DNA of 64,000 nucleotides. Source: Desulforhabdus amnigena (GTDB taxonomy: Bacteria; Desulfobacterota; Syntrophobacteria; Syntrophobacterales; Syntrophobacteraceae). Numbering within the stretch: the stretch's first letter is position 1; each line of letters begins with the position of its first letter. The translations under genes were made by a program, and so were the position numbers. The notes beneath the pieces are model-generated. The model was not told the DNA's origin, did no database searches, and worked only from the letters and a program-made list of their open reading frames with translations. Shown piece by piece: positions 1 to 64,000 of the stretch. The stretch covers positions 647,001-711,000 of the forward strand of contig NZ_BSDR01000001.1 of the NCBI RefSeq assembly GCF_027925305.1, read 5' to 3'.

Positions 1-854
1 CCGCGTCCTCCGGAAACGATGATATCGGCTTCCGTGAGTTTTGCCGTCTGATCCTGTTCCGGAATGACTTCCAGGACTTCCACCCGGCTTTTGAAGCATT
101 CTTCAGACAGGGTTAAGTTTTCAACGCGCCCGTGATGGCCCGGCTTTTTCTCCGGCTTCATCACCTTGGGGCGAACTGTCGCCATCTGAGGGCGCCGGTT
201 CGGGCACACGATGGTGGCCATGACATTGCCTCCAAAGGCTGGGCGTGTCTGGAGCAGAAGTCCTTCGTCGCTGATGTCCAATTCTGTACAGTCCGCCGTG
301 AGGCCGGTCTTTACCGAAGCGGCCACCCGGGGGATGAAGGAACGACCCATGCTGGTGGCCCCGGCCAGAAGGATTTCAGGTTTCTTCTGACGGATCAGCT
401 CCACGATGGCCTTGGCATAGGCTTCATCCCGAAAATGGGCGAGCTCCGGATGATCCACGACATAGACGACGTCTGCGCCATAGGAAATGAGTTCTTCAAT
501 GGTGGTTTTATCGAGCTGGTAGCCCAACAAGACCGCGGCGAGTTCAACGGAGCGTTTGTCCGCCAGCTTGCGCCCGGCGCTCAGCAATTCGTGGCCGACC
601 TTGTGGATGACGCCTTCCCGCCATTCAGCAAATACCCAGACCCCCTTATAGGAAGCTAAATCCGCAGCGGGACCCGTTCCCACCTCCGGGAGGGAGAGCG
701 CCCCGAATTCACAGGTATCTACGCACATGCCACAAAGGGTACACTCATCGGAAATTTCAATGCAGGTTTCTTTGAGCGATATGGCTCCAAAAGGACACAC
801 ATCCGTGCAGACCCCGCACACAGTGCATTTTTGACGATCGACAATGGCTTTCAT
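1..854 (-). CDS. etfA: Electron transfer flavoprotein alpha subunit with N-terminal 2x[4Fe-4S] ferredoxin domain (partial, C-terminus off window)
   Basis: Alpha subunit of an electron transfer flavoprotein, which passes electrons between acyl-CoA dehydrogenases and the anaerobic electron chain. The start is the ATG at 854, overlapping the etfB stop as ATGA, which suggests translational coupling. Residues 1-55 hold two CxxCxxCxxxC clusters (CTVCGVCTDVC and CTLCGMCVDTC), an added bacterial ferredoxin domain that classical EtfA lacks. The ETF domain follows, and the window ends at SGGRG, the beginning of the C-terminal FAD-binding domain, so about the last 100 residues are missing. EtfA proteins with this extra domain are known from anaerobes, such as CarE of the caffeyl-CoA reductase complex. 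Electron bifurcation is an inference from that likeness. Confidence 0.93.
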   Translation of the reverse strand, partial: MKAIVDRQKCTVCGVCTDVCPFGAISLKETCIEISDECTLCGMCVDTCEFGALSLPEVGTGPAADLASYKGVWVFAEWREGVIHKVGHELLSAGRKLADKRSVELAAVLLGYQLDKTTIEELISYGADVVYVVDHPELAHFRDEAYAKAIVELIRQKKPEILLAGATSMGRSFIPRVAASVKTGLTADCTELDISDEGLLLQTRPAFGGNVMATIVCPNRRPQMATVRPKVMKPEKKPGHHGRVENLTLSEECFKSRVEVLEVIPEQDQTAKLTEADIIVSGGR

Positions 855-1642
855 AGACCTGGCACCTTGGCTTCCTTGAGATGACGATAGAGTTGTTCGG
901 CCTGTTCCTCGATGGTTCCCTGAATCAAAACGCGATCGGTGCGGCGGGGCGGGCTGAAGACCCTCACCACCTGAGTGAAGGAGCCTGAAAGTCCCACGCT
1001 TTCGGGGGGCAGTCCCATGTCCGCTGCGCCCCATACGGGGATTTCGGCCTTCTTGGCGCGCATTTTGTGCCGTAAGGAGGGCAGCCTCGGTTCTCCCACT
1101 TCTTTGATAACGGTGAGAAGGGAAGGGGTGGGCATCTTCCAGATTTCCACGCCTTCATCCGTCTGCCGGAAGATCTTTAGATCGCCGCCATCGAGCATTT
1201 GAATTTTCTTGACAAAAGTTGCATAGGGAACATCCAGGAGGGTAGCCATTTCGGGTCCCACCTGTGCGGTATCGCCATCCACCGCCTGCTTGCCGCAGAG
1301 GATGAGGTCGACGTCTCCCAGTTTTCGAATGGCGGCCGCCAGTGTGGTCGAGGTAGCCCATGTATCGGCGCCTGCAAACGCCCGGTCACTCAACAGGACA
1401 GCATCATCCACACCACGGGAAAGGACATCCCGAAGTGCCTCGTCCGCCTGAGGCGGTCCCATGGTCAAGACAGTGATTCTAGCCTGGGTTTCATCTTTGA
1501 TTTTTAATGCCGCCTCCACGGCGAAAAGATCAAAGGGGTTGATGATGCTTTCCACACCCTGGCGGACCAAGGTATGGGTGTCGGGATCTATCCGTACATT
1601 CTTGGTGTCGGGAACCTGCTTGATGCATACAGCAATATGCAT
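851..1642 (-). CDS. etfB: Electron transfer flavoprotein beta subunit
   Basis: Beta subunit (263 aa) that pairs with the EtfA encoded immediately downstream. The N-terminus MHIAVCIKQVPDT is the family's standard start. The ATG at 1642 follows AAGGAAAG at good spacing, so a seven-codon upstream extension to 1663 was rejected. The nucleotide-binding motif around DLILCGKQAVDGDTAQVGP and the C-terminal RLPSLRHKMRAKK segment are typical of EtfB. It lies 26 bp after the acyl-CoA dehydrogenase gene and overlaps etfA by 4 bp, so the three genes form one operon. Length matches the family. Confidence 0.95.
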   Translation of the reverse strand: MHIAVCIKQVPDTKNVRIDPDTHTLVRQGVESIINPFDLFAVEAALKIKDETQARITVLTMGPPQADEALRDVLSRGVDDAVLLSDRAFAGADTWATSTTLAAAIRKLGDVDLILCGKQAVDGDTAQVGPEMATLLDVPYATFVKKIQMLDGGDLKIFRQTDEGVEIWKMPTPSLLTVIKEVGEPRLPSLRHKMRAKKAEIPVWGAADMGLPPESVGLSGSFTQVVRVFSPPRRTDRVLIQGTIEEQAEQLYRHLKEAKVPGL

Positions 1643-1668
1643 GGATCTTTCCTTTTTTCCCATTGCCG

Positions 1669-2841
1669 CTAAAAGAAGGTATCTTTTATCCGGCTGTATT
1701 CCTTATTTAACTCCTGCCCAATGATATTGCGCTGGATTTCATTGGTGCCTTCGTAGATCTGGAGGATTTTGGCATCCCGCATCATTTTCTCAACGGGGTA
1801 ATCCTGCATGTATCCATACCCTCCAAGGACCTGAACAGCCTCTGTAGCCACCTCCATGGCCACATCGCCTGCGAAGACTTTGCACATTGCCGCCACCTTG
1901 CTGGCGTCGGGGGCATCATTGGCATCCATGTATCTGGCGACGGAATAGATCAATGCCCTGGCCGCTTCCGTTTTGGTGGCCATGTTCGCCAGTTTGTGCT
2001 GGATAGCCTGATAGGCAATGATGGGCTTGCCGAACTGAACGCGTTTGCGTGCATATTCTACGGAGATGTCCAGAGCCCCCTGGGCTAGTCCTACGCCGAG
2101 CGCGCCAATGCCGGGGCGGGATTTATCGAAGGTTTTCATGGCGATGATAAAACCCATGCCTTCGCGGCCAATGAGTCGATCCTTGGGGATGCGGCAGTCC
2201 TGGAAAACCAGTTCGCGGGTTGCCGAAGCGCGAATACCGAGTTTCTTTTCCTTCTTGCCGAATGAAAACCCCGGATCACCCTTTTCGACAATGAAAAAGC
2301 TTGCACCACGGGGCCCCTTAGACCGGTCCGTGATTGCCAGAACGGAATATATTTCCGCTTCACCGCCATTGGTGATCCACTGTTTCGTCCCGTTCAGGAT
2401 ATAATAGTCGCCATCCCGTACTGCCGTCGTCTGAATGCCCGAAACATCGCTGCCTGCTCCGGATTCCGTAAGGCCGAACGCAGCGATGCGTTTTCCACTG
2501 GCTATATCGGTGAGATATTTTTGTTTCTGTTCTTCATTGGCATGCAGCAGGATGGGGTAGGCCCCCAGACCGCTTGCGGCAAAAGAGGTGGCAATGCCGA
2601 TACAGCCCTGAGCCAGCTGTTCGATGGCCAGACAGTTTTCCAGGATGCCTCCGCCCATTCCCCCATAGGCTTCCGGAATGTAAAGCCCGAAAAGGTCCGA
2701 TTGAGCGAGAATTTTCATGATTTCCGAAGGAAATTCTTCGCTTTCATCCAGTTCCGCCCGCACAGGTCTGATTTTTTCTTTGGTGATCTGAGCAGCCAGC
2801 TCCTGGATCATCTTTTGTTCTTCAGTTAAGAAATAATCCAC
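1669..2841 (-). CDS. Acyl-CoA dehydrogenase
   Basis: FAD-dependent acyl-CoA dehydrogenase (390 aa) that oxidises acyl-CoA thioesters, or reduces enoyl-CoA in the reverse direction, with the adjacent EtfAB as electron partner. The start is the GTG at 2841 behind AAGGAG. The reading frame stays open to 3036, but that stretch does not resemble the family. The N-terminal helical domain begins DYFLTEEQKMIQELA. FGLTESGAGSD is the FAD/substrate signature, and YEGTNEIQR near the C-terminus carries the expected catalytic Glu (about residue 364). The best fit is a short- or medium-chain enzyme such as butyryl- or glutaryl-CoA type. The exact substrate cannot be read from the sequence. Confidence 0.93.
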   Translation of the reverse strand: MDYFLTEEQKMIQELAAQITKEKIRPVRAELDESEEFPSEIMKILAQSDLFGLYIPEAYGGMGGGILENCLAIEQLAQGCIGIATSFAASGLGAYPILLHANEEQKQKYLTDIASGKRIAAFGLTESGAGSDVSGIQTTAVRDGDYYILNGTKQWITNGGEAEIYSVLAITDRSKGPRGASFFIVEKGDPGFSFGKKEKKLGIRASATRELVFQDCRIPKDRLIGREGMGFIIAMKTFDKSRPGIGALGVGLAQGALDISVEYARKRVQFGKPIIAYQAIQHKLANMATKTEAARALIYSVARYMDANDAPDASKVAAMCKVFAGDVAMEVATEAVQVLGGYGYMQDYPVEKMMRDAKILQIYEGTNEIQRNIIGQELNKEYSRIKDTFF

Positions 2842-3380
2842 TTTTAGGTTCTCCTTATCCGCCCCGGTTTTCGATGGCAGGGATAGATGCCGTTTTTGTA
2901 TTCCCTGCATTTCCGAGACAGAAAATGGCGTGCAGCCTCTGTTGCGCCAAATAAGGGGAAACGGAGCTGACTGACCGGTCAGTTCCCCCTCCAAAAAACA
3001 AAAATACCCCTCCCGCTTGGTGAGTTCAGTCCGCACCTTAAATTTTAATCAAGGATGCTTGAATCTCACCTCCAGCGATCCGGCGAGATTTTCAGATCAG
3101 AAAGGCCTCCTGGCGTGTTGCGTCTGAAAAAACGGCACAACCGGCCTCTTGTAGGTAACTTGAAAATGAGATCCTGAGGTTTTCCAATCCCGGCTCTCTC
3201 ATTGCCTGCATATTTGAATCGCGGGCGACCGGGGCTCATCTCACTTTCCATTCAAAAGATCCAGCCATTCACGAGGAATGATGCCGGTAGAGATTGGTTC
3301 CTGACCCGAAGCGCGGCATCATTCTTGCCTTGGATTTTTAAAACGTGCCGCGCCCGGTTTCCATTGGCAGAAGAGGCCCT
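2842..3380. other. Intergenic region between rpmF and the acyl-CoA dehydrogenase gene
   Basis: This 539-bp stretch has no credible gene. Its only recognisable content is the palindrome at 2970-2983 and the AAGGAG ribosome-binding site just before 2841. The plsX and fabH genes that often follow rpmF are absent. The promoter of the dehydrogenase-ETF operon must lie here, but no clear -35/-10 pair was identified. Confidence 0.6.
2970..2983. promoter_or_regulatory. Perfect 14-bp palindrome, candidate TetR-family operator
   Basis: ACTGACCGGTCAGT is a perfect palindrome 129 bp upstream of the acyl-CoA dehydrogenase start. Palindromes built on GACCGGTC are the kind of site bound by TetR-family repressors of acyl-CoA metabolism. 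No regulator gene lies beside it in the window, so the regulator is unknown. Confidence 0.5.
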
Positions 3381-3563
3381 CTATTCTTCTTCGAACTCCA
3401 ACACAAGACGGTCGTGGTAGTAACCGCAACCAGGGCATACACGGTGAGGCAACCGCAACTCATTGCACTGAGGGCAGTGGGACAGAGAAGGTATCGATAA
3501 TCCTCTATGAGCGTTTCTTTTGTCGCGTCGTGCTTTGGATGTCTTACGTTTGGGTACCCCCAT
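3381..3563 (-). CDS. rpmF: 50S ribosomal protein L32
   Basis: A 60-aa ribosomal protein of the large subunit. The N-terminus MGVPKRKTSKARRDKRNAHR is diagnostic. A zinc ribbon follows with CPQC and CPGC pairs, so this is the zinc-binding, Cys-containing form of L32. It lies downstream of yceD on the same strand, the usual yceD-rpmF arrangement. The ribosome-binding site is GGAGA just upstream. The acidic tail EFEEE ends the protein. Confidence 0.97.
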   Translation of the reverse strand: MGVPKRKTSKARRDKRNAHRGLSIPSLSHCPQCNELRLPHRVCPGCGYYHDRLVLEFEEE

Positions 3564-3711
3564 CTTTCATTCTCCTTTCAGCGATTTGAATAAATGCTCT
3601 GAAAAACAATTTGTGTTCATCGAATTTTTTATAAAAACTTTGTTTGAATGGTTCCCCTTGAACAATCCGTGCCGTGATGAGTGGAAGTTGCCCCCATCCC
3701 CAAATGTTTGC

Positions 3712-4251
3712 TCAACCGGGTAAGCGGGCCTTGATTTCCTCCAGCTTGGAAAAGGGAGTTTCCTTGCTCTTCTTGCACCGGCAAGGTTCTTCGTTGAGGT
3801 TGACACCACAGCCCGGACAAAGGCCCCGGCAGTTTTCCGAACAAAGGACCTTGAAGGGAAGGGCAAGAAATATCTGTTCTGCAATCAGAAGGTCTATATC
3901 GATGACCTCGCCGTCAAAATAAGAATAGTCCAGATCTTCCGCTTCAAGCTCGATCTCATCTTCCTGGGGTGCCTTTTCTTCGCTGAACAAAAAGAGATCG
4001 ATCGGTTCGTTCAGGCTCAAACGGACTGGCGTCAGGCAACGATGGCAGTTGACCTGAAGTTCTCCCTGAAGAGTTCCCTGAATCCGAATGTGGTCAGGAA
4101 ACCTGTTGAGCTCCAGATCCACGTTGACAGGATGGGGCAGGTTGATTTCAAATGGATCATCCGGAGGGATAAACTGGCTCAGCTGACTCTGATCCCAATG
4201 CAAGTGAAGGAACCGGCCTAAATCCGGTATTTCGTCGACCCGTATCCGCAT
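3712..4251 (-). CDS. yceD: YceD/DUF177 family protein (23S rRNA accumulation protein)
   Basis: A 179-aa DUF177 protein. The family is encoded next to rpmF in most bacteria and is linked to 23S rRNA accumulation and ribosome assembly. The start MRIRVDEIPD at 4251 follows AAGGGA; the frame is open to 4320 but that extension is not family-like. The C-terminal part holds a cysteine-rich motif with C-x4-C-x3-C-x2-C spacing, then CRC, as in other bacterial YceD proteins, which suggests metal binding. The middle is rich in acidic residues (EDEIELEAEDLDYSYFDGE). It is co-directional with rpmF, 148 bp apart. Confidence 0.88.
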   Translation of the reverse strand: MRIRVDEIPDLGRFLHLHWDQSQLSQFIPPDDPFEINLPHPVNVDLELNRFPDHIRIQGTLQGELQVNCHRCLTPVRLSLNEPIDLFLFSEEKAPQEDEIELEAEDLDYSYFDGEVIDIDLLIAEQIFLALPFKVLCSENCRGLCPGCGVNLNEEPCRCKKSKETPFSKLEEIKARLPG

Positions 4252-4361
4252 AACTTTCCCTTGTTTCTTGTGTGCAAATTTGTAAATCGTTGAGTATAGA
4301 GATCCTCGGTAAACTGTCAAGAAATTTTAACTACAGCTGCGGACCGAATCAAAAGGCAATC

Positions 4362-4865
4362 TCAGATTTTTGGCGTCAGGTCATGGATAAGGTCGTCAGC
4401 GACTTCCGAGAAAATTTTCCTGTAGGCTGAAAGGGTCATGGCGTCATGAGTAACGGAGATGGTGCGCGTGGCCTCCGCCGTCGCCACGAGGCGGTCCCCG
4501 TCCTTGATGCTGCATTTGACCGAAAGAACCGTCTTTCCCCATGGAAGAAGGGTGTATCGCAAAAAGAAATTCCCTTTTTGATATTCTACAATCTCGGCTT
4601 CCATCTTCAATGGGGTTGTCGACGGATCTCCCACCCAAAGCAGGCCCTGTTTTTTCAGAGATTCGTTGAGCGCCGTCCACAGCATTCCGATAACGTCGAC
4701 GTCAAATATCTCTCCCGTTCTGTTGGATACATCCACCACGCGGATCTGAACGTTTTTTGCGGCAGGAGTCCCCGTGTCTTCAAATGTCTGTTCTCGTGTG
4801 GTTCCACAACCGAAGAGAGTAAAAACAACCAAACAAGCTGCAAGCAGACAACTCATTTTCTTCAT
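4362..4865 (-). CDS. Putative lipoprotein of unknown function
   Basis: A 167-aa protein with a lipoprotein signal: MKKM, a hydrophobic core, then the lipobox LFGC at about residues 17-20, followed by GTTREQTF. The mature part is about 145 residues of mixed beta strands and helices, with no catalytic motif recognised. It starts like periplasmic lipoproteins that pack a beta sheet against long helices (the DUF4410/YajG type), but this likeness is weak. An AAAGGGA ribosome-binding site precedes the ATG. It lies 110 bp upstream of yceD on the same strand. Confidence 0.7.
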   Translation of the reverse strand: MKKMSCLLAACLVVFTLFGCGTTREQTFEDTGTPAAKNVQIRVVDVSNRTGEIFDVDVIGMLWTALNESLKKQGLLWVGDPSTTPLKMEAEIVEYQKGNFFLRYTLLPWGKTVLSVKCSIKDGDRLVATAEATRTISVTHDAMTLSAYRKIFSEVADDLIHDLTPKI

Positions 4866-5312
4866 GCGCAGATTCCCTTTCTACGGGGCTGATGGGCAGT
4901 TTTTCCTACAATCTTGCAAACCGGCTTCATGGCGAGGGAAGAGATGTTTTTCCCTCTTGCCGAATCAGTTGCGCTATACTGCCAGATGAGGGAAAAATCG
5001 GCAAGATCTCTATTTTGCCCGGATGGAAAATTTTGAGGTGTGATCAGTAGTACACCATTCTTTTGTAGTTCCTGCAAAGCCTGAGGCGGAGAACCGGCGC
5101 ATCAGGGTCTCTCAACCTTGAGTTTGACAGGCGAGTGTGTTATGCGTAGAAGCTCTTTCTTTGCACGAGAAGATTCCCTGATTGTAGTCAGTTAGAGGGT
5201 TGGATACGCTGCCCGGGTAACCTGCGCTGTGGTCAGTTGAGCGTTGAGTGTAAAGAATTTTGCTGTGGAACAGAGTGGCAACGACAAAACAAAGAAAAGG
5301 AGCACATGGTTC
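4866..5312. other. Divergent intergenic region upstream of gltX
   Basis: 447 bp between the divergent lipoprotein gene and gltX. No gene is supported. A possible sigma70 -35 box TTGACA lies at 5124-5129 with a poor -10 (TAGAAG) 17 bp later. The gltX ribosome-binding site AAGGAG lies near 5297-5302. The stretch CTGTGGTCAG near 5229 resembles the inverted-repeat arm found just after gltX. Confidence 0.4.
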
Positions 5313-6716
5313 ATGGAACCGGTTATCACACGATTTGCCCCCAGCCCAACGGGCTATTTACATATCGGTGGCGCCAGAACGGGCCTTTTTAACTGGCTTT
5401 TTGCCAGGCACTTTGGTGGAAAGTTTATCCTTCGTATCGAAGATACGGATCAGGTGCGTTCCACTGAGGCTTCCATCAAGGCCATCCTCGATGCCATGGA
5501 GTGGCTCTCTTTGGAATGGGATGAAGGGCCCTACTACCAGACGAAGCGTCTCGAGGTATATAAAGAATATTTGAAGAAGCTGTTGGATACAGGGCATGCT
5601 TATTACTGTGACTGTACGCCCGATGAGTTGGAGGCACGCAGAAAAGAAGCATTGGCGGCCGGCCGAAAACCCAAATACGATGGGCGCTGCCGGGAGCGCG
5701 GCTTGGGACCTGGACCCAACCGAGTGATTCGTTTCAGATGCCCGGCTACTGGGACCACCGTTTTGAACGATCTCATTAAAGGACCTATTTTCTTTGAGAA
5801 TTCTGAAATGGACGATCTGATCCTTGAACGGAGCGACGGTCTGCCGACGTACAATTTCGCAGTGGTCGTGGATGACCTGACCATGAATATAACGCACGTC
5901 ATTCGAGGAGATGATCATGTGAACAATACCCCAAGGCAGATTCTCATTTACCAGGCCCTTGGCGCTCCGCTCCCTCATTTCGGCCATGTTCCCATGATTC
6001 TGGGGCAGGACAAGGCCCGACTGTCCAAACGTCACGGAGCTACGTCCGTAATGGAATACAAGGAAATGGGCTACCTCCCCGATGCTCTGATCAACTACCT
6101 GGTCCGCCTGGGATGGGCTCATGGAGATCAGGAAATTTTCAGTCGGGAAGAACTCATTGCATATTTCGGACTGAACAATGTGGGCAAATCGCCCAGTGTT
6201 TTCAACCCTGAAAAGCTCCTCTGGCTCAACGCTCACTACATCAAAGAGTCGAAACCGGATGCTTTGGTCCCCCTTTTGGACCCCTTTTTCGAGAAACTGG
6301 GATATCCTCGGAAGCCTGCGGAATATGTGGCCAAAGCTGTCGAGACACTTCAACCGCGGGCGCGGACTCTCGAGGAGATGGCGCAAGGCATGAAGTTTTA
6401 TCTGGTGGATGAGGTGGAATATGATGCCGCCGCAGCCAAGAAGTTTTTGACTCCCACCATGCGTGAAGCTTTCGGCAGGTTGATTCCCGTTCTCGAAGAG
6501 ATGGATGTTTTCAACGAGGAAAACCTTGAAAAAGCCTTTCACCAGATAGTGGTGACGGAAATGGGGCTCAAGCTGGGTAAGGTGGCGCAACCGGTTCGCG
6601 TCGCTCTTACTGGTGTAACGGTCAGCCCGGGCCTTTTTGAAATCATCGGCATTCTGGGGAAGGAGACGGTTCTGAAGCGTTTGAGAAAAGCCCTGGAGTA
6701 TATGAACGCTCAATAA
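5313..6716 (+). CDS. gltX: Glutamate--tRNA ligase
   Basis: Class I aminoacyl-tRNA synthetase (467 aa) that charges tRNA with glutamate in the cytosol. The start MEPVITRFAPSPTG at 5313 follows AAGGAG; an upstream in-frame start at 5244 would add 23 non-homologous residues and was rejected. The HIGH motif appears as YLHIGGART and the KMSKS loop as ARLSKRHGA. The catalytic Rossmann domain and the helical anticodon-binding C-terminus are both complete. Whether it also charges tRNA-Gln for the GatCAB route cannot be decided here. A histidine kinase gene starts 60 bp downstream. Confidence 0.97.
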   Translation: MEPVITRFAPSPTGYLHIGGARTGLFNWLFARHFGGKFILRIEDTDQVRSTEASIKAILDAMEWLSLEWDEGPYYQTKRLEVYKEYLKKLLDTGHAYYCDCTPDELEARRKEALAAGRKPKYDGRCRERGLGPGPNRVIRFRCPATGTTVLNDLIKGPIFFENSEMDDLILERSDGLPTYNFAVVVDDLTMNITHVIRGDDHVNNTPRQILIYQALGAPLPHFGHVPMILGQDKARLSKRHGATSVMEYKEMGYLPDALINYLVRLGWAHGDQEIFSREELIAYFGLNNVGKSPSVFNPEKLLWLNAHYIKESKPDALVPLLDPFFEKLGYPRKPAEYVAKAVETLQPRARTLEEMAQGMKFYLVDEVEYDAAAAKKFLTPTMREAFGRLIPVLEEMDVFNEENLEKAFHQIVVTEMGLKLGKVAQPVRVALTGVTVSPGLFEIIGILGKETVLKRLRKALEYMNAQ

Positions 6717-6719
6717 ACT

Positions 6720-6760
6720 GTGGTCAGGGAACAGTGGTCGGCGAACCATCGCCTGACCAC
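6720..6760 (+). repeat. Inverted repeat between gltX and the downstream kinase
   Basis: GTGGTCAGG (6720-6728) and CCTGACCAC (6752-6760) form a perfect 9-bp stem with a 23-nt loop directly after the gltX stop. No T-run follows. It could be a weak terminator or attenuator, or an operator for the kinase gene. Confidence 0.45.
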
Positions 6761-6776
6761 TGGGAGGACTGCGGAT

Positions 6777-8996
6777 ATGGCGATTACAAAGCAAAAAAGT
6801 TGGTTTTCCGTCAAGCTTCGCGACATACCGCTTCGGTACCGCTTGAGCATCCCTTTCTTTTTCCTCGCATTTTTCGGTACTTTTTCTCTGGTCTTACTGG
6901 CCCTTTTCAATGGAAACGACATCCTCCGTCAGGAGGAACACGAAAAGCTTTTCGGCTACAGTCGCGCTCTTGATTACAACATGGAATCCCAGGGGAAATG
7001 GGCTGTAAGCCTCGCATCGAGCTTTGCACGCAATCCCGAAGTGGCTGCAGCCATGGCCAAAAGAGACCGCCTTCGGCTGATCGACCTCTGTTATCCAGCC
7101 TACGTGTTCATGAAGGAACGCTACGGGATCAGCCAGTTCAACTTTCATGTCCTTCCCCCCAGAAACTTCCTGCGCCTCCAGAAGCTTTATGAATTTGGAG
7201 ACAGTTTGAGCTACCGTAAAACGATTCTGGATGCTATCCAGCGGGGAGGGGAGACGTTTGGCCTGGAGACAGGGTTGACGGGGTATGGTATTCGGGGTGT
7301 GGCCCCCATTTACGAGGCCGGGAAAATGGTGGGGACCGTCGAAATCGGTTTCAATTTCGGTTCCTTTTTTCTGGAAAAGCTGAAGGATCAGTTCGGTATT
7401 GAAGCCTCTTTTTTCTATCCTCATGAAAACAGGACTGAATTTTACTCTTTTGCAACAACGTTTCCCGACAATTTCGAGCGTATTGATCCCGTCTACGCCG
7501 AAGTCTTTCGGGATAGTTCCCGGAAATTTATGAGCCGCACAATTTCCGGCGTTCCTTACGCGGTTCTCTTGAGGACGGTTCAGGATTACTCGGGCAAGAC
7601 AATTGCTCTTGTGGAGTTTTGTGCCGACCGAACCAGGACTCTTGGAGTGATGGACCATTATCGGAGCCTGATGCTCGGCGTAGGCATTCTGGGGATGATT
7701 CTTTCCGTTGGTGCGATTTATCTTCTCAGTGCATATTTTACTCGTCCCATCCGCGAAATGGTCGCTTTTGCAAAAGATATCGCTCAGGGGCAATTCCTGC
7801 GTCCCTTGAAGGTTTCCCCATCGGGTGAACTTAGAACCCTGGCAGACGCCCTCGACGACATGCTCATATCTCTAAAAGTCTCGCAGGCCAAAATTCAGGA
7901 TTACACCGACAACCTTGAGCAAATGATCCATTTACGAACACGGGCCCTGAGGGAATCCGAAGAGAAATTCCGTACGCTTGTGGAGAACGTGCCGCTGGTT
8001 GTCTATCGTCTCCTGGGGAATGGAAAGATAATTTTTATCAATCGTTTCATTGAGGAGATCATGGGAATCTCTTTCCATGATGCTCTTGAGAATTCAAACT
8101 TCTGGAGAGAAAAAGTCTGGGAAGAAGACCGCCCGTGGGTTTGGGCGGCCATGGACCGATGCCTTGAAGAGGGTCAAGAATTCAAGGCTGAATATCGCAT
8201 CAGTCATGCCAGCGGAAAGCTTGTGTACGTGCTGGACCATGCTTTGCCTGTATTTGACGAGAAAGGGAAAGTCGATACCGTGGACGGCTTCCTGGTGAAT
8301 GTCACCGACAGGCACTGCCTCCAGAAGCAGATCATTCAGACCGAAGAATTGAGGACCCTCAGTGAAGTCTCTGCGCGGCTGGCTCATGAGATTCGCAATC
8401 CACTGGTCGCAGCAGGGGGATTTGCTCGTCGTCTGATGCACAACCTTCCAGAAGAGGATCCCCACCGGGAAAAAGTCAGAATCATTGTGCAGGAAGTGGC
8501 GCGGCTCGAGAAAATTCTTGAGAAAACTCTGGCTTACCTCAAGCCGTTCGAAATTGTTCCCGAACGCTACCCTTTGAATGATTTGTTGACCGAACTCCTG
8601 GAAGATCAAAGGCTCTATTTTGCAGAGCGTTCCATAAACTTTCAGCTGACTCTGGCCGAGGGCCTTCGGCCCATTTCCCTGGATCCCGTGCTCTTTAAGA
8701 GCGCTTTGGAAAACATCCTCAAGGGACTTTTGAATATTTGCAGAGCCAATAGCCGTCTGGATATACGCACCTCTTACGGGGACAACAATGTTCTTCTGGA
8801 AATAACGGCCGGTAACGTTCAGGTTTCAGAAGACGATATCGATCATTTCTTCTACCCCTTCACCAGCCAGTCGGAACGATCCAAAACTCTCGATCTTCCC
8901 CTGGCGAAAATGATCATCCACAAGCATCAAGGGCTTATCCGGCTCCGTCGGAAAGGCGCCGATAAACTCGTTTTGAGTATAACGCTGCCCCGATAG
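6777..8996 (+). CDS. Membrane histidine kinase-like sensor (Cache-HAMP-PAS-HisKA) with degenerate ATPase domain
   Basis: A 739-aa sensor protein. The start MAITKQKSW at 6777 follows GGGAGG. Transmembrane segments lie at about 26-44 and 297-319, enclosing a periplasmic double-Cache-like domain (about 50-285). Then come HAMP (about 318-372), a coiled coil, PAS (about 393-512) and HisKA with the H-box LAHEIRNP (His537). The C-terminal region has the length of a HATPase_c domain, but its ATP-binding boxes are lost. The DxGxGI box reads ITAGNVQVS, and the GTGLGL box reads KTLDLPL. It may act only as phospho-acceptor or phosphatase, or it may need a partner kinase. No response regulator gene is adjacent. 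Confidence 0.85.
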   Translation: MAITKQKSWFSVKLRDIPLRYRLSIPFFFLAFFGTFSLVLLALFNGNDILRQEEHEKLFGYSRALDYNMESQGKWAVSLASSFARNPEVAAAMAKRDRLRLIDLCYPAYVFMKERYGISQFNFHVLPPRNFLRLQKLYEFGDSLSYRKTILDAIQRGGETFGLETGLTGYGIRGVAPIYEAGKMVGTVEIGFNFGSFFLEKLKDQFGIEASFFYPHENRTEFYSFATTFPDNFERIDPVYAEVFRDSSRKFMSRTISGVPYAVLLRTVQDYSGKTIALVEFCADRTRTLGVMDHYRSLMLGVGILGMILSVGAIYLLSAYFTRPIREMVAFAKDIAQGQFLRPLKVSPSGELRTLADALDDMLISLKVSQAKIQDYTDNLEQMIHLRTRALRESEEKFRTLVENVPLVVYRLLGNGKIIFINRFIEEIMGISFHDALENSNFWREKVWEEDRPWVWAAMDRCLEEGQEFKAEYRISHASGKLVYVLDHALPVFDEKGKVDTVDGFLVNVTDRHCLQKQIIQTEELRTLSEVSARLAHEIRNPLVAAGGFARRLMHNLPEEDPHREKVRIIVQEVARLEKILEKTLAYLKPFEIVPERYPLNDLLTELLEDQRLYFAERSINFQLTLAEGLRPISLDPVLFKSALENILKGLLNICRANSRLDIRTSYGDNNVLLEITAGNVQVSEDDIDHFFYPFTSQSERSKTLDLPLAKMIIHKHQGLIRLRRKGADKLVLSITLPR

Positions 8997-9024
8997 ACGA
9001 CTGGCGCAAGCCGATCATCTTCGG

Positions 9025-9441
9025 TCAGTGCAGAGAACTCCTCTGGTCCAGTTTGTACCAGAGAAGAAGGGATGCGTCTTTGATGGCTTCCAGCAAGAGT
9101 CTGATGGACCGTGGAAGATCCCCCGGATTGGTTCCCCTGGCCATTTGAAAATCCGCGATTTTTGCGCCGTAATGTTCCGCAACGCCGTTGATGACCTTCA
9201 TGCCGTGTTCGTCTTTGGAAAGATCGATCCCCTGAGAGTAGAGGAAACTGAAGAGTTCTCCGCCGTCGGTGACCAACAGGAGGTCTTCCCTGTCTCCAAC
9301 CATTCTTACAAATATTTCAATGCGTTCGTGATTGGGCCACTGCCAGTCTGTTGTAATGAGATAGCCGTTTCCCGTTGGAGTGATATCCCATTCCCTGATA
9401 AATTCATCTGCCAGACTTTGTTCTAATGTCTTTTCGTCCAT
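9025..9441 (-). CDS. DUF1828-like protein of unknown function
   Basis: A 138-aa cytosolic protein with no signal peptide. The section around IEIFVRMVGDRED-LLVTDGGELFSFLYSQGIDLS resembles DUF1828, a small domain of unknown role often found near prophage or restriction genes, where a T-D-x-G motif is followed by a helix. The C-terminus is helical. It is convergent with the kinase gene (28 bp between stops). The ribosome-binding site is weak. The family call is by eye only. Confidence 0.6.
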   Translation of the reverse strand: MDEKTLEQSLADEFIREWDITPTGNGYLITTDWQWPNHERIEIFVRMVGDREDLLLVTDGGELFSFLYSQGIDLSKDEHGMKVINGVAEHYGAKIADFQMARGTNPGDLPRSIRLLLEAIKDASLLLWYKLDQRSSLH

Positions 9442-9478
9442 TTCTTACTCGTGATGGGGTAAGAGCCCCCTGTTTTTA

Positions 9479-9570
9479 TCCATAGATTGCACGGATTTTT
9501 GCAGATTAAGAAACATTTCACTCTGAGCGGGTGAGATTTGTCCGCCCAATTTGCGTCATCTGCGGATCCA
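9479..9570. repeat. Degenerate dispersed repeat with inverted halves
   Basis: ATAGATTGCACGGATTTTTG on the left and a related inverted copy ending CATCTGCGGATCC on the right. Similar stretches occur at 24587-24680. This looks like the common dispersed intergenic repeat built on ATCTGCGGAT rather than a gene. Confidence 0.4.
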
Positions 9571-9626
9571 TTCAGCTTGATTTTCACCACACCGGTAGTT
9601 CCTTGGTCCTTGAAGGAAAAAGGCAA

Positions 9627-9676
9627 ACCCGGCTTGTGTACGTCCTTTGGAGGTAGCACAAACCGGGTTTTTTTAG
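9627..9676 (+). terminator. Hairpin with T-run (possible bidirectional terminator)
   Basis: AAACCCGGCTTGTG (9627-9640) pairs with CACAAACCGGGTTT (9659-9672) with a single mismatch, and four further Ts follow. The shape is that of a rho-independent terminator on the plus strand. It lies upstream of the minus-strand DUF1828-like gene, so for that gene it could also act as an attenuator. The rest of the 9442-9762 gap holds the repeat at 9479-9570 and no gene. Confidence 0.6.
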
Positions 9677-9762
9677 GATCTTTGATGGAACTCAAATGAT
9701 CTGGAGCCTATAACACTGCGCTCGAGGCCCTCGAGGGTCAGCGGGGGACAGAGTCCTATCAA

Positions 9763-10083
9763 CTATCGGATTTTATTAAAGGTGAAGACCTCCCCTTTGG
9801 CATTCGTCAGAGTCATCTTGTTCCGCTCGACAGAAACCGTGAGACTTACAGACCCCAGGCTCCCTATCTCGAGCTGCAATTCTTTTCCGCCGATCACTTT
9901 ATATTTTGTGTTGATGGTAATGGGGCCATCTGTCAACTGCATCATCCCCTCACCCGTAAACTCCATCACTTCCGTTCCATCGACTTTTTGCCACTTGCCC
10001 AGCAAGTCCCAGGTAGGCTTCAGCGTGCACGATGCGAGCAACAGTGCGAAACACATAAACAGACACAATCGAAATGCCTTCAT
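9763..10083 (-). CDS. Small lipoprotein
   Basis: A 106-aa predicted outer-membrane or periplasmic lipoprotein. The signal peptide ends in the lipobox LLASC (Cys19). The mature part, starting TLKPTWDLLGKWQKVDG, contains the repeated beta pattern of small lipocalin-like proteins (MEFTGEGMMQL, TYKVIGGKELQLEIG, RNKMTLTNAKGEVFTF). Function is unknown. A GGAGGAG ribosome-binding site precedes the ATG. It lies upstream of, and co-directional with, the DUF1828-like gene. Confidence 0.72.
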   Translation of the reverse strand: MKAFRLCLFMCFALLLASCTLKPTWDLLGKWQKVDGTEVMEFTGEGMMQLTDGPITINTKYKVIGGKELQLEIGSLGSVSLTVSVERNKMTLTNAKGEVFTFNKIR

Positions 10084-10415
10084 AATTCTCCTCCATTTTT
10101 ACTGTTGATGATTGGAACATTGCCTCAATACAAAACTGCCTGCAAAACCTGGCTGCGAATCATTGAGAACTATTCCAATTTTTCTACTATTTTTAATTGG
10201 GTCTGTCCATTGCCAATTTTAAATAAGGAATGGTCAATGGGCCGATTTGTCCATTCTCGGCTCATGAGGTTGAGTCTGTTCGTCAGTTCCTCGATGTTCT
10301 GTTGTTTTATTGCGACGGACTCGAACAGCTGACGATATCCTGTACATCCTCTAAAAATGAAGGTCTGAAGTTTGCGTGCGTTCCATCAGGCGTTCTCGCA
10401 AAGAGGCTCCATAGG

Positions 10416-10570
10416 GCCAGTAATTCTCATTTTGGATGGTCCTATGGTCCTCATGACGCCGTCGCTTTCAACATCTCCCTTGATCCCCCTTCAAAGGGGG
10501 ATTTTATCCCAGGAATTCCCCCCTCGAGGGGGAGGCAGGAGGTAGTTTTTTCAAAATGAGAATTGCTGGC
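10416..10570. mobile_element. MITE-like element with 19-bp terminal inverted repeats
   Basis: GCCAGTAATTCTCATTTTG (10416-10434) and CAAAATGAGAATTGCTGGC (10552-10570) match as inverted repeats at 18 of 19 positions. They bound 155 bp that contains two short G/C palindromes (CCCCCTTCAAAGGGGG and CCCCCCTCGAGGGGG) and no reading frame. The structure fits a non-autonomous element or two joined insertion-sequence ends. No target duplication was confirmed. Confidence 0.5.
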
Positions 10571-10760
10571 TACAGGGTTGCACGGGTTGACAGACACGGT
10601 TTGCTCTGTTAGCCTTACAAAGCTTTACGGTACAATATTGTGGCAAAAGAAGGGCATTTTCGATACGCTGAGGTATCATTGACAGGGAACCGGTCCAGGT
10701 TTTGTTGTAGAGGGTACGGTATCTTTCGATTGCATCTATTGTATCGCAGAGGGATTATGC
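10570..10760 (-). pseudogene. Possible transposase C-terminal remnant
   Basis: Read on the minus strand, the frame through 10755-10690 gives DTIDAIERYRTLYNKTW and then a proline-containing turn. This resembles the end of integrase-core transposases, where a Y-x-x-LYN-x-x-W motif lies close to the C-terminus. A stop codon lies immediately upstream in frame and no start is present. The likeness rests on one short motif. Confidence 0.3.
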
Positions 10761-11271
10761 AGGGGATGTTTTTCTCCGAGGCTTTCAGAACCGCCCGAAC
10801 ATAAAGCTCATGGTAGAGTACATTCTTAAAATACTTGGCTTCAAAGGGATAAGTCTTTTATCGGACTCTGACTGAGGTGAAATGAATGAGCTAGAAAAAT
10901 CAAATAGTTATTTGATGTTATAAGATAATCTTCATATTAGCTTGTTTCTTGTTTTATTGCCTCGTATTTCGCCCCGATACACCATCGAAGGGAACTGAAG
11001 GAAAAGCGAATTGCCCCATAGGGCCTTCCTTGTTTCTTTGCGTGCTTTCCTTTCAAGGCAACGATACGCCGTTATTTTTCCCTCTTGTGAAGCCATCATC
11101 TGCCACAGCTGATTCGGCTACTTGTGGCCTCCCCGTCATCATCGTTTTTAAGAAGGCTCAGAAGAATGCTTGCGCCAGGGTGATGAGATGACGGCGGTAC
11201 CAATGGTGTGAGTGGCTCCCAAAAGGGGTCGTTTTAATTTTTAAATATATCAAACCCAAAAAGGAGAATGA

Positions 11272-12273
11272 ATGGACGAGAGAAAAATCCTGGGACTGAC
11301 CAAAACCTGCTTTGCCATCTTTATGGGTACGTTCTTCCTGTTCACGATGTGGCCTGGATTTTGCCACTCGGCTGCCGAGAAGCCCATCCGTTTTGCAGAT
11401 CTCAGTTGGGATAGTGCTCAACTCCACAATCGCATCGCAGGTTTTATCGTCAAACACGGTTATGGTTTTCCAGTGGAATACATACCGGGTGAAACCATTC
11501 CGCTGGTTGCAAGCCTAGCGCGTGGGGATGTCGACGTGGATATGGAATCCTGGACTGAAAATATTCAGGAAATATACGATAAAGGGATCAAGTCCGGGTC
11601 TCTGGTGGATCTTGGAAGCAATTTCCCGGACAACTGGCAGGGCTGGCTGGTGCCTACCTATGTGATCAAAGGCGATCCCGCCCGGGGGATCAAGCCCATG
11701 GCTCCCGACCTGAAATCTGTGAAAGATCTTCCCAAATATTGGGAGATTTTCAAGGATCCCGAAGAGCCGACCAAGGGACGTTTTTATAATGCCATTGCCG
11801 GTTGGGGTGTTACTGAACTGAACGAAAAGAAGCTTGCAGCCTATGGACTCGAAAAATGCTTCACCAACTTCGTTTCCGGTTCCGATGCGGCCCTTGTGGG
11901 GTCCATAGTGGGCGCCATCAAGAAAGGCGAGCCATGGGTAGGGTATTACTGGTCTCCTACGTGGGTTCTCGGCAAATACGACATGACCCCTCTGGAGGAG
12001 CCTCTTTACGACAAGAAGGTTTGGGATGAAACCAAAGCCTGCGCTTTTCCCTCTGTTCACGTCAATATCCTCGTCAACAAGAGTCTATTGACCCGCGCAC
12101 CTGGTGTGGTGGATTTTTTAAAAAATTATGAAACCACCAACGACCTGAACAACGAAGCCCTGGCATATATGGAAGATCACAAAGCGAGCACGGATGATGC
12201 GGCCGTATGGTTCCTCAAGGAAAAAAAACATGTCTGGACGGCATGGGTCCCGGAGGATGTAGCTAAGTACTGA
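11272..12273 (+). CDS. proX: Glycine betaine/proline-type ABC transporter substrate-binding protein
   Basis: Periplasmic substrate-binding protein (333 aa) of the OpuAC/ProX family, which captures quaternary-amine osmoprotectants. An N-terminal signal peptide (hydrophobic core about 15-30) ends before AAEKPIRFADLSWDSAQ. The fold shows the two-lobe pattern, with DVDVDMESWTENIQ and GYYWSPTWVL. Aromatic residues of the latter type form the ligand box in this family. AAAAAGGAG precedes the ATG. The ATPase and permease genes follow after a 497-bp gap, so separate transcription is possible. The exact substrate (glycine betaine, proline, choline) cannot be told. Confidence 0.88.
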   Translation: MDERKILGLTKTCFAIFMGTFFLFTMWPGFCHSAAEKPIRFADLSWDSAQLHNRIAGFIVKHGYGFPVEYIPGETIPLVASLARGDVDVDMESWTENIQEIYDKGIKSGSLVDLGSNFPDNWQGWLVPTYVIKGDPARGIKPMAPDLKSVKDLPKYWEIFKDPEEPTKGRFYNAIAGWGVTELNEKKLAAYGLEKCFTNFVSGSDAALVGSIVGAIKKGEPWVGYYWSPTWVLGKYDMTPLEEPLYDKKVWDETKACAFPSVHVNILVNKSLLTRAPGVVDFLKNYETTNDLNNEALAYMEDHKASTDDAAVWFLKEKKHVWTAWVPEDVAKY

Positions 12274-12479
12274 AAATTGTAAATACGTGGCCATTTCTTT
12301 TTAGGAACAGCTTCCAGCCGTGACAGCAACCGGCAACCGCACACCTTGTCGCGGCAGGATGCCGCTCCAACAAACGTATGGATAAACGGCTGCGTAATTA
12401 CGAAGATCAGTACTAAGAAAGTCAAAGCTGCGCTGAAATAGGCCCATGTGATGGATCGGATTTCATTGAAACGTGTCAT
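12177..12479 (-). CDS. Doubtful small membrane protein reading frame
   Basis: An open frame of 100 aa. Its first 40 residues form one good transmembrane helix (ITWAYFSAALTFLVLIFVI). The rest is translated from the palindromic repeat at 12302-12370 and from antisense of the proX end. The ribosome-binding site is weak. A genuine short membrane protein extended by a repeat is possible, but chance is at least as likely. Confidence 0.2.
   Translation of the reverse strand: MTRFNEIRSITWAYFSAALTFLVLIFVITQPFIHTFVGAASCRDKVCGCRLLSRLEAVPKKKWPRIYNFQYLATSSGTHAVQTCFFSLRNHTAASSVLAL
12302..12370. repeat. REP-like imperfect palindromic repeat
   Basis: The left arm TAGGAACAGCTTCCAGCC (continuing to 12324) and the right arm 12348-12370 (GTCGCGGCAGGATGCCGC, then TCCAA) match as inverted copies at 17 of 23 positions. 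Each arm is itself partly palindromic (GCTTCCAGC, GGCAGGATGCC). This layout is typical of dispersed REP-type elements. Confidence 0.5.
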
Positions 12480-12667
12480 TCTTCCATGAAAAGGTCCCCG
12501 TTGCTCATGTGCAAGTGACGGGAGCCTTTCTCGCTTCCGATAGCATCCTAAATAGTTGAAAACTTAAATATGGCTCTATTCGTTTTGCGTTTTGATGCGT
12601 CGAAGCAAAAATCACAATATTATAAGTAACTTAAAAAATTTGACTTGATATTATCGGGTCTTATCTG

Positions 12668-12730
12668 GACCACGGAGACATGGAGAACACAGAGATTTCA
12701 TTTGAAAGTCTTTCTCTGTGCCTGTGTGCT
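12668..12730. repeat. Dispersed repeat of the CACGGAGACA/CACAGAGA type
   Basis: The segment has GGACCACGGAGACATGGAGA and CACAGAG on the left and an inverted TTTCTCTGTGCCTGTGTG on the right. A similar segment lies at 32271-32333. It has the form of a short dispersed inverted repeat and no coding value. Confidence 0.45.
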
Positions 12731-12770
12731 TAATGTGAAAATATTAAAGTAAAATCAATATATTATTTTA

Positions 12771-14021
12771 ATGAATATGGGGAAAATATTGAATACTCAA
12801 AAAGAACAAACTCTTTCCGGACCGGAATGTCTGGAGGTGAAAAACTTATGGAAGATATTTGGTCCCAAAGCGAAAAACCTTCTCAAATCGGATTTGCGGA
12901 ATGTGCCTAAAGAAGAAATTCTGGAAAAAACGGGTTGCGTTCTGGCCCTTCGAGACATTTCCTTCAGGATCGAACCTGGTGAATTTTTTGTTATTATGGG
13001 ACTTTCCGGCAGCGGGAAGTCGACTTTGATCCGCTGCATTCTTAGGCTGATCGAACCCACAGCGGGCAGCATCATCATTCATGGGGATGATATCTGCAAA
13101 TACGATAAGGAAAAGCTCACACACATGCGTCGGTACACCACGAGCATGGTTTTTCAGCATTTTGGGCTTCTGCCTCATTATAATGTCCTGGATAATGCCG
13201 CGTATGGCCTCAAGGTGAGAGGCATGTCCAAGGAAGAGCGCTACGCCAAGGCGGAGCAAGCCCTCGAAACGGTGGGGCTCAAAGGATGGGAGAGCTACTA
13301 TCCGGGATCTCTCAGTGGCGGAATGCAGCAACGTGTGGGGCTTGCCCGGTCCCTGGCGACGGACCCCGAAATCCTCATCATGGATGAACCTTTCAGTGGT
13401 CTGGATCCCTTGATTCGGCGCCAGATGCAGGACGAACTGGTGGAAATTCAGGAAAAGGTGAAAAAAACCATCATCTTCGTGACCCATGATCTCTATGAAG
13501 CTTTGAAGCTCGGTTCACACATTGCCATCATGCGAAACGGGGAGGTGATCCAAATTGGAACGCCTGAGGAAGTCTTCACGGAGCCAGCAGATGATTATGT
13601 GCGTGATTTCGTGCAAGAAGCATCTCCTGCGAAGGTGTTGACCGCTGGAAAGATTATGAAAGAGCCCGGCGTTCTCCTCTACGAATGGCAAGGTCCCAAG
13701 GCTGCCCGCCACATGATCAATGTCAGTGAACATGATTATGCTTTTGTTGTGACGAAACATCACGAACTGCTGGGAATTGCCACCTTTGACGGGATGAACG
13801 CGTTGATCAGAAAGGGTTCCGGTTCCATAAGAGAAGCACTGGTGACGGATTTACCCACCTGTGGTCCGAATACGCTTTTGGAAGATCTGTTCCCCCTGGC
13901 GCCTTTGAGTCCTTATCCCCTCGCTGTGACTGATGAAAAGGGAAAATTTCTTGGGCAGATACGCAATCGGACTATCATTGAGAGCATGATCCGGGATAGG
14001 GAGGAGGTGGTCAATGATTGA
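12771..14021 (+). CDS. proV: Glycine betaine/proline-type ABC transporter ATPase with C-terminal CBS region
   Basis: ATP-binding subunit (416 aa) of a ProU/OpuA-type importer. Walker A is GLSGSGKS (residues 77-84), the signature is LSGGMQQR and Walker B is [18 protein letters not shown] holds the switch His. The insertion before Walker A (GPKAKNLLK ... VLALRDISF) is typical of ProV/OpuAA. The last 130 residues form a CBS-type regulatory region, which in OpuA senses ionic strength. The start could be 12771 or the ATG two codons later. The stop overlaps the permease start by 8 bp, so the two subunits are translationally coupled. Confidence 0.92.
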
Positions 14022-14865
14022 ATTTCCGACCGACCTTCAAATCCCGCTGGCAAAATGGGTCGATCAATTGATGGATTGGATGTTGGCCCACTTTGGTGGT
14101 GTGTTCGACGTTTTTGGGAAAGTCATGCTTTTTGTGTTGGTCCACATAGATCGATTTTTCCTCTGGATTCCATGGCCCGTGGTCGTGCTGTGCGTTGGCG
14201 CCCTGGGCTGGAAAGCGCTGGGGAAATGGTGGCACGGTTTGATCCTGGCAAGTCTTTTGTTGGTCATAGGAAACTTTGGTTACTGGCAGCTTGCCATGAT
14301 GACACTTTCCATCGTTACGGCATCCGTGGTCATTTCTTTGGTGATTGGTGTGCCCATGGGGATTCTCATGGCTTGGAGTGATTGGGTGGAGTCTTTGTTG
14401 AGGCCATTGTTGGATGCCATGCAGACCATGCCCAGTTTTGTCTACCTCATTCCGGCCCTGATGTTTTTCGGTTTGGGAAAGGTTCCAGCCGTCTTCGCTA
14501 CGATCATTTACGCCATGCCGCCCGTGATTCGGCTTACCGACGTGGGGATCCGACAGGTTCCCAAAAGTGTCGTCGAAGCGGCAGAGGCTTTTGGTTCGAG
14601 CCCGAGGCAGATCCTCTTCAATGTGCAGCTTCCCCTTGCGCGCCCGTCCATCATGGTCGGCATCAATCAGACGACAATGATGGCACTTTCCATGGTGGTT
14701 GTGGCATCCATGATCGGTGCCCGCGGACTGGGGCTCGAGGTGTTGCTTTCCATCAACCGTATCCAGGTGGGGCGAGGGTTTGAGGCTGGGCTCAGCATTG
14801 TATTTCTTGCCATTATCATCGATCGGATCACTCATGCCATGGCGACGAAAAATCGGATCAAATGA
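14014..14865 (+). CDS. proW: Glycine betaine/proline-type ABC transporter permease
   Basis: Inner-membrane permease (283 aa) of the ProW/OpuAB family with about six or seven transmembrane helices. The stretch VEAAEAFGSSPRQILFNVQLPLARPSI is the EAA loop that docks on the ATPase. MQTMPSFVYLIPALMFFG is the conserved family segment. It starts inside the end of proV behind GGAGGAGG. It contains no fused substrate-binding domain, consistent with a separate proX gene. A likely role is osmoprotectant uptake. Confidence 0.92.
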   Translation: MIEFPTDLQIPLAKWVDQLMDWMLAHFGGVFDVFGKVMLFVLVHIDRFFLWIPWPVVVLCVGALGWKALGKWWHGLILASLLLVIGNFGYWQLAMMTLSIVTASVVISLVIGVPMGILMAWSDWVESLLRPLLDAMQTMPSFVYLIPALMFFGLGKVPAVFATIIYAMPPVIRLTDVGIRQVPKSVVEAAEAFGSSPRQILFNVQLPLARPSIMVGINQTTMMALSMVVVASMIGARGLGLEVLLSINRIQVGRGFEAGLSIVFLAIIIDRITHAMATKNRIK

Positions 14866-15035
14866 GCGGGATTCGATTTCTGGTCGCTTTGTCCATGCTT
14901 CTTCGTTCAATGTGTTCTCTTTAAACCGGTTGATGTGTGTTTTGTCCTGCTGACCATGTTGAGCCGTTTTTTTCAGGGTGGCCTGTCGGTCGCCCTTTCA
15001 GTTTGATTTACTGAAAAAAAGCGGAGTAAAAAGAG

Positions 15036-15063
15036 AGTCGCTGAAATGATTGAATCAGCGACT
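15036..15063. repeat. Perfect 9-bp hairpin upstream of lepA
   Basis: AGTCGCTGA (15036-15044) and TCAGCGACT (15055-15063) form a perfect stem with a 10-nt loop. It sits between proW and lepA with no T-run after it. It may end the proVW transcript or act in the lepA leader. Confidence 0.45.
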
Positions 15064-15155
15064 TGGGAGTTTACCTCCTCAATGGAATCGGCTATTTTAA
15101 TTATTTACATCAATTGGACGATTAAACCATTTTGCGGGACAAAAAGTAAAATAAT

Positions 15156-16952
15156 ATGGAACAGATAAGGAATTTCAGCATCATTGCCCACATTGACCAT
15201 GGGAAGTCCACACTAGCGGATCGCCTGATCCAGCAGGCCGGGATGGTGAGCGAAAGACAGTTCCGGGATCAGCTCCTCGATACGATGGATATCGAGAGGG
15301 AGAGAGGTATCACGATCAAGAGCCAGACCATCTCTTTGCCTTACAAAAGCAAGAGCGGAGAAGTCTTTGAGTTGAATCTCATCGACACTCCGGGGCATGT
15401 GGATTTTTCCTATGAGGTTTCACGCGCTCTTGCTTCGTGCGAAGGGGTGTTGCTCCTGGTGGATGCTTCCCAGGGCGTGGAAGCCCAGACCCTGGCCAAC
15501 CTGTATGCCGCCATGGAACACGATTTGACCATCATTCCCGTGATCAACAAGATCGATCTTCCTTCCGCCGATATCGAAATGGCCAAGGAGCAGATCGAGA
15601 CGGAACTTGGACTGGATTCAGAGCATGCCGTCCTCTGTTCGGCCAAGGAAGGTTTGGGCATCGAGGACGTCTTCGAGGCTATCGTGAGTCGCATTCCTGC
15701 CCCTTCCGGGAGTCCCGAGAAGCCGCTCTCCGCTCTCATCTTCGACGCTCATTACGATTCTTTCAGGGGGATCATCGTCAGTTGCCGTATATTCGACGGA
15801 CGAGTGCGACAGGGAGATGTCATACGTTTCATGTCCAACGGAGCGACCTACCGGGTGGAAGAGGTGGGTGTGTTCCGACTCACGAGAGAGCCCAGGAGCG
15901 AGTTGAGGGCGGGCGAGGTAGGTTACATCATCTCGGGAGTGAAGACATTGAGCGATACGCGGGTGGGAGATACGATCACTCTGGACAAGAATCCCATCTC
16001 CAAGCCTCTGCCCGGGTTCCGCGAGGTCAAACCGGTTGTTTTTTCCTCCATTTATCCCATTTCTTCCGACGACTACCCGTCCCTCGTGGATGCCCTGGAA
16101 AAATATAAACTGAACGACGCCGCCCTAGTCTATGAAAAGGATTCCTCCGTCGCGCTCGGCCAGGGTTTCCGCTGCGGATTTCTGGGGCTGCTTCACCTGG
16201 AAATCGTCCAGGAACGTCTGGAACGTGAATTCGATCAGTCCATCATCATGACGGTTCCCAGTGTGCAGTACCGCTTCACACTGACTGATGGCAGCGTTGT
16301 CGTGGTGGATAACCCTCAATACTATCCGGACCCTCTCAGGATCAAAAAATCGGAAGAACCCTTCATCAAGGCCAGCATCATGATCCCCGAGCGCTACATG
16401 GGGGCTGTCATGAAGCTCTGCATGGAAAAGCGCGGAACCAATCCCCGGTTCAGTTATCCCACGCCGGGGCGCATAGAGATCCTTTTCGACATGCCCCTGT
16501 CTGAAGTCGTTTTCGATTTTTACGACAAGCTCAAAACCATCACCCAAGGATACGGGTCTTTTGATTACGAAATGATCGATTATCGTGAGGGGGAGCTGGT
16601 CAAGCTCGACATCCTGGTAAATGGCGAAAAGGTGGATGCCCTCTCCATGCTGGTTCACAAAGAACGGGCGAGAGAATGGGGTGTACAGGTTTGCGACCGG
16701 TTGAAGGAAGAAATTCCCAAGCACCAGTTCAAGATCGCCATCCAGGGGGCCGTGGGGGGCAAGATCATCTCCCGTTCCACCATCTCCCCGTTCAGGAAGG
16801 ACGTTACCGCCAAATGTTATGGTGGAGATATTTCACGCAAGCGCAAATTACTTGAAAAACAGAAAGCGGGTAAGAAACGCATGAAAATGGTCGGATCCGT
16901 CATGATTCCCCAGAGTGCTTTCGTGGCGGTACTGAAGACAAAAGATGAATAA
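15156..16952 (+). CDS. lepA: Elongation factor 4 (LepA), ribosome back-translocating GTPase
   Basis: Translational GTPase (598 aa, standard length) that acts on stalled or mistranslocated ribosomes. The GTPase domain shows G1 AHIDHGKST (about 11-19), RGIT in switch I, DTPGH and NKIDLP. It is followed by the EF-G-like domains and the LepA-specific C-terminal domain, seen in the segment SRKRKLLEKQKAGKKRMK near the end. The start MEQIRNFSIIAH matches the family. The stop overlaps the hemW start by 8 bp. A lepA-hemW pair is a common arrangement. Confidence 0.97.
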   Translation: MEQIRNFSIIAHIDHGKSTLADRLIQQAGMVSERQFRDQLLDTMDIERERGITIKSQTISLPYKSKSGEVFELNLIDTPGHVDFSYEVSRALASCEGVLLLVDASQGVEAQTLANLYAAMEHDLTIIPVINKIDLPSADIEMAKEQIETELGLDSEHAVLCSAKEGLGIEDVFEAIVSRIPAPSGSPEKPLSALIFDAHYDSFRGIIVSCRIFDGRVRQGDVIRFMSNGATYRVEEVGVFRLTREPRSELRAGEVGYIISGVKTLSDTRVGDTITLDKNPISKPLPGFREVKPVVFSSIYPISSDDYPSLVDALEKYKLNDAALVYEKDSSVALGQGFRCGFLGLLHLEIVQERLEREFDQSIIMTVPSVQYRFTLTDGSVVVVDNPQYYPDPLRIKKSEEPFIKASIMIPERYMGAVMKLCMEKRGTNPRFSYPTPGRIEILFDMPLSEVVFDFYDKLKTITQGYGSFDYEMIDYREGELVKLDILVNGEKVDALSMLVHKERAREWGVQVCDRLKEEIPKHQFKIAIQGAVGGKIISRSTISPFRKDVTAKCYGGDISRKRKLLEKQKAGKKRMKMVGSVMIPQSAFVAVLKTKDE

Positions 16953-18069
16953 ATCCCATCGGCCCGGCCTTTACATTCATGTTCCCTTCTGCCGGACCAA
17001 ATGCCCTTACTGCGATTTCTATTCCGTGACTTCCGGGGAACATCATACGGGGGCTTGGCTCAAAGCCCTCGAACAGGAAGTTCAATTCTATCAAAACCGG
17101 TTTGCCGCTTTCGACAGCATCTATATCGGAGGCGGTACTCCCAGTCTTCTCAACCGGGAGGAAATCTCCGGGTTGATGGACTGTCTTTCCGGCCGTTTCC
17201 GTTTTTTCTCCGACACGGAAGTCACCCTGGAAGCGAACCCTGATGACATTACACCTGAAAAGCTGTCGCTCTACCGCCGGATAGGGATCAATCGCATCAG
17301 CCTCGGAGTGCAATCCTTCCAGGAAAATGAAGTCGCTTTCATGCAGCGGCGGCATACGGCGAAGGAGGCCGAACGCGCCTTGGAATTCATCCGTTCGGCG
17401 GGTTTCACGAACATTGGAATCGACCTCATTTATGGCTTCGAGGGACAGACCGAATCCGGGTGGATTCAGACCCTGGAACGGGCGCTCCGATTCAGGCCGG
17501 AACACCTTTCCTGCTACCAGATGACCATTGAAGAGGGGACCCCCTTCGGAAAAATGAAAGCGGAAGGGAAACTCCGTTCCCTGGGGGAGGAAGAGGAGGG
17601 CCGTTTTTTTTCTCTGACATCCAGTTTCCTGAAAGAGCGTGGCTACATTCACTACGAAATTTCCAATTTTGCAAGGGGCCCAGAATACTTCTCCCGCCAC
17701 AACCAAAAATACTGGAATCACACCCCTTATCTCGGCCTGGGGCCCGCGGCCCATTCCTTTCAGAACGGTGTCCGATGGTGGAACGTGAGATCTTTGCAAG
17801 CTTACTGTCAAATGCTTGCACGGAAAAAAACGCCTGTGGAGGACCGAGAAGTGCTCACCCGGGAACAGCTCAGACTGGAGGCGCTCTACCTGGGATTCAG
17901 GACAGAGGAAGGGGTGGACTTTGACATTGTCCGGGAGTTTCCCGGTGCGGAAGGTGTTCTTGCGGAGCTGGAAAAATCCGGGCTGATCGTGTTGAAAAAA
18001 GGGAGAGTGGCACCCACCCAGCAGGGTTTCCTGGTGGCTGACAGCCTTCCGATCCTTTTTGTTTCTTAA
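16945..18069 (+). CDS. hemW: HemW-type radical SAM protein (coproporphyrinogen III oxidase-like)
   Basis: A 374-aa radical SAM protein. The motif HVPFCRTKCPYCDFY near residue 13 carries the CxxxCxxC iron-sulfur cluster ligands, and IGGGTPS is the SAM-binding glycine motif. HemW proteins resemble the oxygen-independent coproporphyrinogen oxidase HemN, but they bind haem and act in haem trafficking to cytochromes. HemN usually carries a further Cys directly after the three (CxxxCxxCxC); here the residue after Y-C is D-F, as in HemW. It overlaps lepA by 8 bp. Confidence 0.9.
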   Translation: MNKSHRPGLYIHVPFCRTKCPYCDFYSVTSGEHHTGAWLKALEQEVQFYQNRFAAFDSIYIGGGTPSLLNREEISGLMDCLSGRFRFFSDTEVTLEANPDDITPEKLSLYRRIGINRISLGVQSFQENEVAFMQRRHTAKEAERALEFIRSAGFTNIGIDLIYGFEGQTESGWIQTLERALRFRPEHLSCYQMTIEEGTPFGKMKAEGKLRSLGEEEEGRFFSLTSSFLKERGYIHYEISNFARGPEYFSRHNQKYWNHTPYLGLGPAAHSFQNGVRWWNVRSLQAYCQMLARKKTPVEDREVLTREQLRLEALYLGFRTEEGVDFDIVREFPGAEGVLAELEKSGLIVLKKGRVAPTQQGFLVADSLPILFVS

Positions 18070-18377
18070 TTTTGTCAGATATTCAAGACAACTGCACTCG
18101 AATTTATGAAATCAAGTTTCCGTTTGCATCTTATTATCCACACTCGAACGTCAAATGGAGGCTTGATCCTGGTATCGTTTCGCAGACGAAAACCATGAAA
18201 AATGCCGGAATATTGCCCTAAAAGAAAACCTGGTTAATTTCATTGTGTAATACTTGGTTGCCGCCTGAACGGTTTTTTGAAGTGAGCTCTCCATGGGGTG
18301 AGATGGGGTAGCCCAGGTGTCAGGGTATTTTACGTAAAAATTTTCATTATCTCATACTTGTCAAGGAAACACGCGAC
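18070..18377. other. Intergenic region without recognised content
   Basis: 308 bp between hemW and the PAS protein gene. No gene, hairpin with T-run or clear promoter was identified. CAAGGAAA near 18361 is the likely ribosome-binding site of the PAS gene. Confidence 0.5.
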
Positions 18378-19889
18378 ATGACACATAAGACATTTGAAGA
18401 TGCTGAAGAAATCAAGATATGCCAGGGAGATATCGATTATCAGGGCATTGTCAAGCACATCAACGACGGCGTCTTGATCATAAGAGAGGGGAAAATTGTA
18501 TTTGCAAACAACGCTTTTTACGAGATGTCGCAAAGAGGGCCGGAAGAGGTCATCGGGTCGGATTTCTCTGAATATGTATTCGCCGCGGACTGGGATAGAG
18601 TAAAAAAATACTGCAGAGACCGCCTCTTCACGGAAAACCTCTCGGATACCATCGAATTCCGCATGCCACAACGGGATGGTGTAGCGATCATCGAGATGAA
18701 GGTGAGTGTTGTAGAGTGTGGAGGGGCCCCCGCAATACTCGGCGCATTGACGGATATCACCGAGAGACGCAAAACCCGGCTCGAACTGCAACGGATCAAG
18801 GAACGTCTCGAAAGCATCATCCAATCTATGACGGAAGTCGTGGTCTCACTTTCGCCCAGGGATTTCTCTATTCTTGCCATAAACCCTGCGGCTGAAGCCC
18901 TTTACGGGATACCGGTCAGGGATTTTGTGAGTGGGGAGCACCATATCCTGGAATTCGTTCATTCCAGTGATGTCGACCGGGTAAATCGATTTTTCAGGAA
19001 TCTGCCTGAAGCCGAGTTCGATGAACTGCAGTACAGGATCATCAGCAGAAACAGACAGGTCAAATGGGTCGTCGATGAAGGCCATGTCGTTTACTCGGAC
19101 AAAGGGACCATACGACGCATCGACCATGTCATCAGGGATATCACCGACGAAAAAAAAGCAATTGATGCCCTCAGGCTGAGCGAAGAAAAATACAGGGATT
19201 TTTTTGAATCGACTACCGATATGGCCTTTACCATCACGCCGGAAGGGGATTTCATTGAGATAAACGAAGCGGGTCTGAAGCTCCTCGGTCTTGAAAACAT
19301 GGAAGAGGCGTATGAAACCAACATCAAAAATTTCTATGTGGATGTCTCCGAGCGAGAGGAACTCGTCAGAGAAATATACGGGAAAGGCCATGTCGAAGGC
19401 CATCAGGTGAAATTCAAGAACAAGGCCGGAGATATCATCGAGGTGGCGGTCACAGCGCGTGCGAAAATCGATGAATCGGGGCGACATATCTACCATGAGG
19501 GCATCGTGCACAATGTGACGAAAGCGTTGGAGGATCAGAGGAACAGGGTGCTCCGCAACGCTGCGGGAGGCATGTGCCATCACCTCAATACGCATCTCAT
19601 GCAGCTGTACGGCTCGAACGATGCGCTCCGTGAAGAGATCGAATCCCTGGACGTGCTCATCGAGAGGCTTGCCGAAGGGGAAAATCCTCAAATGGTTGTC
19701 AGACTGATGAAGGGGATCATGAAGGATATCCACCGATACAGCAAGGGTATAGACGGCGCCTATAAGAAAATCTCGGAAGTGACCACAGCGTTCAACAAGG
19801 CCTTCCGCTATAAGGAAGAAACCTATCTGACCAGTACGATCCTCGATATCTTCAAGGCATACGGATACGAAGAAGATGGTTCAAAGTGA
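18378..19889 (+). CDS. Triple-PAS sensor with HisKA-like dimerisation segment and no ATPase domain
   Basis: A 503-aa soluble protein without transmembrane segments. Three PAS domains lie at about 20-132, 140-258 and 268-385, the first two ending in the PAC signatures LTDITERRK and RDITDEKK. Residues about 392-475 resemble the dimerisation/phospho-acceptor helices of histidine kinases, with the H-box-like AAGGMCHHLNTHLMQL (His401/402). The protein then stops without an N, G1 or G2 box, so it has no ATP-binding domain. It may be a dimerising sensor or phospho-transfer partner, or a kinase that lost its catalytic part. The next gene is on the opposite strand, so the missing part is not simply frameshifted nearby. 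Confidence 0.85.
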   Translation: MTHKTFEDAEEIKICQGDIDYQGIVKHINDGVLIIREGKIVFANNAFYEMSQRGPEEVIGSDFSEYVFAADWDRVKKYCRDRLFTENLSDTIEFRMPQRDGVAIIEMKVSVVECGGAPAILGALTDITERRKTRLELQRIKERLESIIQSMTEVVVSLSPRDFSILAINPAAEALYGIPVRDFVSGEHHILEFVHSSDVDRVNRFFRNLPEAEFDELQYRIISRNRQVKWVVDEGHVVYSDKGTIRRIDHVIRDITDEKKAIDALRLSEEKYRDFFESTTDMAFTITPEGDFIEINEAGLKLLGLENMEEAYETNIKNFYVDVSEREELVREIYGKGHVEGHQVKFKNKAGDIIEVAVTARAKIDESGRHIYHEGIVHNVTKALEDQRNRVLRNAAGGMCHHLNTHLMQLYGSNDALREEIESLDVLIERLAEGENPQMVVRLMKGIMKDIHRYSKGIDGAYKKISEVTTAFNKAFRYKEETYLTSTILDIFKAYGYEEDGSK

Positions 19890-19901
19890 TGTTTGCGGTC
19901 C

Positions 19902-19933
19902 CTTCACCCCCCTTTGTAAAAAGGGGGGTGAAG
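19902..19933. terminator. Perfect 14-bp hairpin between convergent genes
   Basis: CTTCACCCCCCTTT (19902-19915) and AAAGGGGGGTGAAG (19920-19933) pair perfectly across a GTAA loop. It lies 12 bp after the PAS gene stop and before the end of the convergent CoA-transferase gene, a good position for a bidirectional terminator. It lacks a long T-run. Confidence 0.6.
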
Positions 19934-19975
19934 CATGATCTTGTTTTGGAGCGGTCCAACCCCTTATCCCGGGGC

Positions 19976-21334
19976 CTAGACGACTCCCTTCTCCTTCAAC
20001 GCATTCAATTTCGTATTACCTATTCCCAGATATTTCTGATAAATGAATTCATTGTCGGCTCCAATGGGCCGGCATACCCACTTGATTCGACCCGGAGTCT
20101 TGGACATGGCTTTCAACGACGAGTTCTGGACCAGAACCTCGCCGTAGTAGGGGTCATGTGTGGTCAGAAAAGTCTTTCTGCACTCCCAGTGTTCCCTTTC
20201 CAATACTTCCTTGGGGGATTCCATCCTGCCTGTAGCGACCGTACCTTTCCTGTCCGGTCTCTTCATGTATGACGTTATGATTCTCATCATCTCATCGGTC
20301 GTGTAATTTTTGGTGAATTTCTCGATTTCGTGCTGAATCTTGGGCTGATTCTCCGGATTCAGCCGGTCTTTGATGGTGGGAAACTGTTCCTGCAGGCCCG
20401 GGCGATCCATGATTTCACACAGAGCGGCCCAGTTCGGGTCGGTGAAGCCGGAGATGAAGGTATACCCGTCTTTGCATTCGACGTAGGTATAGGGAAATAC
20501 GGCATAGTCGTAGTTGCCGGCTCTCGGCATCTGCTTTTGCGCCATATGGTAATATTGCATGACATAATTGGACATGGAAAGCATTCCCTCAGAAGGGGAG
20601 CAATCCACCATTTGTCCCTTGCCCGTGCGTCTCTTGTGGAACATGGCCAAGAGGATACCGAAGCCAGCCCAGCCTCCACCGGCATACCAGCCCATCCAGT
20701 TGCCCTGTTTGAGGGGTCTTTTGTACGCATCGGGCACTTCCGGGTCGAGATCCGGTTCGCCCGTGATGGACATGATGATACCGCGTGCCTGATTGGTGAT
20801 GTCATAGTCCGGCTGATTGCCGTACTTTTCAACGTCTTTTCCGAACTGTCCATAAACGTAGATGGGGCAGTAGATCAATCCTGGATTTGTCTCTCGAAGT
20901 TGCCGGTACCCGATGCCCAATCCATCCAGGTAACCGGGTTTGAATGTCTCGATGAGAACGTCGGCTTTATTGGCCAGTTTACGGAAGATTTCCTTTCCCT
21001 CTTCCGTATTGAGGTCAAGGGTGACATGAAACTTGTTTCTTCCTTCCACCATATACCCCAGGCCCGTATCCTTGATCATCATGCCGTAAGGGGTCATTTT
21101 TCTGGCTATATCACCGCCGGGGGGTTCGATGCGAATGACTTCTGCTCCCAACTCTGAAAGCATGGATGAGGCAAAGAGTCCGGCAAAGCTGCCGTAGCTC
21201 GCATCGATAACAAGCATGTCATCCAGGGCTTCCGGTTTATGAAAGATATCTTCGGGGTTCGTTGCATCATGAGCCCACCTGGCATATTCTTCGCTCGCCG
21301 CCATACCGATGATTTTTTCGTCTTCCATATCCAT
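19976..21334 (-). CDS. Type III (CaiB/BaiF family) CoA-transferase
   Basis: A 452-aa family III CoA-transferase, which moves CoA between carboxylic acids through an aspartyl-CoA thioester. Family marks are [20 protein letters not shown] near the N-terminus, [12 protein letters not shown], and [14 protein letters not shown], which carries the expected catalytic Asp. A long N-terminal extension of about 45 residues (starting MDMEDEK) precedes the core. It lies 23 bp downstream of a second CaiB-family gene on the same strand, and the two proteins differ clearly. Paired genes of this kind, such as bbsE and bbsF of anaerobic toluene degradation, encode two-subunit enzymes. The substrate here is unknown. 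Confidence 0.9.
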
Positions 21335-21357
21335 ATCTTTTTCTCTCCTAACGAGTT

Positions 21358-22692
21358 TTAGCCAAGCTTGATGCCCTTTTTACCATCCCAGTCTGGTGGA
21401 GGACAGTGCGAACGGATTTTAGGATTCCACTTGAAAATGACCCCTTCCTCCTCGAGACTCTTGATCTTGTCCGTAGTGAATCCCAAAAGTGTTTTCAACA
21501 CGTAGTCGTTGTCGAAGCCCAGCGGACGGCAACTCCATTTGACTTTGCTCGGTGTTTCACTCAACCTGGGAGGATAACAATCTTGAACCATATCTCCATA
21601 TAATGGGTCATCGTATTGCTGTATGGTTCCCCGTTCCCTGAAGTGTTCGCTGTGATAGGCGTCTTTTGCTTCCAAAACCCTGGTGGCGGCAAAACCATAT
21701 TGGTTGCCGAGGGCTTCCACTTCTTCGACCTTTTTGGTCTTTACCCATGCGGCGATGGTGCTGAGCAGTTCCCTGGCGTTTTCATCCCTCAGCCGATCCA
21801 GAGGTTCAGCGTATTTTTCGAAAAGAGCCGTATTGCCCATGGCCTGGCAAAGGCCTTGAAATTCATCCTTACTGAAAGCTGCAACAGCTACCCAGCCGTC
21901 ACTGCAGTCAAAGAGATCCGACGGGCAGATGGCAAGATCTCTATTTCCCGACCGCTTCCTGTTCTCCCCCGTCATTGACGTGTAAAGCCAGGTCCAGTCG
22001 AGGAACCGGATGACATTTTCCACCTGCAGGTAATCGATGAACTGACCCTCACCCGTCCTTTCCCTGTAATTCAATGCAGCTATGATGGCGGCAGCGCACA
22101 TGAGGCCTGTAATCCAGTCGGCAATCCAGACACCGGATTTGATGGGGCCGCGGTCTTCAAAACCCGTAATGGGGGAGAGGGCTCCCATGCTCTGGGCCAC
22201 CGCGTCGTAAGAAGCGCGTCCGGTCCAGGGGCCCCAGCTTCCGTAGCCTGAAACGTGAAGCTGAATGATCCTGGGATTGACTTTTTTTAAGTCCTGATAG
22301 GCGATTCCCCATTCGGCCATTCTGCCCGGCGTGAGGTTATCGACCACGACATCCGCCTTTTTGACAAGATCCAGGAAAATCTCTTTGGCTTTGGGATTTC
22401 CCATGTGCATGCCCACCCAGTATTTGTTGTGGTTCTCGATTTCCAGCCCGGGAGACATGTTTTTCCAGAAGAATGCATAAGGGGTCACAAAACGCATCTG
22501 GTCGCCCCTCTGCCCTTCAAACTTGATCACCTCAGCCCCGAATTCAGCCAGATAGTCGCAGGCTGCCGGTCCCAAAACCACATAGCATACTTCCAGAACC
22601 CGTATGCCCTTGAGTGGCTCAGGTTTTTCGAAAAGGTGTTCGACATTGAACATTTGTTTCAAAAAGTCCTGGTAAGATCCTCCCTCGTTCAT
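21358..22692 (-). CDS. Type III (CaiB/BaiF family) CoA-transferase, second of a pair
   Basis: A 444-aa CoA-transferase. The start is the ATG at 22692 ([14 protein letters not shown]) behind GAGGAG; the frame is open to 22947, but that part runs through an inverted-repeat element and was rejected. The core begins [20 protein letters not shown], with [12 protein letters not shown] and [19 protein letters not shown]. The active-site Asp is expected in [12 protein letters not shown]. It is the first gene of a two-gene operon with the CoA-transferase at 19976. An obligate heteromer is an inference from gene pairing. Confidence 0.9.
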
Positions 22693-22851
22693 GCACTGAG
22701 CTCCTCTAAATGGTGGACATTTGAATTTGCTCTTATGAGCCTCTTCCCGCCAGTTTTGTGTCCATCCATAAGGCTTGCAGCACAACACCCCTTTCCGAAA
22801 AACCTCCCTCACCCCTTTGGGCAAAGCGATGGGGGAAGAGTTCCGAGTGGG

Positions 22852-22972
22852 TGCTAAGAGCCTATCCGAAAACATTCCTTGGCAGCGGACACCCCCCTTC
22901 AATTCCCCCCCTCGAGGGGGGACCAAGGAGGGTGTCGCAAAGTCCACAGGGGGTTTTCGGATAGGTGCTAAG
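22852..22972. mobile_element. Short inverted-repeat element flanked by direct repeats
   Basis: CCTATCCGAAAAC (22861-22873) and GTTTTCGGATAGG (22953-22965) are perfect inverted repeats 79 bp apart. TGCTAAG occurs on both sides (22852-22858 and 22966-22972), as a target duplication would. The interior contains a C/G palindrome around CCCCCCCTCGAGGGGGG. A related element lies at 27191-27280, and a left-end fragment (AGCCTATCCGGAAAC) lies after groEL at 35806-35820. Confidence 0.55.
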
Positions 22973-23003
22973 TATAGGCCCTACAAAAGAAAGTGAACAA
23001 TTT

Positions 23004-23048
23004 CCCATCCATCATTTCCGCCTAAAGCATGCGGGAATGACGGATGGG
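23004..23048. repeat. Inverted repeat of the CATTCCCGC/GCGGGAATG type
   Basis: CCCATCCATCATTTCCGC (23004-23021) and GCGGGAATGACGGATGGG (23031-23048) match as inverted copies at 16 of 18 positions, with a 9-nt loop. The core GCGGGAATGACGG is a sequence often seen in dispersed bacterial intergenic repeats. Confidence 0.5.
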
Positions 23049-23326
23049 ATCTTGTGCACCCGTTTATGTGGGCATGTACTTAGAGATTTTGCTCTCACAG
23101 CTTTCAGATGAAAACAAATCGGTTTTCACTTCAGCTCTGTGCCGCTTTGACAAGGGCCTTATCGCAAAGTGTAGGATTTGAATTGGAGTTGCATCAATGA
23201 AGAAAGATTCGCATCTTGTGCTCTGATCGGGAACTTGAGTTCAGCATTGAGTCAGCCATTGCTTTTGTTGCCAAGGCTATTTCGTTAGTATTGAAGTGAA
23301 GCCTTACGGATTGTGGCACTCCCGCC

Positions 23327-23845
23327 TCAACTGAGGCGCTTGGCACTATTGATGACAACCGGTGTTGCAGGGACATCCTGATGATATCCGAAAGAAGTGG
23401 TAGCAACCTTTCTGATTTTATCCACGACATCCATGCCGTCAATCACTTCCCCGAATACGGCATAGCCAAAACCCATGGGGGTTGCGTTCTTGTGGTTGAG
23501 GAAGTCGTTGTTCACGGTATTGATGAAAAATTGGCAGGTAGCGCTATGGACCTGGTTTGTTCTAGCCATGGCAATGGTGCCGCGGTTGTTCTTGAGTTCG
23601 GGATTGGCTTCGTTCTTGATAGGGGGGTGGGTTGGCTTTTCCTTCATATCGGGAGTGAGTCCTCCTCCCTGGATCATGAATTCGGAGATAACCCGGTGAA
23701 AGATGGTACCATCATAGAAACCTTCATCGACATACTTCAAGAAGTTTTCTACGGTAACAGGAGCCTTGTCAGCCCAGAGCTCTATTTTGATCGTACCTTC
23801 TGATGTCTCCATTACCACGACGGGATTCGATTCTGAAGTCTTCAT
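23327..23845 (-). CDS. Cyclophilin-type peptidyl-prolyl cis-trans isomerase
   Basis: A 172-aa cyclophilin that catalyses proline isomerisation during folding. The start [17 protein letters not shown] at 23845 follows AAGGAG; a longer frame to 23941 is not family-like. The active-site segment is [14 protein letters not shown] (catalytic Arg in FHR), followed by TCQFFIN and [14 protein letters not shown]. There is no signal peptide, so it is cytosolic and PpiB-like. Neighbours give no specific partner. Confidence 0.93.
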
Positions 23846-24005
23846 TTTTCTCCTTAGATTGTGAAATCTATTTGGGGGCAGTGTATCAAGCCCCACATGG
23901 CGAGTACTGGAGATGATACTCGTTATGAGGCCCCGCTGCAAGTTTTTTCCCTGCTGGAATGCGGGTTAGTGTACGAAATGGGCAAAATCGTACCGCACCT
24001 TTATC

Positions 24006-24479
24006 CTATTTTGAGCTTTCTTCCTCCAGGATTTCTCCCAGGGCATAGGCTACATCACCCACGAGCTGGATGCAGTGTTTTCTCCGGCTCTCGGAGTTGC
24101 TGTAGAATTCTTTGACTGCGTTGCGATCGTGCCAATCCACCCTTGCAATATCGCTGCAATTGACACCTCCGAAGGGCTGGGTGATTTCCTCGAATTTCCT
24201 GGTGAGTTTGCGGCTCAGAAACCACATGCGTGGATCTTCTTTCTCATTCAGGTTTCCCCGGCTGTAAAGGCTTGAAATCAAAGCCACTCCTCCTAGCAAG
24301 GCGCCGCAGACCCTGCCGGAACTGGCGATGCCGCCGCCAAAGGATCCCATACATTTGATCTGGTCCTCATTCACACTATTCATTTTTTCCTGGCCGACGG
24401 CTATTACCGCCTGGCTGCAGTGAAACCTTTTCTTGAAAAGGTCCATAGCCTTTTGTCTCATTTCTTCAGGACTCATCAT
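24006..24479 (-). CDS. C_GCAxxG_C_C family putative redox-active protein
   Basis: A 157-aa protein of the C_GCAxxG_C_C family, small cysteine-rich proteins common in strict anaerobes. The marks are FHCSQAV (Cys21), CMGSFGGGIASSGRVCGALLGG (first half of the family name motif), then single cysteines in VNCSDI and KHCIQLVG. The role is thought to be redox-active, but no reaction is proven. GGAGG lies directly before two ATG codons; translation may start at 24479 or one codon later. It lies upstream of the cyclophilin gene on the same strand, 160 bp away. Confidence 0.85.
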   Translation of the reverse strand: MMSPEEMRQKAMDLFKKRFHCSQAVIAVGQEKMNSVNEDQIKCMGSFGGGIASSGRVCGALLGGVALISSLYSRGNLNEKEDPRMWFLSRKLTRKFEEITQPFGGVNCSDIARVDWHDRNAVKEFYSNSESRRKHCIQLVGDVAYALGEILEEESSK

Positions 24480-24857
24480 AAACCTCCAAAATCACTTTTC
24501 TCTTCGGGAGAGATGCTCAATAGCTGTTTCGGGCTCCATCTTCAAACCCGTCATCGATCGACGGGAAGTATCCGGATGGCAACCGTTCACCGCAGAAAGC
24601 GAAGAGAATGCAGAGAATAAGGAAAATTCAAAAACTAGCTGTTTTCTCCGCTCTGCGATATCTGCGCAATCTGCGGATATGCAAATGGGTATGAACGGTT
24701 GCTCCGAATTCAACCTGAACACTGAAAAGCGGATTTTCTCCCGGCCTTTTGGCAATTTCATACACTGTGTTTCCGGAAAGCGCGAAAGCCCGCGAATTGT
24801 GTACGAAGCAGGGAAAAAAGTCAAAAAAATCCTGGAGGGATGTTCCATAGTCTTCAT
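24480..24857. other. Gap containing a dispersed repeat
   Basis: 378 bp. The segment 24587-24680 contains CACCGCAGAAAGCGAAGAGA near its left end and TTTTCTCCGCTCTGCGATAT plus GCAATCTGCGGAT at its right end. It is a degenerate inverted repeat of the kind also seen at 9479-9570. No gene was identified. Confidence 0.45.
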
Positions 24858-26609
24858 TCATTTCCGCCTGTTTTCCTGGAAAGATTGATTTCCTTTGGGG
24901 ATAAATTCCTTTCGAATAGCCGGGAGCCGCAGAGTGAAGCTCGTTCCCTTTCCCGGAACGCTCTCCACTTCGATATCACCTCCGTGAGCCTCCATGAGTT
25001 TATGCACATTGGCAAGCCCCAATCCCACACCACGTGGCTTGGTTGTATAGTATGGGTCAAAGATATGAGGGAGGTCCTCGGAAGAGATTCCCATTCCGGA
25101 GTCGGAAATTTTGAAGACAGCCTGATCCGCCTCCCTGTATACCCGTATTTGGAGGGTGCCGCCATTTTCCATGGACTGCAACGCATTGAGATAAAGATTG
25201 AGAAGAACTTGTGAAAAACGGTCCGGATCCACTTCCACCTGCAGATCTTCAGGATTGATAAGGGATTGGACTTCCACTCCCTGATGCGATGCATCCATTT
25301 CCACCAAACGAGAAGTGTGCTGGATCAGTTCAGAGCAGAGACAGACCCTTTTTTGGAGTTCCGTCGGTCGTGCGAAGTCCAGCAATTCCGAGACAACCCG
25401 GTTGAGTCGTTCCACTTCCTGGCTCATGACTTCCGCAATTTTTCGAGCCCGGTCGTCATCCTTCAGTCGCCCCCCCAATATGGTGGCAAAGCCTTTGATG
25501 GAGCTCAACGGATTTCGTATCTCGTGGGCGACTCCAGCAGCCAGACGCCCCAATGCAGCCAGGCGCTCGCTCCGGTGAAGCTGCTCCTCCAGTTGCTTGA
25601 TATTGGTCATGTCCGTAAAAAGAAAGACGTATCCGGAGATTCTTTCTTCGCCGTCCCGAATGACGGCAGCGTTCACGAGGAGTGGAACACGGTTCGTTCC
25701 GTCCGTCGAATACAGAACATCCTGTTCCACTACTTTCTCTTCATTTTCGAGTTGCTTTGCTATGGAGCGAAAACAGGGAAAGGCGTAGATATTTGCATTG
25801 ATTAAAGGTGACTTCAAAATCTGGAGAGCCGCTGCATTGGTCCTTTGGATTTGCCCTCTTTTGTCCGTGGCCATCAGTCCCACAGGCATCTGATTGACCA
25901 GGGTGGAGGTGAAGGCCTCGACGTCCCGAAGGCACTTGCGGGCATCCCGGTAATGCTGAGCCCAGACCAAAGAGATGATCCCCGCGGCCCCTACCAGAAA
26001 CATGAGTCCGAAAAGCAGCACGGTTTGCTGCAGATCCTGGCGCTGAACTGCTTCAAAAGGAGAAGGATCAAGCCCCAGTACCACGTAAAAGTCGTCGTTG
26101 CCGCAAGCTCCCTCTTCCTGCGGAAAGGGACAGTTCATCCCGTGCGAACCTCTGCCTCTCTTCTTGAACCAGGGTTTATAGGAACGAACGACTTCAAAGG
26201 ATTTCTCCGGTGTGTCCAGGAAGCGGTAAGAAATCTGATCGCCTTGAGGAATGTTTACGAGCATTCTTTGGCCGATTTTATAAGCCTCGTTGTGCGCCAC
26301 GATGCGCCCGGTTGCAGTGACGATGGCCGCAGAGAGGATTTCAGGCTGCTGTGCGGTTTCTTCCAGGAGAAGCTGCAGCTGGTTCTGTCCCCATCCCATC
26401 CCCATCATTCCGGTTCGGCTGCTCGCCTCCAGGGAATTGGCAAGAAGATTCGCTTCAGAAAGGAGCGCTCTCAGCATGAATTCCCGTTCCCGGTTTATAT
26501 TCTTTGCAGCCAAAAAGAAAAGGATGGCCGCAAGAATGCCTACGGAGCCGATGATCATCCAGGGCGAAAACCATGCCCACTGGTTGGGTTGTGAAGGTCG
26601 TGAAACCAT
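24858..26609 (-). CDS. Membrane sensor histidine kinase (ZraS/HydH-like layout)
   Basis: A complete 583-aa sensor kinase. The start follows AAGGAG. Transmembrane helices at about 17-35 and 195-215 flank a periplasmic domain of about 160 residues. PAS follows (about 232-335), then HisKA with VAHEIRNPLSS (His362) and HATPase_c with N box NLYLNALQ, G1 DSGMGI and G2 GVGLGL, so it should autophosphorylate. The periplasmic domain has a Met/Gly-rich stretch (TGMMGMGWGQ, about 66-75) and a segment GSHGMNCPF...ACG with Cys160 and Cys169, which could bind metal. No response regulator is adjacent. Confidence 0.92.
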   Translation of the reverse strand: MVSRPSQPNQWAWFSPWMIIGSVGILAAILFFLAAKNINREREFMLRALLSEANLLANSLEASSRTGMMGMGWGQNQLQLLLEETAQQPEILSAAIVTATGRIVAHNEAYKIGQRMLVNIPQGDQISYRFLDTPEKSFEVVRSYKPWFKKRGRGSHGMNCPFPQEEGACGNDDFYVVLGLDPSPFEAVQRQDLQQTVLLFGLMFLVGAAGIISLVWAQHYRDARKCLRDVEAFTSTLVNQMPVGLMATDKRGQIQRTNAAALQILKSPLINANIYAFPCFRSIAKQLENEEKVVEQDVLYSTDGTNRVPLLVNAAVIRDGEERISGYVFLFTDMTNIKQLEEQLHRSERLAALGRLAAGVAHEIRNPLSSIKGFATILGGRLKDDDRARKIAEVMSQEVERLNRVVSELLDFARPTELQKRVCLCSELIQHTSRLVEMDASHQGVEVQSLINPEDLQVEVDPDRFSQVLLNLYLNALQSMENGGTLQIRVYREADQAVFKISDSGMGISSEDLPHIFDPYYTTKPRGVGLGLANVHKLMEAHGGDIEVESVPGKGTSFTLRLPAIRKEFIPKGNQSFQENRRK

Positions 26610-26819
26610 TTTATGAACTCCTTCGAAGGTGCGCCACTCCGAACAAAGATATGATGATTACATTTCATTTCGCATATTTCACGCGAAAAGGAAAATGCGG
26701 TATGTTTAACGATCTGCATGTTCGCTCGATTGCCATTGACAATCAAAGCAAGTATTCTAGATTTGAAAATCCAATGAATTCTCTATTTATTTTCTCTTCG
26801 ACTCAACGGAGGATTTCCA

Positions 26820-27164
26820 GTGAAAAAGACGGCGAAGTGTTTGATTGTGCTTGTGACGATGCTTTTGTTTTTGGCGGGATGTGACTCTTTCTTATCGACA
26901 CCGATCGGAAAAATCCTTGAAAATCCAAGAAAGTATGCGGATCGTTCCGTCACGATATCCGGGGAGGTTACGGAAGTTTTCAGCCTGATGGTGGTGCGTT
27001 ATTTCGTCATCAAGGACAAAACCGGGCAAATTGCTGTGGTTACAGATAAACCTCTGCCGCGAAAAGGTACCGAGATCACGGTCCACGGCATGGTGAAGGA
27101 GGCCTTTTCAATGGGCGATCAACAATTGCTGGTTCTAGTAGAGGACAGTGGCAAGAAAGAGTAA
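26820..27164 (+). CDS. OB-fold (tRNA_anti-like) lipoprotein
   Basis: A 114-aa lipoprotein. The start is a GTG at 26820 behind GGAGG. The signal peptide ends with the lipobox FLAGC (Cys21). The mature part reads as a small OB fold: ADRSVTISGEVTEVFSL, RYFVIKDKTGQIAVVTD, GTEITVHGMVKEAF. This pattern is seen in tRNA_anti-like domains of periplasmic proteins. It is divergent from the sensor kinase (210 bp apart); that gap contains TTTCGC-N9-GCGAAA, a possible operator. Function is unknown. Confidence 0.78.
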   Translation: MKKTAKCLIVLVTMLLFLAGCDSFLSTPIGKILENPRKYADRSVTISGEVTEVFSLMVVRYFVIKDKTGQIAVVTDKPLPRKGTEITVHGMVKEAFSMGDQQLLVLVEDSGKKE

Positions 27165-27190
27165 ACAAGTAAACAGACCTTAGCCCCCGC

Positions 27191-27280
27191 TCTTAGAGGC
27201 TGTCTGAAAATTCCTCTGCTTGGGAGCCGAACCTGCTTCGATTCCCCCCTTGAGGGGGGAATTTTCAGACATCTTCTTAG
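27191..27280. mobile_element. Short inverted-repeat element related to the one at 22852
   Basis: TGTCTGAAAATTCC (27201-27214) and GGAATTTTCAGACA (27258-27271) are perfect 14-bp inverted repeats. TCTTAG occurs at 27191-27196 and 27275-27280 as flanking direct repeats. The interior has the palindrome CCCCCCTTGAGGGGGG. The outer end (TTAGAGGCTGTCTGAAAA) aligns with the end of the element at 22852 (CTAAGAGCCTATCCGAAAA). Confidence 0.55.
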
Positions 27281-27325
27281 GTTCACCTTTGCCTGGGGAG
27301 GGGCGGGGCTACTCCGATGTGCGTT

Positions 27326-28036
27326 TCATCCTTTTGGTTCAAGAGGGTTTTTGAGATACCGGTAATAACTCTCGTACTGGTAAATGGCAGCCAGGGGGTT
27401 ATGGCCCATCAGGCGGTCTTTCACGGCGAGTACGGTACAGGGAGCTTCGGCATACTTGAAAAACAATGAATCATGCCCAACGCACAATCCGAGCAGAACG
27501 TTGAAGTCTGACTGATGGTGGTTGACGACAAGGGCCTGGAGAACAGGATTACACATGGATTCAAAACTGTTCGATACAATTTGCTGCTCTTTTGTGATTT
27601 GGAGCACCTCCTTGGATACCCTGCCCACTTTACACACCACGGAGATCACCTCAAATCCTTGATTCTTCAAAATTTCATGCACAACGGCCGCTTCACGGCG
27701 CAAACCCACACAAAACACCAGTCCGATCCGCTTGTATTTCATTTTATTTGCAAATTCAATAACTTCTACGATGCGCGGCTTGATCGGCCGCACCATACTG
27801 TAGCCCTTTTCACGGTTTCCATACCCTTCAGCCTCCTGAATGGAAGCCTGCCTGGCGAACTCGAAAACCTCCGGCGATTGAATTTCTTCCACAGCTTTTT
27901 TCACCAAATCCCGATGACGCAGTGAAGGGCAATTTTCAGGGGCTTTGCCATTTTCTTTGCGGCAAAATCTTTCGGACCAATCGTAAGGGCACTCTGCACA
28001 CTGGGGGTGTTTGTCTTGCATTCCTTGATTCCTCAT
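27326..28036 (-). CDS. DUF1847 family metal-binding protein
   Basis: A 236-aa protein of the DUF1847 family (predicted metal-binding), common in anaerobes. The N-terminus holds a cysteine cluster (QCAECPYDWSERFC ... ENCPSL). The core has KYKRIGLVFCVGLRREAAVVHEI, a run near GFEVISVVCKVG, and SMCNPVLQA. The C-terminus has LGLCVGHDSLFFK and the conserved KDRLMGHNPLAAIY. Translation may start at 28036 or five codons later (MQDKHPQC); neither has a convincing ribosome-binding site. Function is unknown. It lies downstream of the mscS gene on the same strand. Confidence 0.85.
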   Translation of the reverse strand: MRNQGMQDKHPQCAECPYDWSERFCRKENGKAPENCPSLRHRDLVKKAVEEIQSPEVFEFARQASIQEAEGYGNREKGYSMVRPIKPRIVEVIEFANKMKYKRIGLVFCVGLRREAAVVHEILKNQGFEVISVVCKVGRVSKEVLQITKEQQIVSNSFESMCNPVLQALVVNHHQSDFNVLLGLCVGHDSLFFKYAEAPCTVLAVKDRLMGHNPLAAIYQYESYYRYLKNPLEPKG

Positions 28037-28279
28037 TTCATTCTTAGGGTGAATGGTTTTTGATACCTGTGAACGGGAACCGTTAGCGGGCTCCCATTCA
28101 TCGGGTCAGCACAAATGTTTTGTGCTCCTGGCGGTGGAGTTTCTCCCAATATCTCGAGAGAAGTGTAAAAACTCACGGCCGTATTATATATCTTTTCACC
28201 AAAGGCGGTTGTGTCGTCATGAAATATTTCATCGAAGCCAGGGGCGATTTCTTGACCCGAATGGAGGATTATCCTTGAT

Positions 28280-29575
28280 CTATCCAGTTTTGATGACTGT
28301 GCCGAGTATGTTTTCCGGCTGCAGCACCCGAAAGCCTCTGGGAGCCGTGGTCTTTGGCAGGTATTCTTCGGGAAGGGCGGCCAGGTTTCCATCGCGAATT
28401 GCAGAGTAGGTGGGCGACAGGATTTCAACCCCCGCCGCATTGAATTTATCCTGAATGTTCTGGTGTAGTTCCGATTGTGTTTTAGCGAGTCTGTTGATCA
28501 CCTTGGTATATGCATTCAATTCGTAAGTTACGGAAAAGTCGTTCAGGCTGGTTTGAAGAACAAAGGGGGGCGGGTCTTCAGAGACATCCTGGGTGGATAG
28601 GGCCGCGTCGGTCAGGAGTTGATGAACCGTCCTCCAGGGGACATCGTAGCCGATGGTGACGGTGGTAGAGAGAATCAGGCCCATCTGTTCCGCCATGGCG
28701 CTGAAGTTTATGATATGGCAGCCAAGCACCATGGAATTGGGAATAGTGACCTCCACATTCTTGATGGTGCGCAGACGAGTGATGAGAAGTGTCTTTTCGA
28801 TCACGTCCCCGACCGTGTCGGCGATTTTCACGCGATCTCCTATTTTGAAAGGGCGCATGTAGATGAGGGACGCACCGGCGACAATGTTGGCGACAGCAGC
28901 CGTGGAGCCCAGAGACAAAAGTACACCCAAAAAAATCGATATCCCCTGAAAGGCCGGACTGCCAAAGCCCGGAAGATAAGGCGAAATGACGACAATGGTG
29001 AGGATAATGATCAGGAATCGTAAAAGCTTATAGGTGGGTTCCGCCCATTCCGGGTAAAAACCGGCAAGCCTTACGTTGTTTCTTCGAATTTCCGTGAAGA
29101 CCATTCTGAAAAATTTTATGAGATAGCGTGCCAGCAGAGAAATGAACGCGATGATGATCAGATTGGGAATGAAGGCGAGCAATCCATGAAAAATATTGGA
29201 GATGGGGGCGATGATGTAATACAGGTAGGTGAGCACGATCCCTCGCGTCTGGGGGAAAAAGCTCAAAACGAGAGGGATAAAAATATAGACGGTCAGAGCA
29301 ATGATCAAAAGCCGTAACGCATTCAAGAGTCGCTTCAATATATTGGAAAGGCGGTCTGCGGAGATAAGTTCAAGGTTTTGGATTTTGAACGGCGGGAGGC
29401 ATGTGCCGACACATGATTCGAGTTTTTTCAAAGCCTTTTGAAAAAGCTTGTTGATGAACTTTATGATGAGAAGAAGGAGGATGAGGGTGAGGAGAGTGAG
29501 CAGGAGCCTCATGAAGACTCCTTCCGAACTCGATCCCCTGAATATGATTTGAATAACGGTCTGAATTTTTTCCAT
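28280..29575 (-). CDS. MscS-family mechanosensitive ion channel
   Basis: A 431-aa small-conductance-type channel protein that releases solutes on hypo-osmotic shock. At least four hydrophobic helices lie at about 22-42, 86-108, 117-140 and 181-200. The pore-lining helix and beta domain follow: GVLLSLGSTAAVANIVAGASLIYMRPF, then GDRVKIADTVGDVIEKTLL and NVEVTIPNSMVLG, which match the MscS core. The ATG at 29575 follows GGAGAAGA. It lies 62 bp downstream of the DUF2950 gene on the same strand. Confidence 0.9.
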   Translation of the reverse strand: MEKIQTVIQIIFRGSSSEGVFMRLLLTLLTLILLLLIIKFINKLFQKALKKLESCVGTCLPPFKIQNLELISADRLSNILKRLLNALRLLIIALTVYIFIPLVLSFFPQTRGIVLTYLYYIIAPISNIFHGLLAFIPNLIIIAFISLLARYLIKFFRMVFTEIRRNNVRLAGFYPEWAEPTYKLLRFLIIILTIVVISPYLPGFGSPAFQGISIFLGVLLSLGSTAAVANIVAGASLIYMRPFKIGDRVKIADTVGDVIEKTLLITRLRTIKNVEVTIPNSMVLGCHIINFSAMAEQMGLILSTTVTIGYDVPWRTVHQLLTDAALSTQDVSEDPPPFVLQTSLNDFSVTYELNAYTKVINRLAKTQSELHQNIQDKFNAAGVEILSPTYSAIRDGNLAALPEEYLPKTTAPRGFRVLQPENILGTVIKTG

Positions 29576-29637
29576 TCGTCTCTTCTCCTCAGCCCTCTCG
29601 ATAAGAACTGCGCGGTGTCATGTACCGAATATCCGAA

Positions 29638-30606
29638 CTACATTTCCACTTTTTTCCATGTCTTGTCGGGATCGAATTTTTCCATGGCCCCTGCCAGGGA
29701 ATCTGTCTTGGGACCCAGGTCCTTTTGGTACACAATGCCATCGTGGTTGACGATAAAAGTCATGACCCCGGACGATCCATATTGGGCCGGATAAGCGACG
29801 AGTGCAAATCCACCGATCATCTTCCCTTGGACCACATAGTCGCATGCACCGTCCGGTGCATGGGGGCCCTGAGCCGTGAGGATCTTGTAAAGATATCCAT
29901 AATAGGGTGTGGGATCTTCGTTTGATTGCTTATCGGAATAGCCTTCATTCCTGGCCTTTGCCATAAGAGGACCAAGGGGGCTCGGTTCTTCACCTTCCTG
30001 AGTTTCCCAGTACAGACCGTCCTTCTTGCCTTCTTCACTCATGAGTTTCATGGCATAGTCCATCGTTCCGTCCCCATTGGCGTCCTTTTCCGAATATTCG
30101 CGCTGAGCTTCAACATATGCCAGACAGACCTGGATGGCGCTCAATTCATTCTTTCCGATTCTCCGGTTGAGCAGTTCCTCTTTGCCCTCTTTAATATCAA
30201 AACGCCATGATTTCCCTTCCTTCACGATGGGGATGGGAAGCGGCCAGTCTTCGTTACCCACCTGAAGGACCACCCTTTTGTCGCTTTCATGCAAGAGCAG
30301 ATTTTTTTCCGTATACATTTTCAGGAAATGCTCCCGCCCGCTCTCATCTGCCACCTCATCACCCGATGAGATGATTTGTTCTCCCTCTGGTCCGAAGATT
30401 GTGAGAAGCTTATTTTCGTCATTTTCCTGCAACGCACTTACCATGGCCGCCACAGCCTCTTCAGGCGATGAAAATTGGGCTGGCTTTGCCTTTGCTGCCA
30501 GGGCATTGTTTGCCAACAGGCTAAAAGCCACTCCCACCGTGACAAAAAGGAACGAAGCAAAATGCCTCCTGGAATTCTTTCTTCTATTTTGTGCGAAGAA
30601 AAACAT
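29638..30606 (-). CDS. DUF2950 family periplasmic protein
   Basis: A 322-aa secreted protein of the DUF2950 family. The start is the ATG at 30606 (MFFFAQNRRKNSRRH); a more upstream ATG would place the GGAGG ribosome-binding site inside the gene. The signal peptide has a core around FLFVTVGVAFSLLA and likely cleavage after NNALA. The mature part starts with FSSPEEAVAAMVSAL and includes WRFDIKEGKEELLNRRIG, DGLYWETQEGEEPSPLGPL and YGYLYKILTAQGPHAPDG, typical of the family. Function is unknown. DUF2950 genes often stand next to DUF3300 genes, as here (87 bp apart). Confidence 0.88.
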   Translation of the reverse strand: MFFFAQNRRKNSRRHFASFLFVTVGVAFSLLANNALAAKAKPAQFSSPEEAVAAMVSALQENDENKLLTIFGPEGEQIISSGDEVADESGREHFLKMYTEKNLLLHESDKRVVLQVGNEDWPLPIPIVKEGKSWRFDIKEGKEELLNRRIGKNELSAIQVCLAYVEAQREYSEKDANGDGTMDYAMKLMSEEGKKDGLYWETQEGEEPSPLGPLMAKARNEGYSDKQSNEDPTPYYGYLYKILTAQGPHAPDGACDYVVQGKMIGGFALVAYPAQYGSSGVMTFIVNHDGIVYQKDLGPKTDSLAGAMEKFDPDKTWKKVEM

Positions 30607-30693
30607 CGTTTCTACCTCCAAAACAAGAATCTCGAAGATTTTCCACCATACAGGAGCCCGTCGGCGACCGTTGCATCAAAGTGAATGGATTCA

Positions 30694-31983
30694 TTACCGG
30701 CGTCCTCTTCCTGCACGGCCTCCACCACCGCCAAATCTTCCTGTGGACATTTGTTGCCGGCTCGATCTGCCGCGGTCGGCCTGCATCCGAATTTCGCTGC
30801 CGCGCCCCATTCCTTCAAAAGCGCTCGATCTCCCGCGCTGTTCGAACCTCTGGCCCTGGAATTGTTGAGTCCGCCTCATATCTCCAGTACGTCTCAGTTG
30901 TTGTGAGGATCGGGTTTCTCTGCGTTGCTCGAAACCCCTTCGTGTAGAATCGGGAGGCCGGTTGATGCGGGGGGCACCTTCGGGGCGTACCGGAGCTTTG
31001 GATGGTCTGCGTTGTATCGTATCCCTCTGGTGGATTGAATCCCCATACCGCCTTTCGGTTCCTCTCCAGTCGTAGCCACGATAGTCGCGCCTGCCGTCGA
31101 AGCTTCTCACACCTCTCCGCCCATAGCGCTCCCTGTTGTATGCGTCCCGATAAGCCACACCCTTACGATGCCGCGCATCATGCTGCCATCTGACGGTATT
31201 GATGCCTCGGGTTCTGTAATCCCATCGATGCATATTGATATGGCGGTTTATATTGACATGCACATCATGTGAGCGCCAGCCCCAGTAACCCCATCCGTGG
31301 TCCCAGTAGCTTCCCACGGCAACACCGGCGGCGAACGAAATCAGTCCTGTGGCTATAATGGCTCCCGCTGGATAATAGGGGTAAACCACTGCCGGAGGAT
31401 ATGAGGGATACCACCAGGATCCGTAAACCACTGCCGGGTCGTATGTAGGGACGTAGATGACTTCAGGATTGGCCGGTTCGATCCGAATGATCTTTTCTTC
31501 CACAATGACTTTCTGCTGATCGGTCGATTTCAGGTTCCCCTGGTCGGCCGCCCTGGCCCGCAATTTCTGGACCGTGTCCATGACATCCGCTTCTTGAGCC
31601 AGGAAGGCATCCCCCAGATCTTGTGTCCAGTCCAGTTGGTCGCTCATCATGCTGAGGATTTCCGGGAATTGCACGAGGGCCTTCACGCTCGGATCCCAGT
31701 CCATTTTCTCGGCTGCGTCAAGGAGTTTCTGGCCTTTTAGATTCTTGTTTGCCCTGACCCACCGGTCCGCCTGGACCACCTCGATAGGGTAGGTGGCGGC
31801 CATGAGGATTTGTGCAAGCAAATTATCCGGGTAGAGGGCGATGGGCGCCAGCATCTGGTCCAGTTGTTCCTGGTTGAATACCGGCGTTGCCTCGGAGTTT
31901 TGCCCCATAGTCCCGGAGGGCGCAGCCAGCATCAAGGCAAGGAATCCTATGAGAAGTTTCATAGGTACAGTTTTTTTATTCAT
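30694..31983 (-). CDS. DUF3300 family exported protein with basic low-complexity tail
   Basis: A 429-aa exported protein. A signal peptide (core about 8-22) is followed by the DUF3300 domain: QLDQMLAPIALYPDNLLAQI, AATYPIEVVQADRWV and MDWDPSVKALVQFPEIL. A central segment is rich in Tyr, Trp and Pro (PTYDPAVVYGSWWYPSYPPA). A glycine-rich hydrophobic stretch (ATGLISFAAGVAVG) follows, then about 190 residues that are Arg/Gly/Gln/His-rich and end GGGGRAGRGRR. The tail looks disordered and positively charged and might bind nucleic acid or cell wall. AAGGAG precedes the ATG. It is the first gene of a likely operon with the DUF2950 and mscS genes. Confidence 0.88.
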   Translation of the reverse strand: MNKKTVPMKLLIGFLALMLAAPSGTMGQNSEATPVFNQEQLDQMLAPIALYPDNLLAQILMAATYPIEVVQADRWVRANKNLKGQKLLDAAEKMDWDPSVKALVQFPEILSMMSDQLDWTQDLGDAFLAQEADVMDTVQKLRARAADQGNLKSTDQQKVIVEEKIIRIEPANPEVIYVPTYDPAVVYGSWWYPSYPPAVVYPYYPAGAIIATGLISFAAGVAVGSYWDHGWGYWGWRSHDVHVNINRHINMHRWDYRTRGINTVRWQHDARHRKGVAYRDAYNRERYGRRGVRSFDGRRDYRGYDWRGTERRYGDSIHQRDTIQRRPSKAPVRPEGAPRINRPPDSTRRGFEQRRETRSSQQLRRTGDMRRTQQFQGQRFEQRGRSSAFEGMGRGSEIRMQADRGRSSRQQMSTGRFGGGGGRAGRGRR

Positions 31984-32482
31984 GGTTTTATCTCCTTGGC
32001 TTTGGGAGGGTCAGGAAGTCCACGAATCCGGCGCCTGCGGGATCGGGCAGATTCTCGGTATTTATCGAAGTCGAGTTTTGCGGCCGCTTTCTGATGTATA
32101 TATCTTTTCGATGAATATAAGTCACTGTGTTTTCGGTATTTATTAAGATAAAGCCTGTCGAAGGCTTGCGCTCATCTTTTTCAACAAAACACAGCTCTCA
32201 TACGCACTACGCAATCCACCGCGCAGATCATTTTGAAGTGAATCGCTTTTGAAATCCCCATTTACCTGGGAGGCACAGAGATCACAGAGGAATTTCATAA
32301 GAATTATAAAATATTCTCCGTGTCTCCGCAGTGAATAACGGGATATTGGAATCCGCCAACTCCCCAAAGCGCAAGATGGCTGCCTCAAGTTCCGCGGGAT
32401 GGGATTGACGGTCATGGGCATTGACGGTATGCTTCCGGAAATTCTCTCAGGAAAGCTGAAAGCCATGGAAAATGGAGGAGCC
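31984..32482. other. Divergent intergenic region with a dispersed repeat
   Basis: 499 bp between the DUF3300 gene and the divergent peptidase gene. The segment 32271-32333 (GAGGCACAGAGATCACAGAG ... TTCTCCGTGTCTCCGCAGTG) is a degenerate inverted repeat like the one at 12668-12730. No other element was identified. The peptidase ribosome-binding site GGAGGAG lies at about 32473-32479. Confidence 0.45.
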
Positions 32483-33424
32483 ATGTTCGATCTTCGATTC
32501 TCTCGTTTGTTTCTGTTCTGCCTTATGCTCTTTTTTCTTTCCCCTCCGGTTTGGGCTGAGAAGGGGCCTGACCGTTTTTTTCTCATGGGGGATGGCAGCA
32601 TTCATATCAAGAACGTGCGTAGTGGGCAGGATGCCTCCATCACGCTCCTCACTCCGGATGGGGACCTGAATGAGGAAGGCTTCAACAAGGTCGATGAGCT
32701 TTTCGGTTTCCCGACCTGGGAAAAGGAGGAACACATCTCTCCGAGGCTGATTTTCATGCTCGATTATTTTTCCGACCTGGTTGCCCCCGGGAAGGTGATC
32801 CAGCTGGAATCCGGCTACCGCAGCCCGGAATACAACTCCAGCCTTCGGAATTCAGGAGGAAATGTCGCCAAGACGAGCCAGCACATAGACGGCATGGCGC
32901 TCGATTTCAGCATAGAAGGCGTGAACGGCAAGGAACTGTGGGAGATCATCCGGAGCAGAAATTGCTGCGGTGTCGGACATTACGGAGGATCGAGCATCCA
33001 CCTGGATTCAGCGAGGCCCCGGTTCTGGGAGGCAGCAACCTCGAAAGTGAAAACGGGCGAGAGCGACTACAACCGAAGGATTTATGTCTCTTCGGATTAT
33101 GACCGATATCGGCCCGGCGACGCAGTGCGGCTTTCATTTTCCTCGGTCAGTGTTTTCGGCTTTGGGATCGGACGTACCGTTTCCTTCGTAAATGATTCCG
33201 AAGGATCCCATACCGTCGCGGCGGCTCAGATCCGGAACCAGGAGGATGACGACTGCATTCTGATAAAAGACAGGAAGGCTTCCCGCTTCATTCATCTCTC
33301 CGTACCACCGGCATTGCGTGAGGGTAAGTACAGGATGAAAGTCGATTTTTGCCGGCGGCCTTTCGAGCAGATGCCGGAATGGACGCTTTCCAACGAGATC
33401 GAAATCAGTAAGAGTGGACCTTGA
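32483..33424 (+). CDS. Exported DUF882/M15-type peptidase (murein endopeptidase-like)
   Basis: A 313-aa exported protein. The start MFDLRFSRLFLF at 32483 follows GGAGGAG. The signal peptide is predicted to be cut after PPVWA (residue 25). The peptidase core carries LESGYRSPEYNSSL, then SQHIDGMALDFSI (zinc ligands His134 and Asp141) and GGSSIHLDSARPRFW (His173), the LAS-type metallopeptidase arrangement seen in M15 and the DUF882/YcbK group. Those enzymes cut peptide cross-links in peptidoglycan. About 120 C-terminal residues form a separate beta-rich domain that was not recognised. Confidence 0.85.
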   Translation: MFDLRFSRLFLFCLMLFFLSPPVWAEKGPDRFFLMGDGSIHIKNVRSGQDASITLLTPDGDLNEEGFNKVDELFGFPTWEKEEHISPRLIFMLDYFSDLVAPGKVIQLESGYRSPEYNSSLRNSGGNVAKTSQHIDGMALDFSIEGVNGKELWEIIRSRNCCGVGHYGGSSIHLDSARPRFWEAATSKVKTGESDYNRRIYVSSDYDRYRPGDAVRLSFSSVSVFGFGIGRTVSFVNDSEGSHTVAAAQIRNQEDDDCILIKDRKASRFIHLSVPPALREGKYRMKVDFCRRPFEQMPEWTLSNEIEISKSGP

Positions 33425-33698
33425 GCCTTTGTCATCAGGAATTGACAAGGAACAACCTGTTTGCTTTAAATGCTTGGCTTCCGGATTTTCGTGAAGACTG
33501 AAATCCATAGAAAACCAATAGGACATTGATTGCCCTCCCTCATATTCCGAGGGCATCAAATCCACTCCCGCCTCGAGCGTATTCTCCCCAGTGACGGTAA
33601 AGAAGGCATTTTTGCACCTCGACCATGCGGATAGCCTGTTGAAAATATAGTAAAACCAGGCCAATCCACGATGCGACAAATTTTGCGAAAGTCCCCCC

Positions 33699-33726
33699 TT
33701 GACATTTTCGAACATCGGATTAAAAA
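33699..33726 (+). promoter_or_regulatory. Candidate sigma70-type promoter of groESL
   Basis: TTGACA (33699-33704) is a perfect -35 box. TAAAAA (33721-33726) sits 16 bp downstream as a -10 matching 4 of 6 positions. The predicted transcription start falls at the left edge of the CIRCE element, a normal arrangement for HrcA repression. Confidence 0.6.
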
Positions 33727-33735
33727 AATAGCGTG

Positions 33736-33762
33736 TTAGCACTCTCATTCAGAGAGTGCCAA
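33736..33762 (+). promoter_or_regulatory. CIRCE operator (HrcA binding site)
   Basis: TTAGCACTC, 9 bp, then GAGTGCCAA. It matches the CIRCE consensus TTAGCACTC-N9-GAGTGCTAA with one mismatch. It lies 84 bp upstream of groES, so groES-groEL should be under the HrcA heat-shock repressor. hrcA itself is outside the window. Confidence 0.92.
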
Positions 33763-33845
33763 AAATGTTTTGGTCCAAGGTTGTGATCCATTCTAATTCC
33801 CAAATAAGCATCGTGGCATGACGCAATGCCCAAAGGAGTGATGGT

Positions 33846-34133
33846 ATGAAACTTAAGCCATTGCATGATCGGATTGTCGTGAAGCGCATGGAGGAAGAGG
33901 AAAAGACCGCTGGAGGGATCATTATACCCGACACTGCGAAGGAAAAGCCCCAACAGGGGAAAGTGATGGCGGTGGGTGAGGGCAAGTTCACGGAAAACGG
34001 CAACCGGACTCCTCTCAGCGTGAAGGAAGGCGACCGCATCCTCTTTGGCAAGTATGCGGGAACCGAAATCAAGGTCGAGGGTGAAGAGTTCCTCATCATG
34101 CGCGAGGACGATGTGCTGGCCATTGTGCAGTAG
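33846..34133 (+). CDS. groES: 10 kDa co-chaperonin GroES
   Basis: A 95-aa co-chaperonin that caps the GroEL cylinder. The N-terminus [20 protein letters not shown], the mobile loop [21 protein letters not shown] and the C-terminus [17 protein letters not shown] are all standard. AAGGAGTG precedes the ATG. It is the first gene of the CIRCE-controlled operon, with groEL starting 42 bp downstream. Confidence 0.98.
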
Positions 34134-34148
34134 GCTCAAAGAAACTGA

Positions 34149-35804
<1,656 letters not shown>

Positions 35805-35805
35805 C

Positions 35806-35850
35806 AGCCTATCCGGAAACCTCCCTTGACCTTTTGGGGGTCAGGGAGGG
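35806..35850 (+). terminator. Hairpin downstream of groEL
   Basis: CCTCCCTTGACC and GGGTCAGGGAGG form an almost perfect stem (about 35820-35850) 16 bp after the groEL stop. It is preceded by AGCCTATCCGGAAAC, which resembles the end of the element at 22852. A T-run is absent, so termination is likely but not certain. Confidence 0.5.
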
Positions 35851-35945
35851 GTAAAGCTCCTTGAAACAGTCATATACCTTTCAAGAACGGAGTTGAGGAT
35901 CGGGTTCCGACACCTCGGACTGAATTCGGAAAGGAGGCAAATGTC

Positions 35946-36500
35946 ATGGATCTGAAAAAGCTTGCACCCTGGAACTGGTTCAGGAAGGAAGAGGAGGAAC
36001 AGCCCATATCACTTCCTGTGCAGCGTCATGGCCAGCTGCGCTCTTACAGTCCCATTGCGCAGTTTCACCAGGAAATCGATCGGATGTTCGACAACTTCTT
36101 CCGTGGATTCAGTTTCCCTTCCATTGGTTTTGGCAGAGAACATGCCCCGCTGGTTCAAAGCGAGTGGTTCAAGCCCATGCTGGATGTCGCGGCTGGCGAC
36201 AAGGAATATACGATCTCTGTCGAACTGCCCGGAGTGGATGAAAAGGACGTTCAGCTGGAGCTTTCGGAGGACACCCTGGTGATCAAAGGCGAAAAGAAAC
36301 AGGAAAGGGAGGAAAAAGACAAGAACTACTACCGGATGGAGCGCTCTTACGGTTCCTTCCAAAGGGTACTGTCTCTGCCTGAAGATGCAGACCAGGATGG
36401 CATTGGTGCCGAATACAGGAACGGTATCTTGAAGGTCACAATCCCCCGCAAGGTAGGGCCGAAGAAAGAATCCAGGCAGATCACCATCAAGACCGGATGA
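35946..36500 (+). CDS. Small heat-shock protein (Hsp20 family)
   Basis: A 184-aa alpha-crystallin-type chaperone that holds unfolding proteins. The N-terminal arm (FHQEIDRMFDNFFRGF) is followed by the crystallin domain (about 78-170): KPMLDVAAGDKEYTISVELPG, EDTLVIKGEKKQE, RSYGSFQRVLSLP. The IxI-like tail appears as RQITIKTG. AAAGGAGG precedes the ATG. It lies 141 bp downstream of groEL on the same strand, so heat-shock chaperones are grouped. No CIRCE copy lies directly before it. Confidence 0.95.
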   Translation: MDLKKLAPWNWFRKEEEEQPISLPVQRHGQLRSYSPIAQFHQEIDRMFDNFFRGFSFPSIGFGREHAPLVQSEWFKPMLDVAAGDKEYTISVELPGVDEKDVQLELSEDTLVIKGEKKQEREEKDKNYYRMERSYGSFQRVLSLPEDADQDGIGAEYRNGILKVTIPRKVGPKKESRQITIKTG

Positions 36501-36851
36501 CTCTCTACGCACCTGGACAGTGGGGTAAAAGCGATTTGACGATCGGTTCGGTGATTTCCTGATTGAAATCACCAATCACACAAAGAACTCGATGACATAG
36601 AAAATAGATCTCCGGGAGGCTCTTTTCATCGTGCAGGACGCCGCCTCCCGGAATGACAATTTATATGAAACGGGTGTGGTTCTCTTGGAACGACGGTCAA
36701 GTCCGGAAATCAGTGAGGGAAAGTCCAGGCTTATGGAGGCCAATGGAACGACTTGAATCATTTGGGTAATCCAAAAGACGCCTCCAATCCCACGCTCATT
36801 ACAAGGCCTTTTTCAGAATCCAGGTTAAACGGACATCCCGTTTCCTCAATA
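36501..36851. other. Convergent gap with two hairpins
   Basis: 351 bp between hsp20 and the end of asnA. GGTGATTTC-CTGATT-GAAATCACC (36550-36573) is a perfect 9-bp hairpin and a likely hsp20 terminator. TCCGGGAGGC (36611-36620) and GCCTCCCGGA (36643-36652) form a perfect 10-bp inverted repeat. Nothing else was identified. Confidence 0.55.
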
Positions 36852-37982
36852 TTATTCCAATACGTGAATATTTTTTCTTTTACAAATCGCTTTGAGAACA
36901 TCGGGCCAGACCGTAGTGCTTACCTCTCCAATGTGAGCGGTTCTTAACAAATACATGAATGTACGTGACTGACCTATACCGCCTCCAATGCTTAGTGGTA
37001 TCTCATCATTGAGGATCGCCTGGTGGTAGGGCAATTGGAGGAAATGCTCCTGCCCGGCCTCCTTGAGCTGCTGCACCATGGTCTCTTTGGTCACACGGAT
37101 ACCCATGGATGTCAGTTCATGACGACGCTTCGTCACCGGATTCCAGACCAGAATATCGCCGTTGAGTCCATGAAATTGCTTTCCGTTCTTTTTGATCGTG
37201 GGCGTGATCCAGTCGTCATAATCCGCCGCTCGCATCTCATGGGGGTAACCGTCTTCCAGGACATACCCGATGCCGATGATAAAGATCGCCGGATGCACCT
37301 CCCGGACCATTATCGTCTCTCGTTGCTTGCGGGTAAGGTCCGGGTAGCGTTCCAAGATTTCCTCCGCGTGAAAAAATTCCAGCTTTTTGGGAATATCTGG
37401 ATACTTATCGGTATCGAGCCTTGGGAAGTCTTTCTTGACCATCTGACCCGCCTCATAGATAACCGACCAGATTCTCTCCACGACATCCCGCAAAAAATCC
37501 AGATTGCGCATATCTTTAGTGATAACCCGTTCCCAATCCCATTGATCCACATAGGCGCTATGGTCATGGTCCAGGAAGTAATCCTTTCTAACCGCCCTCA
37601 TATCTGTACAGATGCCTTCGCCCACTTCACAGCCGAATTGCTTCAAGGCCATCCGTTTCCATTTCGTGGCCGCCTGAACCACCTGGGCTTCGATTCTTTT
37701 TTCAAGACCGAGCCCGCAAGGAAATTCGATGGGCGTACGTGAACCATCCCGGTCAAGATAATCATTGATGCCGCTTTCCTTGGTTACGATAAGCGGAACC
37801 TGGACCATAAAAAGGTTGAGTTCCCTGCACAAGTTTTCTTCAATAAAATTTTTTATCTTGAATAGTGCCTTCATCCTCTCCTTGGGACCCAACAACGCCT
37901 CATAATTGCGTGGAAGGATTTTGTCCACTTCTTCATAAGTGCTGATGCCGGGCCCTGCTAGATCCGATTTCTTATCTGTCAT
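36852..37982 (-). CDS. asnA: Aspartate--ammonia ligase
   Basis: Ammonia-dependent asparagine synthetase (376 aa), which makes asparagine from aspartate, ammonia and ATP. It is related to class II aminoacyl-tRNA synthetases. The marks are LNLFMVQVPLIVTKESGINDYLD, the strongly conserved FLDHDHSAYVDQWDWE, the segment LTSMGIRV, and IGGGIGQSRTFMYLL near the C-terminus. The ATG follows AAAGGAGG. It is about 45 residues longer than E. coli AsnA, mainly at the N-terminus and in a central insertion. It is a single gene with no apparent partner. Confidence 0.95.
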   Translation of the reverse strand: MTDKKSDLAGPGISTYEEVDKILPRNYEALLGPKERMKALFKIKNFIEENLCRELNLFMVQVPLIVTKESGINDYLDRDGSRTPIEFPCGLGLEKRIEAQVVQAATKWKRMALKQFGCEVGEGICTDMRAVRKDYFLDHDHSAYVDQWDWERVITKDMRNLDFLRDVVERIWSVIYEAGQMVKKDFPRLDTDKYPDIPKKLEFFHAEEILERYPDLTRKQRETIMVREVHPAIFIIGIGYVLEDGYPHEMRAADYDDWITPTIKKNGKQFHGLNGDILVWNPVTKRRHELTSMGIRVTKETMVQQLKEAGQEHFLQLPYHQAILNDEIPLSIGGGIGQSRTFMYLLRTAHIGEVSTTVWPDVLKAICKRKNIHVLE

Positions 37983-38446
37983 CTATACCTCCTTTGAAAG
38001 AGTCCAAAAGTATGCTCCAGGTTGATGTTAAGAAACTCTTTATTGTCAAAGTGCGAAAAATAGGCTTAGCTTTCAAGCCACTTCTTCCCTTGAAAGAGAG
38101 AATAAGTTTCCTTCTCCCTACAGAGATCATGCATACGAAAATGTGCACTGCCCTCACCTCTAGGCACATGGCTTACATTTGGGGTGTATAAGCATCGAGA
38201 ATTATTAAACTCCATCATGCAGCACCCCATCCTGTGCATTCCCTTGATTGATGCTGGAGCCTCTCTCATTCCTCCCTTTAAGTCTTTCAATTAAATATTA
38301 AATAATATTGAATACTTATTAATGAAAACAATCATTTTTTTTTATTGGTACGAGCCTTGCTCATATTATTGCACAGGTAAAGCAACACAGTGTAATTACA
38401 TATTCTAATAGATGATATTTATATAATATGAAAAGGAGATATTAGT
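37983..38446. other. Divergent region between asnA and the peptide array
   Basis: 464 bp. The right half is very AT-rich (about 38280-38345), which would suit DNA bending before a sigma54 promoter. The sigma54-type promoter is at 38345-38361. The ribosome-binding site of the first peptide gene (AGGAG, 38434-38438) is at the right end. No activator site was identified with confidence. Confidence 0.55.
38345..38361 (+). promoter_or_regulatory. Sigma54-type (-24/-12) promoter of the peptide array
   Basis: TTGGTACGAGCCTTGCT fits the sigma54 consensus TTGGCACG-N4-TTGCW with one substitution. The invariant GG (38347-38348) and GC (38359-38360) are exactly 10 bp apart. Transcription would start at about 38372, 75 bp before the first peptide start codon. 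An enhancer-binding activator would be needed; none with an AAA+ domain lies in the window. Confidence 0.7.
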
Positions 38447-38539
38447 ATGAAAAAATTGGCATTGCAACTGTTTGTATTAGGATCACTGGTGGCATCTTAC
38501 GCACTTCCTGTACTGGCGTGTGGAGGCGGTGGCCCCTAG
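38447..38539 (+). CDS. Small exported pre-peptide, copy 1 (30 aa)
   Basis: A 30-residue frame missed by usual length limits. AGGAG (38434-38438) lies 8 bp before the ATG. The product is a textbook signal peptide (MKKLALQLF, then a hydrophobic core, then LPVLA) followed by only Cys-Gly-Gly-Gly-Gly-Pro. Cleavage after Ala24 by signal peptidase I would release a six-residue peptide with an N-terminal Cys. VLAC could instead act as a lipobox, giving a lipid-linked hexapeptide. This is the first of three copies encoding the same protein. Function is unknown. Its promoter type and the downstream peptide-binding protein suggest a signal. A small toxic or lysis-type lipopeptide is the alternative. 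Confidence 0.8.
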   Translation: MKKLALQLFVLGSLVASYALPVLACGGGGP

Positions 38540-38619
38540 TTGAATGTAAACACAGGTCAATATGTAGCATGTATCGTTTGCAAGCTAAACTCAATCGATA
38601 GAATTCCAGGAGAACAAAT

Positions 38620-38712
38620 ATGAAAAAATTGGCATTGCAACTGTTTGTATTAGGATCACTGGTGGCATCTTACGCACTTCCTGTACTGGCGTGTGGAGGC
38701 GGTGGCCCCTAG
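38620..38712 (+). CDS. Small exported pre-peptide, copy 2 (30 aa)
   Basis: Identical in DNA sequence to copy 1 over the coding part. Its ribosome-binding site is different: AGGAG at 38608-38612 in the spacer, 7 bp before the ATG. The same spacer also serves copy 3. Because each copy has its own good ribosome-binding site and no hairpin lies between copies, one transcript could make all three peptides. Confidence 0.8.
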   Translation: MKKLALQLFVLGSLVASYALPVLACGGGGP

Positions 38713-38792
38713 TTGAATGTAAACACAGGTCAATATGTAGCATGTATCGTTTGCAAGCTAAACTCAATCGATAGAATTCCAGGAGAACAAAT

Positions 38793-38885
38793 ATGAAAAA
38801 ATTGGCATTGCAACTGTTTGTATTAGGATCACTGGTGGCATCTTACGCACTTCCTGTACTGGCGTGTGGAGGTGGTGGCCCCTAG
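38793..38885 (+). CDS. Small exported pre-peptide, copy 3 (30 aa)
   Basis: Encodes the same 30 residues as copies 1 and 2, with one synonymous base change in a glycine codon of the Cys-Gly-Gly-Gly-Gly-Pro end. That the only change is silent hints at selection on the peptide, though one site is weak evidence. It is followed by unrelated sequence after the stop. Confidence 0.8.
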   Translation: MKKLALQLFVLGSLVASYALPVLACGGGGP

Positions 38886-39294
38886 TGATAAGTGCCTTGG
38901 CAAAATATTCTTAGGCTCTTTTCTTGTTGCCTTGGGTGCTGGCTTTCTGGTTTTTTAACTTTTATCCTAATAAGATATCATTCGGTTTGTTTGAGATAAC
39001 ATTGCAAGTGGGATAGAATTTTCAAAATGGCTATACGGCAAGGGAAAAACGATCATCTGTTGTTTGCAAATACTGGTAGGGTTAGTGTGCTCGCAAACAG
39101 GGCTTGTAGAGGAGCAACCTGGTAGTTCTAAAAAATGAAAATCTGCCGGGTTCTAAGAATAGAGGAGGCACGAATCGTCTTGGTTCGTGCTTTTTCTTTT
39201 TTGTAAAAAGTGCATTGTTTGGTATGAATGACCTGGGAGTTGGAGGAGAAGATAAAGAGATTCAAGAATTTTATTCTGAGGGAGGTGTATGACA
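38886..39294. other. Region between the peptide array and the peptide-binding protein gene
   Basis: 409 bp. The array transcript probably runs to the terminator at 39168-39202. TGTTTGC (39061-39067) and GCAAACA (39093-39099) form a 7-bp inverted repeat that may fold in the transcript. A 32-codon frame at 39027-39125 has no ribosome-binding site and is not supported. The last 90 bp must hold the promoter of the next gene; GGGAGG near 39280-39285 is its ribosome-binding site. Confidence 0.5.
39168..39202 (+). terminator. Rho-independent terminator after the peptide array
   Basis: GCACGAA (39168-39174) pairs with TTCGTGC (39184-39190) over a 9-nt loop. It is followed by TTTTTCTTTTTT. It separates the peptide array from the peptide-binding protein gene, so the two are transcribed as separate units or by partial read-through. 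Confidence 0.85.
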
Positions 39295-40929
39295 ATGAAA
39301 CACCTTTATTCACTCTTGATCATTTGCCTGGCAGTCGTGATGATCACCGTGAACCCTCTGATGGGCCAGATGAATGCCGAAGAGAGGCCGACATCGCAAA
39401 GCACTAATGCCAATAAAACCGAAAACCGTTACGGAGGCATATATAGAGCCCCTTTGCTGAACAATCCAAGTACACTAGATCCTGCATATGTTCAAGACAT
39501 GTATGGTGTAACCGTTGTTCAGCAACTTTTTGACGGTTTGGTTCAATTCAGCCCGGACCTGTTTGTGATACCAGCACTGGCCGAAAACTGGCAGGCGGAA
39601 GAAAGTGGCAAGGTCTATCGCTTTAGGTTGCGAAATGATGCACATTTTCATAATGGTAGGAAAATCGTTTCGCACGATATAATATTTTCATTGACTCGTC
39701 TTTTTCGCATTGATCCTCCCCCGGCTATTCTTCCCCATTTGCTTAGAATTTCAGGTGCCAAAGAGTATGCCGAAAAGAAATTGGAAACGATTTCAGGCTT
39801 GACCGCCGTGGATGATCGTACTCTTGTGATCCGGTTGGAAGAACCGTATGCACCTTTTCTCATTGCTCTCGGAATGTACCAGGCGAAGATTGTTCCTGCC
39901 GAGGAGTTGGAGAAGGGGGAAGATTATTTTGCCCATCATCCTGTGGGAAGCGGGCCCTTCAAGTTTTCCTCCTGGGAGGAGAATGAAAAGATCAAACTTG
40001 AAAAGTTCTCCGATTACTATGCCGGAAGCCCCTATCTGGATGGTATAGATTTCTTCATCTATCCAGGAGGTCAGCTGGACGAAGTTTTTGCTGACTTTCA
40101 GAAGAATGTTTTGGATGAAATGCCTGTTTATGGAAAAATTCGAGAGAGATTGGCGGTGGACAAGAACATCAAGATGATTCACCGTCCCTCATTGAGTCTT
40201 CTTTTCTACGGATTTAACTGTCAGAATCCTCGCTTTAAGGACCCCAGAATTAGAAAAGAATTGTCGGAGGCTCTTGACCGCCAGGAGCTGGTATCTCAAA
40301 TTTACCGTGGCCAGTTTGAAATCGCACGCAGTATCATCCCCCCAGGTTTACCGGGGTATCTTCCAGAAAATGAAAGAATTGAAAGAGAGAAGCGAAGGCG
40401 TTTCAAGGACCCTGGCGCCCAAGTTTCCGAAGAGTTGAAAAAAATAGGTCCGGTTGAAATCGTCTCAAATGTTCAATCGCCCTTTTCGCAGGCGGAGCTG
40501 AATTATGTCCGGGAATGCTGGGCCCGGCTCGGAATTTCTACAGACATAAAGTATATTACGAACTGGGCAGAGTTTGAGCGATATCTGAAATCCGACGGTC
40601 TGCAGATTTTTCGATATGCCTGGTTTGCAGACATTCCGGATCCGGACAATTTTTTACAACCCCTTTTTGCCAGTGACTCTCAAAACAATTTCATGCGGTA
40701 TAAAGACAATAAAGTCGATAAAATGCTGCGGGATGCGGTTGGAATGCTCGATCCCATAGCACGCGCTGAAATGTATCAGCAACTGCAGAGGACGATCCTT
40801 GATTCAGTCCCGATTATTCCCCTCTTGTATTTGAGTGTCGATTCGGCCTATCAACCTTTTGTCCAGGGCATCCAGGTGAGTCCCCTGGGAGCGCATACCA
40901 TGTCTTATCATCGTGTGTGGGTGAAATAG
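39295..40929 (+). CDS. Peptide-binding periplasmic protein (SBP_bac_5 / DppA-OppA family), orphan
   Basis: A 544-aa extracytoplasmic solute-binding protein of family 5. The start is the ATG at 39295, nine bases after GGAGG; the ATG at 39289 is too close to it. A signal peptide (core about 4-20) is followed by the family core: GGIYRAPLLNNPSTLDPAY, VVQQLFDGLVQFSPDL, LAENWQAEESGKVYRFRLR with HFHNG, HHPVGSGPFKFSSW, YFGFNCQ-like LLFYGFNCQNPRF, and DPDNFLQPLF. Such proteins bind oligopeptides for ABC importers. Here no permease or ATPase genes follow. Instead a sensor kinase gene starts 37 bp downstream, so a role in sensing a bound peptide is plausible. Confidence 0.9.
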   Translation: MKHLYSLLIICLAVVMITVNPLMGQMNAEERPTSQSTNANKTENRYGGIYRAPLLNNPSTLDPAYVQDMYGVTVVQQLFDGLVQFSPDLFVIPALAENWQAEESGKVYRFRLRNDAHFHNGRKIVSHDIIFSLTRLFRIDPPPAILPHLLRISGAKEYAEKKLETISGLTAVDDRTLVIRLEEPYAPFLIALGMYQAKIVPAEELEKGEDYFAHHPVGSGPFKFSSWEENEKIKLEKFSDYYAGSPYLDGIDFFIYPGGQLDEVFADFQKNVLDEMPVYGKIRERLAVDKNIKMIHRPSLSLLFYGFNCQNPRFKDPRIRKELSEALDRQELVSQIYRGQFEIARSIIPPGLPGYLPENERIEREKRRRFKDPGAQVSEELKKIGPVEIVSNVQSPFSQAELNYVRECWARLGISTDIKYITNWAEFERYLKSDGLQIFRYAWFADIPDPDNFLQPLFASDSQNNFMRYKDNKVDKMLRDAVGMLDPIARAEMYQQLQRTILDSVPIIPLLYLSVDSAYQPFVQGIQVSPLGAHTMSYHRVWVK

Positions 40930-40966
40930 TCCTTTCTCTTACCAGGAGTGACGGCTTCCGGGGAAC

Positions 40967-42868
40967 ATGCAAAACTCGCCTCTCAAAATCAGAATTCTGA
41001 AATCACCCCGCTATATACCGCTGAGGTTTCGCTTTATTCTTCTCAGTTCCTTCCTGTTGATTCTGTTGCTCGGTACCATAACCGCTTTCCTGGTCGCTCA
41101 GCAAAGCCGAAGCATTCGCAGTCAAGTGGAGCGAAAAGGGTTGGCTATAGCACAAAGCCTGGCGGCGACCTCCAAGGTTGCTTTAGTTACCTATAACTAT
41201 ATCTCGCTTGAACAGTCGGCCAACGAGGCATCCAAAGACCCCGATATCATCTCTGTGATTATTCATGACAAGGAAGGGCGTGTAGCCGGATATAGCGGTC
41301 GTGTAGATTTACAGGGAAAGTTTTTGGATGATGAAGAAAGCCGGAAAGCTGTTTCCGCAACAGAACCATTGGCTCAGCAGGAGATTCTGGAAAATTTGAA
41401 GAAACCCGTGCTCGATACGGTGGTTCCCGTATATGTTCCCGGTTCGGATTTGCGCTGGGGAACGGTCCGGGTGATTCTATCGCTGGAACCGATGTACCAT
41501 CAACTCCGCTTGACTCAGTTGATCATTTTTGCCATTGGAACCGTGGCGCTTCTGTTTGGCATCCTTGTCTCAAGTCTAGTTGCACGAAGAATAACCCGTC
41601 CTTTGGGATATCTCACTCAGGCTACTCTGGAAGCGGCTCAGGGAAATCTGGATCAGAAGATCGATGTGCGCACCGGAGATGAAGTGGAGGTATTGGCCTC
41701 CAATTTCTCCAAAATGATAAAAGAAATCCTTGTACAAAAACAGCAGCTGGAAAATCAATTGGAAGAAATCCGGCATCTGCAGCGGTACACGGAAAAGCTT
41801 TTGACCACGATGAATGATGGTTTGCTTTCCGTGAACCATGGGGGAGCCGTTGCCACTGTCAACCCTGCGGCCTGCAGGTTGCTTGGCATAGATCCAGGGA
41901 TTGAACGAGGGACATCTGCTACAGAGGTACTGGAGCATGTCCCCGAGTTGCTTGAATACATACAAAGTAAACTTGAGAGTCCAGTCGGTGCTACTCAGCA
42001 GCAGATTAGGCTGACAAAACGAGCTGAAACACGGGTCATCCTCGCCAGCTGCAGTCCCCTTTTGAAGAGGGATGGTACTCTCGAAGAACTTATCACAAAC
42101 CTGCATGACATTACCGAGTTGAAAAAATTGGAAGCCCGCATTCGTCAGACAGAGAGGCTGGCTGCATTGGGGACATTGGCTGCAGGTATGGCTCATGAGA
42201 TTCGAAATCCCCTTTCTGCCATCAAAACATTTGTACAGTTGCTTCCACGGAAACTCGAAAAACCGGGCTTTCTGGAAAAATTCAATCGCACCGTGCCACG
42301 AGAATTGGAACGAATCAATCGACTGGTCGATGATTTGTTGGAATTGTCGAGAGATCCAAGATATCGTTTTGACTGGGTGGATATCAAATCCCTGCTGCAA
42401 CAGTGTGCAGAGTTGTTCGAAATGGATTTTAGGGCGGCTGACATTCGCTTTGAATTGCAGTTTTCTTCAGACATCCCTCTTGTGAGGGCGGATGCAGACC
42501 AACTTGTGAAAGCTTTTCAAAATCTCATTCGAAATGCTGTTCAAGCCATGTTGGGGGGAGGCTTTTTGAAGGTGGAAGCGTCGAGTGTCCTGGATAAGCA
42601 AAAAGAAGACGAGTATCAGCATCATGGCGGGTGGGTTTGCATTCGCTTCAAAGACACTGGACCCGGAATTCATGCGGAAGATTTCAAGCACATTTTTAAT
42701 CCATTTTTTACGACAAAGGATAGCGGTACCGGTCTCGGTTTGGCCATCACACACAAGGTGATTACCGAACATGGAGGACACATAGATGTTACGAGCAGCG
42801 TTGGAGCAGGCACTTGCTTTTCGGTTTATCTGCCTCACGAGAAGTTGGACCGGAAGGCTTTTTCTTGA
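40967..42868 (+). CDS. Membrane sensor histidine kinase
   Basis: A complete 633-aa kinase. Transmembrane helices at about 23-43 and 183-205 enclose a periplasmic Cache-like domain of about 140 residues. HAMP (about 205-258), PAS (about 272-385), HisKA with AGMAHEIRNPLS (His410) and HATPase_c follow, with N box NLIRNAVQAM, G1 DTGPGI and G2 GTGLGL intact. GGGGA lies before the ATG. The gene is 37 bp after the peptide-binding protein gene, suggesting one transcript. The periplasmic domain could read the loaded state of that protein, as LuxQ does with LuxP; this is inference. Confidence 0.93.
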   Translation: MQNSPLKIRILKSPRYIPLRFRFILLSSFLLILLLGTITAFLVAQQSRSIRSQVERKGLAIAQSLAATSKVALVTYNYISLEQSANEASKDPDIISVIIHDKEGRVAGYSGRVDLQGKFLDDEESRKAVSATEPLAQQEILENLKKPVLDTVVPVYVPGSDLRWGTVRVILSLEPMYHQLRLTQLIIFAIGTVALLFGILVSSLVARRITRPLGYLTQATLEAAQGNLDQKIDVRTGDEVEVLASNFSKMIKEILVQKQQLENQLEEIRHLQRYTEKLLTTMNDGLLSVNHGGAVATVNPAACRLLGIDPGIERGTSATEVLEHVPELLEYIQSKLESPVGATQQQIRLTKRAETRVILASCSPLLKRDGTLEELITNLHDITELKKLEARIRQTERLAALGTLAAGMAHEIRNPLSAIKTFVQLLPRKLEKPGFLEKFNRTVPRELERINRLVDDLLELSRDPRYRFDWVDIKSLLQQCAELFEMDFRAADIRFELQFSSDIPLVRADADQLVKAFQNLIRNAVQAMLGGGFLKVEASSVLDKQKEDEYQHHGGWVCIRFKDTGPGIHAEDFKHIFNPFFTTKDSGTGLGLAITHKVITEHGGHIDVTSSVGAGTCFSVYLPHEKLDRKAFS

Positions 42869-43360
42869 CTACACTTCAGTATAATTTGCCCTGACTCCTG
42901 TGCACATCATGATTTCAATAAATTCCCACCTGAGTCTGAAATCTGACTTTTTTATTAATATAATAAATACTTATCAAGAATTTCTTTGGGTGGCATTTTT
43001 TTTGTTTAAGTACATTTGTCAAGTTGAGATCTTCTAAGGTGCAACACTTTGCACTGCGGTTCTTCCTGATGGAATCATCGAGGGCGGTTCTACCTGCATA
43101 AGGTGTGAAAAAGCCTCCGAAGCGCCTTGCCAGGATTTCCGCTTTCATAGGGTGACAACGAGGATCATTCTCTCAATAACCTGTTGAATTGTATTCCGTT
43201 GTATACCCCCTTGAGGTTGTCTGAGTTTAGAGCCGATTGCATTCTCATAATGCTCCGAAAAGGAATGGGCACAATCGCGAATTGTTGACATCGTTTCACT
43301 TTATTGTGCCCTTACCTCGATGGAGAATTTTAAACCGAACCATGTAAGGAGACTAAGCTG
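42869..43360. other. Gap between kinase and response regulator
   Basis: 492 bp, AT-rich near 42930-43020. GTGCAA-CACT-TTGCAC (43041-43056) is a short palindrome. No gene was identified, and no sigma54-type promoter with correct spacing was found. AAGGAG before 43361 is the response-regulator ribosome-binding site. Confidence 0.45.
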
Positions 43361-43723
43361 ATGAAAAACATTCAAGAAATATTTGTTGTGGACGACGACC
43401 AAGGCATATTGGATTCTTTTGATGCGCTGCTGGGAGATGATTACCCTCTTGCTATGTTCAATGACAGTTCTAGAGCCTTACGGTTGTTGTATGAAAAAAA
43501 TCCGCGTCTGCTTTTCCTGGATATCAAAATGCCGGGGATGAGTGGGATCGAAGTCCTCAAATGGATTCGGGACAAGAAGCTTGCCACCAAAGTAGTGATT
43601 GTAACGGCCTTGCCTCAATCCCATTATGAGGAATCCGCCCACCAGTACGGGATCTACCGATATCTGAAAAAACCGCTTGACATCGATGAAGTAGAGGAGA
43701 TCACGCGCGAAGCGTTGCATTGA
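43361..43723 (+). CDS. Single-domain response regulator
   Basis: A 120-aa receiver domain with no output domain. The acidic pocket is VDDDQ (residues 10-14), the phospho-acceptor is Asp54 in FLDIKMPGMSG, the switch Thr lies in IVTAL and the conserved Lys in YLKKPLD. AAGGAG precedes the ATG. Without a DNA-binding domain it must act by protein contact or in a phosphorelay, probably with the kinases on either side. The closeness to the kinase at 40967 and the receiver-kinase at 44040 supports that. Confidence 0.93.
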   Translation: MKNIQEIFVVDDDQGILDSFDALLGDDYPLAMFNDSSRALRLLYEKNPRLLFLDIKMPGMSGIEVLKWIRDKKLATKVVIVTALPQSHYEESAHQYGIYRYLKKPLDIDEVEEITREALH

Positions 43724-44039
43724 TAGGAGGGAGGCGGGCATTCAATAAAAAAGTTGAAATATCTGCAATGAAAGCCTATGTTAATTTATTATTTTCGCAG
43801 GCTAGAATGCTGTGCCAAGGGTTGGGTTCAAGTGCTCTGTTCGTTCTGAAGAGGTATTGAAGGATGAATGCGTTCATGCTTCGATACCTCTACATGGAGA
43901 GGGGTGGTCTGCGCTGAGAAGTCCTGCAACTGAGTCATCTTGCGCATCGATTTTTAAGGGATGTCATGGTCTTATATACTTTGGTTTTGAAGCGGCTTTT
44001 GGGAACCGTAATTCGACGAAAATGAGGAAGATTTCATAG
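43724..44039. other. Gap without recognised content
   Basis: 316 bp between the two regulators. Nothing recognisable was found; an open frame here has no family features. GAGGAAGA before 44040 is the probable ribosome-binding site. Confidence 0.4.
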
Positions 44040-45218
44040 ATGGCAGATAGAGACACTCCCATTTTGATCATTGACGATGAACCATCGGTTATCGAAGGCC
44101 TCACAGAATTTTTGGATGACGAGGGTTTTGAAGTTCATCAAGCACTCGAAGGGAAAAGCGGTCTCGATGTCTTTCGCCAAGTGAATCCTCACCTTGTGAT
44201 GACCGATTTACGGATGTCCGGTATGTCCGGCATCGAACTGATCGGGGAAATTCGAAAGATCAATGCACACACCCCAATCATTGTCGTTACCGGATATGGT
44301 ACTCTGGAATCGGCCATAGATGCTATTCGGCTGGATGTCTTTGATTTTATCACCAAGCCTATTGATCTGAATTCTCTCAAGTCGACTCTCGATAGAGCCC
44401 GATCGTCCCTTCAGTCAGCGCGAGAAGTTCAGAATGAGATGCTGGATTTGCGCAACCAATTACAGGAATTTCAAGAGCAGTGGAAAGAACAATTGAAAAA
44501 GTTTTCCGAAGTTGAACCTCTGATTCATACGGGAAGGCTGGTTGCGGGAATTTTACACAATCTCAACAATCCCCTGACCTATATTATGGGACAGGCAGAA
44601 TTGTTGCAGCTTACCCATCCTGAAGTGGAGAATCTTGGCAGCATTAAGAACCAGGCTGTTCGCATGAAAAGAATCATGACGACCATCATGAAACGGGTGA
44701 AAGAATCGCAGACCCGTCAATCGGAATGGTTGCAGTTCAATGAAATCCTCCAGGAGGAAGTTTTTTTCCTCGAATCGCATCCTTATTTCAATGCCGATAT
44801 CAAAAAGGACTGGCAGTTAGCACCCGATCTCCCTGAGTTCAAGGGGATTGCTGCCGATTTTAGCCAAATTTTCGGCAACATCTTGAGAAATGCTGCCGAA
44901 GCGATGAAAGACGCACCCGTCAAAGAGGTCCTTCTTAAGACATGGCACGACAGTTCAGGAATCCATCTGATCATACAGGATACAGGGCCCGGTATTCCCA
45001 AGCCCTTGCAAGAAAAGGTTTTTCAACCCTTCTTTAGCACCAAATCGACCAGCATGGGTGCTGTAGGAAGCATGGGGATGGGAATTGGCCTGTATCACTG
45101 CAAGGAACTCATACGCCAGTATGGTGGCTGGATAGAATTGGAGAGCGAACCTGGACAGGGTGCCAGATTTATCATCCATCTTCCCCTTCACTTGTGTAAA
45201 TCTTCTTCTGACGATTAA
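44040..45218 (+). CDS. Receiver-histidine kinase hybrid protein
   Basis: A 392-aa soluble hybrid. Residues 5-120 are a receiver domain (acidic pair IIDDEPSV; Asp56 in VMTDLRMSGMSG; FDFITKPID with the conserved Lys). A coiled coil follows (about 120-160), then a HisKA-type segment VAGILHNLNNPLTYIMG (His173) and HATPase_c with G1 DTGPGIP and a G2-like GSMGMGIGL. It has no membrane segment or DNA-binding domain. It probably receives phosphate at Asp56 and passes or controls a signal by its own kinase. It closes the putative peptide-sensing cluster. Confidence 0.92.
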   Translation: MADRDTPILIIDDEPSVIEGLTEFLDDEGFEVHQALEGKSGLDVFRQVNPHLVMTDLRMSGMSGIELIGEIRKINAHTPIIVVTGYGTLESAIDAIRLDVFDFITKPIDLNSLKSTLDRARSSLQSAREVQNEMLDLRNQLQEFQEQWKEQLKKFSEVEPLIHTGRLVAGILHNLNNPLTYIMGQAELLQLTHPEVENLGSIKNQAVRMKRIMTTIMKRVKESQTRQSEWLQFNEILQEEVFFLESHPYFNADIKKDWQLAPDLPEFKGIAADFSQIFGNILRNAAEAMKDAPVKEVLLKTWHDSSGIHLIIQDTGPGIPKPLQEKVFQPFFSTKSTSMGAVGSMGMGIGLYHCKELIRQYGGWIELESEPGQGARFIIHLPLHLCKSSSDD

Positions 45219-45480
45219 GATCTCAACATTCACAGAAAAACTTTATTCAATCCCATCTTGCGGTTTATGTAAATTCCTGGGCGGACTGCTGACCGGGGGC
45301 TCATAAAAGGCAAGAGGGGAGAGGGGGAGATCTTTGTGCTTGCGATGGTTGATCATTTCACTTTCGTAGAGGCGGCGTCCCCTCCTGCGATTAAAGATGG
45401 TCGCGGTGGGGACTCAGCTGCTACATGATGGCCAAAAGTCTTTATCCGTGTAAAGCATGTGTTTGAAAAGAGAGGAAAAT

Positions 45481-46662
45481 ATGAATTCTAAAGAATTCCA
45501 GCTGGGGTGTGAAGTCTTTCTTCAAGATCCTCCTTCATGGTTTCGGAATCGACGCCTAGGATTGTTGGTGAATCAAGCTTCAGTCAGCCAATCTCTGGAG
45601 CATGTATCGGATCTGATCCTCTCGGCTGAAGGGAACTTGACTTGCCTTTTTTCTCCGCAACACGGTTTCTATGGGGAAAAACAAGCGAACATGCGGGAGT
45701 CGTCGGATGGTTGGGATTCGTTTCGTGGGGTTCCCGTTTTCAGTCTTTACGGCGATGTTCGGCAACCGACACCAGAAATGCTTGAGAGGATCGATGTGCT
45801 TTTGATCGATCTTCAGGATGTAGGAACGAGGGTTTATACATATGCCATAACGATGGGGCTGTGCCTTGAATCTGCCGCAAATGCCGGAATCAAGGTAGTG
45901 GTGATGGACAGACCCAACCCTATCAATGGGAAACAGATCGAAGGCAATTTGCTGCGAGAAGACCATCGCTCATTTGTGGGACGCTATCCCATTCCAATGC
46001 GGCATGGGCTTACCATGGGAGAAATGGCCCGTTATATGGTCAGAAAGTGTCATATTCCGTGTGACTTGGAGGTCATTCCCCTTAAAGGATGGCGGCGGAG
46101 AGATTTTTTCCCCGAGACAAAAATGCAGTGGGTCTTCCCATCCCCTAACATGCCTTCGTGGGAGACTGCATTGCTCTATCCTGGAATGGTGCTCCTCGAG
46201 GGTACAAATGTGAGTGAAGGGCGTGGAACGACCCTTCCATTTCATATATTTGGTTCCCCATTCTTGGATCAAAAAAAATTTAATGATTGTTTGAAAAGAT
46301 CCGAACTAAAAGGTGTCTTTTTCCGCCCCATTTGTTTTGAGCCTGTCTTTGATAAATATGTTGGTGAGTTATGTTACGGTTTCCAGATTCATATTACGGA
46401 TCGGAAATCGTTTCGTCCTTACCGATTGGGGCTGGTCTTGCTTGAAACATTCATTCATGTGCATGGAGACGATTTTCGTTGGACTCCTCCACCTTATGAA
46501 TACGAATGGGAAAAACTCCCTATCGATATTCTGTTGGGTGATGGAACGCTGAGGAAAAGGCTTGAGGATGGGGCAGACATTAAGGAATTGGAATCAGGAT
46601 GGGAGCAAGAGCTCAGGGCGTATCGGAGCGAATGTAAGGATTGCCTGCTTTATCCCGAATAA
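45481..46662 (+). CDS. DUF1343 family protein, NamZ-type exo-beta-N-acetylmuramidase
   Basis: A 393-aa protein of the DUF1343/GH171 family. The B. subtilis member NamZ (YbbC) removes N-acetylmuramic acid from the non-reducing end of peptidoglycan chains. The start is the ATG at 45481 behind AGAGAGG. Family segments: FRNRRLGLLVNQASV, LFSPQHGFYGEKQANM, DVLLIDLQDVGTRVYTYA, VVVMDRPNPINGKQIEGN, LEGTNVSEGRGTTLPFHIFG. No signal peptide is visible, whereas the B. subtilis enzyme is exported. It would feed muropeptide recycling together with the mpl, ldcA and serine hydrolase genes 10 kb away. Confidence 0.88.
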   Translation: MNSKEFQLGCEVFLQDPPSWFRNRRLGLLVNQASVSQSLEHVSDLILSAEGNLTCLFSPQHGFYGEKQANMRESSDGWDSFRGVPVFSLYGDVRQPTPEMLERIDVLLIDLQDVGTRVYTYAITMGLCLESAANAGIKVVVMDRPNPINGKQIEGNLLREDHRSFVGRYPIPMRHGLTMGEMARYMVRKCHIPCDLEVIPLKGWRRRDFFPETKMQWVFPSPNMPSWETALLYPGMVLLEGTNVSEGRGTTLPFHIFGSPFLDQKKFNDCLKRSELKGVFFRPICFEPVFDKYVGELCYGFQIHITDRKSFRPYRLGLVLLETFIHVHGDDFRWTPPPYEYEWEKLPIDILLGDGTLRKRLEDGADIKELESGWEQELRAYRSECKDCLLYPE

Positions 46663-46882
46663 TACTTTTTTCTTTGAGACGTTCGGATTTCTTCAGGTCA
46701 TCGATTGGGGCAACTCCTGAAAGCGGGTTGCGGACAAATCTCTATTCTTCGGGCTCTCGGAGGGAGTAGAGAGGCCAGGAGGCGTAACCGTTGAACTCGC
46801 CACACCCCCTTTTTGTGTAAGCCTTTTTGTTTAGAGAACAAATAGGGAGTCGAGGTAGGAGGTTTGCTGGCGGCCAGAGGTA

Positions 46883-47548
46883 TCAATGCAACAGGTTCCC
46901 GATGCGATTCCAACGAATGTAGCTTTCTGTTGGGTTCCACGTCAGTTTTCCATCCCCGTTCCACGACCAGTATATGATAAAGGCTTCACCTTTTAGTTCG
47001 TCCATGTCGACGAATTTCCAGAAGCGACTGTCAAAACTTTCATCTCGATTGTCGCCCATAACAAAAAGGCTGTGGGGAGGAATTAAAATCGAATCCATAT
47101 TGTCTCTTGGACTGACACTTGCAGGCAAGATCCTGGGATCGCTGTGAACGACATAGGGTTCAACAAGAAGCTGGTCGTTAACATAGACTTTCTTGTCCTG
47201 TATCCGAACGGTATCCCCCGGAAGGCCAATGACCCTTTTAATGAAATCCTTGGAAGGATCTACAGGATAGCGAAAAACAACAATGTCCTTTCGCTCCGGG
47301 TCTCTAAAATGCAGCAGCTCTTTGTTGAGGATCGGGAGTTTGATACCGTAGACGAATTTATTGACGAGGATATGATCTCCGACGAGCAGGGTGTTTTTCA
47401 TGGAACCGGATGGAATTTTGAATGCTTGCACGACGAAGGCCCTGATCACCAGAGCAAGTAGGACGGCAATAATGATAGCCTCGGCATATTCTCTCAACAA
47501 GCTTTTTGAACTGTTTTTCTCTACTTCGTTTTCTTTTGTGCGGTGCAA
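46883..47548 (-). CDS. lepB: Signal peptidase I
   Basis: A 221-aa membrane serine protease that removes signal peptides. A single N-terminal membrane helix (about 22-42) precedes the catalytic Ser in KIPSGSMKNTL. The catalytic Lys is in DFIKRVIGLPGD, and VMGDNRDESFDSRFW is box E. The start is a TTG at 47548 behind AGGAGGG. It is divergent from pilM (150 bp). It could process the CGGGGP pre-peptides if they are not lipoproteins, though it surely serves all secreted proteins. Confidence 0.95.
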   Translation of the reverse strand: MHRTKENEVEKNSSKSLLREYAEAIIIAVLLALVIRAFVVQAFKIPSGSMKNTLLVGDHILVNKFVYGIKLPILNKELLHFRDPERKDIVVFRYPVDPSKDFIKRVIGLPGDTVRIQDKKVYVNDQLLVEPYVVHSDPRILPASVSPRDNMDSILIPPHSLFVMGDNRDESFDSRFWKFVDMDELKGEAFIIYWSWNGDGKLTWNPTESYIRWNRIGNLLH

Positions 47549-47698
47549 TTTCGAACCCTCCTGTAGAAGTTTAAGATACTTTCACTTAGCCTTTTAATTT
47601 AATTCGTTTCGGTCAAGTTTACAATCGGTGATGGTAAAGTGGAAAAGCAGTTAAAAGTCAATCAAAACCTTCGGCCGCTCTTGGAGTGATACTTCTCT

Positions 47699-48751
47699 AT
47701 GTTCGGTAAAAAAGAGAATATAATCGGTTTAGATATAGGTTCTCACGCCATCAAGATCATCCAGTTGGAAGAGAGAGACTCCAACCTGAAATTGCTGAAT
47801 CTTGGTGTTATTCCTATCCCTAAAGAGGCGTTTGGCGAAGGGAGAATGACTCGGCCCGAGTTGGTTGGGCAATGCATCCAGCGGCTGGCGTCTAATTTGA
47901 AGATTAAGGACAAGATCGTCTCCTGTGCGGTTTCCGGTTACGAAGTCATGATCAAGAAGCTTGAACTGCCGATGATGACAGAGGATGAACTCGGTTCGAG
48001 GATGCAGACGGAACTGAGGCAATACATTCCTTACAACATCGAAGAAGTGGACGTGGATTATCAGATCCTGGGGCTTGCAAAAGAGCGTCTCAATTATATG
48101 GATGTTCTCCTGGTTGCTGCCAAGAAGGAATCCATTCGAGAGTATGTCGGCCTGCTGGAATCTGCAGGATTTCAGACCGCGGTTTTGGATGTGGACTTTT
48201 TCGCCTTGTGCAATGTCTTTGAAGCGACATACGGTTTCGGCGAGGAAAGTATTGTCCTATTGGATATAGGAGCAAATAAGGCGTTGATGAATATCATCAA
48301 CCGTGGAATTCCCGTTTTTACACGAGGTTTATCCATCGGAGGAAATCAGATCACCGAGAGGATTCGTCAGACTTTCCGGAATTCTTATAATGAAGCGGAA
48401 CGCATAAAACTCGGAGAACTGACAGAAGATGTTTCCAAGAAAGAATTGGAAGAGATATTCACTTCGATAGTCAGGAACTGGGTAGCCGAGTGTAAAAGGG
48501 CTATTGACTTTTATTACAGCAACTATCCGGAGAACAAAATCGAAAAGGTGTTCCTAAGTGGAGGATCATGCACTATTCCCGGACTTGAAAGGGTTTTTCA
48601 GGAAAACACGGGTGTGGCTGTGGAAGTCTTTAATCCTTTAACTAAAGTCTCATCTGATCCCAAGACTTTTGATCCTGAATATTTGGACCAGATTGGACCC
48701 CAAATGGCTATTTCATTAGGCTTGGCCCTAAGAAAGACCAAAGAGAAATGA
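47699..48751 (+). CDS. pilM: Type IV pilus assembly protein PilM
   Basis: A 350-aa actin-like ATPase on the cytoplasmic side of the type IV pilus alignment complex. It begins NIIGLDIGSHAIKIIQLEE (phosphate-1 motif). The PilM core includes SCAVSGYEVMIKKLELP, ELRQYIPYNIEEVDVDYQIL and the second phosphate motif VLLDIGANKALMNI. FLSGGSCTIPGL is the adenosine motif. A GGAG lies before the ATG. The stop overlaps the pilN start by 4 bp. Confidence 0.96.
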   Translation: MFGKKENIIGLDIGSHAIKIIQLEERDSNLKLLNLGVIPIPKEAFGEGRMTRPELVGQCIQRLASNLKIKDKIVSCAVSGYEVMIKKLELPMMTEDELGSRMQTELRQYIPYNIEEVDVDYQILGLAKERLNYMDVLLVAAKKESIREYVGLLESAGFQTAVLDVDFFALCNVFEATYGFGEESIVLLDIGANKALMNIINRGIPVFTRGLSIGGNQITERIRQTFRNSYNEAERIKLGELTEDVSKKELEEIFTSIVRNWVAECKRAIDFYYSNYPENKIEKVFLSGGSCTIPGLERVFQENTGVAVEVFNPLTKVSSDPKTFDPEYLDQIGPQMAISLGLALRKTKEK

Positions 48752-49341
48752 TACAGATCAATTTACTTCCGGTCCAGACCAAGAAGAAGAGGGAAACTGT
48801 AAGGCAGTTCCTTTCCATCTATTTGGCAGGCATATTTCTGACGGCTGGAGGGATGGGATACTTGTGGTATTCCAAGGCAAATCAGATCGAGTCCTTGACT
48901 GCACAGGAATCTCAATTGCAGGTAGAAGTGAAAAAATACTTGAAATTCGAACAGATGCTCAAGGATCTCACCAAGAGAAAAGAACTGGTCGACAAAAAAC
49001 GCAGTGTGATTGATGGCCTTCAGAAAGATCGAGATACGATAGTCCGGATGCTTGCGCTGCTCAGTGTAGAGTTGCCTGCAGACAAAATGTGGTTCGAACG
49101 GTTTAGCCAAAGTGCCGGTACCATCACATTGGATGGCTTGGCCTTGAGCAATGAGGCGATTGCCGAGTTTATGAGAAACTTACAGTCTTCTCCTTATGTG
49201 ATCAAAGGTAGTGTAAATTTGACGCATTCGCGTCAAACCTTAATCAGTAATATGAAGCTCAGGGAATTTCAAATCAGTTACCAGTTTATTCCTTACTCTC
49301 AACTGAAAACACAGCCACAGCCAGAGACGCAAAAACCATGA
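48748..49341 (+). CDS. pilN: Type IV pilus assembly protein PilN
   Basis: A 197-aa inner-membrane protein. The N-terminus MIQINLLPVQTKKKRE is the cytoplasmic segment that binds PilM. A membrane helix at about 22-43 is followed by a coiled coil (about 48-100) and a ferredoxin-like periplasmic domain ending in a proline-rich tail. It overlaps both pilM (4 bp) and pilO (4 bp), showing tight operon structure. Confidence 0.94.
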   Translation: MIQINLLPVQTKKKRETVRQFLSIYLAGIFLTAGGMGYLWYSKANQIESLTAQESQLQVEVKKYLKFEQMLKDLTKRKELVDKKRSVIDGLQKDRDTIVRMLALLSVELPADKMWFERFSQSAGTITLDGLALSNEAIAEFMRNLQSSPYVIKGSVNLTHSRQTLISNMKLREFQISYQFIPYSQLKTQPQPETQKP

Positions 49342-49961
49342 GAATGCAATTCCTTGAACATGCGACGGTAAACGAGAAGATTTCATCACTGACCCTTGTT
49401 CAAAAGATTTTGCTCTTTGCAGGGACCTTCATTGTGTTGACGGGGGGGTTTTATTTTCTCGTCTATAAGGAACAGCTGGAGACGGTTCAACGCCTGGAAA
49501 GCAGTATTTCCGGTCTTGAAAATCGCCTGGCGACTCTGAAGAAGGCTGCACAGCAGGTCGAAATCCTTGAAAAGCAGCTTGCGGAGTCTGAAGAGAATTT
49601 TTCTCAATTGCTGGCACTTCTTCCAGATCAGAAGGAAATTCCTGCGTTGCTCGATAGTGTTTCGGAACTTGGCGCACAGGTTGGACTGGAAAACATTCTC
49701 TTCCAGCCTCAGGCGGAGCAACCTCGAGAATTTTATGCGGCCATACCCATCCGATTGGATCTTCTCGGCACGTACCACGAAGTGGGGAGCTTTTTTGACA
49801 AGGTCAGCAAATTGAACCGTATTCTCAAAGTTCAAAATGTCAGCATGACGCGTCAGAAACCGTCATCCGTCCTTAAAGTTGACTGCACTATAGAAACATA
49901 TCGTTTTGTGGATACACCCCTCCAGGGGGATGGGGTTGCAAAGCAAGCAGGTAAGAAATAG
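49338..49961 (+). CDS. pilO: Type IV pilus assembly protein PilO
   Basis: A 207-aa inner-membrane protein that pairs with PilN. A membrane helix at about 25-44 is followed by a coiled coil (SSISGLENRLATLKKAAQQ, about 56-95) and a periplasmic domain with PREFYAAIPIRLDLLGTYHEVGSFFDKVSKLNRI, a strong family segment. It ends in a basic tail and the next gene, pilQ, begins 88 bp later. The usual pilP gene is not found in between. Confidence 0.94.
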   Translation: MRMQFLEHATVNEKISSLTLVQKILLFAGTFIVLTGGFYFLVYKEQLETVQRLESSISGLENRLATLKKAAQQVEILEKQLAESEENFSQLLALLPDQKEIPALLDSVSELGAQVGLENILFQPQAEQPREFYAAIPIRLDLLGTYHEVGSFFDKVSKLNRILKVQNVSMTRQKPSSVLKVDCTIETYRFVDTPLQGDGVAKQAGKK

Positions 49962-50049
49962 GCAGATATTGCTCGTGAAGGTAGGGGGCGCCGGAGGGCA
50001 AATATCGGAGCTTTTGTAAAGAGGTAAGAGCAGCGAAAGAGGGGGAAAC

Positions 50050-52005
50050 ATGTATAGATTCTTGCGAGGTACGAAAAGCTCTTGTATTGGTGCTATCGTC
50101 CTTCTGCTTGTTTGGGGATGTGCCGGAACGGGTACGGTGGGAAGCAATCAAAGTAATAACACCCTTCCGGGAGACCAGACAGTCGGGAATATGCCGCAGG
50201 AACCCATGGGTGCACCTAAGGCGACCGTCAGCCTTCTGAAAGTTGATGTTCTGGATGATGTCGTGACGACGATGGTGCGAATCGGGGCCAGCAGCCCACT
50301 GCACGACTATCGGCTTGAAAAATTGGGAGAAGATGAATTTTCGCTCGATCTTGCGGATATCACGGATCGGATCAATTTGCCCGTTCTCCCCGACAGCTCA
50401 GAGAAAGTGATGTTACGATACTCCGAATCGCGATCTCCTGGAGGAATCCAAATATTGGGGACTCATCACCGGCCTCTTGAAAACTACATATTGGATAGTA
50501 TCGGAAATGAGCTCATCCTGACCTTATATTTTAAAAATGACGATAGCCCTGTGTTGCCCTCCCCAGTAAAAGCTTCCTGGAAATCCGCTCATGACCGTTC
50601 TGACAGCCCTGAATTGAAGACGATGAACGTTTCTGCTACAAAAGGACCGGCCGTTTTGGGGGATTCGATGAAAACCTCCGCAAATCGATGTGCTCCCTCC
50701 GCGACGGACAATATATCCCTTCCAGGTACTGAAACTTCTTCTTTGACCGAACCGCAACCCTCTACAAAAATGTTTCAAAAGCAGTATACCGGCAAACCCA
50801 TCAGCCTGGATCTCCTGGACGCCGATGTGAGGAATGTGTTGCGGCTTCTTTCCGACATCACAGGCAAGAACATCGTGATTGAACCGGATGTTGCGGGCAA
50901 GGTGACCTTGAAAGTTGAGCAGGTTCCCTGGGACCAGATTCTGGACATGGTTTTGGCCATGAATGATCTGGGGAAGGAACAGGTCGGAAATGTCATTCGC
51001 ATTGCCAAGAAGGGGAAGCTGAAGGATGAGTGGGCTCAAAAAGCTGAAGAAATCCGTGCCAAACAAGAGCTTCAAGAGGTCGCGAAAGACGTTGGAGAGA
51101 TCGGCACGGTTTACTTTACAGTCAACTATGCACTGCCGCAGGATATTGCAGCCAAGTTATCGGAAAGCAAGAGCGAACGGGGTAAAGTCTCTATCGACGA
51201 ACGAACCAGCCTGATCATCTATTCCGATTATCCTTCGCGCGTTGAAAACGCGAGGCATCTTCTGGCCCGCTTGGACAAACCAACACCTCAAGTGCTCATT
51301 GAAGCCAGGATTGTCACTCTTCGCACTCAGGCTTCCCTGGATCTGGGAATCGACTGGAGCCTGTCGACAGAGCATACGACTGTGGACCCCGGCCTTACTC
51401 AAAATTACCAAATCAATATTCCTTCAGCGGGTCCATCCTCTTTTGGGCTCGAGCTCGGCCAATTGATCGGAAAGACTTTTTTGCAAGTCAATGCGGCCAT
51501 TTCGGCGCTGGAAACGTCCCAGGACCTTAAGGTCATCGCTGCACCCAAAGTGCTCACTCTCGACAATGTTGAAGCGGAGATTTCACAGGGAACTCAAATA
51601 CCTTATCAGAACTTCAGTGGTGCCGATGTCAATGTGACCACTACCCAGTTCAAGGATGCGGTTGTGGAATTGAAGGTTACGCCCCACATTACGCCTGACC
51701 AGAAGATCAGGTTGAAAATTCAAGCCAAGCAGGATGAACCAGGTACGGAGTATAATGGGCAGGCATCCATCGATACACGCAAGATCACCACGGAACTGCT
51801 TGTAGATGATGGGAACGTCATCGTGATCGGTGGAGTCATGCGTGATAGGGTAGATACGAGTACGAATGCAACACCCGGTCTAAACAAGATCCCCCTGGTA
51901 GGAAGGCTTTTCAAGTCAGACAGTTCTAATACGGATAAGACTGAGTTGCTGATATTTATCAGTCCAAAGATAGTGGAGCCCCGGAAACGCGTTCAGGGGG
52001 CTTGA
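50050..52005 (+). CDS. pilQ: Type IV pilus secretin PilQ
   Basis: A 651-aa outer-membrane secretin forming the pilus gate. The N-terminal signal ends at LVWGC (Cys24), which may be a lipoprotein site, though Trp at position -2 is unusual. An AMIN-like domain follows (about 55-160), then a Ser/Pro-rich linker. The STN/N0 domain is about 240-325 (GKPISLDLLDADVRNVLRLL, then GKNIVIEPDV) and N1 about 345-420. The secretin pore region (about 420-645) has VLIEARIVTL, AAPKVLTLDNVEAEISQGTQIPY and VIGGVMRDRVDT. GAAAGAGGG lies before the ATG. Confidence 0.95.
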   Translation: MYRFLRGTKSSCIGAIVLLLVWGCAGTGTVGSNQSNNTLPGDQTVGNMPQEPMGAPKATVSLLKVDVLDDVVTTMVRIGASSPLHDYRLEKLGEDEFSLDLADITDRINLPVLPDSSEKVMLRYSESRSPGGIQILGTHHRPLENYILDSIGNELILTLYFKNDDSPVLPSPVKASWKSAHDRSDSPELKTMNVSATKGPAVLGDSMKTSANRCAPSATDNISLPGTETSSLTEPQPSTKMFQKQYTGKPISLDLLDADVRNVLRLLSDITGKNIVIEPDVAGKVTLKVEQVPWDQILDMVLAMNDLGKEQVGNVIRIAKKGKLKDEWAQKAEEIRAKQELQEVAKDVGEIGTVYFTVNYALPQDIAAKLSESKSERGKVSIDERTSLIIYSDYPSRVENARHLLARLDKPTPQVLIEARIVTLRTQASLDLGIDWSLSTEHTTVDPGLTQNYQINIPSAGPSSFGLELGQLIGKTFLQVNAAISALETSQDLKVIAAPKVLTLDNVEAEISQGTQIPYQNFSGADVNVTTTQFKDAVVELKVTPHITPDQKIRLKIQAKQDEPGTEYNGQASIDTRKITTELLVDDGNVIVIGGVMRDRVDTSTNATPGLNKIPLVGRLFKSDSSNTDKTELLIFISPKIVEPRKRVQGA

Positions 52006-52122
52006 TAAGAATGGCTGAGATGAGTATTTTTATACAAAAAACTTTTTATACAGTGAGTTTTTTGTGATAGTAGTCAGCATATGAGGATGGTGGAGAAAAT
52101 GGCATTTGGGGGTTGAGCATCA

Positions 52123-52803
52123 ATGCAGATCATGAGGTTGGATGGCAAGATGAAGTTTCCTATCAATATGTTATTGTTGGCTTTCTTTTTGTCCGCCTGT
52201 TCCATGCAAAATTCCGGATCCAAACTCGAATCCGCAAGAGTTGATAAAAACTGCAAACCTTCCGGAAATCTATCTCAACAAAATGAGTCCCATGAAAAGG
52301 GTGCTCTCAAGGTGGACTATCTTACCCCTTTGTGCAATATTTCGGCGCCGGAGGTTTTTGTATATAAAGAAAAACGTCGACTTTACGTTGTTCAATCCAA
52401 TGTCCTTGTAAGAGATTATCCCGTGGGACTCGGATTTCATCCGCAAGGTGATAAAGAAAAAGAGGGTGATGGTCGGACCCCTGAAGGGGAATTTTGGATT
52501 TGTGTGAAGAATGCAGCGAGTCAGTTTGGAAAATCTCTTGGACTGAATTACCCGGACAAGAAACACGCTGAAAGAGCTTTTTTTGCAGGTATCATAAGCC
52601 CCGTTGAATTCAGGGATATCCTGCTGGCTTTTGAGAACAGGGATAAACCACCATGGAACACCGTCCTTGGTGGAGAGATCTTTATTCATTCAGGAGGGGC
52701 CCATAAAGATTGGACGAACGGCTGTGTAGCTCTTTATGATAGCGATATGGAAGAATTGTTCAAAATTGCCGCTGTGGGTACGCCCGTATCCATTCGGCCC
52801 TGA
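52123..52803 (+). CDS. L,D-transpeptidase (YkuD domain) lipoprotein
   Basis: A protein of up to 226 aa that forms or modifies 3-3 cross-links or anchors proteins to peptidoglycan. The lipobox FLSAC (Cys26) suggests a lipoprotein. The YkuD domain covers about 76-226, with YVVQSNVLVRDYPVGLG, GRTPEGEFWIC, and the catalytic segment FIHSGGAHKDWTNGCVAL (His189, Cys201). The true start may be the third Met (MKFPINMLL), which gives a more typical signal peptide. It lies 117 bp after pilQ and may be read as a separate unit. Confidence 0.9.
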   Translation: MQIMRLDGKMKFPINMLLLAFFLSACSMQNSGSKLESARVDKNCKPSGNLSQQNESHEKGALKVDYLTPLCNISAPEVFVYKEKRRLYVVQSNVLVRDYPVGLGFHPQGDKEKEGDGRTPEGEFWICVKNAASQFGKSLGLNYPDKKHAERAFFAGIISPVEFRDILLAFENRDKPPWNTVLGGEIFIHSGGAHKDWTNGCVALYDSDMEELFKIAAVGTPVSIRP

Positions 52804-52819
52804 GCACTCCGGTTAGATC

Positions 52820-52851
52820 CTTGGCACATAGGGAGCCAAGATAAGTTTTTT
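52820..52851 (+). terminator. Rho-independent terminator after the L,D-transpeptidase gene
   Basis: CTTGGC (52820-52825) and GCCAAG (52835-52840) pair across a 9-nt loop. Five bases later a run of six Ts follows (52846-52851). It lies 17 bp after the stop. Confidence 0.55.
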
Positions 52852-52988
52852 GACCTATGTCGGCGGAAAATGCACCCATGTATGGATATGACATTCCAGG
52901 AGGTGATCTTCCGCCTTCTTGTTTTCGCCGCGTGACATTTTAACTATGCCGCAATCACCGACGGCACCTGGCATCAATTTCTTTTACT

Positions 52989-53402
52989 TTACATCGCCTG
53001 TTCCTGAGCGCAGCGAATAGCTTCCTCATCCTGCCATTCACGGTATACTTTCATTACATATTTTTTGGGAAAGGCGGCATGCCCCAGATACATTCGATTG
53101 GCTTCCAGGTATTCCTGTTTCATTTTTTCCAAGACCACCTTCATTTCAACGTCTGCAATAAAATTGCGAAATTTTTCCTGCCGAAATTCTATTTCTTTTC
53201 CTTTAGCTTTTCGAAAAGAGTTGAACGCACTGAGAGGGTCTTCAAAATCATTGAAGTACTCCTGTTTGATTTCAACGGTCATGGAAACCAGAAGCTGCAC
53301 CTGGTATCTGCCGCCGGTAATGGGTTTTGAAAGATCGTAAAAATGTAAAATCAAACCATTCTCGAGTTCCACAGTCTCCATTAAACGCTTTTCCGATTGC
53401 AT
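52989..53402 (-). CDS. Conserved hypothetical protein
   Basis: A 137-aa soluble protein without a signal peptide, not recognised. It begins with a beta-rich half (LENGLILHFYDLSKPITGGRYQVQLLVSM) and continues with a long helical half, rich in charged residues (EFRQEKFRNFIADVEMKVVLEKMKQEY), ending in EWQDEEAIRCAQEQAM. A GGAAGAG lies before the ATG. Codon use is like that of its neighbours. It is convergent with the L,D-transpeptidase gene and divergent from the oxidoreductase genes. Confidence 0.65.
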   Translation of the reverse strand: MQSEKRLMETVELENGLILHFYDLSKPITGGRYQVQLLVSMTVEIKQEYFNDFEDPLSAFNSFRKAKGKEIEFRQEKFRNFIADVEMKVVLEKMKQEYLEANRMYLGHAAFPKKYVMKVYREWQDEEAIRCAQEQAM

Positions 53403-53792
53403 GAGATTCTCTTCCTTTTCCTTGATTTACACGTGTTATTTGTGGGGGAATTAGCTCAAAGATGTGCACAGATCAAGAATAAAAAGATAAGCCCTGTTGA
53501 CTCGGAATGCGCAAAACGCTATTAACTCCCATGATCGGAACGGTCACAATGAAGAATGAAAAAAGGCAAAAACAATAGGGAAAGCGGGAAACGCTCTTGA
53601 AAAGAGATGTCAGCCTGAGCCATGAGCCTTTTTTCATATCAGGCAAAGGGGCTGAAATGCCATGGGGCATATTGAATCTTTGTGCTTTATGATGCTTTTT
53701 TGAACCCTGTAGAAGGATTCCATCAAGAAAGAAATATTGTATTTTCCCTTAACATTTCCAAACTCCTGTAAATCAGACGAGGTCATTTCAAG
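53403..53792. other. Upstream region of the oxidoreductase subunit genes
   Basis: 390 bp between divergent genes. TTGACT (53497-53502) and TATTAA (53520-53525), 17 bp apart, form a possible sigma70 promoter for the plus strand. No other element was identified. The first codon of the next gene is the ATG at 53793, with no strong ribosome-binding site. Confidence 0.35.
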
Positions 53793-54389
53793 ATGGAGAG
53801 AAAGTGTATTGAAGTAAGGTGGCATGGACGCGGAGGACAAGGAGCTGTTACGGCGGCCAGTATTCTGGCGGAAGCGGCGTATTATGACGGGTACAAAGGT
53901 GTGACTGCAGCTCCTTTCTTTGGTGCTGAGCGCAGAGGGGCGCCCATCATCGCCACCAATAGATTTTCATGGGTACCCATCCGCACATTTTCATTGGTTG
54001 AGCATCCCGACATCGTGGTGGTCCTGGATGAAACTCTGCTCCACGTTGTGGATGTCTCTCTTGGCGTCAAGCCCGATGGCATCGTGCTGATCAATACTTC
54101 AAAAACCCCTGATGCATTTCAACTCAAGAATCCCATCAATATCGCCACCACCAATGCGGAAAAATGGGCTAGGGAATCAGGTTTGGTAGTGGCGGGATCG
54201 GTTTTGTTCAATACGACGATTTTGGGCGGTTTTGCAAAAGCAACCGGATTGATCAGCCTTGCCAGTATTGAGAAGGCGCTGCGCAATCATTTCCCTGGGG
54301 AAGCGGGAGAGAAGAATGTACACGGAGCGCGTCTGGCATATGATGGAACGAAAGTCATGCATGAATGCACTTTGGCCTGTTGTGCTTGA
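53793..54389 (+). CDS. 2-oxoacid:ferredoxin oxidoreductase, gamma subunit
   Basis: A 198-aa gamma subunit of the pyruvate/2-ketoisovalerate:ferredoxin oxidoreductase family, which converts 2-oxoacids and CoA to acyl-CoA, CO2 and reduced ferredoxin. Family marks: EVRWHGRGGQGAVTAASILAEA and FFGAERRGAPIIATNRFS, which include the CoA-contact glycine motif, then LVEHPDIVVVLDETLL. Its gene is followed by the delta subunit, but alpha and beta subunit genes do not follow. Whether it belongs to a pyruvate or other 2-oxoacid enzyme cannot be told. Confidence 0.9.
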   Translation: MERKCIEVRWHGRGGQGAVTAASILAEAAYYDGYKGVTAAPFFGAERRGAPIIATNRFSWVPIRTFSLVEHPDIVVVLDETLLHVVDVSLGVKPDGIVLINTSKTPDAFQLKNPINIATTNAEKWARESGLVVAGSVLFNTTILGGFAKATGLISLASIEKALRNHFPGEAGEKNVHGARLAYDGTKVMHECTLACCA

Positions 54390-54434
54390 TGACCGTGACG
54401 GTCATGGATCTGTGGATATTGGAAGGAAGAGTTG

Positions 54435-54731
54435 ATGAGCAGCGAGAAAAAGGACAAATTCACTTACGCCCATTCAAAATTGTGTAAAGGGGAAGCCGGA
54501 AAAACCGGGGACTGGCGTTCTTTCAGACCCGTGATCGATCATACGAAATGCACCCCCACAAAGAACCAGAGACCTTCATGTTTTATTTGCTGGTTGTATT
54601 GCCCCGAGGGGGTGGTCAAGAGGACCATACCCGTCGAAATAGATATGGATTATTGCAAAGGTTGCGGAATTTGTGCCGAAGAATGCCCGACCAAGGCCAT
54701 TCAAATGGTTGAGGAAGAGAAAAAAGCTTAG
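54435..54731 (+). CDS. 2-oxoacid:ferredoxin oxidoreductase, delta (ferredoxin) subunit
   Basis: A 98-aa iron-sulfur subunit. The start is the ATG at 54435 after GGAAGGAAGAG; a TTG one codon earlier is less likely. The second cluster motif is canonical, CKGCGICAEECP (about 74-85). The first is atypical: the section CTPTKNQRPSCFICWLYCP still offers cysteines with wider spacing between the first and second, as is common in PorD/VorD. It stands 45 bp after the gamma gene. The next gene is on the other strand, so the alpha and beta subunits must be encoded elsewhere. Confidence 0.88.
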   Translation: MSSEKKDKFTYAHSKLCKGEAGKTGDWRSFRPVIDHTKCTPTKNQRPSCFICWLYCPEGVVKRTIPVEIDMDYCKGCGICAEECPTKAIQMVEEEKKA

Positions 54732-54786
54732 CGAAGCGATAATTGAGCTGATTTCGGTTCCTGGAATCACCCTGAGAGTTCCATGA

Positions 54787-54825
54787 AGCAGGCCGACAAT
54801 CATGAGATAGATTTGTCGACCTGCT
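54787..54825. terminator. Hairpin between convergent oxidoreductase and queH genes
   Basis: AGCAGGCCGACAA (54787-54799) and TTGTCGACCTGCT (54813-54825) match as inverted repeats at 12 of 13 positions. It sits between converging genes, 18 bp before the queH stop, as a bidirectional terminator would. A T-rich stretch follows 17 bp later on the plus strand. Confidence 0.55.
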
Positions 54826-54842
54826 CACTTCATCAGCACCAT

Positions 54843-55379
54843 TCATTTTTTCTTATAAAATCGCTCTTTTTCACTATAAATGCATCCACAATACTGCTGA
54901 CGATACATTCCCATCGTCTTGGCTTTTTCCTGCCCTTCTCGCCATCCTTCACGAAAATCTTCATAATAGAATGGTATCCCGAATTTGCGTGAGGCTTCCA
55001 CTGCAAGGGACCGGATGAGTTCATGCTTTTGTTGCCGGCTGTAGAGCAATGTGGATGTAAAAGCATCGAAGCCGCTTTTTTTCGCGAGACGGGCTGTGGC
55101 TTCCAACCTTTTTGAATAACAATGAATGCAGCGTTGATGTTCACGAAATGCCACTTCACGAAAAAAGACCTCTAAATCGTAGTCCCACCGAATAATGAGC
55201 TGAAGCTCGGATTCCTTGCAAAAAGATTCAAGCGTAGTGAAGCGCCGTTCGAATTCCTGGTAGGGGTGAATATTGGGATTGTAGAAAAAATCATGTACGA
55301 TCCAGCCCTGAGTACGGAGTTTTTCCAATGGATAAATCGTGCATGGGGCACAACAGGAGTGAAGAAGTATTCGAGCCAT
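54843..55379 (-). CDS. queH: Epoxyqueuosine reductase QueH
   Basis: A 178-aa enzyme of the QueH (DUF208) family, which carries out the last step of queuosine synthesis in tRNA and is a cobalamin-independent substitute for QueG. The N-terminal LLHSCCAPC and the later RCIHCY and QYCGC cysteines supply the cluster ligands of this family. GFDAFTSTLLYSRQQKHE is another strong family segment. The ribosome-binding site is weak. It is the last gene of the minus-strand run, 51 bp after mpl. Confidence 0.93.
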   Translation of the reverse strand: MARILLHSCCAPCTIYPLEKLRTQGWIVHDFFYNPNIHPYQEFERRFTTLESFCKESELQLIIRWDYDLEVFFREVAFREHQRCIHCYSKRLEATARLAKKSGFDAFTSTLLYSRQQKHELIRSLAVEASRKFGIPFYYEDFREGWREGQEKAKTMGMYRQQYCGCIYSEKERFYKKK

Positions 55380-55430
55380 TGCAGTTGCTTTTCTTTTTAG
55401 TGAGCTATGGTTTTCATGCAGTTTAGCAGC

Positions 55431-56858
55431 TCAGATTTGTGACTGTTGGCTTAACTGTTCCAACAATCTTCCCGGCAGTCCGTCAAAGCTTCCATTGCTC
55501 ATGCACAGCACCAGATCGTTGGACGCACAGTATTGGGACAGAAATTCTATGAGTTCCTCTGTTGTACTGAAATAATGAGCTTCTTTTCCTCGAAGGACAA
55601 TGTCTTGAACGAGCTTTTTCGCATCCAGCCGTTCCTGTGGCGAAATGCTTTCCATCCCTTGAGGTTGCTTGATGCAGATGCAATCTGCGCCATCGAATGC
55701 CGAAGTGTATGCAGAGTGAAAAACCGAACGTCTACTCGTGTTCGTCCGTGGTTCAAAGGCCGCGATGAGACGCCTCTGCGGATAAAAGAGCTTCAAGGCA
55801 TCTATGGTCTCCTTGACAGCCGTTGGATGATGGGCGAAATCATCCATGATGAGCACTCCTTTGGTTTCACCGATAAGGTCCTGCCGGCGCTTCACGCCTG
55901 GAAATTTCAAGAGGGCTTCCTGAAATGTTTCCATGGATATTCCAGCGATGTCTGCAGCCGCCATGATGCCCAGTATGTTGCTCACGTTATGCCTGCCCGG
56001 AAGATGAGAAATCATTGATCCCGGTGTTGCCGAATGCGGCGATTGATAAGTGAAACGAATTTCTTCCGGGCGGAATTCAACTTCGTGGATGCGCCATTGC
56101 GCCTTATCCGACCATCCATAAGTAAGGACCTTACCCTTGCAATTCCGCCCCACTTCCAGGCAATGGGGATCATCGGCATTGATGATGAGGTAGTCAGAAG
56201 GAGCGATCAGTTGCGCAAAACGGTGAAAAGCACTCAATACGGCTTCAAAATTGGGAAATATGTCCGCATGATCGTACTCGATGCTGGTGATGATCCCGAT
56301 ATGAGGTCGATAATGTAAAAATTTTGATCCCTTGTCGAAAAAGGCCGTATCATATTCATCCCCTTCCAGGACCATATAACGTCCATTTCCAATCCTGTAA
56401 CTGCGTTCGCAGTTTTTCAGAAAAGCGCCGACAAAGGTGCTCGGATCCAGGCCGGCATAGGTAAGAATCCAGGACAATAAGGAAGATGTAGTGCTTTTCC
56501 CATGAGTGCCCGCTACAACGATGCTCTGGTGCTTGCATAAAAAAAAGCGGGAAATGGCCTCGGGCATGGAAAGATAGGGGATGCCTTGATTCAGTACCTG
56601 CTGTGCTTCAGCATTTTCCCGGCGTATCACATTTCCAATGATCACAAGATCCGGCGGATATTTTGAAAGATTCTCCACATTGTATCCTTTGAAGAGGGGA
56701 ATGTGGAGGGACTCGAGATGATCACTCATTGGCGGATATAGATTCACATCCGATCCAACAACGAAATACCCTTTTTCTTTGAGCATAGTAGCCAGAGTTC
56801 CCATGGCAATGCCACCAATACCCATCATGTAGACCGTTTTGACATTTCCATCAGACAT
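55431..56858 (-). CDS. mpl: UDP-N-acetylmuramate:L-Ala-gamma-D-Glu-meso-DAP ligase
   Basis: A 475-aa Mur-type ligase that reattaches recycled tripeptide to UDP-MurNAc. The start MSDGNVKTVYMMGIGGIAMG holds the nucleotide-binding GxGG. The ATP site is AGTHGKSTTSSLLSW, followed by YRIGNGRYMVLEGDEYDTAFFDKGSKF, typical of Mpl and unlike MurC, and then DDFAHHPTAV. It starts inside the end of the serine hydrolase gene (8-bp overlap), tying it to a muropeptide recycling operon. Confidence 0.92.
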   Translation of the reverse strand: MSDGNVKTVYMMGIGGIAMGTLATMLKEKGYFVVGSDVNLYPPMSDHLESLHIPLFKGYNVENLSKYPPDLVIIGNVIRRENAEAQQVLNQGIPYLSMPEAISRFFLCKHQSIVVAGTHGKSTTSSLLSWILTYAGLDPSTFVGAFLKNCERSYRIGNGRYMVLEGDEYDTAFFDKGSKFLHYRPHIGIITSIEYDHADIFPNFEAVLSAFHRFAQLIAPSDYLIINADDPHCLEVGRNCKGKVLTYGWSDKAQWRIHEVEFRPEEIRFTYQSPHSATPGSMISHLPGRHNVSNILGIMAAADIAGISMETFQEALLKFPGVKRRQDLIGETKGVLIMDDFAHHPTAVKETIDALKLFYPQRRLIAAFEPRTNTSRRSVFHSAYTSAFDGADCICIKQPQGMESISPQERLDAKKLVQDIVLRGKEAHYFSTTEELIEFLSQYCASNDLVLCMSNGSFDGLPGRLLEQLSQQSQI

Positions 56859-58113
56859 TGAATGAATCCATTATGAGGTTGTGTAGTGTAGGGCGAAAAG
56901 CCTTCAATTTATCGTTTTGCCGTGTGGGATAGACACGATTGGTCAGGAGGATGATAAGAATCTCTCTTTCAAGATCCATCCAAAACGAAGTTCCCGTAAA
57001 GCCCAAATGGCCGACACTGCAAGGTGAAAAATATTTCCCGGCACTCGATTGCGTCATGCTGGGGGTGTCATAACCCAAAGCCCAGGTGCTTTCTGGAGCC
57101 ATTTTTTGTTTTTCCCAAAAAACCCTGACAACTTCAGGCGAACAAAATCCTCTTATGCTACCCCGATATATATTCCAGAGAAAAGAAATCAAGCGAAAAA
57201 TCTCCCTGGCTGTGCCAAAGAGGCCAGCATGTCCGGCGATCCCCCCAAGAGAATATGCGTTTTCATCATGCACCTCCCCTTTGAGGATGCGTTTTCTCCA
57301 GGGACAATATTCAGTCGCAACAAAGGAAACCGAGTCGTCTTTTATTCGTGCTCCGGTTGCGGAATATGCTGCAGGTTCATGCCGGTTGACAGGGGAATGA
57401 GGCCTTGCATCCATATCGATCATAACGGGAGAGTCGGTAGGGACATAACCTACCTGCATCGGACGAAAAGTCGGATATGCCGTGAGATTTGCAAGAGAAG
57501 GTTTCCACATTCGAGTACATGTGTACAGCTTTTGAAAACAATCAGAGGCCAGGAGGCTGAGGGGCTTATGGAAAACCTTTTCTAGAATCATGCCTAAAAG
57601 AATGAATCCCAAATCGCTGTAGTGGCAGACTTTGCCGGGAGCTGAAATCAATGGGGTTTTCAATATCTTTGATTGGAGAACGGTGGGTCTCTGTTCCACA
57701 GGATTGGCGATGAGTTCTCTGTAAAACGGGATGTAGGGCGGGAGTCCTGAAGAGTGGTTCAAGAGTTGCCGAAGGGTGATTCGTGATTTATGAATGTCCA
57801 GACTTGTTGATGGGAAAAAGCGGTGCAGTTTATCGTCGATGTCAATTCTCCCCTCCTGTATGGCATACATACAGAGAGTGGCCGTCAATAAGGGTTTAGT
57901 AAGTGAAGCCAGGTCAAATCGTGTTCGAAAATCGACGGCAGAGCCTCCCCACTGCGTATATCCCCATGTTTTTTCAAATAAAATGGAGTCTGGGTTACCC
58001 ACGAGAAGACTCGCTCCGGAAAACACCCGTTGCCCCAATGCTTCTTTGAAAAGCTGATTCAATGGGGATGCCACATTACGGAGACCGTCGCCGGTCGAAG
58101 GGGATTCGCTCAT
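56851..58113 (-). CDS. Serine hydrolase (beta-lactamase/AmpH-like family)
   Basis: A protein of about 420 aa of the class C beta-lactamase-like family. The SxxK motif is SLTKPLL in RFDLASLTKPLLTATL, and YSDLGFILLGMILEKV contains the second motif Tyr (YSD). A segment near GLPPYIPFYRE is typical of the family. The third motif appears as HLGFTGTSFW. The frame is open upstream to 58470, but that part overlaps the ldcA end and is not homologous; ATG 58113 is chosen, with a weak ribosome-binding site. B. subtilis has an equivalent pairing of a serine hydrolase (YbbE) with NamZ. No export signal is evident. Confidence 0.82.
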   Translation of the reverse strand: MSESPSTGDGLRNVASPLNQLFKEALGQRVFSGASLLVGNPDSILFEKTWGYTQWGGSAVDFRTRFDLASLTKPLLTATLCMYAIQEGRIDIDDKLHRFFPSTSLDIHKSRITLRQLLNHSSGLPPYIPFYRELIANPVEQRPTVLQSKILKTPLISAPGKVCHYSDLGFILLGMILEKVFHKPLSLLASDCFQKLYTCTRMWKPSLANLTAYPTFRPMQVGYVPTDSPVMIDMDARPHSPVNRHEPAAYSATGARIKDDSVSFVATEYCPWRKRILKGEVHDENAYSLGGIAGHAGLFGTAREIFRLISFLWNIYRGSIRGFCSPEVVRVFWEKQKMAPESTWALGYDTPSMTQSSAGKYFSPCSVGHLGFTGTSFWMDLEREILIILLTNRVYPTRQNDKLKAFRPTLHNLIMDSFNV

Positions 58114-58126
58114 GGATGTGCTGGAC

Positions 58127-59053
58127 TTATGACCTGGAAAAATCGACCCATCGTGGTGTTGAATTCCGGAAAGGGAGCTCAACTGGGCGGAGGATGCCCT
58201 GGCGAGTGTCCAGGTTGAAGGGAATGCCGAATGGAATGACCTCGTTTTCAAAGGTATGGCCGAAGGGGAGGTTGGCCACAACGGGAAAATGGAAGGGTTG
58301 AACCGATTCCATAACCGTTTCCCAAATCTTGGTAACTTCCCCGCAATCCTTGAATCGCCCCAGAACGAGTCCCGCAAGCCGCTGGAGGATTCCGGCCAGC
58401 TTGAGATGGGCAAGAAGGCGGTCCAGGCGATAAAGAGCTTCATTGCAATCTTCAATAAGAAGGACTGCACCTGTCAGATCCGGAAAATAGGGGGTACCCA
58501 AAAGATGGGTGAGGCAGGTAAGATTTCCACCGATCAAAAAACCTGTTGCTCTTCCCTTTCTAAGAATTTCAAAATCATTGAGATTCCAAGAAAAATCGTT
58601 TTTCCCCCTGAGCGTTTTGAGAACGCTTTCAAGCCGTTCGGGAACCATGTCCAAATCGATAAGATTAGGGCCGTGAAATGTAATCCATTGCATCTTGCAT
58701 TGGAAGGCAAGGTGGAGAAAAGTGATATCGCTGTGGCCAAGGAATATCTTTGGTGTTTTCTTAAGGGTTGAAAATGGCAGCCAGGGAAGCATGCGTCCGC
58801 TTCCGTATCCCCCCCTGATGCAAATGATGGCGGAGATGGAGGGATCACAGATAGCGCGAATCAAGTCCTCGGCACGCTCGGCTTCTGTCCCGACAAGGTA
58901 ATTCTTTTTGCAGAAAATATGTTTCCCTGGAGAAATACCGAATCCGGCATTTTCCATGATTTTACAGGCCCGCAGGAATTTTTCCTGATCAAAGGGGCTG
59001 GATGGCGCCACAACGGCAATACGGTCACCCGGTTGAAGCGGACTGAAAATCAT
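58127..59053 (-). CDS. ldcA: Muramoyltetrapeptide carboxypeptidase (LD-carboxypeptidase)
   Basis: A 308-aa S66-family serine peptidase that removes the terminal D-Ala from recycled tetrapeptides, giving the tripeptide that Mpl uses. The N-terminus LQPGDRIAVVAPSSPFD is standard. The nucleophile Ser is in IFLGHSDITFLHLAF, preceded by ICIRGGYGSGRMLPWL. The conserved Glu is in AVLLIEDCNEALYRLDRLLA, and the His in LPFGHTFENEVIPFG. The start overlaps the coaX stop by 4 bp (ATGA), and it ends 13 bp before the serine hydrolase start. Confidence 0.94.
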   Translation of the reverse strand: MIFSPLQPGDRIAVVAPSSPFDQEKFLRACKIMENAGFGISPGKHIFCKKNYLVGTEAERAEDLIRAICDPSISAIICIRGGYGSGRMLPWLPFSTLKKTPKIFLGHSDITFLHLAFQCKMQWITFHGPNLIDLDMVPERLESVLKTLRGKNDFSWNLNDFEILRKGRATGFLIGGNLTCLTHLLGTPYFPDLTGAVLLIEDCNEALYRLDRLLAHLKLAGILQRLAGLVLGRFKDCGEVTKIWETVMESVQPFHFPVVANLPFGHTFENEVIPFGIPFNLDTRQGILRPVELPFRNSTPRWVDFSRS

Positions 59054-59826
59054 AAGTTCTTGCGGTTCCTATCGAAAATGATCTGAAGGCCTTTTAGCGT
59101 CAAATGATCGTCCACTTCGTCAATGGCGGGACACTCGCTCGCGATGAGCAAGGCCAATCCTCCAGTGGCAACAACCTTGAGGTCAGAGTTGACCTCCCTC
59201 TTCATCCTGTTGATGATGCCTTCCACGAGCCCGGCGTACCCGTAAACGATGCCGGCATTCATGGATGTGATGGTGTTTTTGCCAAGAACCGATCGCGGTC
59301 TGGCGAAAATTTCGACTCGCGGCAGTTTGGATGTCTTGAAAAAGAGAGCTTCGCAGGAGATCATAATACCCGGACTGATCACTCCCCCCATGTACTCTCC
59401 CCTGTCCGAAACATAGTCAAAAGTTGTAGCAGTCCCGAAATCAACAACGATAAGCGCCTTCTTGAACAACTCATAAGCTGCTACAGCGTTTACTATTCGG
59501 TCCGCGCCTACTTCTTTGGGATTATCATAGAATATGGGCATGCCGGTTCGAATGCCGGGACCTACCACAAGAGGCGTAATACTAAAATATTTCTTGCAAA
59601 ATCTTTCGACGGCATTGAGAACGGGTGGAACCACACAGGATATGATTATATATCTGACCCGCTCAATGGGGTGGGCGTGGGCTGCAAAAAGGCTGCGGAT
59701 GGTGATTCCATACTCATCCACTGTCGTATTGACATCGGTCCGGATGCGCCACTCGTCAACGAGTTGGTCGTTCTCGAAAAGTCCAAGTACCGTATTGGTG
59801 TTTCCTATATCCATGGCTAAAAGCAT
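59050..59826 (-). CDS. coaX: Type III pantothenate kinase
   Basis: A 258-aa kinase of the ASKHA fold, the first step of CoA synthesis. The phosphate motif is LAMDIGNTNTVLGLFE. Also seen are GADRIVNAVAAYE, IVVDFGTATTFDYVS (catalytic Asp and second phosphate motif), GGVISPGI and VVATGGLALLIA. The ATG follows GAGGT. It lies 177 bp downstream of glmM, and the ldcA ATG overlaps its stop. A birA gene often precedes coaX elsewhere but is absent here. Confidence 0.95.
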   Translation of the reverse strand: MLLAMDIGNTNTVLGLFENDQLVDEWRIRTDVNTTVDEYGITIRSLFAAHAHPIERVRYIIISCVVPPVLNAVERFCKKYFSITPLVVGPGIRTGMPIFYDNPKEVGADRIVNAVAAYELFKKALIVVDFGTATTFDYVSDRGEYMGGVISPGIMISCEALFFKTSKLPRVEIFARPRSVLGKNTITSMNAGIVYGYAGLVEGIINRMKREVNSDLKVVATGGLALLIASECPAIDEVDDHLTLKGLQIIFDRNRKNL

Positions 59827-60003
59827 ATGGTTTACCTCGTGATGGATAGCAGACGCAGAGCAGATACACTCAAATGTGTGGCTGAATGACTTTTCAGTTC
59901 AAACTGCGGCATTTGATTTTCTCTCTCCAGCGATGCCCAATGAGAAAGTGAAAGCCACTCTTGTACGAAAAGTGGATCTCTGATCACGTTTGCGACCTTG
60001 CTC

Positions 60004-61368
60004 CTATGAAACGTCACCACCCATGTATTTTTGGATGTTTTCCGCCATTTCCTGAGCTACTTCATGGATCAAGTCATGGTCGGAACCTTCCACCATCACT
60101 CGAAAGACAGGTTCCGTGCCTGATGGCCGAATCACGAGGCGTCCTTCTTCCCCCAGTCGTTTTTCAAGTTTTTCCTTCAGGAGAACAAGCTCCGGAATCT
60201 CATCGATGGATCTGCGATGAGTGACGGGGACATTCACCAAAGTTTGAGGGAAGTGTTCCATAACCCTTTTCAATTCGGACAAGGGGCGATTTTCACGCAA
60301 CATAACAGCCAGGACCTGGAGTGCAGAAAGAATGCCGTCCCCCGTGGTACTGCAATCGAGAAAAATCAGGTGGCCCGACTGTTCTCCGCCGATGTTGCAA
60401 TCATGCTTTCGCATGCATTCGACGACATACCGGTCTCCAACGGGGGTTCGCAGGAGTGTTCCTCCTTGTTTGCGTAAGGCGATTTCCAACCCGAGGTTAC
60501 TCATAACGGTAGCCACCAGAGTGTTTTTGTTGAGGCTCTTTTTCTTGAGAGAGTGGCTTGCACAGATGGCCATCAATTGATCCCCGTCCAGAATCTCGCC
60601 CTTTTCATCAGCAACAATGATGCGGTCTGCATCTCCATCGAATGCAAGACCGGCATTGGCGCCATGCTGGCGAACGAGGGCGGCCATGTGCTCCGGATGA
60701 AGGGATCCACAGTCCTGATTGATATTCGTCCCGTTGGGATTGTTGCCCGTCAGAATGACTTCTGCACCCAGTTCCTCGAAAACGGTGGGAGCGACCCTGT
60801 AAGATGCTCCGTGAGCGCAATCGATGACAAGCTTGAGTCCCTCCATGGATAGATCTCTTGGAAAAGTTGTTTTGAGGTAGACAATGTAACGACCCTGAGC
60901 GTCGTCAATCCTGCGAGCGCGTCCAATTTCCGATGCCGAAGGGCGCGAAAGGCGTTCTATTTCTCCACTCAAAATGAGCTGTTCTATATGCCTTTCGGTA
61001 TCGTCTGGCAATTTGAATCCGTCTGCAGCAAAAATCTTGATGCCATTGTATTCGAAAGGGTTATGAGAAGCGGAAATGACTATGCCGGCATCCGCCCGCA
61101 TGCTCGTAGTGATGAATGCTATTCCTGGAGTTGGAAGGGGTCCCACGAGGAGGACATCCACCCCCATGGAACAAATCCCAGCGGTGATGGCATTTTCTAT
61201 CATGTACCCAGAAAGGCGAGTGTCTTTGCCAATGATGATCTTGGGGCGTCTGTGGCTGCTCTTGAAAACGTGAGCGGTGCTGAAGCCGACCTTCATGGCG
61301 AGATCCGTCGTCATAGGCCATTCGTTTGCTATTCCTCTAATGCCATCCGTTCCAAAAAGCTTGTCCAT
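60004..61368 (-). CDS. glmM: Phosphoglucosamine mutase
   Basis: A 454-aa alpha-D-phosphohexomutase that converts glucosamine-6-phosphate to glucosamine-1-phosphate for UDP-GlcNAc and cell wall synthesis. The start [15 protein letters not shown] is the family mark, and the phospho-serine is in [15 protein letters not shown]. The metal site is [14 protein letters not shown], the sugar loop [19 protein letters not shown] and the phosphate loop [20 protein letters not shown] precedes the ATG. The ftsH-folP-glmM gene order is a common one. Confidence 0.97.
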
Positions 61369-61488
61369 CTCGTACTCCTAAAGCAATGCCTGAAAATCAG
61401 CAGTAAATGCAACTGTAGAATGCGGAAAACTCTCGCTCAGAAAGATTGACAAAAGTCCGACCCAATGGCCTTGATTGTCCAAGGAGTA

Positions 61489-62349
61489 TTACAGAGCTTC
61501 CCTGATGGCGTCACTCATGATAGCAACTTGTTTGTGGATTTCCACATCATGGGCTCGAATGATGTGTGCGCCCGCGGCAATTCCAAAACTGTGAACAACC
61601 GCCGTACCTACTTCACGATCGTCTGCGGAGCGGCCAAGAATGCTTCCAATGAATCTCTTGCGGGAAGCTGCAAGGAGAATAGGACGGTCCAGGCATTGGA
61701 GAAGCTCCAGGTTGCGGATGAGAAGCAGATTGTGTGTGATGTTTTTTCCGAACCCGATTCCGGGATCCACGATGATTTGGCTGCGATCGACTCCATGCCG
61801 GGAGGCAAATTGAATGCGTTCCTCCAGGAACGCTATGATTTCGGAAAACAGGGAAACATAGGAGGGTGACTCCTGCATGGTCTTGGGTTTCCCCTGCATG
61901 TGCATGAGAATGAGCGGAACGCCTGTATCGGCCGCTACACGAACCATCTCTTCGTCAAATCGCAGGGAACTGACATCATTGATGATGTCAGCCCCTGCGT
62001 CCAGGGCCTGTCGAGCCACTTCAGCCGAGGTGGTGTCGATGGAAATGGGAATATCACTGCTCTCGCGGATGGCTTCAATTACCGGGATCACTCTCTCCAA
62101 TTGAACCTCCGGTGAAACAGGATCCGAATTCGGTCGCGTAGATTCGCCACCGATATCCAGAATATCCGTACCTGCGACGATCATGTCGAGTGCCTGCTGC
62201 ACAGCGGAGTGATAGTTATAATACTTGCCGCCATCGGAAAAGGAGTCGGGGGTCACGTTGAGAATGCCCATGACCCTTGTGTATTCCCCCAATTCTATCG
62301 GCTCTGATTTTGTTTGAATCGTATAGTTCTTGCGTGGAAAAACACCCAT
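61489..62349 (-). CDS. folP: Dihydropteroate synthase
   Basis: A 286-aa folate-synthesis enzyme that joins p-aminobenzoate to dihydropterin pyrophosphate. The motif VMGILNVTPDSFSDGG (binds substrate phosphate), DIGGESTRPNSDPVS, DAGADIINDVSSLRF, IVDPGIGFGKN and RKRFIGSIL are all present. It starts 4 bp after the ftsH stop on the same strand, so the two are likely cotranscribed. Whether a pterin-like or sulfonamide-resistance role exists is not suggested by the sequence. Confidence 0.96.
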   Translation of the reverse strand: MGVFPRKNYTIQTKSEPIELGEYTRVMGILNVTPDSFSDGGKYYNYHSAVQQALDMIVAGTDILDIGGESTRPNSDPVSPEVQLERVIPVIEAIRESSDIPISIDTTSAEVARQALDAGADIINDVSSLRFDEEMVRVAADTGVPLILMHMQGKPKTMQESPSYVSLFSEIIAFLEERIQFASRHGVDRSQIIVDPGIGFGKNITHNLLLIRNLELLQCLDRPILLAASRKRFIGSILGRSADDREVGTAVVHSFGIAAGAHIIRAHDVEIHKQVAIMSDAIREAL

Positions 62350-62353
62350 CCTG

Positions 62354-64000
62354 TCATTTCTCCGGTGAATTCGTTGTACTTTCCTTTTTGGAAGGGTCCT
62401 CTACTTTTTCGGATACTTTCATCCCCTCAGGGTTTTGAACAAATGCAGGATTGGATGCAGGTGCTTCAAAAGATTCGGGAGCTATCGGTTCAGGTTCCTC
62501 CTCCTTTGGCGGTAACCGCTCTAAGAGCTCAGGTTTGACCTCTGCAATGATCTTGTCCATATCCCGAAGATCAAGGGTTTCCCGTTCAAGAAGAGTGTCG
62601 GCAATCCGAACCAAAACTTCCATATGCTCTTTCAGGATGTTTTTGGCACGCTGATAGTTTTCTTCGACGATTCGGCGAACCTCCCTGTCGATTTCGATGG
62701 CTGTCGATTCACTGTAATCCCTGTGCTGAGCGATTTCCCGTCCCAGGAAGACCTGTTCCTCTCTTTTTCCAAAACTGAGAGGTCCCATCACTTCACTCAT
62801 CCCCCATTCGCACACCATGCGACGTGCCATTTGAGTGGCGCGCTCAATGTCATTGGATGCACCCGTGGTGCGCTGGTTGAAAACCACCTCTTCCGCTACT
62901 CGACCTCCCATCAAAATGGCGATGCTATCGAGAAGATAATCCCTTGAATAAGTGTGGCGGTCATCCTGAGGAAGCTGTTGAGTGAGCCCCAGTGCGCGTC
63001 CGCGTGGTATGATGGTGACCTTGTGCAGGGGATCTGCGTGGGGCAGGAGCCTTGCCACCAGGGCGTGACCGGCCTCATGATATGCAGTGGTACGTTTTTC
63101 TTCTTCACTCAAGATCATACTCTTGCGTTCAAGCCCCATCATGACCTTGTCTTTGGCCGATTCAAAATCGGACATATCGATCTGGTCTTTATTTTTTCGG
63201 GCTGCCAGGAGGGCAGCCTCGTTGACGAGATTTTCGAGATCGGCCCCTGAAAAGCCGGGGGTTCCCTTAGCCAGGGTTTTTGTGTCCACGTCCGGGGCAA
63301 GAGGTTTCTTCTGCATGTGAACCTTCAAGATTCCGATACGACCACGAATATCCGGTACGGGAACCACGACCTGGCGATCGAATCGACCCGGGCGCAATAA
63401 AGCGGGATCCAGAACATCGGGGCGGTTGGTTGCAGCGATGAGGATCACGCCTTCGTTGGATTCGAAACCGTCCATTTCAACGAGGAGCTGGTTAAGAGTT
63501 TGTTCCCGTTCATCATGGCCGCCACCGAGTCCGGCGCCGCGGTGACGCCCCACGGCATCTATTTCGTCAATGAAGATGATGCAGGGAGCATTTTTTTTGC
63601 CTTGCATGAAGAGATCTCGGACACGGGATGCTCCGACGCCTACGAACATTTCGACAAAGTCCGACCCGCTGATGCTGAAGAAGGGAACGCCGGCTTCCCC
63701 TGCAATGGCTCGCGCCAGAAGCGTTTTTCCCGTTCCCGGCGCACCCACCAGGAGAACCCCCTTGGGGATTCTGCCTCCCAATCGAGTGAATTTCTTGGGA
63801 TCTTTTAAAAATTCCACAATTTCCTGCAGCTCTTCCTTGGCTTCATCCACACCGGCTACATCATCGAACATGACTTTCTTTGCGGTTTCATTGAGCAACC
63901 GGGCGCGGCTCTTTCCAAAGCTCATGGCTTTTCCACCACCCATCTGCATTTGGCGCATAAAGAAAATCCAAACTCCAATCAATAGAAGCATTGGGAACCA
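62354..64000 (-). CDS. ftsH: ATP-dependent zinc metalloprotease FtsH (partial, N-terminus off window)
   Basis: At least 548 residues of the membrane-bound AAA+ protease; the N-terminal membrane part continues past 64000. The second membrane helix ([18 protein letters not shown]) is present. Walker A is GAPGTGKT, Walker [16 protein letters not shown], and the second region of homology lies around [20 protein letters not shown]. The zinc site is [15 protein letters not shown]. The C-terminal tail is rich in Pro, Glu and Lys ([14 protein letters not shown]) and is probably disordered. It degrades misfolded membrane proteins and regulators such as LpxC in other bacteria. Confidence 0.96.

Follow-up and report, generated by a model that had tools for sequence, protein, structure and literature searches.

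Three tandem genes of only 30 codons each in the genome of Desulforhabdus amnigena are interpreted here, with moderate confidence, as encoding the precursor of a short secreted peptide that acts in a self-activating signalling circuit. The genes lie within a stretch of 64,000 nucleotides that was analysed as a whole and is called the window in the following. Comparison of genomes establishes, at the level of sequence, the gene family, its coding nature, its promoter sequence, its linkage to a sensory cassette and the co-inheritance of both. The three genes are:

38447..38539, forward strand: micropeptide gene copy 1; signal peptide of 24 aa plus CGGGGP; Shine-Dalgarno AGGAG at 38434..38438
38620..38712, forward strand: micropeptide gene copy 2; own Shine-Dalgarno at 38608-38612
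38793..38885, forward strand: micropeptide gene copy 3; own Shine-Dalgarno at 38781-38785; one synonymous difference

Each copy measures 93 bp with its stop codon, its 30 codons specify the same product, MKKLALQLFVLGSLVASYALPVLACGGGGP, and the copies follow one another as tandem repeats with a start-to-start distance of 173 bp. An AGGAG Shine-Dalgarno sequence stands 7-8 nt 5' of the ATG in all three, and the statement of the initial annotation that there are three identical 30-residue genes, 173 bp apart and with their own ribosome-binding sites, is confirmed from the sequence. Copies 1 and 2 including their spacers are completely identical over 173 bp, while the sole change in copy 3 is a synonymous Gly codon (GGC/GGT). 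The leader of copy 1 is not homologous to the spacer 5' of copies 2 and 3, both provide a ribosome site, and the homology between the first and the last copy is limited by the start codon and the stop codon. The genome search revealed exactly these three copies and none elsewhere in the genome. Since copies and spacers are nearly identical, the triplication is a recent amplification of DNA, which alone says little about coding; that the genes are real follows from their conservation in other genomes. For a decayed fourth copy, also considered for the interval from copy 3 to the terminator, similarity did not rise above that of shuffled sequences.

Micropeptide homologues (E < 1e-3) were found in 20 of the 148 genomes searched, the own genome included, and extra members of the f13 family emerged when 395 genomes of the phylum Desulfobacterota were searched with a profile. 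The pattern YxxP[VA]xAxGGGGx-stop was furthermore scanned over the genomes of 84,980 species, and all true matches with named hosts belong to Desulfobacterota, with the limit that the pattern requires GGGG-x-stop and would miss f13-like tails elsewhere. The named hosts are Desulforhabdus sp. TSK from the genus of the window, Desulfoferrobacter suflitae, Desulfobacula and Desulfotignum; several MAGs of Syntrophobacteraceae and Desulfobacterales are further hosts. Candidate homologues from Rhizobiaceae, Paracoccus, Spirochaetaceae, Clostridia, Bacteroidia, Rhodobacteraceae and Geodermatophilaceae were rejected as chance similarities, as they have no matching signal peptide, and none of the pattern matches checked outside Desulfobacterota has the cassette neighbours described below. 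In total, the family comprises approximately 30 Desulfobacterota genomes with one to four copies per genome and the consensus MKKIxxQLFVxGxxVAxYALPVLA-x-GGGG-x-stop. Tandem arrays of two to four copies exist in six genomes besides the window, two of them split over contig ends. In Desulforhabdus sp. TSK (L033:3652-4509) there are four micropeptide copies, one of which spans an N run in the assembly; assembly breaks inside arrays were seen in this locus, in G009 and probably in PL24a_bin.4, where the array is split over L093/L105.

Several features of this family indicate that the protein and not only the DNA is conserved. The pooled pN/pS of 0.19-0.43 reveals purifying selection, the Gly codons vary synonymously in three of the four groups, and the position of the stop is constant while all three stop codons are in use there. 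Broken frames and poorly conserved peptide ends in relatives had been named in the initial annotation as observations that would speak against it. The relatives checked have unbroken frames, they retain the Gly core and the position of the stop, and variation is confined to the residues flanking the Gly core. Hence, as far as sequence comparison goes, the genes represent a conserved microprotein family with a predicted signal peptide and an x-GGG(G)-x tail. Pfam gave no match for the micropeptide and NCBIfam only matches far below the cut-off.

The proposed 24-residue signal peptide proved sound. All 32 loci share A at -1 and P at -4; V or A stands at -3 and, apart from a single H, Y at -7, and no locus has P at +1. 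These residues correspond to a textbook site for signal peptidase I, which makes cleavage after PVLA probable on the grounds of sequence. Outside f13, the predicted tails read C/N/S/R/E/Q/A/T/G/V-GGGG-P/N/D/R/A/T/F/PW, and those in f13 are EGGGW, EGGGY, EGSGY, ESGGW and TGGGW. This amounts to 23 different tails of 5-7 residues and 400-632 Da, in which the Gly core is nearly invariant and the ends vary. The usual porin limit is about 600 Da, and the predicted tails are near this size. In the single genus g21, the tails QGGGGA, SGGGGT, EGGGGF and QGGGGP occur, and this change of end residues around a fixed core within one genus suggests the pattern that is expected of pheromone types.

According to the initial annotation, the hexapeptide could be lipid-linked through its N-terminal Cys and serve as a small antagonistic lipopeptide. 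The VLAC of members with Cys indeed resembles a loose lipobox, but position +1 has ten alternatives among the orthologues, in which N, S, R, E, Q, A, T, G or V take the place of Cys beside the same neighbours. Because the lipobox Cys is not conserved, a lipopeptide anchored by it, be it antagonist or pheromone, is refuted as a property of the family and extremely unlikely as an explanation of the locus. An antagonistic role also finds no partner genes, since there are no immunity or exporter genes and the neighbours are sensory. The wider claim that the micropeptide is secreted and probably a signal gained support, including the linked peptide-binding proteins treated below.

The signal region itself deserves attention. 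Its mean identity is 50%, compared with 47% for the mature peptide-binding protein encoded nearby and 21% for the signal peptides of this protein in the same loci, and with Y at -7 nearly and P at -4 fully invariant this conservation exceeds the demands of export alone. The signal peptide or the uncleaved protein may thus carry part of the function, which counts against our main reading. Two alternatives build on this observation. The micropeptide could be an uncleaved single-span membrane protein, which is induced by the regulator and tunes the kinase or the binding protein as MgrB does with PhoQ. Its probable regulator-driven expression next to a kinase would fit, as would the hydrophobic stretch with conserved Q/E at -18, Y at -7 and P at -4 and its 50% versus 21% identity. 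However, this proposal has to accommodate the signal peptidase I site (A at -1, V/A at -3, no P at +1) and a periplasmic tail of just 5-7, mostly Gly, residues, and it would leave the ever-present orphan binding protein with its Asp for the alpha-amino group unexplained; we regard it as unlikely, though as a serious contender. The other alternative, that a fragment of the signal peptide such as YALPVLA is released after cleavage and is the active pheromone, as known from enterococcal sex pheromones, appears very unlikely. It would explain why the signal region is unusually conserved, YxLPVLA most of all, and PrgZ, the receptor of the signal-peptide-derived cCF10, is a sequence relative of the binding protein (PMC7117660), but the fixed stop and the Gly core, invariant apart from the f13 serines, would remain without explanation.

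Downstream of the three genes, the window contains a sensory cassette:

39289..40929, forward strand: orphan peptide-binding protein of the SBP_bac_5 type (SBP), proposed receptor; Pfam PF00496, 3e-71
40967..42868, forward strand: sensor histidine kinase (sCache_3_2-like, HAMP, PAS, HisKA, HATPase); conserved 3' of the SBP
43361..43723, forward strand: single-domain response regulator; kept in most cassettes
44040..45218, forward strand: response regulator-histidine kinase fusion; a family-level part, present in L034, L037, L039 and L040

SBP and kinase are found downstream of the micropeptide in every relative whose contig continues, even at phylum level, and the gap between micropeptide and SBP is 59-720 nt in nearly all of these loci. 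In L040, the peptide gene and the longest SBP frame share 41 nt, and the kinase of L039 was located by tblastn at L102:1344-3218, where it is overlapped by a reverse ORF. The linked peptide-binding proteins that the initial annotation proposed to look for are thus present in every locus with a continuing contig. Among the 148 genomes, 20 have both micropeptide and SBP orthologue, two the SBP only, none the micropeptide only and 126 neither (Fisher p = 8e-23, calculated without relatedness correction); the two SBP-only genomes are explained by one contig end and one 35% paralogue. A conserved precursor with an export signal and a short C-terminal peptide is present in 32 loci, and a linked gene for a candidate receptor follows wherever the contig continues, both as would be expected of a pheromone system.

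The SBP shares both the PF00496 domain and an acidic residue for the alpha-amino group with the peptide-binding class of family 5. In comparison with PDB sequences, HbpA/DppA are its closest relatives, followed by OppA and, more distantly, PrgZ. Its D448 aligns with D408 of DppA and is Asp in all 25 orthologues that cover the site; Asp408 of DppA holds the amino group of the ligand in published structures. The AlphaFold model (pLDDT 83.5) has OppA with the PhrE pentapeptide as best Foldseek match, and many peptide-bound proteins are among the other structural matches, which, at the level of a model, demonstrate the fold of the SBP and not its ligand. Permease and ATPase genes, which would mark the SBP as an importer subunit, are absent beside it in the window and in relatives.

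Nevertheless, the linkage would be equally expected if the peptide were a mere output of the circuit, and this counts against the ligand reading. The SBP and kinase could then sense other things, for example murein or environmental peptides, and the product of the sigma-54 unit would be an effector peptide or a small RNA with dual function. In line with this, MppA and DppE, two binders of murein tripeptide, are also similar to the SBP, a NamZ gene follows in the f1 cassettes, and the unit is a separate short predicted transcript with its own terminator. Yet NamZ is absent from the f5 and f13 cassettes, selection acts at the protein level, no Rfam family was found and target or immunity genes are not linked, while the obligatory pairing with the SBP fits a ligand better. 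Altogether, we consider such an output function quite unlikely. The search for a known RNA family covering the unit returned one chance match far below the threshold.

The expression of the micropeptide genes is probably controlled by sigma-54 and an NtrC-type activator. The elements recognised around the genes are:

38346..38361, forward strand: sigma-54 (-24/-12) promoter TGGTACGAGCCTTGCT; score 20/21, with 0/200 shuffles as good
38130..38147 (G000:C1:685130-685147), forward strand: candidate enhancer (UAS) TGCATACGAAAATGTGCA; one mismatch from TGCACA-N6-TGTGCA
38233..38238, forward strand: second enhancer half-site TGTGCA; approximately 113 bp upstream of the -24 element
39162..39205, forward strand: intrinsic terminator GCACGAA...TTCGTGC plus T run; -19.6 kcal/mol, ends the micropeptide unit

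The pattern TGGYAYN5TTGCW matches 25 times in 4.5 Mb, the window promoter among them, and its reversed form 15 times. Every one of the 30 loci for which upstream sequence is available has a sigma-54 site of at least 18/21 before its first copy, mostly 75-135 nt from the ATG. The TGGYAY-N5-TTGC -24/-12 element occurs together with upstream dyads, as typical for promoters of the NtrC family. TGTGCA or TGCACA occurs within 220 bp upstream of the -24 element in 23/23 loci outside f13 and in the f13 loci L049 and L050, whereas chance would give approximately 10% per locus by a rough estimate; the half-site spacing of -100 to -115 recurs in most loci. Eleven enhancer-like sites exist in the own genome, and only that of the window adjoins a strong sigma-54 site. 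Hence, no further target of the regulator with an enhancer beside a strong sigma-54 site was detected in this genome, a search by which weaker sites could be missed.

In relatives, a gene for an NtrC-type sigma-54-activating response regulator is usually situated upstream of the micropeptide. These regulators form one orthologous group with 52-72% identity to the protein encoded at G000:C1:464300-465706 (L089:8289-9869) of the own genome, in which the next NtrC paralogue is 46% identical to the query used. In the own genome about 220 kb lie between the regulator gene and the cassette, a distance that counts against the circuit reading, and the old neighbour of the regulator, a 467-aa ORF, still adjoins it; a rearrangement has separated the regulator from the cassette. 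Five f13 loci (L084, L085, L086, L087 and L088) lack TGTGCA, most of them carry a dyad such as CTGCCAACAGTTGTTGGCAG, and in the same five the recognition helix of the regulator is altered, e.g. from RNTLxQK to RNYLIQK. This joint change of helix and enhancer supports control of the micropeptide promoter by the neighbouring regulator. The f13 family also provides a natural case of a regulator and its site changing together.

Hairpins comparable to the terminator of the window were recognised downstream of the last copy in 29 of 32 loci. The Gly-codon run followed by an intrinsic terminator, 26-56 nt further on in most loci, may bring to mind a ribosome-stalling leader that governs an attenuator before the SBP gene. 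This explanation is weak and can be given hardly any credence: antiterminator pairing was not above shuffles (1/25 loci at <=0.05), the tandem copies each have their own Shine-Dalgarno sequence, the export signal is conserved, f13 has Ser in place of Gly, and the terminator of the window lies 276 nt beyond the last copy. Equally weak is the view of the micropeptide as the type I toxin of a toxin-antitoxin pair, suggested by the small hydrophobic protein and the tandem repeats reminiscent of Ldr/Ibs. With a sigma-54 promoter and fixed signalling neighbours in approximately 30 genomes, a conserved Gly tail and no matching RNA family, a toxin seems barely plausible.

For the favoured signalling circuit we propose the following sequence of events. 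Sec would export the precursor, and signal peptidase I would cleave it behind PVLA to release CGGGGP of 446 Da, which should be small enough to diffuse through porins. In the periplasm, the SBP would bind the peptide, with D448 taking the alpha-amino group, and the peptide-loaded SBP would act on the sensor kinase. The kinase would then phosphorylate the NtrC-type regulator, relocated in the own genome, which in its phosphorylated form would bind TGCACA-N6-TGTGCA and open the sigma-54 promoter of the peptide gene, thereby closing an autoinduction loop. The residues flanking the Gly core, which vary between species, could set the specificity and the number of gene copies the dose. We tentatively go one step further and suggest that this may be the first system in Gram-negative bacteria in which a linear, gene-encoded peptide pheromone is made from a precursor dedicated to it, defined by a Sec-exported, porin-sized oligoglycine penta- to heptapeptide, an orphan OppA-type sensor with a kinase, autoinduction via NtrC-type regulator and sigma-54, and a constant Gly core flanked by species-specific ends.

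In Gram-positive bacteria, the use of ribosomal peptides for signalling between cells is textbook knowledge. The Phr proteins of Bacillus are short exported precursors giving a pentapeptide, and OppA with the PhrE-derived pentapeptide is the best structural match of the SBP; in the Phr system, however, the host is Gram-positive, the peptide is imported to act on cytoplasmic Rap proteins, and neither sigma-54 nor a kinase belongs to the receptor path. In the former deltaproteobacterium Myxococcus xanthus, the regulator SasR is NtrC-like. It is the partner of the kinase SasS, which senses the A-signal of extracellular amino acids and peptides (PMC4880591), so that a kinase with a partner regulator is used in peptide sensing as proposed here; the A-signal, however, is a mixture from proteolysis that has no dedicated precursor gene, and the description mentions no family-5 SBP. 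In the LuxP/LuxQ-LuxO system of Vibrio, a periplasmic binding protein passes the small signal AI-2 to a kinase and further to a sigma-54-dependent response regulator (PMC5394107), which is similar in logic. There the targets are Qrr small RNAs, whereas the present candidate signal is encoded by a gene that is itself the proposed target, the SBP belongs to family 5 and no HPt protein was seen. The pheromone cCF10, a ligand of PrgZ, corresponds to the seven C-terminal residues of a lipoprotein signal peptide (PMC7117660), again a peptide of few residues from a secreted precursor with an OppA-type binding protein. It differs by its Gram-positive host, its origin from the signal peptide and its Opp import to a cytoplasmic regulator, in contrast to the kinase and sigma-54 regulator without permease in the present case. 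Finally, MgrB, which is controlled by PhoP and inhibits signalling by PhoQ, is an inner-membrane peptide of 47 aa (PMC2789325), and likewise a tiny protein whose expression is induced by the regulator belonging to the kinase on which it may act; compared to our micropeptide, MgrB with its 47 aa stays in the inner membrane, has no partner SBP and differs in sequence and promoter class.

Thus, LuxPQ-LuxO with sigma-54, PrgZ/cCF10, the Myxococcus A-signal and MgrB come closest in logic, and the parts are of known kinds, while their combination was not found in the open-access literature searched. The same literature contained no comparable system in Gram-negative sulfate reducers or syntrophs, although a report in a subscription journal is possible. 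If the proposal is true, it provides an important group of anaerobes with a defined signal, open to chemical synthesis as a hexapeptide and to testing, and it adds a compact two-component system for the sensing of peptides. Even if the MgrB-like alternative holds, the micropeptides would constitute a new regulatory family whose conservation spans distant families of the phylum. In either case, a family of 30-codon genes is missing from two family libraries (Pfam and NCBIfam).

Some further observations concern relatives and surroundings of the cassette. Paralogues of the SBP in G081, G212 and G048:C40 are 35-37% identical and have no micropeptide. At L082:5384-9007 (G048:C40) and L081:8389-12181 (G212), sister cassettes of a kinase and a family-5 SBP exist in which no micropeptide was found, and these may sense another ligand. 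A gene for a NamZ-type exo-beta-N-acetylmuramidase (window 45457-46662) follows the cassette here and in several f1 relatives, which hints at a possible link to cell-wall turnover. Just past the cassette, at window 46883-52005, where no separate pilP was seen, there are apparent pilM/N/O/Q genes and a gene for signal peptidase I.
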